DNA of 38,905 nt from assembly GCA_025057175.1 (NCBI GenBank), contig JANWYE010000009.1, forward strand, positions 1 through 38,905, given 5' to 3'. This DNA is from Chloroflexus sp. GTDB taxonomy: Bacteria; Chloroflexota; Chloroflexia; Chloroflexales; Chloroflexaceae. Both the position numbers and the translations under genes were made by a program. Below, piece after piece: positions 1 to 38,905 of the stretch (its first letter is position 1; every line of letters begins with the position of its first letter). The notes beneath the pieces are model-generated. The model ran no database searches. It saw nothing but the letters and a program-made list of their open reading frames with translations, and was not told where the DNA came from.

Positions 1-176
1 GGGGAGGGGGCTGTGGACTCCCTCCCAATCTCCTCTCCCACTAGGGGAGAGGGGTGCGCCCTCCCTCCCCCGGAGGGGGAGGGCTGGGGAGGGGGCTGTG
101 GCCCCCCTCCCAATCTCCTATCGCTGGGGAGAGGGGTGCGCTCTCCCTCCCCCGGAGGGGGAGGGCGTAGAAAATG
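1..176. repeat. GC-rich intergenic repeat cluster (CTCCCTCCCCCGGAGGGGGAGGGCTGGGGAGGGGGCTGTGGC units)
   Basis: Near-identical ~90 bp units seen here and again at 1080-1255; each contains the palindrome CCCTCCCCCGGAGGGGGAGGG. Confidence 0.85.
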
Positions 177-200
177 TTTTGAGAGGAAGTGTGGTTATTT

Positions 201-611
201 CTACTGGTTTGGCCCACAACCAGCCTCAGCCAAACATAGGCGCACCATATCCCGGACGTGCGTTGCAAGACTCAGCGCTTCTAGCGCTTCTTCAAGCGTG
301 GGGAAGGGATCATCGCTGGGGTAGCGAACTGCTACAGCGTACAGGGTCAGTGATGGAGCGTCTGACTCAAGCAATGATTGAAAGCGCAGATCAATACTTA
401 TACATTGGACGAGAAGTTCGGCAATATTGTGCGTGCGTGGTATTTCGCGTTGATGGCAAACCAGAAACGCCTTCAAATACTTTTCGGCGCATTGTTGGCA
501 ATGGAAACAGACCGCATCGGTAGCTGGTTCTGCCGTTGCTAACTCATCTCGCGCTACTTTCAAATCGCTCTCGGCTTTACGCACCCATGCCGGCACACTT
601 GGAGGTATCAT
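201..611 (-). CDS. HEPN-domain protein (HepT-like toxin)
   Basis: 136 aa; HEPN-like motifs KAESDLKVARDELA...CFHCQQCAEKYLKAFLV...REIPRTHNIAELL; 4-nt overlap with the upstream nucleotidyltransferase. Confidence 0.85.
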   Translation of the reverse strand: MIPPSVPAWVRKAESDLKVARDELATAEPATDAVCFHCQQCAEKYLKAFLVCHQREIPRTHNIAELLVQCISIDLRFQSLLESDAPSLTLYAVAVRYPSDDPFPTLEEALEALSLATHVRDMVRLCLAEAGCGPNQ

Positions 612-934
612 AACAGCACTCCCTCCTTGTGGACATAGTACGCAATATGCCCAACGTCACCCTTATGTTGGTCAAATTGGCTGGCCGGCAACAACAGCAC
701 ATCTGAGGGTATTCGTTCCAACACAAGGCGCACGCTAATCGTCGTCGCGAGACGTCGTTGCAGTGAGCGTTCCAATGGACGATCGATAACGATCAGAAAA
801 TCCCAGTCACTATCAGGCCGCGCATCTCCGCGCGCGCGGCTGCCAAAGAGCAAGATATGTCGCACATCAACGCCATATCGCTGCGCCTCCTCGCAAATAA
901 TGGTTTTAGCTTTGCGTAGTGCTTCGCTTGACAT
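608..934 (-). CDS. Minimal nucleotidyltransferase (MNT / MntA-like antitoxin)
   Basis: GSRARGDARPDSDWD matches GSx10DxD of MNT-type nucleotidyltransferases; translationally coupled to the HEPN ORF. Confidence 0.88.
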   Translation of the reverse strand: MSSEALRKAKTIICEEAQRYGVDVRHILLFGSRARGDARPDSDWDFLIVIDRPLERSLQRRLATTISVRLVLERIPSDVLLLPASQFDQHKGDVGHIAYYVHKEGVLL

Positions 935-1079
935 ATTGTGTCTTATTGATGAGCCATCGTTTCAATGACGACGCTCAAACGCATACGTGGTGATTGGGTT
1001 GCTCACGAGTATCATAACAGCAATCTGTTTGTCTTGCGAGCCTGCATTCACTCCTTCCACTTGACCCCCCTGCTGGGGG

Positions 1080-1255
1080 AAGATGCATCTCTCCCTCCCC
1101 CGGAGGGGGAGGGCTGGGGAGGGGGCTGTGGCCTCCCCCTCCCAACCTCCCCCGCTGGGGAGAGGGGTGCGCTCTCCCTCCCCCGGAGGGGGAGGGCTGG
1201 GGAGGGGGCTGTGGCCCCCCTCCTGACTTCCCCCCGCTGGGGTGGGGAGGGTCGT
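1080..1255. repeat. Second GC-rich repeat cluster, same family as 1-176
   Basis: Two further copies of the CTCCCTCCCCCGGAGGGGGAGGGCTGGGGAGGGGGCTGTGGC unit in the same orientation. Confidence 0.85.
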
Positions 1256-1260
1256 AAGCG

Positions 1261-3369
1261 TCACAATTCAAATTCACCTTCTAGTCCTGCTTCGCAGTGG
1301 GGCGCAATCCAAACCTTAAACCGGCCCGGTTCAGTGCCCCAACTGCCATCGGCGCGGGTGAAGGCGAGATCCTCTTCGCGCAACGTGAACATGACGCGCC
1401 GCGCTTCACCCGGTTGCAGGGTGATGCGCTGGAAACCTTTTAACTCACGCACTGGGCGAGTGAGCGATCCAACCAGATCGCGCACGTAGAGCTGCACCAC
1501 CTCAGTGCCGGCCTGTTCGCCAACGTTGGTGATCAGCGCGCTAACCTCAAGCGCGCCACGCATGCGCGAGCTGCTTAGGCGTAGATCACTGTAGGTGAAG
1601 CGGGTATAGGTGAGGCCGTAACCGAAGGGAAATAGCGGCGCGGTCAGGGTGTCAACGTAACGGGTGCGGAAGGGGCCGTCGTCGATCAGCGGCCTGCCCG
1701 ATGGTTTGCGGTTGTAATAGAGCGGTGCTTGGCCGGTGGCGCGCGGCATACTTACCGGCAGCCGGCCTGATGGCGCAGCGAGACCAAACAGAATCTCGGC
1801 CAGCGCCGCCGCGCCCTCGATGCCCGGATGCCAAGCGTAGATGACGGCTTGGGCCTGCGCAACGGCGCGGGTGATCGCGAGTGGTCTGCCGGCAAAAACG
1901 ACCAACACAACCGGTTTGCCGATGGCGGCCATCGCTGTGATCCACTCTAGTTGCCCCGGCGGCAGGCCAAGGTCGCTAACATTGGCATTTTCACCGGAAC
2001 GGGCCGGGTGTTCTCCTACCAGCAAGACGATTGCATCGGCATGGTGGGCGCGGGCCAGCGCTAGATCTGGCGCAGCGGCAAACCACAGCTCTACCCCGTT
2101 TGGCGCAACGTCTTGAAACGCTCGATCAAGCGGCGTCACATCTTCCGCCCGTCCGTCCATCGTCCACGTACCAAACAATTCGGCAGTCGCATGAACAAAC
2201 GGCCCCGCGATGAGAATGCGGCGGAAGTCGCGCAGTGGCAAGAGATGGTGTTCGTTCTTGAGCAAGACCATCGTTTCGCGCGCTGCTTGGCGAGCAAATG
2301 CGCGCGCATCGTGGGTGAGGATGTCGCGGCTGGCCCGCTCAGGATCGGTAAAGGGGCGCTCAAAGATGCCGGCGCGGAACTTGATGCGCAAAATGCGCCG
2401 CACCGCTTCGTCAATCTCAGCGCGCGAGATCAGGCCACGGTGTAGGTTGCCGGCCAGTGTCTCTTGATAGGCCCCGCTCACCATATCCATATCGACGCCA
2501 GCGCGGAGCGCTAGTGCTGCCGCATGCGCGCGATCTTCGGCTACGCCGTGCTGCACCAACTCGCCGACTGACTCCCAATCCGAAACTACAAAGCCGTCAA
2601 AGCCCCATTCGCCACGCAAGACATCGGTCAAGAGCCGGCGGTTGGCAGTGGCCGGGACACCGTTGAGGTCGAGGAAAGCGCTCATAACAGTGCCAACACC
2701 GGCGGCAACAGCAGCCCGGAATGGCGGCAGGTAGACATCGCGCAGGGTTGGCTCAGAGATTTCAGCCTGCTCATAATCGCGCCCGCCCTCGGCAGCGCCA
2801 TAGCCCACATAATGCTTTGCGCAAGCGACCAGCCGGTCAGGCTGGCTCACGTCATCGCCCTGAAACCCGCGCACCGCCGCTTCGGCCATGCGTGATACAA
2901 GGTACGGGTCTTCGCCATACCCCTCGGCGATGCGACCCCAGCGCGCATCGCGGGCAATGTCCAGCATTGGCGCAAACGTCCAGCGAATGCCAACGGCGCT
3001 GGCTTCACGAGCAGCGATGCGGTTGATAGTTTCAACCAGTGCCGGGTTGAAGCTAGCCGCTTGCGCCAACGGAATCGGGAAGACAGTGCGTTGGCCATGG
3101 ATGATGTCACGCCCAAACAGCAGCGGGATGCCTAAGCGCGATTCGAGCGCGGCCCGTTGCAGGGCATTGCACTGTTCGGCGCTGCTCAGATGGTCGAAGC
3201 CCTGCCCGCTCAGCGCGCCGAAAGCGTTGATGATCGAGCCGGCTTGACCTTGCCGTAGCAAATCAAGTCCCGGCAAACCGTGAATCATCGGTTGGTTGAG
3301 CTGGCCGATCTTCTCTTCGAGGGTCATTTGCCCTAAAAGGTGGTTGATGCGATCTTCGATGTGGTTCAT
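1261..3369 (-). CDS. GH3 beta-glucosidase, no obvious signal peptide
   Basis: 702 aa; GH3 features: GRDIIHG, KHYVGYGAAEGGRDY, GFVVSDWESV nucleophile region, C-terminal fibronectin III-like domain (GTEVVQLYVRD). Confidence 0.93.
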   Translation of the reverse strand: MNHIEDRINHLLGQMTLEEKIGQLNQPMIHGLPGLDLLRQGQAGSIINAFGALSGQGFDHLSSAEQCNALQRAALESRLGIPLLFGRDIIHGQRTVFPIPLAQAASFNPALVETINRIAAREASAVGIRWTFAPMLDIARDARWGRIAEGYGEDPYLVSRMAEAAVRGFQGDDVSQPDRLVACAKHYVGYGAAEGGRDYEQAEISEPTLRDVYLPPFRAAVAAGVGTVMSAFLDLNGVPATANRRLLTDVLRGEWGFDGFVVSDWESVGELVQHGVAEDRAHAAALALRAGVDMDMVSGAYQETLAGNLHRGLISRAEIDEAVRRILRIKFRAGIFERPFTDPERASRDILTHDARAFARQAARETMVLLKNEHHLLPLRDFRRILIAGPFVHATAELFGTWTMDGRAEDVTPLDRAFQDVAPNGVELWFAAAPDLALARAHHADAIVLLVGEHPARSGENANVSDLGLPPGQLEWITAMAAIGKPVVLVVFAGRPLAITRAVAQAQAVIYAWHPGIEGAAALAEILFGLAAPSGRLPVSMPRATGQAPLYYNRKPSGRPLIDDGPFRTRYVDTLTAPLFPFGYGLTYTRFTYSDLRLSSSRMRGALEVSALITNVGEQAGTEVVQLYVRDLVGSLTRPVRELKGFQRITLQPGEARRVMFTLREEDLAFTRADGSWGTEPGRFKVWIAPHCEAGLEGEFEL

Positions 3370-3390
3370 GATAGCTTCCTATTCAATAGT

Positions 3391-5613
3391 TCAACCGTGG
3401 AGTAGGATGGAGCCGTTGGTGAATGGAATAGTGTGGGTCGCTCCATTCATTTCAAAACTTACGAAACCAGTCGGTTGAGCGAACGCAAACCCTAGCCTGC
3501 CATCCTCCTCGGTCATTGATCTGACTTCAGCAGTAGCATAACGCACAGTGAGACCGAGGCGAACCCGCCAATTGAGCGGCAAGATGGCTCCGCTGCGCGC
3601 TGGCAAGTGGATCGGATGGCCATCGCACAGGGGCGTGCCGCGATAGCTGATGTAGGTTTCCAATGGATCGTCGCCATAATGGTTGATGAACAGAAAGTCG
3701 CCTGCCGGGCCGCGGCTAAGCCGCACATCGGCCCACTGGCTGAGAGTGAATGGCGCAGGACAATCCACCCAATCGGCTAACTGGTTGAAGGCGGCAAGAT
3801 CGTCGAGCGCGACGATCGGAAAGGCAGCGCCGAGCACGATGATCTCGCCGTTGCCGATGGTCTTGCGGAACCCAACCGGCGCGCCATCGACCGTCGCAAA
3901 GACGGCGCCAAGTTCGCCATGGTAGCGCTGCACAAAACTGGCCGGAATGTCAACAATATCAAAGATGTCTACTCGACGTGGGGTAAAGGGTGGGTCACTC
4001 GCGATCTGAATGCTTAGCGCCTTTGCCAGTTCTCCCGCTTCACGCAAACGCCCGATAATAACCACCTTCCCGCCGGCGCGGGCATACTCCACTAGGCTGC
4101 GCTCGGTGGCCGGGTCGCTAGTGGTGTCAAGCATGACCCAGAGCAACGGAGTCTGGCGCGGATCAAGCGTCGCCTGTTGCAGCTCGATCGCAGTAAAGTC
4201 GCGGTGGCTCAACGCCAACCCGCGAGCGATGAAGTCGAACAAGATCACTTCGCGCTGGTGAGTGATGATGTTGGTTTCTTCTTGGGTGCAAGGCAGATTG
4301 ACTTCGGTCATAAAATCGTCAAGACGGAAGCCGATGGCCGTCACTGTTTCTGGCCGCGCTAAGGTTAGCGCCTCGCCATAGCTGGCCAGTGTGCGTGACA
4401 GCAGCGGGTAACGGTGATAATGGCTGCGCAACGTGCCGTCTTTGCGCACCGGGTGGCCCCAGTCGTGCCGTTTGACCGGGCTAAGGAGCGGGTCGTTTTC
4501 GCCATCGAAGAAGAGGTAGTGGTTGATGGCGCGCATCCCGTTCGAGAGACAGAGCCGGGTATGCAGATCGTAGAAGGCGCTTGACATGTTGCTGAAGTCG
4601 AGGTTGCCGCCAGCTTGGAACTCGATAGAAAAGAGTGGTTGGGCCGGGTTTTGAATGGCGACGGTCATCGCGTTGACCAGCACGAGTTGATGGAAGGTGC
4701 CTTCACCGATTTGGCCCGGATAGACATCGGTGGCGCTGATCACAGAAGGCATGCGCAGCGCATCGGCCAATTGCGACAGGCCGATAGGGAAGGTCTTGCC
4801 GCCATTGGCAAAGCCATGGATGTTAATTACCGCCGGCGTCTCAAGGCCATTGGCATGGGCTGTATCGAGCAGCCAGCGCGCGTAGTCGCGCAAGTAGGAA
4901 CGGTAGAAGCGGCGGTATGCGGCCACTAGCTGCGCTCCCTCCGCGCCCTCGGCGCGGCGCAGACGCTCGGCCAGCGTCACCAGATCGGACGCCGGTTCTG
5001 CGCCGTTGTGCGCGTTAAGCCAATTGGCAAAATGCTGCATTGCCACCGGATTGAGATCGAAGCTATTGCGCACCCAGTGCAACATTCCCATCTCGTTGTC
5101 GAGTTGCACCAGCACGATCGCGCCACCGCGCGTGATTTGGCGCGGCGCCAGCGCGGCAAAGACGGCGCGATACCATTCGGCGGCGCAATGCAGAAAGTCA
5201 GGGTGCAGGTAGCTGGCGACATTTTCGGTTTCACCGCGCTGGTTGATCAGCGCGATCTGCGGGTAACGCTCAAACACCCACGGCGGGATGCCTTCGTTGA
5301 TCGTCTCGGCCATGATATAGGGGCCGGGACGAGCAATGATGTACAGTCCCATGCGTTGGGCGAGATCGAGAAAACCGGTCAGGTCGCGCATTGGATGGGT
5401 TGTACCGCTTAGGTCGATCATCTCTGGTTGCGGCTGGTGCCAGAGCCACGGAATGTAGCAGGCTACCGCGTTGAAACCGGCCTGCGTGAGCAGACGCAGG
5501 CGGTGTTCCCACTGGTCAGCGGGGGTGCGGAAGTAATGGAATTCACCCGCTTGCAGCAAGAGCGGGCGACCGTCGATCCAGAAGCGTTGGTTGTGAACGG
5601 TAAGATTAGACAT
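3391..5613 (-). CDS. GH35-like beta-galactosidase/glycosidase
   Basis: 740 aa; GEFHYFRTPADQWEHRLRLLTQAGFNAVACYIPW, QLDNEMG (acid/base region), SIEFQAGG (nucleophile region). Confidence 0.82.
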   Translation of the reverse strand: MSNLTVHNQRFWIDGRPLLLQAGEFHYFRTPADQWEHRLRLLTQAGFNAVACYIPWLWHQPQPEMIDLSGTTHPMRDLTGFLDLAQRMGLYIIARPGPYIMAETINEGIPPWVFERYPQIALINQRGETENVASYLHPDFLHCAAEWYRAVFAALAPRQITRGGAIVLVQLDNEMGMLHWVRNSFDLNPVAMQHFANWLNAHNGAEPASDLVTLAERLRRAEGAEGAQLVAAYRRFYRSYLRDYARWLLDTAHANGLETPAVINIHGFANGGKTFPIGLSQLADALRMPSVISATDVYPGQIGEGTFHQLVLVNAMTVAIQNPAQPLFSIEFQAGGNLDFSNMSSAFYDLHTRLCLSNGMRAINHYLFFDGENDPLLSPVKRHDWGHPVRKDGTLRSHYHRYPLLSRTLASYGEALTLARPETVTAIGFRLDDFMTEVNLPCTQEETNIITHQREVILFDFIARGLALSHRDFTAIELQQATLDPRQTPLLWVMLDTTSDPATERSLVEYARAGGKVVIIGRLREAGELAKALSIQIASDPPFTPRRVDIFDIVDIPASFVQRYHGELGAVFATVDGAPVGFRKTIGNGEIIVLGAAFPIVALDDLAAFNQLADWVDCPAPFTLSQWADVRLSRGPAGDFLFINHYGDDPLETYISYRGTPLCDGHPIHLPARSGAILPLNWRVRLGLTVRYATAEVRSMTEEDGRLGFAFAQPTGFVSFEMNGATHTIPFTNGSILLHG

Positions 5614-5699
5614 AATATTCCTCGAACTGTTTTAACCTTGTGCTAAAACACTCGCTGCTGCAATGCCATGGCAGGTTGGGTCTCCCTTGTCATTGCACG

Positions 5700-5912
5700 G
5701 TTCCCCCTGTCATTGCAAGTGGGTGCAGCCCCCGCAGCAATCCCCCGCGCGAGCGAGAGCGACCGCTGAGCAGGAACCTCCCACGCTCGGCGGAGATTGC
5801 TTCGCCGCCGATGGCGGCTCGCAATGACAAGGAGCCGTCATGTCATTGCGAGGGCGCGGAGCGCCCGCAGCAATCCCCCGCGCGAGCGAGAGCGACCGCT
5901 GAGCAGAGATCT
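5700..5912. repeat. Dispersed TGTCATTGCGAGGGCGC...GAGCGAGAGCGACC repeat, 2 copies
   Basis: TGTCATTGC(A/G)AG...CCCGCAGCAATCCCCCGCGCGAGCGAGAGCGACCGCTGAGCAG occurs twice; same family as 25053-25290. Confidence 0.85.
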
Positions 5913-5919
5913 TCCCCAG

Positions 5920-7158
5920 TTAACTGGCCGGCACATGCTTTGTAAATCCCAACACATTCAGCGCACGCTGGATGAGCAGGCTCGATGTATAGACCTCCCA
6001 GATAAGACCACTACGAGCATTTTCGAGCATTAGCAACGCGCAACCTTTGTTGATGCCATAGATCGTCCGGCTAAACCATGGCGGGGTCACGTCGAGATTA
6101 TAGGCGTCGTAAAAGCCGTACGGCCCGCATGTCTGTGGCTGCTCGTGGTAGAGGTAGTCAAGCATCGTCAGCACAGCATCAGGCACAAATGGCATACAGG
6201 CGATCGCGTTACTAATCGAGACGGTGCCATCTGGTTTGAGCGGGACGAGTGCCGGCGGCGCGCCGGCGACGATGTAGCCGCGTGGCGTATCACCGCAGCC
6301 GATGCCCCAACTCTGCGCGTGATAGGTGCGAAACTGTTCACTCAGACTCAGACAAAAGTCGCGATTGGCCAGCGCGGCTAGCCGGGTATTGTGGAACCAA
6401 TCAACCCCGTTGGGATCGCGGTAGGCGCGTGTGTCGAGCCATGCTTCGCTATATTGATAGGCGAAGAGCGTGCCGCCGGGATTAATGATGATCGGTTGGC
6501 CTTGGTAGTAGCCGATGTCGCGGCGAAAGCTTTGATAGAGCGCGCGAGCGGTAGCCGCCGGCACGCAGAGAGCAGCTTGCAAGTAGAGCATCTTCTGCTC
6601 GGCGGCCATATCCCAGTAGCTAATAAATCCCGGCGTATCGGTCACGTAATCGCCACCGGCGTCGGGGTTGTACGACATGCGCAAGACCGTCTGACCGTTG
6701 TGCTCGGTGATGAAAGCTGCCCAATCGATCCGATCAAGCAGGCGCATTGCTAGCTCGTCAATCTCGGCATCGTGAAAATAGGCTGCTGCTGTCAACACTC
6801 CGTTCAAACAGAGACCGGTGTCGATGGTGGAGTATTCGCAGTGCTGCCAGCGCGCCGCAGTGTAGCGATCGAGGAAGTGTGCGAAAAAGCCGTATTGGTG
6901 CGGCACTCGTTCGTAGAGGGTGCGGAGCGTGCCGCGCGTGATCGCTAATGCCTCAGCGCGGCTCATGCGTCCACGCTCGACTGCGATCACCCACGCGCTC
7001 AGGGCAAAACCAACCGCGGCAATCGAGGCGATGCGTGGGCGATGAATCGCATCAACCGTCAGCCCGTAGCCGGGGCTAGCCGGATCGAGGTTGGTGCCGG
7101 CGCGAAAAAAGGCCAGCGCGCCATCAATTTCATAGTCGAACAGCGTTGTTTCGTCCAC
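5920..7158 (-). CDS. PF10091 'glycoamylase'/GH144-like glucanase, cytoplasmic form
   Basis: 412 aa, GTG start, no signal peptide; ALAFFRAGTNLDPASPGYGL...IASIAAVGFALSAWVIAVERG...; colinear with the extracellular paralog at 8302-9681. Confidence 0.82.
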   Translation of the reverse strand: MDETTLFDYEIDGALAFFRAGTNLDPASPGYGLTVDAIHRPRIASIAAVGFALSAWVIAVERGRMSRAEALAITRGTLRTLYERVPHQYGFFAHFLDRYTAARWQHCEYSTIDTGLCLNGVLTAAAYFHDAEIDELAMRLLDRIDWAAFITEHNGQTVLRMSYNPDAGGDYVTDTPGFISYWDMAAEQKMLYLQAALCVPAATARALYQSFRRDIGYYQGQPIIINPGGTLFAYQYSEAWLDTRAYRDPNGVDWFHNTRLAALANRDFCLSLSEQFRTYHAQSWGIGCGDTPRGYIVAGAPPALVPLKPDGTVSISNAIACMPFVPDAVLTMLDYLYHEQPQTCGPYGFYDAYNLDVTPPWFSRTIYGINKGCALLMLENARSGLIWEVYTSSLLIQRALNVLGFTKHVPAS

Positions 7159-7161
7159 AAG

Positions 7162-8145
7162 CTACTCCAGTGTTTCAGGATGTTTCAGCGATGATGCGCG
7201 AGCGATAAAGGTGGTGGGAATACGTTGGGGCGGGGATGCCTCTTCGTGCTCGAGGTAGCGCATCAGCCATTTGGCGGCAGTGCCGCCCCATTCCCGTCGC
7301 GATGCGCCGATAGTTGAAAGCGGCGGTTGCACGTAACGGGCGAGCAGGATGTCGTCACAACCAACGATCGCAATATCACGTGGCGCGACCAATCCGTGTT
7401 CGCGCATGGCCCGCATAAAGCCGATAGCCATTTGGTCATTGGCGCAAAAGACCCCTTCGGGCAGATCGCCCTCGGCGATGATCCGTTGTGCCGCCTCGTA
7501 CCCCGATTGTTCGGTAAAATTGCCGGGATAGACCCGCACTGATAGATTGTGACGCGCTGCTTCGTTCAGAAACGCCTGCATACGCTCGTTGTTGTCAAAT
7601 GAATTAGGCGCTCCCGCCACGTAAGCCAATTGCCGCAACCCCTGCCGGTAGAGATGAGCAAAGGCTTGTGCGACGCCTTGCCGGTTGTCGAGCAGAAGTG
7701 GGAAGACGTGCTGGGCTTCGAGCTGCCGATCCATCACCACGATCGGGAATTTCGGCCCGGCCAGCCGCAAAATCTGCTCATCGGGGATGCTAGTATCGAA
7801 CACGATTGCGCCATCAACTTGGCGGTGGGTGAAGATGCGCCGCTCGACCCGTGTTTCTGGACAGACAATCAGTTCGTATTCGGTGGCAAGGATAACCTCG
7901 TGAATGCCATCGAGAATCTCTTCGTAAAACGCGCCGGCAAACCGAGTAATAAATACCCCGATCGTGCGCGACCGGCGCGCCTTGAGATGGCGGGCAAAGG
8001 CATTGGGATGATAGTTGAGTTCCTCAGCCGCTTGCAGCACGCGCTGGCGCGTCTCTTCGCTGATGGTGCCAGTGCGGTTGAGCGCATACGATGCTGCGGT
8101 GACGCTCACTCCGGCGCGACGAGCAACATCTTTGATCGTGGGCAT
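7162..8145 (-). CDS. LacI-family transcriptional regulator
   Basis: N-terminal HTH MPTIKDVARRAGVSVTAASYALNRTGTISEETRQRVLQAAEELNYHPNAFARHLK, plus a periplasmic-binding-protein-like effector domain. Confidence 0.97.
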   Translation of the reverse strand: MPTIKDVARRAGVSVTAASYALNRTGTISEETRQRVLQAAEELNYHPNAFARHLKARRSRTIGVFITRFAGAFYEEILDGIHEVILATEYELIVCPETRVERRIFTHRQVDGAIVFDTSIPDEQILRLAGPKFPIVVMDRQLEAQHVFPLLLDNRQGVAQAFAHLYRQGLRQLAYVAGAPNSFDNNERMQAFLNEAARHNLSVRVYPGNFTEQSGYEAAQRIIAEGDLPEGVFCANDQMAIGFMRAMREHGLVAPRDIAIVGCDDILLARYVQPPLSTIGASRREWGGTAAKWLMRYLEHEEASPPQRIPTTFIARASSLKHPETLE

Positions 8146-8301
8146 TGTGCCTCCTCAATCAGCTACACGGTCTATCAACATCCGCTGGCCGTGATGGCTC
8201 CAGCGGGGCAGGTTTTACGAATTGGAAAAGCTACCTTTCCGCCTTGCTCCCTCTCTCGATTCCCTCACTATGGGGGAGGATGTGAGAGAGGCGCGCAGGC
8301 A

Positions 8302-9681
8302 TCATCTAGCCGGCGCGATCCCCAGCCGCGCCAGCCCAGTCTGAATCACAGGGTGGGCCATCATCACGCGGTGGATCAGTCCATCCTGATAATTGGCCAG
8401 CATCAACAACGAGATGCCTTTATCAATCCCGATCACATCGGTGGCATACCAATCGCGCGAGAGGTTAAAGGCGTCGTAGAAGCCATAACGACCCTTCAGC
8501 CGCTCGAGCGAATAGTAGTAGCGCATTGCCTGCAATGACTCCTCCGGCGTAAAAATGATCGAGCCAATCGCACCCGCCGGTGGCACGGTGTCGTCAATAA
8601 AGTGCGAGCGGTTGTCGTACCCTGATGGCGGCGCGCCGTAACGCCCTTCATAGCCGTTCGGCCCATCGCACGCAGTCAGGCCCCACGCGGTGGGGCCAAT
8701 CGTAGTGTATTTCGCGTCCATCGCAACGGCGAAGTCGTAATGGGCGCGCGATGCCGCTACCGAGTTTTGATGCCAATCGACTCCTTGCCGGTCGACCAAG
8801 CCGCGAAAGTCGATCCACGCATGGCTGAATTGGTAGGTGAAGAGCGAACCAAACCACGAGTGGATGAATGGATCGCCCTTGCCGTAGCGCCCCACATGGC
8901 GGATGAAGGTGTAGTAGGGCGTTTCGCCAACCGGGTGGGTGGGCGAACCTGCTGCCAACACGTAGAGCATCAATTGTTCAGCGTAAAAATCCCAGTGGCC
9001 GCTGAAGCCTTGTTCGGGGGTGAAGGCCATGTAAAACATCTGCCGATCTGGATCGAGAAACCATGGCCAATCAACCCGCTCGTAGATCGCATTGGCCAGT
9101 GTCTGCACTTCATCGCCAAAATACTGGCCAACCGCCAGCACCCCCATCAGTAAAATGGCGGTGTCAATGCTCGATACTTCGCTTTGCCATGCGCGCCGGC
9201 CCGTGTTTATATCAAGAAAGTGGTAGTAAAAACCTTCGATCAATGCGATCTGTTCCAGCGTTTGCAACGTGCCCAACGCTCGTTCGTAGCCTTGGTCACG
9301 GGTGATGTACCCCCGTTCGACCCCGACAATCAACGCGGTCAGGCCAAAACCAACTGCGGCGATGCTGGCGATCCCCTCCGATCCCGGATAACGATCACGA
9401 ATGAGACCATAGCCGGGGCTGGCCGGATCGGTGTTGGCCTGTTCCCAGAAGAAGTCGAACGCCGCGCGCATCTCGTAAGCGATGATCTCGTCATCGCTGG
9501 CTGTCGCTGGTGGCGTTGGCATCGGTGTGCTCGGTAGCGGTGTCTTCACGACCGGCGTTGGCGTGAACGCAGCTTGGGTGGGTGTGCTCGACGGCGTATC
9601 GGTTGGCCCAACCGGCGTGGCGCAGGCTGCCAACGCCACAATAAACCCTAACAGCAGAAGCCAAATTGAAAGCTTATTCAC
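8302..9681 (-). CDS. Secreted lipoprotein PF10091/GH144-like glucanase
   Basis: Lipobox VNKLSIWLLLLGFIVALAAC with Pro/Thr-rich linker; DFFWEQANTDPASPGYGLIRDRYP...IASIAAVGFGLTALIVGVERGY. GTG at 9679-9681 is the likely start rather than the TTG at 9714. Confidence 0.85.
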   Translation of the reverse strand: MNKLSIWLLLLGFIVALAACATPVGPTDTPSSTPTQAAFTPTPVVKTPLPSTPMPTPPATASDDEIIAYEMRAAFDFFWEQANTDPASPGYGLIRDRYPGSEGIASIAAVGFGLTALIVGVERGYITRDQGYERALGTLQTLEQIALIEGFYYHFLDINTGRRAWQSEVSSIDTAILLMGVLAVGQYFGDEVQTLANAIYERVDWPWFLDPDRQMFYMAFTPEQGFSGHWDFYAEQLMLYVLAAGSPTHPVGETPYYTFIRHVGRYGKGDPFIHSWFGSLFTYQFSHAWIDFRGLVDRQGVDWHQNSVAASRAHYDFAVAMDAKYTTIGPTAWGLTACDGPNGYEGRYGAPPSGYDNRSHFIDDTVPPAGAIGSIIFTPEESLQAMRYYYSLERLKGRYGFYDAFNLSRDWYATDVIGIDKGISLLMLANYQDGLIHRVMMAHPVIQTGLARLGIAPAR

Positions 9682-10609
9682 CGGCAAGTCCTGATCGTTC
9701 AATCGATTCGACAAACCAGCGCTGCAAGATGAAGTAGATCACCAGCAGCGGCAAAATAGTCAGAAACGTCCCGCTCATCTTGACCGCTTCGTTGAGCCGG
9801 TCGAAGATGTTGACCATGCTTGAGGGGTAGAGATTCTCGTAAGCTTGGGTGAATTTGGCCAGTTGCATCGGCAGTGTCTGAATGCCTCCTTCCAAAAACA
9901 CCGTGGTAAGGTAAGTTTCATTCCAGTACCATACAACCGAAAAGATGAATGAGACGATAAAAGCCGGCACTGCGCCGGGCAAGGCAATGCGCCAGAATAT
10001 GCCAAGATCCGACGCGCCATCGAGCCGGGCGGCTTCTTCGAGCGCTCGCGGCAGCGAGAGAAAGTTTTGGTAAAAGATGAGAATGAAGATGGCGCTCTTG
10101 AACCCTTGCCCTAGCGCCGCCGGAATAAGCAGTGCCCAAATGTTCCCTAATAGATTGAGGTAGCGATAGTTGAGCATCTGCGGGATGATCGTGTTTTGCG
10201 GCGGAATAACGAACGTAGCGAAGATAAGGGCGAAGAGCAGCGGCTTGCCCCACAACCGGTAGCGGGCTAGCCCGTAGCCAACCAACGCGCAGACCACCAC
10301 CTGCAACACCGTTGGCGCAGCGCTGACCACAATGGTTGCGCGCAGGGTGTCAAGGTAATTGAGCACCCGATACGCCTTTTGGTAATTGCCCAGATACAGC
10401 TCGGTCGGCACCCATTGCACCATCGGGTTGAGCAGATCAGCGGGACTTTTGAAGCTGTTGACTGCCATAAATAGCAGCGGGTAGAGATACACAAACCCGA
10501 TCGCGATCAAGATTGCGTAGAGGAGGCTGGTGGGTAACAGACCGGGCCGGTTGTGTACCCCCCACACCACTCGTCGTAGATAATCAAACTGTAGCCGCCG
10601 CATCGGCAA
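9674..10609 (-). CDS. Carbohydrate ABC transporter permease (MalG/UgpE type)
   Basis: Six predicted TM segments; EAARLDGASDLGIFWRIALPGAVPA EAA-loop motif. Confidence 0.94.
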   Translation of the reverse strand: MPMRRLQFDYLRRVVWGVHNRPGLLPTSLLYAILIAIGFVYLYPLLFMAVNSFKSPADLLNPMVQWVPTELYLGNYQKAYRVLNYLDTLRATIVVSAAPTVLQVVVCALVGYGLARYRLWGKPLLFALIFATFVIPPQNTIIPQMLNYRYLNLLGNIWALLIPAALGQGFKSAIFILIFYQNFLSLPRALEEAARLDGASDLGIFWRIALPGAVPAFIVSFIFSVVWYWNETYLTTVFLEGGIQTLPMQLAKFTQAYENLYPSSMVNIFDRLNEAVKMSGTFLTILPLLVIYFILQRWFVESIERSGLAGE

Positions 10610-10769
10610 TCCTCCGGTAGACGAAGTTTGCTACGTTGCCCCCACCCCAGTCCTCGCTGTGGCGGACGTATTCCCTCCCTCCAGCGGGGGGAAGCCGAGA
10701 GGGGGCCACAGCCTTGCCCCCACTCCAGTTCTAGAGACTGGCCCGCCGGGCGGTCTCTACCCCATACCT

Positions 10770-11639
10770 TCAATCCTTCGCCCGCGGGCGCAAGACCAAA
10801 AAGGTCGCTATCAATAGCGCGATCAACGCCAACGCATAGAGAAATGCCATGGCGCTAGCGTAGCCGATCCCGCCCTCAACATCGTAAATGCGCGAATGAA
10901 TATATTTGATCACTTTGTTTTCCGAAAAATGTGAGAGGGTGATAATCGTATAGAGCGCATTGATCACGGTGGTGGTTGTGAGCGATGGCAAGGTAATTTT
11001 CCAGAACATCTCCCACGCTGAAGCGCCATCTACCGCGGCTGCTTCATAGACAAAACGGTCAATCTTTTGCAATCCGGCCAGATAGATCAGAATTTGCACG
11101 CCAGAAAACCACAAAATAAGAATGAACGACGTTAACAAATACCGGACTGGCTCGCGCAACAGGGCCGGTAATTGGCTAACAAAAGCGGTCACTGCCGCCG
11201 AAGAGGCCACTTGTGGCGCTGAAGTCGCTCCTTGCGCGACTAGTTCGCTGATGACCGGCCCGCTTGTGATCACGACCGGTAGAAAGAAGATGGTGCGAAA
11301 GATGGCTCTCCCCCAAAATGGCACATTCAAAAAGAGGGCAATGATCATAGAAAAGATCAAAATAATCGGGACTGAAATCGCCGTTTCAATTACATATTCC
11401 ACCAGTAGTTGCACAAAGGTCGGATCGGTAAATAGGGCGCGGGTGTAGTTTTGCCAGCCGATGGCGGTCAACTCAATCCCTGTTACCGCAACTTTGACAT
11501 TGCTTAGGCTGTATTGGAAGGTTTGCGCCAGTGGTGCGGCAGTGAATAGCGTAAACCCAATCAGCCATGGCAAGAGAAAACGGTAGCCTTGCAGATTTTC
11601 GCGCAGGCGAAAGCGCCATCGTGTTCTGCTGTTGGCCAT
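10770..11639 (-). CDS. Carbohydrate ABC transporter permease (MalF/UgpA type)
   Basis: EAAAVDGASAWEMFWKITLPSLTTT EAA loop; start reassigned to MANSRTRW, preceded by AAGGAG. Confidence 0.93.
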   Translation of the reverse strand: MANSRTRWRFRLRENLQGYRFLLPWLIGFTLFTAAPLAQTFQYSLSNVKVAVTGIELTAIGWQNYTRALFTDPTFVQLLVEYVIETAISVPIILIFSMIIALFLNVPFWGRAIFRTIFFLPVVITSGPVISELVAQGATSAPQVASSAAVTAFVSQLPALLREPVRYLLTSFILILWFSGVQILIYLAGLQKIDRFVYEAAAVDGASAWEMFWKITLPSLTTTTVINALYTIITLSHFSENKVIKYIHSRIYDVEGGIGYASAMAFLYALALIALLIATFLVLRPRAKD

Positions 11640-11698
11640 GCCGGTGCTCCTTCTTCTACCCCTTTCCTCTCGCCGCGCGCGAGAACAGGGAGGGGCCA

Positions 11699-13852
11699 CT
11701 ACTCAATCACCACCGCCTCCCGAGCTGGGATCATTCTGCCGGCCAACGAGACCGGTTGGTTCGTGTAGTTGACCACTATCCGTTTGCCGTTGGCATATTC
11801 GGTGACGGCCACGCCGGGCAAAGGCGTCGTTCGCGCCACAATCGCCGATCCTTGCACCGGCCCTAACACCTTAGCCAGCCTTGTATAGGCCCGCTGCACC
11901 TCGTCGCGCCATTGGCGATAGGCCGAGGTGTAGATCCAATTCGATCGCGTCTTTAACATTGCTGCTGTTGTCTCGTGGGTGAGCAAGAAGGATGGGTAGG
12001 CGCCATAGTCGGCGTGGCGCAGCAGGTCTTCTTCCAGATTCGACGAGAAGTTGAGCGGTGGGCCGTAGTATGGAATGTAGCCGGCCAACACGATCGGCAA
12101 GAAGGGTACGGCAGCAGAGGTGTAGATGTAGCCGCTGTCGCCGAGCGGCATATCGTAGTAGGCACGGGTAGCGCCCCATAGATAGGCGTTGGGCCGGTAG
12201 ATGGCAAAGGGGCCATTGGCGGTTAGTCGCTCTTGATAGGCTTGCAAGCTCTGCTCGCGGTTGCGGCGGGTTTCGGCGCGAAAATCGCTGTACAGCCGAA
12301 AGCCAATGCCGTCGAGCGCGATGCCAATTTCCACCGGTTGAAAGGCGTCGCGCCACGCTGCGATTCGCCGCTCGACTGCCGGCAGGTTGAGGTAGATCTG
12401 CTGCATGCCACGATGCGTGCCCCGTAAGATGGCCCGGTTGATCGCCATCGCGGTCTCGGCCCGCGTGTAGCCACTCTCATCAACGAGTCCAGCCTGCGGA
12501 TCAACATACAAACTCAAGTACCCTCCCTGCGCTGCAATTGTCTGCGCCAACCGTTCCAATGCTCCCCGGCTGCCCAACGCACCTTCGATCCGCAGGTCGA
12601 GCGGCAGCGGCGCGGTCGCGCCTTGCGGTTGCCAGCCGTAATAGACCACTTCCACCCGCCTCGTGGGCAGATCGGCGAGTATCTCGGCCATTTCAGCGAT
12701 GGTTGTCATCGGGATGGCCCGCTGCCAGAAGAGCACTCGCTCACGTTCAGCGCCGAGAAACTCGACCCGCAATGGTATCCCGTCACTGATGGCTCCCATT
12801 GGCTGCAACACGCCCTGCCCAACCAGAAAACGCTGATAGGCTCGCGCCAAGCCAACATAATCTGCCTCGGCTCCAGTGAGGAAGTGGTAGTGCTGCACAA
12901 TGTCAAAGGCGTTCGTCTGTGGTTGGATAACGGTTACTCCTGCGCCGGAGCGATTCGTGGGCTGGAAATAGCTCTCGTTGTAGATGAAGAGGTTGTAGAG
13001 AAAGTTGAATTTGGTAATTATCCCCGCCGGGTGCGCTAGCAGTTCGGCAAAAGCCGATCCCTGTTCGAGAATGGTCAGGAAGGCATGCCGTCCTTCGCCA
13101 TGCACCATCCCAAAGACCGGCGCCGAAAGCGGGTAGATAGGGCGGGTGTCGGGGTTGGCTGGCAACTCACCGCGCATTCCTAGATCTGGGCCATAGTAGC
13201 GGCCGTAGAACATCGCGCGGGCGGTCGTGCGCTCGGCGAAGGCAATGGTGCTGCCGCTGCCATCGGGAATCAGCATGTATCCCGGTGTCTCCGCTTCACG
13301 GGTGGCGCCGAAGAAGGGGTAGAGGTGCAATTGGGCCAGCCGGAAGTTACCCGCTTCACCGATCCCGCTGAATGGCACGGCCACCCGCACCCCGCTCGGC
13401 GTTAGCGTGACCTGCACGGTTACGGTGATGGCCGGTTCAGTGAAGGTGACTTGGCCGGTAAAACCATCGCTGTGCAGCGTAATTGCAAGCTGGTGTTCGG
13501 CGTTCGTAATCGAGGCCCGCCGCGTGTTGGTGCGCGCATCCATATACTCGATGCTGATCCCGCTGCGGGCAAAGGCCGTCCATGTCCGGTTGAGCCGGTC
13601 GTCTGGCGTCACTTCATCGAGGTTCGACGACCAGACATAGCCGCTGCGCCGGTCGAGTACCTTGAAGGCCAGCGTCTCGCGGTTGAGGTACAGCTCGAAG
13701 CCGGCATTGGCGGCCACCCGCTCATAACCGGCGGGGATGTTCGGCGCGCTTCCCGCCGCGTGGGTGGTGGGCAGATGCGTCGCCAGCAGGAGCGCTCCGA
13801 TCAGGAGATGGATGAGTGTGTATGCCTTCACCCTGAACCTCGTGTGTGCCAA
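11699..13852 (-). CDS. DUF5696-like secreted protein, possible TIM-barrel glycoside hydrolase
   Basis: 717 aa; signal peptide; N-terminal beta-rich region (GFELYLNRETLAFKVLDRRSGYVWSSNLDEV) then barrel-like C-terminal half (VEVVYYGWQPQG..., IGIALDGIGFRLYSDF). Confidence 0.6.
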   Translation of the reverse strand: MAHTRFRVKAYTLIHLLIGALLLATHLPTTHAAGSAPNIPAGYERVAANAGFELYLNRETLAFKVLDRRSGYVWSSNLDEVTPDDRLNRTWTAFARSGISIEYMDARTNTRRASITNAEHQLAITLHSDGFTGQVTFTEPAITVTVQVTLTPSGVRVAVPFSGIGEAGNFRLAQLHLYPFFGATREAETPGYMLIPDGSGSTIAFAERTTARAMFYGRYYGPDLGMRGELPANPDTRPIYPLSAPVFGMVHGEGRHAFLTILEQGSAFAELLAHPAGIITKFNFLYNLFIYNESYFQPTNRSGAGVTVIQPQTNAFDIVQHYHFLTGAEADYVGLARAYQRFLVGQGVLQPMGAISDGIPLRVEFLGAERERVLFWQRAIPMTTIAEMAEILADLPTRRVEVVYYGWQPQGATAPLPLDLRIEGALGSRGALERLAQTIAAQGGYLSLYVDPQAGLVDESGYTRAETAMAINRAILRGTHRGMQQIYLNLPAVERRIAAWRDAFQPVEIGIALDGIGFRLYSDFRAETRRNREQSLQAYQERLTANGPFAIYRPNAYLWGATRAYYDMPLGDSGYIYTSAAVPFLPIVLAGYIPYYGPPLNFSSNLEEDLLRHADYGAYPSFLLTHETTAAMLKTRSNWIYTSAYRQWRDEVQRAYTRLAKVLGPVQGSAIVARTTPLPGVAVTEYANGKRIVVNYTNQPVSLAGRMIPAREAVVIE

Positions 13853-13876
13853 TGGTACGATCGCTATCGCAATGCC

Positions 13877-15919
13877 CTACAAACTACGCAACCCGATCTC
13901 CTGCCAGACCGCGCTGACAAAATCGAACAGTTGCCCGAAGAGCAGCGAGAGAATGTAGGCGGTGAGCGCCAACATCGCCATCGTGAACAGCGTCTTGAGC
14001 ACGTTGCTCGTTGTTTCGGAAATGGTGTAGTTGTGGATTTCCCGCACCATAATAAAAAGCATCAATCCAGTCCATGCAAAGATGACCTGTTGCGAAAAAC
14101 TGACCAAGAAGACTTCATTGAGTGTGAGTACATTCGAGGCGGCGATCACCACCGGCATAAACAGCGCATAGGGGAAGAGGCTGTAGGCGCTGCCGATGAC
14201 CACATCGCGCACCCGACCTTCGCCGTCGCTGATGGTTGATACCAGATAGTTAGCGGTGTTCCACAAGCCAAACAGCGCCACCAGCAGCGCGATTTCGTTT
14301 TCAACCCGAATCTGGCCGGGATAGGCATACTGGTTGAACGGAAAACCCATCAGGTAGAGCGACAGCACATGCACGGCGATGACCCACAGGTAGATCAGCA
14401 GCGCAAACCGCAGGCTGCCGCGCTGATTGGCTTTGATGTAGTAGAAGCTATCGACCGGATGACGCACAAAGCGTAGCAGGAAGACCGCATCATCAATCAG
14501 CCGGTAACGGCGCAGCCGGCGCATACCGGCCCGCAATGGCGCTAGCCAGCCGTACCGCTGCTCAAATCGGCGCAAGACGCTCTGGCCGATCGCTGCCAAC
14601 GTTACCCCGACGATGAACGGGCCGAGGTATTGTTGTAACACCGCATTGCGCAGCTCCCAGAACGCTTCGGAATAGCCGTTCCGATCTTCAGCGTAGCGGT
14701 AGGCGGCCAGCGCGGCGGCGTAGTCGCCTGCCTTGAAGTAGGCATCGGCCAGTCCCTGATAGGCCATAATGAACGAGCCGTTGTAGTTGAGCACCTGTTC
14801 AAAGTAGGGTTGCGCTTCGCGGTAGAAGCCGGCCAGATAGAGCCGCATTGCCCGATGCACCGTCTCGGCGAAGGCCGTCGCTTGGTAAAGAATGAGCGCA
14901 TTCTTTTCTTTATCGAGCGCGTAGATCACATCGCCGGCGCGGGCAATACCGGTCGGGTTGATCAATGTGCCGCGCCGTTGATCGCCATAGTCGCGGGCAC
15001 TGAACATGAACAGCAAGGTGCCGTTTTGGTCGTATTCGAAGATGCGCCCCTCGCCATCAACCACCACCAGCAGCCCTTCGGGATCGATATGGATGTCGCG
15101 GAACGAGGTCGAGCCGTAGATGGTCGGGAAGATATTGCGCCCCGCCACGGTAAACTTGCGAATGCTCTGATCGGCGAAGGTGCTGGCGGTGATGGTGTAG
15201 AGCATTGATTGGCGGTCAATCGCCAGATTTGACGGTGAAGCGGCTTCGTTGCGCACCAGTTGGGCCAGTTGCTCTTCGCTCAGAAACATGCGCTGCAAGA
15301 TCATGCGCAGCGACATCTGGGCCGTGTTGGCGGCGAAGTTGCCGATAAAGCGCCCGTCAGGGTTGAGTTGAATGACCCCCTGCACCGATCCCTCGCTGAT
15401 CACGTAGAGGTTTTTGCGCCGGTCAACCGCTACTTTGCGCGGCAAGAAGGTGCGGTTCTTGCCAAAGAGCGGCTCGCTGGGCCGGCCAAACTGGTGGCGT
15501 AGCGCGCCATCGGCGGCAAAGACCACGATCTGATTCAGGCCGGCATCGGCGACATAGACCGTTCCTTCATCATCGACAAACACGCCGGTCGGCTTGTTCA
15601 GCACTCCTTTGCCATATTCGGCAGTCACAGCCAGCGTCGCATCGAGCCGCACTATGCGCCCGTTGCCGGTATCGGCGAGGTAGATCACGCCATCTGGCGT
15701 CATGAACAGGTCTTCCGGCCCGGCCACCGGCAGAGCGATTTCATCCACTGGAATGTAGGCATCCTGCGTCATGTACAACTCGCCGCCGGGACCGGGAGTC
15801 CACGTCACATAGGGGGCATCGGCCCGCGCTGGCGGCGCGAGCAACGCCAGCCCCCATGCCAGCGTGATCAGCGCGCCGATCACGAAGCTTATTCGTTTGC
15901 GGATGCGCACTGGTCTCAT
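13877..15919 (-). CDS. NHL-repeat / TPR-like / Yip1-like multi-pass membrane protein
   Basis: Signal peptide from MRPVRIRKR; repeated NHL-like blades ([38 protein letters not shown]); TPR-like [27 protein letters not shown]-terminal multi-TM Yip1-like region. ORF extends to 15982 with an alternative start. Confidence 0.75.
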
Positions 15920-15982
15920 GTGCTTGCCTCTGCGTTCTTCCTTGGCCCCTTGCCCGCCTGAGTGTATCGCGCTGGCCTCCAT

Positions 15983-16885
15983 TTACTTCAACCCTGAATG
16001 CGACATCGTGCTCATCACTTGGCTCTGCAACAAGATAAAGATGATGAGGTTGGGCAAAAAGACAATCAATGAAGCCGCCGCTGCCATCCCCTGCCCGGCG
16101 ACTAGATTGGCCCCCGCCGTGGTTGAAGTGAGGGTAGAGAGATAGAAGGCGAATGTCTTTAGATTTTCGTCGTTGATGTACATTGCCGACGTATCAACGT
16201 TATTCCACGAAGCTTGAAAGGCGAGGATAGCGATAGTTGCCAGCGCCGGTCTAGTCAGCGGCAAAATGATGTGCCAATAAATCTGCATGTCGTTTGCGCC
16301 GTCAATCTGGGCAGCTTCGATCATCTCGTTCGGCAGCGCATCCATAAATTGCTTGAGCAAGAATAGACCGACCGGCATGGCGAGCGCGGGCAGGATATGC
16401 ACCCAGAAGGTGTTGAGCAGGCCGAGCTGTTGAATGATCAAGAAGCGCGGGATCGTTACCGCCACCGGCACAAACATCAGCGCGACGGTATTAATCGCAA
16501 ACAGCGTATTCTTAAGCCGGAACCGCTTCTTCGAGAGAGCAAAGGCCGCTGTTGAGCCAACCACCACCGAGGCCAGCACCGTCAAGAGTGTCACCATCAC
16601 GCTATTGAAGAGGTAGCGGCTGACTGGCACCTCTGACGTTGAGATACGCGCAAAAAGGTCGGTGAAATTCTTGAGCGTGGGCCGCACCACAAAAAAGCGT
16701 GGCGGATAGGCAAACAGCTCCTCCGGCGGTTTGAAAGCGTGCGAGAAGATGAAGACGATCGGCAGCAGCATAAACACTGCCAACGGCAGCAAAACGAGAT
16801 AAAACTTGAGCTGGCTGGGATGAAACCCGCGCGGGTTCATGCCACTATCGCGCAGACTATACGTAAACCAGCGTTTGCGCCTCAT
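15983..16885 (-). CDS. Carbohydrate ABC transporter permease (MalG/UgpE type)
   Basis: [25 protein letters not shown]; start reassigned to MRRKRWF since the longer ORF N-terminus is not permease-like. Confidence 0.93.
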
Positions 16886-16886
16886 C

Positions 16887-17801
16887 TCAATCCTCGCGGA
16901 ACAGTTTGTTGGCAAGCCGGTTAAAGAGCAGCACCATGAACAGCAACACCACTGAAACGGCGGCGGCATAGCCCATCTCGTAGCGCAAAAAGCCGTAGTC
17001 TTCGATATGGTTGACAATCAGTTGGCCAGCATACTGCGGCGTTGGGTTGCTGCCCGATAGCGCGACCCCAATCGTGCCGGCCTGAAACGCGCCGACAATC
17101 GCCATCACCGCGCCAAACAGCATCTGTGGTTTCATTGATGGAATGGTGATGTAGATGATCTCTTGCCAGCGGCTGCTAATCCCGTCGAGCGCGCCGGCTT
17201 CGTACAATTCGGGATTGATGTCGAGCATGCCGGCCAGCATAGCCAAAAAGCCGACTCCCATGCTGCTCCACAGGGTGACGATGATCATAATCGTCATTAA
17301 GTACTCTGGCGATTGCAGCCACTGGATTGGCGCTTGGATCACGTTCAAGCTGAGCAGGAAGCTGTTCAGGTAGCCATTCTGATCACCGCTAAACAGCGTC
17401 TGCCAAACCACTGCCATCGCCACGCCGCCGGTCATTGACGGCGAGTAGAGGATGAGAGCGAAGATCGTGCGCGGCGTGCGTGGGAGCTGGGCCAGCATCC
17501 ACGCCAGCAAGAAGGCCAGCACGTACCCTCCCGGCCCAACCAGCACGGCAAACTGGATCGTGTTGGGCAAGACGTAGCGCATAAAGATGTCGTCTTGGGT
17601 CAGCAACACGATGTAATTGAGCAGACCGTTGAACTGTGGCGGCTGGATCGAGTCGAAAAAGGTGAACGACAGCAGAAATGCCGCTAGCACCGGGATCGCA
17701 ATGAAGATTGCGAACAGCACGGCATACGGAGCGACGAAGCCGTATGCGCTCGCCTCTTTGCGCCACTGCCTGCTCAGTTGGCTGCGCCATTCAGTTTGCA
17801 T
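16887..17801 (-). CDS. Carbohydrate ABC transporter permease (MalF/UgpA type)
   Basis: [29 protein letters not shown] loop; start overlaps the end of the SBP gene by 11 nt. Confidence 0.94.
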
Positions 17802-20637
17802 GCGCCATCCACTCCTTCACCATCTCGATCGTCGGAATCGTGATAGATCGCACCCGCTCGCCATTGCGGATGTAGCCGAACTCGGTCATCTTGCGCACAA
17901 TCTCACGATTGATGACCGTCACGGCACTGTCAATTGCAACCCGTGGGTTCGCGCCTTGAAAGACGATCCGGTTCCAGACGTTGCTCAACTCGCGCTCTTG
18001 CATATAACTGCCCGGCAGCTTGATCGGTTCTTGCAGCCATTGCCACTGCTGTAAAATTACCTCACGGTGCGAAGCGGCGATTGGCGTGAAGCGGAATGCC
18101 TCTAGATTGGCCGAGTTCCACAAGTATTCCAGCCCGAAGTTCATAATCAGCTCTTGCTGGAAGGCAACCTGCGTCTCGGTTGACATCCACCACTTGAGAA
18201 ATGCCCATCCTTGTTGCGGCTTATCGGTATTGGCAAACATCATCGCCGCCTGCGCCGAGCCGGTCGCATAACGCAACTGCCTTCCGTCGGGCAAGACGGT
18301 CGCCGGGTAGAGGTCGATGTCCCACAATCCATCGATCTCTGGCGCAGCGGTCAGCAACTTGAGATACGTTTCAAAGTTCGAGATGCCGACCGGCGTTTCG
18401 CCAGCGCGAAAACTGTCGTAGAAGCTGGCCGTGGTGAGCGGCATGCCGTAGATGGTGAAACTCTCGGCCATAAACCGGATCGCCTGAATCGCTTCGTCCG
18501 ATCCCAAGCCCGACATGCCATCTGGCGTATATAGCGATGCGCCATAGTTGAAGAGGTAAGGCGCCGTGACCAGATACCCCTTCAGGCCACCCCCGCTTGA
18601 AAGCGGCGTGTTGTAGTTCATGCCGAAGCGCTGCAATTCGGGCAGCATCTCTAGCACTTCATTCCACGTCCGCGGCACCGGCAAGTTGAGCGTTTCGAGA
18701 ATATCTTTGCGGTAGAACGTGACCCAAAAATCTTGGGTTTCGGGAATCGCGTAGACCGACTCGCCAATGATGTAGCTCAAGAGCGAACCGGGCGCATAGA
18801 TGCGAATGAAGCGGTCGAAGTCGGGGAAACGGCGCAGATCGTAGAGCGCGTTGCGGATTGCCAGCTCATACGGGATGTTGGTGCTGACACCGAGGGCAAT
18901 ATCGGGTTGGGTGCCGGCGGCGCATGCTAGTACGAGCTTCGACTCGTTGGGCATAATCGAAAACTTGACCTTGATCCCGCTCTGCGGAGTGAAGCGCTCG
19001 TCGGCCATGCGCTGAAGTAGGTTGACATATTGTTGCGGGCGATTAACCCACACTTCCAACTCATCGGGGGCGGCGCCGATGCTCTGGTAGGGATCGCTGC
19101 GGAACGAGGCGAAGAAGCGCTGGAACCAATCGGTGACGACTGCGCCGGCGGTGATGTTGGGTTCGGGTGGGATGATGTCCGGCGAATGGATGTAGATCTT
19201 GTCGAGCGCCAGCGGTTGGCTCTGCAGCGAGGGCAAGATGCTACCGAGCAATTGCGCTGCCGAGCCGGCCCCTTCCGATAGCCGGCTCATGCGGGTAGGA
19301 ATCCGGTTGGGGTCTTGGGCCAGAACCGCCAGATTGTCAATCGCCATCTGGTAGGCCAGCACCTCCGGCGAGGCCGGGGTTTGGTTGACGGCCAGCAACG
19401 CTTGTTGGTCGGCGCGCAGTTGGTTGATCAGAACCGCCAACCGTTCGCGAATATCGGGAATGTAGTCGGCGATCTCCCACTCTTTGTAGATGTCAATCTG
19501 ATTGCCGGTGAGCCGCTTAATCGCAAAGGCGAGGTCGGCAATCGCTTTCAGGCCGGCCCGCACCCGTTCAATCGAGTCGTGGTAAGGCGCGGTGGTGGCT
19601 TCGATCCCCAGAATGTGTGTGCCTTGTTCGAGATAGATCTGGTAGGGAGTGGATCCGCCTAAGGTGTAGTTGCGCCAATGCGGGTTATAGCCGAACGGCA
19701 CTGCATTTAGCTCGGCAAACAGCACCTGATCATCAATCAGAATGCGGCGATAAACGGTAAAGTTATTCTTGTAATCTTGGATGGCGCGCAGCGTGATCGC
19801 ATACCAGCCACTCTGGGGCACGCGAAACTCGTAGAAGACGGCAGTGCCGCTGCGGCTCCAGCTTTCGCCGCCGAGGGTGTTCATCCGCAAGTGGTACGGA
19901 TCATACGGCGTCACTTCAAGATTGCGACGACCGAGCGGACGCACGCTGGTGTCATTCTTAAAACTTGGCCGTTCGGCTTCGAGTTCGATCAGCACGCCAC
20001 TGGTTGTGGGCGCTTGCCGGCTAGCGTGATATTCAGCATAGGTTGGGTACGCGCTGATCGCCGGTTGCAAATAGATGCTGCCAAGCGCGATCGTACCTTC
20101 GCCAAGACTAAACGAGATGCGCTGGCGGCCCGCCGGCAGGGTAATCGTAGCCGGATAGGGTTGGCTAAAGTTGGGATCGCGCAACCAGACGTGGCTCCAG
20201 CGAGCCAAGCGGGCTTGCGGGATCAGGGTTTCGTTGCCGTAGCGATCGAGTGGGAATTGATCGGCGGTATCGTGATAGAAGAGCGGGATGATCAGCCGCT
20301 GGCGATCGCTGTGGCCATCAATCTGCACGAGCAATTCAGGCGGGATGAACGTGACCTCTTCCGGCACAGCGGCATCAATCGCCAGCATATACGCGCCGGC
20401 CTGTGGCACCTCGACAGCAACGGTGATGTGATCACCGGCGCGCAGCATGACGCTAGGTTTAGCGTAGGCCGTTGCTAACGGGTGGGTGCTTAGCGGCAAG
20501 CCTAACGAATCGGCGCGCACCTCAATGATTGGCGTCCGCCCGCCCTCGGCCCGCGCCAGCGATGGGCTAGAGAGCAGGCTGGCCAGCGCCAGCCAGAGCG
20601 CAATTATGAGGTGAATGGTATGCCGGTGTATAAGCAT
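17791..20637 (-). CDS. Large extracellular solute-binding protein with N-terminal beta-sandwich/CBM-like regions
   Basis: 948 aa; signal peptide ([13 protein letters not shown]) without a lipobox; C-terminal SBP-like part ([30 protein letters not shown]...[17 protein letters not shown]...[10 protein letters not shown]). Confidence 0.85.
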
Positions 20638-20690
20638 AGAAGGGTATTGATGGGGGCAGGGCGCGCCCTGCCCGTACTCGATCCGTTCCG

Positions 20691-22151
20691 TTACCGCAAC
20701 GCAGCGTCAACCTCGGCCCGCGCCGTATCAAGGATATTGTTGGCGAACGCCTCTAATTTCGGCGCGTAGTCTTCGTACTTGTAGATGCCATCGGCGGCGC
20801 GGAAGAACATGAACCACATGTTCACATCCTTGTCTTCGCCGATGTCAATACCCGGCTTGCCTTCCCAGCGCGCTTGAATGTAGCCCGGCACCAGTTTGGC
20901 CAGCGACTCGACGAGACTGTTGTCGAGGTTTTCCAGCGCAGCGTTGATGCCCGGTTTGTCGAAGAATTGGCGGTAGAGCGCAAGCGACTCGGCATCAATC
21001 GCGACCGGCATCTTGCTCGGCACGCTACCCATCTCGCGGGCCAACTCCACCTCTTTGGCGTAGGCAGCGCGGGCAAAGGTCATCCAGCGCGCAAACTGGT
21101 ATGCCTCTTCCAAGTTTGGCGCCGTCTTCGAAACGACGATGATGTCCATGACAATGGCCTGATTGCCGCCGGGGATGCCGACAAAGTCCCAATCAAAAGT
21201 GGCGTTTTGCGCAATCTGCGGAATCGCCCAGCCGCCTTCCCAACGCATGCCGACTTCCTGATTCAGGAACAGCTCCCATGGCCCGGCCGACTTGAAGTTC
21301 GGCTTCTGCTCGTCGGTCAAGCCTTGCCACGTATAAGGCTTCAGCTCGGCCACCCGCGCTACCGTCTCTTTGAAGGCCGGCGAGTTGTAATTCATGTGAA
21401 CGCCATCGAAACTGAACCACTGCAGCTTGTTGTCGAGCACGTGCGGGTACCAGCCCATCACAAACTCCATCTCGTCGAGGCCGAGAATGCCACGCGCCGG
21501 GTTGTGCAAGCCGGTCACCGCCGCATTGAACTCGTCGAGCGTGAAGCCGTATTTAGGCGCGTCGAGATTGGCCGCTTCGTACAGGTTGCGATTGACGAAG
21601 TAACCCATAATGAACTGCGCCGCCGGCAAGCCCATCACCTTCCCGTTGTAGGTGACACCCGAACGCAACACTTCAGGGATCAGCGCCCAGTCGGGATCGT
21701 TGGCAACCAACGCCGTCAGATCGGCCAGCCAGCCGTTCTTGACATAGAGCGGCATATTGTTGGCCATAAAGACATCGGGCAAAGCGCCTTTAGCGGCATA
21801 GGTGTTCAGCATATCGTCCCAACCGCCGCCCGACATGTCCACAAACTCGATGGTCACGTGCGGGTTGAGGTCGGTGTACGCCTTGACCAAGCGGCGCTGG
21901 ATGTTGTTTTCCTCCTCGGTGCCGAGGTTCCAGTTAGCGTAGCGTAGCGTTACCGGTTGCTTGGCGGCAGCCGTAGGGGCCGGTGCAGCCGTGGGGGCTG
22001 CCGGCGCGGCTGTCGGTTGCTCAGGGGGTGTCTGAGGCGCAGCGGTCGGCGCTTGGGTGGGTGGTGGCGTGGCCGCCGGCGTACAACCGGCTACAGCAAC
22101 CAACAACATCAGTATCACCAGCAGGAAGCCACCTTTGGCAGCGGGTTTCAT
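20691..22151 (-). CDS. Family 1 extracellular solute-binding lipoprotein
   Basis: Lipobox LLVAVAGC, Pro/Ala/Thr linker, then [39 protein letters not shown]; start reassigned to ATG at 22151 preceded by AAGGAGGAA. Confidence 0.95.
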
Positions 22152-22386
22152 GCAGTTCCTCCTTGGCATGCAAACATTGCTACGAATCAGGGTTGCGGCA
22201 TCGCAAAAGTATTTTTCTGAGCTGAGCGTCTGCCTCCTTTCTAGTCTGCCTACGCCGAGCAGGTTGTCAGCGTATGCTGATGAGTGTTACCCCTTGTCTC
22301 CGGCCTTTCGCGCAGGACGCTGCTCTATTAGTCAATTGGCGTTTCCAGCGCAAGCGCAGCGCCCACCGGGGCTGGCCTCGGTGGCA

Positions 22387-24768
22387 TCACCCCAAAACGA
22401 CCCGCACCCGATGGGTTTGTCCATCGGCGAAGACTGGCACGACATTGCCGTCGAATGGTTCCCCATCTACTTCGAGTGTCGCAACCCCGCGATTCACGTG
22501 GTTAGGATTGAGCACCTCAATCTCGTACACCGCACCGCGGAAGTGGCGGCGCACGGTGAAGCGATCCCATGCTGCCGGAATCAGCGGGTCGATCAGCAAG
22601 CCATTGGCCTGCGGCCTAATCCCCAAGATCCAGTGCGTCGCCACGCGGTGCAGCCACTGTGCCGAACCGGTGTACCACGTCCAGCCGCCACGTCCAAAAT
22701 ACGGTGATTGCGGGCCATCGATGTTGCCCGGCGTGACATACGGTTCGGCCTTGTAGCGATCCGGGTCAGCGCTGCGGTTGGGCGGGCAGATGCGGCGGTA
22801 GGCTTCGTAAGCCTTTTCGGCGTCACCGAGCAGCGCGTAGGCCCACACCGACCACGTTGCGGCGTGAGTATAGACACCGCCGTTCTCGCGCAGCCCCGGC
22901 GCGTAGCGGGTTACATAACCGATATCGGGGCGCGGGCGAGTGAAAGCGGGATAGTTGAGCAGCGTGCCGTAATCGCAAAGCAGATAGCGCGAGACCGACT
23001 CCATCGCTTGCCAAGCCCGCTCATGGTCGGCGATGCCGCTGATCACCGCCCAAATGTTGGGCATCAAGAAGATGCGACCTTCATCATTCTCGCGCGACCC
23101 CAACGGCAAGCCGTCATCGGTTGTCGCCTGCAAAAACCACTCGCCATCCCAGCCATAGCGGTTCGTTGCCCAGCGCAGCGTCTCCCGCACGGCGACGCAA
23201 CGTTCGGCGAAGCGATCGTCGTTACGCTGGCGGGCAAGCGACAGCCAACGTTCGAGAATCGCGTAGAGAAACTCGGCCACCCAAAAACTCTCGCCGCGCA
23301 GATGGGTGCCAACTGCGTTGAGGCCATCATTCCAATCGTGATCACCCATCAGTGGGATGCCGCGAGGCGAAAAGCGGCTGAATGCGCGCTCGATCGCTCG
23401 CTTACAATGCAGATAGAGCGGCTCGGCCGGGCCATTCAGGTACGGTACCGGCTCGTCAAGAATCGCGAAGTCGTTAGTCTCTTGCAAGTACGAATCGACG
23501 ATAAACGGCAACCAGAGCAGATCATCCGAGCAATTGGTGCGCGGGCCACCGCCGCGGATCGAAAACCACCAGTGCAACACATCGCCCTCAATAAACTGCT
23601 GGGCAGCGTGCAGCAGAATCTGGTGCTTGGCCAATGCGGGATCGCACACCAAAAAGATCTGGCTGTCTTGCAACTGGTCGCGGAAGCCGTATCCCGCCGA
23701 GACCTGATAAAACGCCGACTTCGCCCACAATCGGCCTGAAATCGCCTGATACTTCAGCCAATAGTTGGTCATCAGATTGAGCGCCGGATCGGGCGTTGCG
23801 ACGTGTTCGGCCTCGACCAGCCGCGACCAGAAGGCCTGTACTGCAGCTAGTGTTTGTGCGCTGGCTGTTGGCGAAGTGAAACGGCGGATCAGCGCGGCAG
23901 GGTCTTCGCGACCCTGCTCGGCAGCGCCCAAGGTAAAGACAACCGTGCGGCTCTCGCTGGGCGCCAGCGCCACTTCAACTTGCAACGCAGCGATCGCGTC
24001 GCCAAAGCGGCCGGTTCGGCCGGCCAAGGTTGCCATCCGCATTGCTTGCGGATGCTCAAGGCTCTGGTAGAGACCTATAAACGACTCTTTGTCGCCATCG
24101 AAGCTCTTCAGCGGCTCGCTCGCGGCTAGAAACGCCACGTAGGGCCAATCGAGGTTATTATGCCGGCCTGCCTCATCGGCAAAGCCCCACAGATACTTGC
24201 GCGCCAATAGCGCATTGAGTGAATGATCAACCGTGGTATCGATAAACAGCTTATGGAACTCGCGATGTTCGTCGGGCGCAAACCCCAACAGCCACTCGAC
24301 ATAAGAGGTTACATCAAGCCGGCGCGGTCGATCGGTCAGATTAGTCAGCGTCAGCTCAAAAAACTCAACTGGATCGTGCGGGGCGACGAAGACAGTCAAC
24401 AGGCTACGAATGCCGTGCGCCTCCTGCGCGAAGCGCGAATAGCCCAGCCCGTGAGTCACTTGATAGTGGTCGTAAGCGTGCAACGTTGGTTTATAGGTTG
24501 CCGACCAGTACGCGCCGCTATCAAGATCGCGCAGATAAAGATACTTGCCCCAATTATCTTGCACCAAGTCTTGAAACGAGCGGGTAATCCGGTTTTGGCC
24601 GGCATTGTTGCGCCAGCTATAGCCGGAACCGGTCTGCGAGACCATCATAGAGTAATCGCCGTTGCTGATCACATTGCCCCACGGGCGCGGCGTCAGTGGC
24701 GTCGTGATGATGTATTCGCGGCCATCGGCGCTGAAGTAGCCGTAGCGGCTGGCAAAGAGGCGTTCCAT
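22387..24768 (-). CDS. GH94-family glycoside phosphorylase (cellobiose/chitobiose/beta-1,2-oligoglucan phosphorylase-like)
   Basis: 793 aa; SRYGYFSADGREYIITTPLTPRPWGNVISNGDYSMMVSQTGSGYSW; DHDWNDGLNAVGTHLRGESFWVAEFL with the GH94 catalytic Asp; YVTPGNIDGPQSPYFGRGGWTWYTGSAQWLHR. Confidence 0.92.
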   Translation of the reverse strand: MERLFASRYGYFSADGREYIITTPLTPRPWGNVISNGDYSMMVSQTGSGYSWRNNAGQNRITRSFQDLVQDNWGKYLYLRDLDSGAYWSATYKPTLHAYDHYQVTHGLGYSRFAQEAHGIRSLLTVFVAPHDPVEFFELTLTNLTDRPRRLDVTSYVEWLLGFAPDEHREFHKLFIDTTVDHSLNALLARKYLWGFADEAGRHNNLDWPYVAFLAASEPLKSFDGDKESFIGLYQSLEHPQAMRMATLAGRTGRFGDAIAALQVEVALAPSESRTVVFTLGAAEQGREDPAALIRRFTSPTASAQTLAAVQAFWSRLVEAEHVATPDPALNLMTNYWLKYQAISGRLWAKSAFYQVSAGYGFRDQLQDSQIFLVCDPALAKHQILLHAAQQFIEGDVLHWWFSIRGGGPRTNCSDDLLWLPFIVDSYLQETNDFAILDEPVPYLNGPAEPLYLHCKRAIERAFSRFSPRGIPLMGDHDWNDGLNAVGTHLRGESFWVAEFLYAILERWLSLARQRNDDRFAERCVAVRETLRWATNRYGWDGEWFLQATTDDGLPLGSRENDEGRIFLMPNIWAVISGIADHERAWQAMESVSRYLLCDYGTLLNYPAFTRPRPDIGYVTRYAPGLRENGGVYTHAATWSVWAYALLGDAEKAYEAYRRICPPNRSADPDRYKAEPYVTPGNIDGPQSPYFGRGGWTWYTGSAQWLHRVATHWILGIRPQANGLLIDPLIPAAWDRFTVRRHFRGAVYEIEVLNPNHVNRGVATLEVDGEPFDGNVVPVFADGQTHRVRVVLG

Positions 24769-24813
24769 AACACTCCGTTGTGGATAATAGCAAGCGGCGC
24801 TGCTACTGTTAAA

Positions 24814-24825
24814 TGAAACGTTTCA
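24814..24825. promoter_or_regulatory. Putative LacI-family operator 1 (TGAAACGTTTCA)
   Basis: Perfect 12-bp palindrome typical of LacI/GalR operators, 46 bp upstream of the GH94 start. Confidence 0.7.
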
Positions 24826-24882
24826 CACAGGTAAACAAAAAAATTGCGTGTGCGACAGAGAGTGATTGTGGCTGATGGGCCT

Positions 24883-24910
24883 ATTGTAGCACTAGTTTTT
24901 TACTTGTCAA
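24883..24910 (-). promoter_or_regulatory. Sigma70-type promoter for the GH94 gene/locus
   Basis: Minus strand TTGACA (24910-24905), 16-nt spacer, TACAAT (24888-24883). Confidence 0.7.
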
Positions 24911-24919
24911 GACCAGATA

Positions 24920-24931
24920 TGTAACGTTTCA
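24920..24931. promoter_or_regulatory. Putative LacI-family operator 2 (TGTAACGTTTCA)
   Basis: 11/12 match to the operator-1 palindrome, immediately upstream of the -35 box. Confidence 0.6.
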
Positions 24932-24993
24932 TTAGAAATTAATTGGCGCGCAATCATTGAGATGTTATCGGTTGGGCTGTACATAATTAGTAA

Positions 24994-25007
24994 GTGAAAG
25001 GTTTCAC
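24994..25007. promoter_or_regulatory. Putative LacI-family operator 3 (GTGAAAGGTTTCAC)
   Basis: Palindrome except at the centre, same half-sites (GTGAAA/TTTCAC) as operator 1. Confidence 0.5.
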
Positions 25008-25052
25008 CAATAGTAATGGATTCGCGCATGATGAAGACATGAGGCCCCCTCT

Positions 25053-25290
25053 GTCATTGCGAGAGCGCGAAGCGCCCGCAGCAATCCCCCGCGCGATCGA
25101 GAGCGACCCCTGAGCGGGAACCTCCCGCGCTCGGTGGCTACCTGTCATTGCGAGGGCGCGCAGCGCCCGCAGCAATCTCCTGCACGAGCGAGAGCGGCCC
25201 CTGAGCGGGAACCTCCCGCGCTCGGCGACCCCCTCTGTCATTGCGAGGGCGCGCAGCGCCCGCAGCAATCTCCTGCGCGAGCGGGAAGGA
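25053..25290. repeat. Dispersed TGTCATTGCGAGGGCGC... repeat, 3 head-to-tail copies
   Basis: TGTCATTGCGAG(A/G)GCGCG(A/C)AGCGCCCGCAGCAATC... seen three times in a row, same family and orientation as 5700-5912. Confidence 0.88.
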
Positions 25291-25494
25291 TGCCTTTCCG
25301 AAAGCCAGCCGCTGGTGCTGAAGGAGGAGATGGCTTCGCCGCCGGAGGCGGCTCGTAAAACAGGAGGGGGAGCGGCGCGCAAGCCTCAAGGATATGCCAA
25401 CACCGGCAATAGCCTCCCCAACTCAATGTGCCGGTATCGTTGGCCTTTCGTGTACAATGGGAGTAGCGACCGGATCATCACACCGAGGTGGGTT

Positions 25495-25794
25495 ATGCGA
25501 CTCAGCGAAGATAAAGTGCGCCGGATTGCCGAGCGGTTGCACGACGAATTGGCCGAGCGTGGCCTGCTAGCCTATCGTGACCGGCCGGGCCAGCGCCCAA
25601 GCGATGGCCGCGCGCTGCGAGTCAAGGCGATCTACGATGCAATTGTGGCCGATCTCAAGATCGAAGAGGAGATTGACGCCGAGGTTGAGCGGATTTTGGC
25701 TACTTATAGCCGCGAGATCAAGGGTACCGAGCGCGATATTCTCTTCCGTAAGCACAAGGAAGAGGTAGCGCGCAAGCGGGGGTATATTTTGTAA
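25495..25794 (+). CDS. DUF507 family protein
   Basis: 99 aa from ATG at 25495; MRLSEDKVRRIAERLHDELAERGLL...EEEIDAEVERILATYSREI...DILFRKHKEEVARKRGYIL. Confidence 0.85.
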   Translation: MRLSEDKVRRIAERLHDELAERGLLAYRDRPGQRPSDGRALRVKAIYDAIVADLKIEEEIDAEVERILATYSREIKGTERDILFRKHKEEVARKRGYIL

Positions 25795-25859
25795 ATTGCA
25801 TGTGCAATGTGTGGCTGCACCACCGCAAGAAGAGTATCTTCTGCATTCCTTTGAGCGCC

Positions 25860-26300
25860 TCATTTCAGCCAGTAGAGCAGGATATAGTGCGGCCCGGTGT
25901 GCGGCACGATAAACTCATCGCCGTGGGTCACGAAGCCAAAGGCGAGGTAAAACGGCAGTGCGCCGGTGCGCCCGTGGCACCAGATAAGGTCGCCGCCGTG
26001 ACGACGGACATGCTCGATCCCGGTTTGTAACAACGCCTTGCCCAGACCCTGCCGGCGGGCGGCGGGAAGCACGCCCATGCCGCGCAGGCGCCATGCCGAG
26101 CGAGCCGGTAGGTCGGGAAAGGCTTCAGGGGCGAATGAAGCAATCCCAACGAGCTGCTCGTCAATGAATGCGCCAGCGTGGAGCGCCAGCGGATGATCGT
26201 CACCCGGATAGACTAGCTCGTTAATCGCTTGGTGCGGGCGGAGGATCTGTTGGCGGAGTGGCCGCGTCGCGGCGGCGCTGATCGGGCGAATAGAGTTCAT
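25860..26300 (-). CDS. GNAT family N-acetyltransferase
   Basis: 146 aa; WRLRGMGVLPAARRQGLGKALLQTGIEHVRRHGGDLIWCHGR (acetyl-CoA binding R/QxxGxG/A) and LPFYLAFGFVTHGDEF. Confidence 0.9.
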   Translation of the reverse strand: MNSIRPISAAATRPLRQQILRPHQAINELVYPGDDHPLALHAGAFIDEQLVGIASFAPEAFPDLPARSAWRLRGMGVLPAARRQGLGKALLQTGIEHVRRHGGDLIWCHGRTGALPFYLAFGFVTHGDEFIVPHTGPHYILLYWLK

Positions 26301-26339
26301 ACGTCAAACTGCTTTCCGCATCTTGCACCTTCGTGCCTA

Positions 26340-26465
26340 ATCCCCCTGCGCCTTCGCGCCCTCCGCGCCTCTGCGTTCCCCCCGCGCCTTCACGCCCTCC
26401 GCGCCTCTGCGTTCCCCCCCCGCGCCTTCACACCCTCCGCGCCTCTGCGTTCCCCCCTCCGCGGC
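26340..26465. repeat. Short tandem repeat (CGCGCCTTCACGCCCTCCGCGCCTCTGCGTTCCCCC), ~3 copies
   Basis: Unit of ~36-38 bp repeated three times with small changes between the GNAT and ruvX genes. Confidence 0.85.
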
Positions 26466-26466
26466 C

Positions 26467-26895
26467 CTACCGCTGCGCATCGAGGTAGTCTTGCAAGATG
26501 ATCGACGCCGCCACCTGATCGATCTGCTCTTTGATCTTGGCCGGTTTGAGACCGAGGTTGCGCAACATCTGCTCAGCAGCGACACTGGTCAACCGTTCAT
26601 CAAACAGCACAACCGGACAAGCCAGCGTTGCCGCCAACGCATCGGCGAAGCGTTGCACGGCAAGGGCTTGCGGGCCATGCTCGCCGCGCATCGTTAGTGG
26701 CAACCCCACCACCACCCGGGTTACACCCCGCTCGGCGACCAAGCGGGCAATCTGGGCAATTGCCCGTTCGAGCGGATGAGCCGCGATAGTAGTGAGCGGC
26801 GCAGCGATGCGCGCGCTGGCGTCACTGATGGCCACGCCGATACGCCGTTCGCCGACATCAAGCCCTAGAATGGTCTGCTCGTTGATTGTATTCAC
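26467..26895 (-). CDS. ruvX: Putative Holliday junction resolvase RuvX/YqgF
   Basis: 142 aa; TILGLDVGERRIGVAISDASARIAAPL...VVGLPLTMRGEHGPQA...VVLFDERLTSVAAEQML. Confidence 0.93.
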   Translation of the reverse strand: MNTINEQTILGLDVGERRIGVAISDASARIAAPLTTIAAHPLERAIAQIARLVAERGVTRVVVGLPLTMRGEHGPQALAVQRFADALAATLACPVVLFDERLTSVAAEQMLRNLGLKPAKIKEQIDQVAASIILQDYLDAQR

Positions 26896-26968
26896 GTCTA
26901 CCGGATATAGTCACATTGCGGAGGGCGCAGAAGAGGATCGCAACTTCACCTCTTCCGGCGTGCCCTCC

Positions 26969-28999
26969 TCACTCATTGCGAATCCGGAGCTGCCAGCTCC
27001 AACTGGGGAAGCGGTCAACATCTGGCGGCAGTTCAAAGCCGGCTAACCTTCCGCTCGCTACCAGAGCTTGCAACCCGGCTTCGGCTTCGGCGCGAGTGCG
27101 GCCTAACACCGCATTTTGGATCGCGGCCCGCGTTGCCGGATCAAGCTCGTTGCCGCAGGCCGGGTCTGGCCCCACTGCGCCATTGACCCGCAACGTCGCG
27201 CCATCCCAGCGCCAGCCGTTTATCACCGCAGCGCGACAATCACCCGGGCGCAACTGGCCGTTTTGGATCAGTTGGGTATTGAATGCGTCAGCCAACTGGC
27301 GTTGGAAGCTTGCCGAGTCGCCGCTGATAGCCAGCCCGCTATAGTTTGACTGGACGGTCAGGGTAAAGAAGCGATTATCTTTAGGCAGTGAGGTGCCTAC
27401 CGGCGGATCAACGATCATCTCAAAGCCGGCCAGTTGCTCAAGCTCGGCCCGGCTCGGCGAGACAGTAGTCGGCTCGAGGCGGAGATTGCGGGCCAACGCC
27501 AACCCATCGAGCTGCCGGCGCGCCTCTTGATCGAGATTGGTGAGCGCCTCGGCCAAATAGCGGCGCACATCACTCTCTTTAATCACGAAAACCTCTTCGT
27601 CGGTTCCGCCGCCGATCGCCTCATGCACAGCCGTCAGCACGCCGCTGGTGAGGTTAATCGTTGGCCCGCCGGGAATACGCAGTTCACGGATGCTGTTGGC
27701 TGGAATATTGGACGCGCTGCCGGGTGAGCGAGCAATAATCCGCACCTGCGCTTCGCCAAGCGTAGTGACAATCTGATTGCCAAGATTAGTCGTCACCGCG
27801 CCGGGAACCGTCGCATCGGCCTCGCTGATGAAGGGAATGGGTTGATTGTTCGGCCCAAAGGCGACAAACTCGCTGCCTGCCGGAATAGTGATCGGTTGCG
27901 TATTCAGATTGCGCAAAATGATCGTGCCCTGCGCGCTGCTGACCGGCGTCATTACGCCTTCCGTCACTTCGCCACGCATGCTGATCGCGACGGTCGTGCC
28001 AATCGGCTCGGCGGCAACCGCGCTATTGCCGGCAGGCGATGTCACTGGCACCATTGGCAGGGCCAAGCCGGTGATTGGCGTGGTTTCGCGTGCCGGCAAA
28101 CGCACCACGATGGTTACACTGCGCGTCACCACCAGCAAGACGCCAAACAACGCGATCATCACTATCAGCGCGACCAGTAGTATTTGGGCGAGGCGTGATG
28201 TCCGGCGAGTGGCGGGCTGGGGGGCGCTGCGTGGTGTGGTGGCTGGTGGCGGCGCAACTGCCGGTTCGCGCCGGGGCGATGCCGGCGCGCGTTGGGCGCG
28301 ATCGGCTGCGCTCCGCTGTCCAATCTGGCTGGCGCGCGCCACTTCGTCATCTGAGAGTTGAATGTCTTCGGGGCGCACCCGTGGTGGTTGGCGTACCGCC
28401 TCGCGCGCCGGCGGGATGGGCGGTGGCGGCGCGCCGGTGCGCTCTTGCTCAAAGGCGGCGGCCAAATCGTCGAGCGCGTCGAAGAACTCCAGATCATCGT
28501 CACCCATCGCCTGCGACGGCGGTACGGCAGCGCCACTGGTGGTTTGGGGAATTGGCTGCGTCACCGGCGCTGCTATCGGGCGAGTTTCCGCTGGGGCCGG
28601 TTTAGCCGGTTCAAACAAATCACCAACCTTGCCGGCAGCAGCCAACTCATCGAGCGCAGCCAAAAACTCCAAATCTTCAGCCGGCAGGTCTTCACCGGCA
28701 GGCGGTGGAGATGGCGCGGGCGCTTGCACGTGCGCGCCGGTGACTTCAATCGTAGTCAAGCGGCTCTGGCGGGCAGCTTTAAGGATGGCCGGGTCAGAAC
28801 TGATAATGGTCAGGGCAATGCCGGCGGCGGCAGCTAATTCACGCAACGTATCGGTGCTGGCGACACGCTGGAGGAACGTCGCACCTTCGGGGGCCAAAAT
28901 CTGGACATTGGCGGCATGCGTTGCCCGCACCCGCGCCATCAGCGACTCGGTGGTGTCATCGGGTAGCGCAAGGACAAGCGCTGTCTCGTCGGTGATCAT
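26969..28999 (-). CDS. Membrane-anchored baseplate J/gp47-like protein
   Basis: 676 aa; Pro-rich cytosolic N-terminus, one TM (ILLVALIVMIALFGVLLVV), then baseplate-J-like region (GTIILRNLNTQPITIPAGSEFVA...GEAQVRIIARSPGSASNIPANSI). Confidence 0.65.
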   Translation of the reverse strand: MITDETALVLALPDDTTESLMARVRATHAANVQILAPEGATFLQRVASTDTLRELAAAAGIALTIISSDPAILKAARQSRLTTIEVTGAHVQAPAPSPPPAGEDLPAEDLEFLAALDELAAAGKVGDLFEPAKPAPAETRPIAAPVTQPIPQTTSGAAVPPSQAMGDDDLEFFDALDDLAAAFEQERTGAPPPPIPPAREAVRQPPRVRPEDIQLSDDEVARASQIGQRSAADRAQRAPASPRREPAVAPPPATTPRSAPQPATRRTSRLAQILLVALIVMIALFGVLLVVTRSVTIVVRLPARETTPITGLALPMVPVTSPAGNSAVAAEPIGTTVAISMRGEVTEGVMTPVSSAQGTIILRNLNTQPITIPAGSEFVAFGPNNQPIPFISEADATVPGAVTTNLGNQIVTTLGEAQVRIIARSPGSASNIPANSIRELRIPGGPTINLTSGVLTAVHEAIGGGTDEEVFVIKESDVRRYLAEALTNLDQEARRQLDGLALARNLRLEPTTVSPSRAELEQLAGFEMIVDPPVGTSLPKDNRFFTLTVQSNYSGLAISGDSASFQRQLADAFNTQLIQNGQLRPGDCRAAVINGWRWDGATLRVNGAVGPDPACGNELDPATRAAIQNAVLGRTRAEAEAGLQALVASGRLAGFELPPDVDRFPSWSWQLRIRNE

Positions 29000-29014
29000 A
29001 GCCCCTCATCCCCA

Positions 29015-29044
29015 GCCCCTTTCCCTGCGCGCAGGGAAAGGGGC
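29015..29044. repeat. Perfect 30-bp palindrome
   Basis: GCCCCTTTCCCTGC-GC-GCAGGGAAAGGGGC, self-complementary throughout. Confidence 0.9.
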
Positions 29045-29154
29045 GCTGTGGCAACGCGCGAAGGTTGTTTTGTCGCGTACAGATAATGCATTACGGCAAT
29101 GTAAGTCTACCACGCTCGATGGGTGGTGAACAAGCACGATAATACAGATGCTCG

Positions 29155-29175
29155 TGCGGCAGCTTCGCTGCCGCA
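29155..29175 (-). terminator. Hairpin downstream of alaS, possible terminator
   Basis: TGCGGCAGC-TTC-GCTGCCGCA 9-bp perfect stem 30 nt beyond the alaS stop; no clear U tract. Confidence 0.45.
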
Positions 29176-29204
29176 GTCCAGAAGCTATGCGAGCGGTGTT
29201 TGAT

Positions 29205-31889
29205 TTACCCAGCCTGTTCGGCCAACACCCCAGCCGCTGCGTTAATTGCCGCCGCCAATTGATCGGGGTTGCGCCCGCCGGCTTGGGCCACTTCCGGTTT
29301 GCCGCCGCCGCCGCCGCCGACAATCGCAGCCAGCGGCTTGACCAGTTGCACCGCGTGCAGGCCGCGCCGGACAAGATCAGCAGTCACCATCGCCAGCAAT
29401 TGCGGCTTGCCATTGATCTGCGCACCCAGCACAATCACCGCGCTGCCCAGCTTATCGCGCAAGTACTCTCCCATCTCGCGCAGCCGCTCGACCGAATCGG
29501 CCTCGACCTCGGCGGCCAGCAACGGCACGCCGGCAATCGTCTGCACTCGATGCAATAGCGTATCGAGCTGTTCGCGGGCCAGCTTGCTGCGCAGCGCCTC
29601 TAGCTCTTGGCGGCGTTGCCGGTTTTCGGCTAGCAGCGCCTCGATCCGCTCGGCCAACTGAGAGGGTTGGGTGTTGATTCGCGCCGCCAAGTCGCGCAAC
29701 GCCTGCGCCTGCTCTTCCACCCACTGCTCGGCTCCGCGCCCGGTCAGTGCCTCAACGCGGCGGATGCCGCTGCCGATGCTGCCCTCGCTGATGATGCGCA
29801 CAAAACCGATCTCGCCGGTGCGATTGACGTGGGTGCCGCCGCACAACTCAAGGCTATCGCGCGAAGCGTACTCGCCATTATCAAACCCATTGCCGCGCTC
29901 GATCGTCACCATCCGCACAGTATCGCCGTACTTCTCGCCAAACAGCGCGATTGCGCCGCGGGCCATCGCGTCCTGATAACCGGTAATCTCCCAGCGCACG
30001 ACGGCATCGGCCCGCACCCACGCATTCAGCCGTCGCTCGACCTCGCGCAACTCGTCGGGATCAACCGGCTTGGTGTGGGTAAAGTCGAAGCGCAGGCGAT
30101 CGGGGGCCACCAACGAACCGGCTTGGGCCGCGTGCTCGCCGAGCACATCGCGCAGCGCGCGCTGCAGCATGTGAGTTGCGGTGTGGTTGCGCTGAATATC
30201 GGCCCGCCGCACGGCGTCTACCGTCGCCTGCACCTGATCGCCAACGCTGATCGTACCGTCAACTACCCGGCCATAGTGAACAATCAAACCGGGCAACGGG
30301 CGGCGGGTATCTTCGACCCGCACCGAACCTTCCGGCCCGACAAGCAAACCAGTATCGCCAACTTGGCCGCCGCTTTCGGCGTAGAACGGCGTGGTATCGA
30401 GCACAATCTGCACCTGCCGTCCGGCGCTCGCGCTATTCAACGCATCGCCATCGGCCAGCATCCCGATCACGGTCGCCCGGTCGCTGAGGCGTTCATAGCC
30501 GGTAAAGTGGGAATTGGGCAAATCCAACTCAGCCCACAGATCGGCCTCACCGCCGCGCTTACTCGCCGCTGCCGCACGCGAACGGGCGCGCTGCTCGGCC
30601 ATCGCCGCCTCGTAACCGGCTTCATCGACTGCCAACCCCTGCTCGGCAGCGATCTTTTGGGTCAGGTCGAGCGGGAACCCGTAAGTGTCTTTCAACACAA
30701 AGGCATCATTGCCGGGAATCACCGTCTCGCCACGGGCGCGCACCTGCTCAATCACCGCATTGAGACGGGTAATGCCGCCGCTGAGTGTGCGCAAGAACTG
30801 GCGCTCCTCCTGATCGGCGGCGCTAAGGATAAACTCGCGCCGCTTAATCAATTCGGGGTAAGCGTTGCCCATCTGCTCGATCACCGCTGTGATCACCTCG
30901 GCGAGGAAGGGGCGCTCGAAGCCGATGGTGCGGCCTTGGTACGCAGCGCGGCGCAAAATCCGGCGCAGCACGTAAGCCCGCCCTAAATTGCCCGGCAACA
31001 CGCCATCGGCAATCAAAAACGCAATCGCGCGCGCGTGATCGGCAATCGCGCGATAGGCGCTACGATGGGCATGATAATGAGCTTCGTCGCTGCCACGCGC
31101 GCTGATAATGCGATTGATAATCGCCACAAACAGGTCGGTCTCATACGTGCTATGCACCCCCTGCATCACCATCGCCATCCGCTCGAGGCCCATGCCGGTA
31201 TCGACCGACGGACGTGGCAGCGGCTGCATCGTGGCGCGGTCATACTGCATAAACACGTTATTCCAAATCTCGACATAGTTGGGGTCGTCGGAATTAACCC
31301 CCTCGGCGCGCATCTGGCTAAGGTCATCGCCGATATACATCGTAATTTCCGAGCAGGGGCCGCAGGGGCCGGTATCGCCCATCACCCAGAAATTATCTTT
31401 GCGGCCAAAGCGCAACACCCGCGACGGATCGGCGCCCTGCGCAATCCACAGTTCAGCGGCTTCATCATCAGCCGGCACCTCATCATCGCCGGCGAAAACG
31501 GTAAACCACAGCCGCTCGACCGGCAACTGGAACTCCTCGGTCAGCAACTTCCACGCCAGCCGGATCGCCTCAGCCTTGAAATAGTCACCGAAAGAAAAGT
31601 TGCCTAACATCTCAAAAAAGGTGTGGTGGCGCGGCGAGGGGCCAACCTCTTCGAGGTCGTTATGCTTACCGCTCACGCGCAGACACTTCTGCGCAGTCAC
31701 GGCGCGGGTGTAGGGACGCTGCTCGCGGCCCAAAAAGACATCTTTAAACTGCACCATGCCCGAGTTGGCGAACAGCAGCGTCGGATCATCAGCGACGACT
31801 AGCGACGAGCTGGGCACGTGAGTATGGCCATGGCGAATGAAGAACGAGATAAACGTTTCGCGAATTTGGGCGGCGGTTAGTTTTTGCAT
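29205..31889 (-). CDS. alaS: Alanyl-tRNA synthetase
   Basis: 894 aa; MQKLTAAQIRETFISFFIRHGHTHVPSSSLVVADDPTLLFANSGMVQFKDVFLG; HNDLEEVGPSPRHHTFFEMLGNFSFGDYFK; RNHTATHMLQ; ELCGGTHVNRTGEIG. Confidence 0.99.
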   Translation of the reverse strand: MQKLTAAQIRETFISFFIRHGHTHVPSSSLVVADDPTLLFANSGMVQFKDVFLGREQRPYTRAVTAQKCLRVSGKHNDLEEVGPSPRHHTFFEMLGNFSFGDYFKAEAIRLAWKLLTEEFQLPVERLWFTVFAGDDEVPADDEAAELWIAQGADPSRVLRFGRKDNFWVMGDTGPCGPCSEITMYIGDDLSQMRAEGVNSDDPNYVEIWNNVFMQYDRATMQPLPRPSVDTGMGLERMAMVMQGVHSTYETDLFVAIINRIISARGSDEAHYHAHRSAYRAIADHARAIAFLIADGVLPGNLGRAYVLRRILRRAAYQGRTIGFERPFLAEVITAVIEQMGNAYPELIKRREFILSAADQEERQFLRTLSGGITRLNAVIEQVRARGETVIPGNDAFVLKDTYGFPLDLTQKIAAEQGLAVDEAGYEAAMAEQRARSRAAAASKRGGEADLWAELDLPNSHFTGYERLSDRATVIGMLADGDALNSASAGRQVQIVLDTTPFYAESGGQVGDTGLLVGPEGSVRVEDTRRPLPGLIVHYGRVVDGTISVGDQVQATVDAVRRADIQRNHTATHMLQRALRDVLGEHAAQAGSLVAPDRLRFDFTHTKPVDPDELREVERRLNAWVRADAVVRWEITGYQDAMARGAIALFGEKYGDTVRMVTIERGNGFDNGEYASRDSLELCGGTHVNRTGEIGFVRIISEGSIGSGIRRVEALTGRGAEQWVEEQAQALRDLAARINTQPSQLAERIEALLAENRQRRQELEALRSKLAREQLDTLLHRVQTIAGVPLLAAEVEADSVERLREMGEYLRDKLGSAVIVLGAQINGKPQLLAMVTADLVRRGLHAVQLVKPLAAIVGGGGGGKPEVAQAGGRNPDQLAAAINAAAGVLAEQAG

Positions 31890-32044
31890 ACGAATCGAGC
31901 CTGCAATTCAAGAAATGATAATAGTCAAGGGGGCAGCCTAAGCATCGCAGCGCTGTGCCCGGATAACTGCGCTGGCGTCTCCCTCATAAGCGTCTTTTTC
32001 GCTCCGAAGTGGCGATGTAACGCCAAAAAACGTTTCCTCGCGTT

Positions 32045-32074
32045 ATTGTAGACGATGGTAGCGCCGACCGTCAA
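32045..32074 (-). promoter_or_regulatory. Candidate alaS promoter
   Basis: Minus strand TTGACG-18 nt-TACAAT, predicting a ~150-nt leader. Confidence 0.5.
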
Positions 32075-32107
32075 CCGGATTGACCCAGCAACCTGACAAC
32101 ATTGTCA

Positions 32108-32136
32108 TTGACACTTCCGCCACCGTATGCTACACT
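32108..32136 (+). promoter_or_regulatory. Candidate acyl-CoA dehydrogenase promoter
   Basis: TTGACA-17 nt-TACACT. Confidence 0.6.
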
Positions 32137-32229
32137 GTTCTTGACGCATCGCGTCATTCTTTTCCCTGATGAAAGCCATATCCGGCAACGATGAGGTTGC
32201 CATTGCTCAATGCTGAACAGGAGGCATCT

Positions 32230-33558
32230 ATGGCGCTCGTCTCTCTTCCGGCTAGCCTCACCCGCATCATGCAGCAGGTGAATGTTCCATTTGTTGACAC
32301 CTTTCGCGCCTTGCGTGGCATCACACCACAAGAAATTGGCCTGCTGCTGAAAAGCATTGCCGCCAAACGGCGGCCCAAGCGCGTGCCGCCGGTAAATAGC
32401 GATTTCTTCGATATTCTGGCCGAACTTTCGCCCGAAGAGCGAGCAGTTCAGCAAAAGATACGCGCCTACATGGAAGAGAAGATCCGCCCGCTGGCCAACA
32501 GCTACTGGGAGCGGGGCGAATTTCCGCACGAGATTGTGCCTAGCTTTGCCCGCCTGATCGGCGAGACTTTCGGTGCTCGGCCTTACGCCATCGACGCCCT
32601 CGGCCCGGTGCTGACCGGCGTAGCCTGTATGGAGTTAGCGCGGGTCGATCCTTCGATCTACACCTTCTTCGGCGTGCATTGGGGCTTGTGCATGGGATCA
32701 ATTGATCTCTTTGGCTCAGCCGAACAGAAGCAGCGCTGGCTGCCGCCGATGCAACGTTTCGAACTGATCGGCTCGTGGGCGCTGACCGAACCCGACGTCG
32801 GCTCGGCTACTGCTGCCGGCCTGACCACTACCGCGCGCTACGAGCGCGGCTATTGGGTGCTCAACGGGGCTAAGAAGTGGAGCGGCAACGCCCCCATCGC
32901 CGATCTCAACATTATCTGGGCGCGCGACGTATCTCATAACCAAGTGCAGGGCTTTATCGTCGAACGCAACACGCCCGGTTACGAGGTTGAGCGGCTAGAG
33001 GGCAAGATCGCGTTGCGCACGGTGCAAAACGCCAACATCCGCCTCGTAAACTGCCGCGTGCCAGAAGCCAACCGGTTGCCCAACGTAGGCGGTTTCCGCG
33101 GTGTTGCCCGCCAACTGGCCATCACCCGCGCGGCGGTAGCTTGGGCCATGACCGGCGTGGCCATGGGCGCTTACGAAAAGGCGCTGGAGTATGCCCAGCA
33201 GCGCATCCAATTCGGACGCCCAATCGGCGGTTTCCAGTTGGTGCAGAATAGTTTGGTGCAGATGCTGGCCAACGTCACTGCCATGCAGACCATGTGTTTG
33301 CGAATGAGCCAACTGGCTGCCCGCAACGGTAAAGTCAGCCACGAGCACGCCTCACTGGCTAAGGTCTTCTGCGGCGAGAAGATGCGCGAGACGGTGGCGC
33401 TGGCCCGCGCCGTGTTTGGCGGCAATGGCATCCTGCTCGAGCACGACGTTGCCCGCTACTTCGCCGACGCCGAGGCGCTCTATTCCTACGAAGGCACTCA
33501 CGAGATGAACACGTTGATCGTTGGGCGGGCCATTACCGGCATGTCGGCGTTTGTGTGA
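32230..33558 (+). CDS. Acyl-CoA dehydrogenase family protein
   Basis: 442 aa from ATG preceded by [99 protein letters not shown]. Confidence 0.96.
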
Positions 33559-33606
33559 ATGGTTTGCCTCGTACCCCAGCCATGCTTCCGCGCGCTATCG
33601 GAGCAG

Positions 33607-33630
33607 AGCCGGCCCGCCGGGCCGGCTTTG
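33607..33630 (+). terminator. Intrinsic-like terminator after the acyl-CoA dehydrogenase gene
   Basis: AGCCGGCCC-GCC-GGGCCGGCT-TTG 9-bp perfect stem followed by a short T run. Confidence 0.55.
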
Positions 33631-33633
33631 TGA

Positions 33634-33662
33634 TTGACAACCGCCCCGCGACCTGCTATATT
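33634..33662 (+). promoter_or_regulatory. pncB promoter
   Basis: TTGACA (33634-33639), 17-nt spacer, TATATT (33657-33662). Confidence 0.7.
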
Positions 33663-33680
33663 AGTGTAGAAAATACACTA
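33662..33680. promoter_or_regulatory. NrtR-like operator in the pncB promoter
   Basis: TAGTGTA-GAAAA-TACACTA inverted repeat with GT-N7-AC core, overlapping the predicted start of transcription. Confidence 0.55.
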
Positions 33681-33695
33681 TATAGTGAGGCACCT

Positions 33696-35243
33696 ATGAA
33701 CGGCGCGCAGCTCCGCACCGCTACCGGCATACTTTTTACCGACCAGTATCAGTTGACGATGGCCCAGCTCTATTTTCGCATGGGCATCCACGAGCGTCCG
33801 GCTCAGTTTGATCATTTCTTCCGCCAACCGCCGAACTATGGTCTGCACTCGGCGGGTTACTGCATCGCTGCCGGGCTGGAATGGCTGCTCGATTGGATGG
33901 AGACGGCAGCGTTTGGGCCGGCTGAGCTTGAGGTATTGCGCAGCCAGCGCAACCGGGTGGGCAAACCCATCTTTGGCGAAGATTTCCTTGGCTATTTGCG
34001 TGATCATGGCCATTTTGGCGCGATCACGTTGTGGGCAGTGCCAGAGGGCCGGGTGGTGCATGCCCAAGCGCCGATGACGATTGTGCGCGGGCCGTTGTTG
34101 ATGGCCCAGATTCTCGAGACGGCGCTACTCAACCATCTCAATTATCAGACGCTGGTGGCGACGAAGGCTAGTCGCATCCGCGAGGCGAGCGGGGCGAGCA
34201 CAGTGCTTGAATTCGGCTTGCGTCGCGGGCAGGGCTTGGGCGCGAATGCCGGCACCCGCGCGGCGTTGATCGGTGGGGCCGATTTTACCTCGAATGTCGG
34301 TCTCGCCCATACGATCGGCCAGACGGCCAAGGGCACCCATGCCCACGCGATGGTGCAATCGTTTCTTGCGTTGGGGATGAGCGAACTCGACGCTTTCCGC
34401 GCCTATGCGGAGGTCTATCCCGACGATTGCTTGCTGCTGGTTGACACAATCGATACCTTGCACAGCGGGGTGCCGAATGCAATCCGGGTGTTTGAAGAAT
34501 TGCGCGCTAAGGGCCATAAGCCGGTCGGCGTGCGACTCGATTCAGGCGATCTAGCCTATCTAGCAATTCAGACGGCGCTGATGCTGGATCGGGCCGGCTT
34601 TTCCGATACAGTGATAGTGCTTTCAAATGATCTCGATGAACTAGTGATTTGGCAAATCCAGAGCCAGATCGCCCAAGAGGCGCGGCGCTACAATGCCGAC
34701 GCTGACGCAATTATTCGCCGGTTGGTGTACGGCGTTGGCACCCGGTTGGTAACGTCGCATGGTGAAGGGGCGCTAGGCGGGGTGTATAAGCTAGTGGCGC
34801 TGCACGATGGCAAGGAGTGGCAGCCAGCGATCAAGATCGCTGAGAGTGCCGCCAAGTTGACCAATCCCGGCCTGAAACGGGTGTGGCGATTGTACGACGA
34901 GCGGGGCAAGGCGACAGCAGACTTGATCGCGCTTGAGGATGAAGATCCGCCGAGCGAAGAGTGCATCCGGCTGCGCCATCCCAGCGATCATGCGCGCCAG
35001 CGCACGGTGCGCCGAGCCGAGCTGACCGGCATCGAGCCGTTGCTCGAGCCGGCGATGATTGAAGGGCGGCGGGTGTCCGAGCCGCTGCCGCTCGAACAGA
35101 TGCGCGCGCGCCGCCATGCCGATGTCGAACGGCTTGACCTCGGCGTGCGCCGGATTATGAACCCGCACATCTATCATGTCTCGCTGAGCCAGCGCCTGTG
35201 GGATCTGAAGCAAGAGCTGCTGGCGCGCTTGCAGTCCGGGTAG
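33696..35243 (+). CDS. pncB: Nicotinate phosphoribosyltransferase
   Basis: 515 aa from ATG at 33696; [97 protein letters not shown]. Confidence 0.96.
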
Positions 35244-35249
35244 GCGCAG

Positions 35250-35405
35250 AGGAAGCAGCGACGCAAAGGGGGTTTAACGCAAAGGCGCGAAGGTGCAAAG
35301 TGGAGATAAAGGGTGCTAGAGCGCGGCCGAGTGCCAACTAGCAATCTTAGCGTCTTTGCGTTTATGATCCTTCGCGTCTCTGCCCCCTTTGCGTCTTCGC
35401 ATTGA
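35250..35405. repeat. Intergenic GACGCAAAG / CTTTGCGTC inverted-repeat region
   Basis: GCGACGCAAAGGGGG...AACGCAAAGGCGCGAAGG on one side and GCGTCTTTGCG...CTTCGCGTCTCTGCCCCCTTTGCGTCTTCGC on the other. Confidence 0.6.
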
Positions 35406-35429
35406 ACCTCTTCACCGGTATGCTATACT
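35402..35429 (+). promoter_or_regulatory. Candidate rnpB promoter
   Basis: TTGAAC-16 nt-TATACT, ~10 nt before the P1 helix. Confidence 0.55.
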
Positions 35430-35435
35430 AGAATT

Positions 35436-35878
35436 GGCGCCGACGCATGATGCGCCGCCGCTGGGGATGCCCAGAGGAACTTCCCGACTCCCCGCCCGCC
35501 GCAAGGCGGAAGGCTGCCCCGCGAAACAGCAAGCGGGGGCGCCGGTCGAGTAATCGGCCGGTGACGCAAGACGGCAACAGAGAACAGTCCCGCCGGGGTT
35601 CCGGTAAGGGGTGAAACGGTCGGGTAAGAGCCGACCAGCGCCGGCAGCAATGCCGGCGGCTAGGCGACTGCGCCGGCTGATGGGGAGCAAGGTGCGTGGG
35701 GCGGGCTTATCGGTGGGAGAATGCGGCTCTGCCGTGTTCGTAATACCACCCCGTTCGCTCGCATCGCCGCCGCGACGGCAACCCGGGTAACACCCGGCGC
35801 GCTAGGAGCGGCCGCTGCTTAGCAGCGAGAGAGATGGCGGCAGACAACAGAATCGGGGGTACGGTCATGCGTCGGCTC
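35436..35878 (+). ncRNA. rnpB: RNase P RNA (bacterial, likely class A)
   Basis: CAGAGGAACTTCCCGACTCC (CR-I-like), GACGCAAGACGGCAACAGAGAACAG, GGTAAGGGGTGAAACGGTCGGGTAAGAGCCGACCAGC, ACAGAATCGGGGGTA (CR-V-like); 12-bp P1 helix GCCGACGCATGA (35439-35450) / TCATGCGTCGGC (35865-35876). Confidence 0.9.
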
Positions 35879-38156
35879 GTTCCCCTACCATGCGCGATAC
35901 CGCAACCACCGGCAAATCGCAAAAGAAGGTTGACCCCTCACCTAATGTGCTCTCGACCCCAATCTTCCCGCCCATGTAGGTAATCAAGCGGCGGCAGATA
36001 GCAAGGCCAAGGCCAACACCCTGCACGCGCTGCCCGTTTGGCTGCCTAATGCGTTGGAACTCTTCAAAGATCCGCTCTTGATCGGCTGGGGCAATCCCCA
36101 CGCCGGTATCTTTGACGCAGATTCGCAACCAGTTGCCGCGCAGTTCAGCACAGATTTCGACTGTTCCATTTGGACGGTTGAATTTGATCGCATTGCTCAC
36201 CAGATTGATTAACACTTGTTCGAGCCGGCCAGCGTTGGCTGACACTCGCGGCAAATCGGGTGGAGTATTTACCTTAAGGGTCAGGTTGCGTTCGCGGGCT
36301 TGCGGCAACATCTGGCCGGCAACGTTTTGGATAATCGGGTTGACCTCTACTGGCTCAACCTCCATCTCAAGCTGGCCGGCCTCCATGCGTGAAAACTCAA
36401 GAATATCGCTAATCAACCGCATCAAGTTGAGGCTGGACTGCTTCATATAGCCGAGCGTCTCTTGCACGTCTGGGTTGAGTTCACCTAACACACCGCGGCG
36501 CAGCATATCGGTGTAGCCGATGATCGAAGTCAGCGGCGTGCGCAACTCGTGGCTGACAGTAGCGAGAAAGCCGGTCTTGAGCCGGTCGGCTCGCTGTACC
36601 TGTTCGTACAGGCGAATGCGAATGATCGCGTCAGTAATCAATTCGCCGATCGCCGTGACCAGCTCGCTCAGGGTAGGCGACATTGTTTTGGGAGTGCTGG
36701 CCGCTAACCCCAAAATGCCAGTAGCGTGGTGTTCGTGACGAAGAGGCACTAGCAACAACGACTGCAAACCCTCTTGGCGTAGGCCCATCGCTAGCGGATC
36801 TTCCTCAGTTAATTCTGTGAGGTTGATCAATTCTGGGCGGCCTTGCTGAATACGCTGAAGCAGGGTAATAGCCGCTGCTCCGCCGATCGTTTCGTTCTGC
36901 AAGTGGCCGGCGCCGTTAGGAGTGTAATCAACTACTACTGTAATGCGCTGCTGCGCTTCGTCGATCAAACCAATCGCTACCCGTTCCCAATGGCCTTCAC
37001 GCACGATGATCCGTGCGATTGTGTTGAGTAGCGAGCTAGTTTCTTGGGCGGTGTTAGCGCTGCGCGCAATCGCGTTAATCAGGCGCAGCGCAGCGATATG
37101 GCGGGCGCGTTCTTGTTCGGCCCGTATCCGTTCGCTCACATCACGCAACAACACCAACGAACCAGTGGCGATCCCGGCGGCTGATTGGAGTGGCCGGATG
37201 CGCACTTCAATCGCTTGGGTGCCGTTGTCGAGAATGATTGGCCGATTCGGCGCCGTGAGCGTTGTATTTAGCAGATGTTGGAGATCACGCCCAAACGGTG
37301 AGGAGGCAACCAATTGGGCAAGTGGTCGTCCAATCCAGCGCTCGCTGTGGACATCAAGCAAGCGGGGCGCATGTTGGTTAATCTCGGCGACTAGCCCGCG
37401 GCTATCGAGCACGATCAGACCATCGGGCAATCCGGCAATCACCTCCTGCTCGGCTAATGGCGCTAAGTCGTACAGCCGGTAGCGCATTGTCGTGTAGATA
37501 CCGAGTGCGGCTGAGATAAAAAGCAAGATCGGTGTGGGATCATCGTTCCACGGCACCTTCAAGCCGCTGAGAAAGGCAATATTACCGGCAGCCGGGATGA
37601 GCGCAGCGGTTAGCATCAGGCGAGCATGGTAACGATGCACTGGCGGCGCTTGCCACGATGCGCGCGCTAGCACGATGATACCAATCGCGAGGCAGAGGTA
37701 GGCGTAAACGGTATGGAACCAGAAGGCCGGCCCGCGCGTTACCGAGAGCCAGAGAAAAGGGCGCGAGGTGTCGGCTGTTACTGTTGACCACCAGAGATAA
37801 TGCAGGTTGTTGGTCAAGGCCAGCACCAGTGCGATCAGTTCGGGCACAAAAATGCCACGCCGCAGCCAACGCGGCACTCGCCACCATTCGCCGGAATAGG
37901 CCAGCGCAATGAGGAGCCAGCATGGCCCGATCATCACGATGCCGACATTCTGCAACAATGACCAGAAGAGGGTGCCTTCAAAGGTGGTGTCAGCAATACT
38001 TAAAGCGTGACACGCATTCCACCACGCAATTGCGGCCAGCAAGAGAGTGAACGGACGGCCACCGCGATAGTAACGGTTTTGCCACATCACGATCGCCAAT
38101 CCGGCGGAAATAATTGCCGGAATGAGGTAGATCATCACAAACGGTATTGCCGCCAT
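35865..38156 (-). CDS. Sensor histidine kinase: N-terminal 7TM, PAS, GAF, HisKA, HATPase_c
   Basis: N-terminal multi-TM; PAS (GLIVLDSRGLVAEINQHA); GAF; FLATVSHELRTPLTSIIGYTDML; NLVSNAIKFN; DTGVGIAPADQERIFEEF; GVGLGLAICRRLI. ATG at 38154-38156 preferred over the TTG at 38183. Confidence 0.94.
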   Translation of the reverse strand: MAAIPFVMIYLIPAIISAGLAIVMWQNRYYRGGRPFTLLLAAIAWWNACHALSIADTTFEGTLFWSLLQNVGIVMIGPCWLLIALAYSGEWWRVPRWLRRGIFVPELIALVLALTNNLHYLWWSTVTADTSRPFLWLSVTRGPAFWFHTVYAYLCLAIGIIVLARASWQAPPVHRYHARLMLTAALIPAAGNIAFLSGLKVPWNDDPTPILLFISAALGIYTTMRYRLYDLAPLAEQEVIAGLPDGLIVLDSRGLVAEINQHAPRLLDVHSERWIGRPLAQLVASSPFGRDLQHLLNTTLTAPNRPIILDNGTQAIEVRIRPLQSAAGIATGSLVLLRDVSERIRAEQERARHIAALRLINAIARSANTAQETSSLLNTIARIIVREGHWERVAIGLIDEAQQRITVVVDYTPNGAGHLQNETIGGAAAITLLQRIQQGRPELINLTELTEEDPLAMGLRQEGLQSLLLVPLRHEHHATGILGLAASTPKTMSPTLSELVTAIGELITDAIIRIRLYEQVQRADRLKTGFLATVSHELRTPLTSIIGYTDMLRRGVLGELNPDVQETLGYMKQSSLNLMRLISDILEFSRMEAGQLEMEVEPVEVNPIIQNVAGQMLPQARERNLTLKVNTPPDLPRVSANAGRLEQVLINLVSNAIKFNRPNGTVEICAELRGNWLRICVKDTGVGIAPADQERIFEEFQRIRQPNGQRVQGVGLGLAICRRLITYMGGKIGVESTLGEGSTFFCDLPVVAVSRMVGERADA

Positions 38157-38167
38157 AGGTGCGTTTC

Positions 38168-38199
38168 GCTCAGATGTGATCAAGCTCAGATGTGATCAA
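38168..38199. repeat. Tandem 16-bp duplication GCTCAGATGTGATCAA
   Basis: Exact head-to-tail copies at 38168-38183 and 38184-38199, just upstream of the kinase start codon. Confidence 0.9.
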
Positions 38200-38694
38200 G
38201 CATTGTGCAGAATGTGATCCGGCAATGGCTTTGTCTGTTGGAACCCTCTCTTGCCCGAACTGATGCGGCGAAGAGCATTAGGGTGTTGCGTTTACTATAT
38301 CGCCTATTGTACTTCAAAAGAATGAACGGCGATAGATACTTTCCTTACACAATTGATAGCGATATGGTTTGCCGCCTATCGCTGACAGTTTCAAGAAGGT
38401 GTCTAGTGGCGACCAATGCATTGAGGTTATGGCAATTCAACCGCCCTGCTCAATGTGTCATGAAGCGCGCAGACGGTGCAGGTAAGGGGTGCAATCGGGC
38501 TGCGCTGGTTGTGGTCAACGTGGTGTCAATTTTGTTATTCACCCTAACATTATAATCGTCTATCATAATTGATCCGGTGTGCAAGCGGGTTTGTCAATGA
38601 GGAGAGCAAGCGATACAGTCATGCATCATCTTGTCTGAAATGTTGAATTATGCTATCGTTGACACAGTATCGGTCATCTAACTACGGGCAGGCT

Positions 38695-38905
38695 ATGGCG
38701 TCCGCCACACAGTGCTTACCGATCATCACGACCGATCAGGCGTTAATAGCACAACTCAGTGCGCTGTTGGGGCCGGCATGGCAGGTCGTGCCGGTAGCAA
38801 CAGTCGGTTCCACTTCCCCATACCTCATTGATCTACGAGCGCAGATGCCGCCAGATCTAGCATCTCAGGCCGAACAACTCCCGCTCATCGGTTTGGTTCT
38901 TGATT
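38695..38905 (+). CDS. Partial ORF running off the window end, unknown product
   Basis: ATG at 38695 opens MASATQCLPIITTDQALIAQLSALLGPAWQVVPVATVGSTSPYLIDLRAQMPPDLASQAEQLPLIGLVLD... with no stop. Confidence 0.45.
   Translation, partial: MASATQCLPIITTDQALIAQLSALLGPAWQVVPVATVGSTSPYLIDLRAQMPPDLASQAEQLPLIGLVLD

Follow-up and report, generated by a model that had tools for sequence, protein, structure and literature searches.

The DUF5696 protein of this locus, which we call P0001, is probably a glycan-handling subunit of a composite ABC importer, derived from a GH129-type glycosidase and itself probably non-catalytic; we draw this from sequence comparison, a predicted fold and gene neighbourhoods. 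As a protein, P0001 is a divergent relative of the GH129 enzymes; as a system, the locus is an unusual CUT1-type importer. The window that we analysed, 38,905 nucleotides long, is the entire contig.

The protein and its locus

The DUF5696 ORF is read from a TTG start into 717 amino acids (Table 1). P0001 matches PF18952 (DUF5696) with 537.3 bits (E 7e-161; gathering cut-off 25.6 bits) over residues 126-712, which correspond to positions 6-611 of the 612 in the profile. Its N-terminus carries a hydrophobic signal segment (predicted helix 10-23) without a lipobox. An earlier sequence-only reading of this DNA, which left out the strand, had described an exported DUF5696 protein of this length, and the profile match and the signal segment bear it out; the motifs that it quoted, VEVVYYGWQPQG, GGYLSLYVDPQAG and IGIALDGIGFRLYSDF, are all found in P0001. 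We found a single DUF5696 copy in the source genome, which is 82% complete and which, from the 80-88% identity shown by Chloroflexus relatives such as C. islandicus, belongs to a Chloroflexus species.

Table 1. Features of the DUF5696 locus in window coordinates (residue numbers are those of P0001)
Feature	Coordinates	Strand	Basis or remark
GH3 beta-glucosidase-type protein P0014	1261..3369	minus	profile
GH35 P0013, closest to beta-1,2-glucosyltransferase IaSGT	3391..5613	minus	sequence match
Second GH144-type protein P0012, no signal peptide seen	5920..7158	minus	profile
LacI-family regulator P0011	7162..8145	minus	profile
Exported GH144-type endo-beta-1,2-glucanase homologue P0005	8302..9714	minus	matches endo-beta-1,2-glucanase 5gzh
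ABC permease pB, P0004	9674..10609	minus	PF00528 above cut-off
ABC permease pA, P0003, EAA-type loop YEAAAVDGASAWEMFWKITLP by eye	10770..11699	minus	1-nt overlap with DUF5696 ORF
DUF5696 protein P0001, exported, GH129-like three-domain fold	11699..13852	minus	profile and model
Alpha/beta-barrel domain, residues ~360-666	11855..12775	minus	model, Foldseek
Y552 codon, GH129 acid/base Glu position	12197..12199	minus	E in 5/52 DUF5696 proteins
D514 codon, GH129 nucleophile Asp position	12311..12313	minus	D in 16/52 DUF5696 proteins
N-terminal beta-rich domain, residues ~37-345	12818..13744	minus	model; aligns with DagB N-terminal domain
N-terminal signal segment, residues 1-33	13754..13852	minus	sequence; helix 10-23 in model
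NHL beta-propeller, TPR and membrane Yip1 protein P0002, obligate upstream partner	13877..15982	minus	profiles, linkage
ABC permease pB2, P0006	15983..17017	minus	PF00528 above cut-off; EAA-type loop
ABC permease pA2, P0007	16887..17801	minus	PF00528 above cut-off
P0008, 948-aa large solute-binding protein with N-terminal CBM6/CBM35-like beta-sandwiches	17791..20637	minus	profile, model
Solute-binding protein P0009	20691..22169	minus	close orthologue in PDB 22hh-22hl
GH94 (SOGP-type)	22387..24768	minus	profile, sequence match

The gene does lie between two ABC permease pairs, as had been noted: pA2/pB2 and the NHL-Yip1 gene are upstream, and pA/pB downstream. The same reading had spoken of a glycan locus, and the neighbours allow one to be more specific, since two GH144-type proteins, a SOGP-type GH94 and an IaSGT-type GH35 mark it, by their sequences, as a beta-1,2-glucan locus. 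An SGL of C. aurantiacus has been used to make Sop3-7 (PMC12102758). P0003 scores 25.7 against PF00528, just under the cut-off of 26.4, and the true start of P0006 is probably inside its annotated ORF. The model of P0008 (pLDDT 52) is poor in the solute-binding half and usable only for the N-terminal CBM-like domains. The close orthologue of P0009 is the subject of five PDB entries, for which we found no paper, and knowing its ligand would identify the cargo here. The permease pairs with EAA loops and the solute-binding proteins P0008 and P0009 are features of CUT1 importers. The window proteins that we scanned include no ABC ATPase, which must then come from elsewhere; in Paenibacillus cellulosilyticus, a UgpC-type gene adjoins the module. 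A HEPN-domain protein is encoded at the contig edge (201-611, minus strand).

A predicted GH129-type fold and the fate of its catalytic pair

The AF2 model of P0001, built from 16 homologues (pLDDT 69, pTM 0.75), has low confidence at residues 514-522 and 547-577, where the catalytic loops lie. It places a beta-rich domain at the N-terminus, as had been read from the sequence, followed by a barrel and by a C-terminal beta domain (residues 671-716). The proposal that the C-terminal half is a (beta/alpha)8 barrel came with a suggested comparison of the model to GH31-, GH36- and GH101-like barrels; Foldseek against the PDB indeed returned a TIM barrel of the GH101/GH129/GH36/GH31 type, for which GH129 is the best match. 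The top structure was DagB/ZgGH129 (5opq, E 7e-27, TMt 0.67, over the full length), followed by NagBb (E 1e-17), GH101 (E 1e-14) and then GH36, GH31 and GH97; the TMt to the NagBb and DagB folds is 0.60-0.67 for a model of this pLDDT. Sequence profiles independently agree with the fold match. A 52-member DUF5696 profile (A2) found 5opq (E 3e-15) and NagBb (E 2e-13) in the PDB, and hhalign of DUF5696 against 13 GH129-type enzymes gave a probability of 99.9 (E 1.6e-32) over 608 columns. Profiles were needed because a single-sequence phmmer search of the PDB with P0001 gave nothing meaningful; hmmscan gave no match to PF11308, which places P0001 outside the Pfam GH129 family. Thus, going by the model, P0001 is a GH129-fold protein, and the profiles indicate that the DUF5696 family is homologous to the GH129 enzymes. 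No relatives were found in viral contigs.

Some weak matches to the DUF5696 profile were rejected as members. Two from Chloroflexota (L035, L039) are GH13 amylase-type barrels by sequence, and L032 and L033 (Chloroflexota) and L100 (Bacillota) are GH129/DUF6259-like enzymes. The profile overlap that PF19773 (DUF6259), L032 and L033 show with both DUF5696 and GH129 is weak and lies in the first half of the barrel. Unlike most DUF5696 proteins, L032, L033, L100 and L101 retain Asp and Glu at the aligned sites, and they are possible uncharacterised glycosidases; there is no transport module of the DUF5696 kind near L032 and L033.

The 13 aligned GH129-type enzymes share an invariant Asp, a Glu 44 residues later (in the numbering of the first row) and another Asp 4 residues after this Glu. 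We take the first two to be D435 and the acid/base Glu of NagBb, from the motif and the spacing. NagBb D435 has been equated with DagB D486 as the common catalytic Asp (PMC5698469). In the A1 alignment, the nucleophile Asp falls on D514 of P0001; in A2 its column lies at a one-residue gap, and for this reason we applied a register tolerance of one residue on either side. The acid/base Glu, found in 13/13 enzymes, falls on Y552 with A2 in each of the four local hhalign settings and with A1 in three of four, and the second Asp, equally invariant (13/13), falls on A556, a position held by Asp in 14/52 DUF5696 proteins. P0001 has an acid at the first GH129 site and none at the second.

Across the family, position 514 is occupied by D in 16 of the 52 proteins, by R in 13, S in 7, L in 4 and by other residues in the rest, and the acid/base column holds Glu in 5. 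With the register tolerance, acids are found at 514/515 in 32/52, at 551-553 in 14/52 and at both in 5/52, which leaves 20/52 without any nucleophile-like acid at 514/515. The strict reading, in which 16/52 have a nucleophile-like acid, is softened by this one-residue shift, and since 32 proteins keep an acid there, the argument for loss rests on the acid pair and not on a single site. On these alignments, the GH129 catalytic pair is lost in most DUF5696 proteins. The residues that are invariant in the family are W407, R532, N601 and D/E615 (52/52), and N555 (48/52) and D523 (46/52) are nearly so; D523 and D/E615 are conserved acids and candidate cleft residues.

The distribution of D514 follows the type of locus. 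It is found in 16/16 sampled proteins from loci with a beta-1,2-glucan-type solute-binding protein, 14 of which also have a GH144, and in 0/36 of the others; one locus of this set, L018, ends short on the solute-binding-protein side, and its sister L019/L069 has both. D523 and D567 are retained along with D514 in this lineage. As D514 is confined to it, we read this residue as lineage-specific and possibly ligand-specific. The acidic residue that had been noticed at a strand end in the last motif is this D514, in ALDGIG, and it does align with the GH129 nucleophile position; the conservation of the Asp of ALDGIGFR holds throughout the lineage and fails family-wide. A conserved acidic pair across homologues, whose absence the sequence-only reading had named as grounds for rejection, was not found at the GH129 sites, even with the tolerance. 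The idea of an uncharacterised glycosidase therefore keeps its fold and its homology, but it meets a Tyr in place of the acid/base Glu and a family that mostly lacks the pair. The fold alone is poor ground for annotating DUF5696 as a new glycosidase.

A conserved gene module with permeases

Loci were collected by homologue searches blind to their neighbours, which were then assigned with profiles seeded from the window proteins. An NHL-Yip1 partner, encoded either by a single fused gene or by separate NHL and Yip1 genes, lies directly upstream of DUF5696 in 55/55 loci from Chloroflexota and Bacillota. The genes pA and pB are the next two downstream, often with a 4-nt overlap, in the 52/52 loci that have enough contig, and the CBM-fused solute-binding protein, pA2 and pB2 are upstream in 43 loci, some contigs ending short. 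Six Bacillota loci have only the NHLYip-DUF5696-pA-pB core, with a Pfam-confirmed solute-binding protein nearby in 4/6. In one locus (L127) the order is permuted to NHLYip-DUF5696-pA-pB-CBM-SBP-pA2-pB2, which suggests a module of two separable halves. The same gene order can be seen in the annotation of a Paenibacillus and of a Butyrivibrio plasmid. This obligate linkage to NHL/Yip1 and permeases, which the sequence-only reading had missed, points to a role in transport.

Of 501 genomes, 41 have full-length DUF5696, and these same 41 have module-type Yip1 (15 Chloroflexota, 26 Bacillota; Fisher p 1.5e-59, with relatedness not corrected), and the converse search of these genomes with the Yip1 profile gave one weak extra match (G415). 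Between the proteins of the module, pairwise distances are correlated at 0.90-0.96 (DUF5696-NHLYip 0.96, DUF5696-pA 0.95), those of pA2 agreeing best with pB2, and on this basis the module appears to be inherited as a unit. It is present in about 7-9% of the genomes sampled from Chloroflexota and Bacillota, some of which hold at least 8 copies; five Bacillota genomes (G243, G265, G285, G339, G369) have at least 8 module-type Yip1 copies each, with no more than 10 candidates scored, which indicates a strong expansion of the module. Some members have a predicted transmembrane hairpin inside the barrel: in L028 and L029, which belong to one Chloroflexota family, two hydrophobic helices are inserted at residues ~545-611, right after the loop equivalent to D523, which suggests a direct membrane insertion of the barrel.

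Beyond the beta-1,2-glucan lineage, the module neighbours GH26, GH43, GH10, GH42, GH30, GH9, GH95, GH106, GH5 and pectate lyase, so that it adjoins enzymes for xylan, mannan, pectin or rhamnose-containing glycans. Such variety is expected of a transport part and not of a fixed hydrolase. We rejected the idea that all DUF5696 proteins are beta-1,2-glucan enzymes, as GH144, GH94 and GH35 neighbours are missing from most modules outside one lineage. In several Chloroflexota loci (L061-L067, L071), none of the neighbours scanned is glycan-active, and RelA/SpoT, radical SAM, TPP enzyme and helicase genes are found there instead. In the 5.4 million open papers that we searched, there was no mention of DUF5696, and no description of the module was found among open papers.

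Proposed role and comparison with known systems

We propose that DUF5696 descended from a GH129-type alpha-glycosidase, whose three-domain fold was kept while the Asp/Glu pair was lost in most members, and that it became the extracytoplasmic part of a composite ABC importer that is itself conserved. The protein would bind an oligosaccharide and present it to the pA/pB permease pair, and the NHL-TPR-Yip1 membrane protein would anchor or coordinate it. At this locus, the exported GH144 would release beta-1,2-glucooligosaccharide as the cargo; the solute-binding proteins would capture it and, once it had been imported, enzymes of GH94, GH35 and GH3 would phosphorolyse or split it. Glycan binding by P0001, its own lack of catalysis and the inward direction of transport are all presumed here; so is a physical complex of DUF5696 with the permeases and NHL-Yip1, gene linkage being no proof of contact.

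The retention of D514 by P0001 and by 15/15 other members of its lineage, as if this residue worked, is a counterpoint to the subunit reading, and D523, D567 and D/E615 could be alternative catalytic acids. P0001 would then belong to an unassigned GH129-related family and be catalytically active as a glycosidase or transglycosylase. Its nucleophile would be D514, paired with a second acid that could be D567, D523 or, as happens in DagB, a residue of a partner subunit, and before import it might trim off substituents, or the alpha-1,6 link that closes alpha-1,6-cyclised beta-1,2-glucans. The fold fits such an enzyme, and so does the co-retention of three acids in all 16 lineage members. There is also a precedent, as GH129-like enzymes can alter the acid/base residue: DagB requires acids absent in NagBb, one of them from a second monomer (PMC5698469). 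Against it stand Tyr552, the 20 family members without a nucleophile-like acid, and a gene tied to transport genes instead of to one substrate, and we consider both the enzyme and its trimming activity unlikely, although this is the alternative that we take most seriously.

The obligate linkage with permeases and a membrane scaffold, together with the hairpin of some members, would also suit a ligand-free chaperone that assembles or anchors the permease complex, in the manner of rBAT and 4F2hc, whose GH-fold ectodomains serve a transporter and which have been called fake or orphan alpha-glucosidases (PMC8537225). But the residue at position 514, which sits at the mouth of the barrel, changes with substrate context, suggesting ligand contact, and we regard this role as decidedly improbable. 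An NHL propeller with TPR and Yip1 is an odd part for a transporter and might be expected of an assembly for glycan sensing or signalling; the permease pair is always linked, a second pair and a solute-binding protein usually are, and the module has no signalling domain, so that we give this explanation very little credence. Should the importer with a GH-derived subunit be right, it would provide a testable role for a large unannotated gene set, and it may explain the uptake of large oligosaccharides by the bacteria that bear the module. A broader claim, on which we are undecided and lean slightly to doubt, is that a previously undescribed class of bacterial importer for glycans is widespread among the Chloroflexota and Bacillota, with a catalytically dead GH129-derived barrel as obligate substrate-presenting subunit, held to the permeases by NHL-TPR-Yip1.

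Among known systems, NagBb (a GH129 alpha-N-acetylgalactosaminidase) and DagB/ZGAL_3152 (a GH129-like 3,6-anhydro-D-galactosidase) share with P0001 profile homology and the succession of N-terminal beta domain, TIM barrel and C-terminal beta domain, as well as, in the D514 lineage, an Asp at the nucleophile position. They differ in their acid/base Glu (E568 in the aligned enzymes), in a catalytic pair that is absent from 47/52 DUF5696 proteins, and in that the DUF5696 gene, unlike theirs, is fixed in a transport module. GH101 endo-alpha-N-acetylgalactosaminidase, GH36, GH31 and GH97 have the barrel fold in common with P0001 as weaker and more remote matches. Enzymes of GH129 and of these four families act mainly on alpha-linkages, which contrasts with the beta-glucan locus found here. 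CUT1-type importers, such as the sophorooligosaccharide importer of Listeria innocua (Lin1841), are alike in having a solute-binding protein, two permeases, EAA loops and the same class of cargo; this locus differs by its two permease pairs, its CBM-fused solute-binding protein, its NHL-TPR-Yip1 protein, its GH-fold subunit and an ATPase not found in the window. Finally, if the importer is real, it would be a bacterial counterpart to rBAT and 4F2hc, the heavy chains of animal heteromeric amino-acid transporters, which also use a glycosidase-fold ectodomain (GH13) as a transporter subunit. This analogy is one of function, as the GH clan and the transporter class are different and the origin is unrelated.
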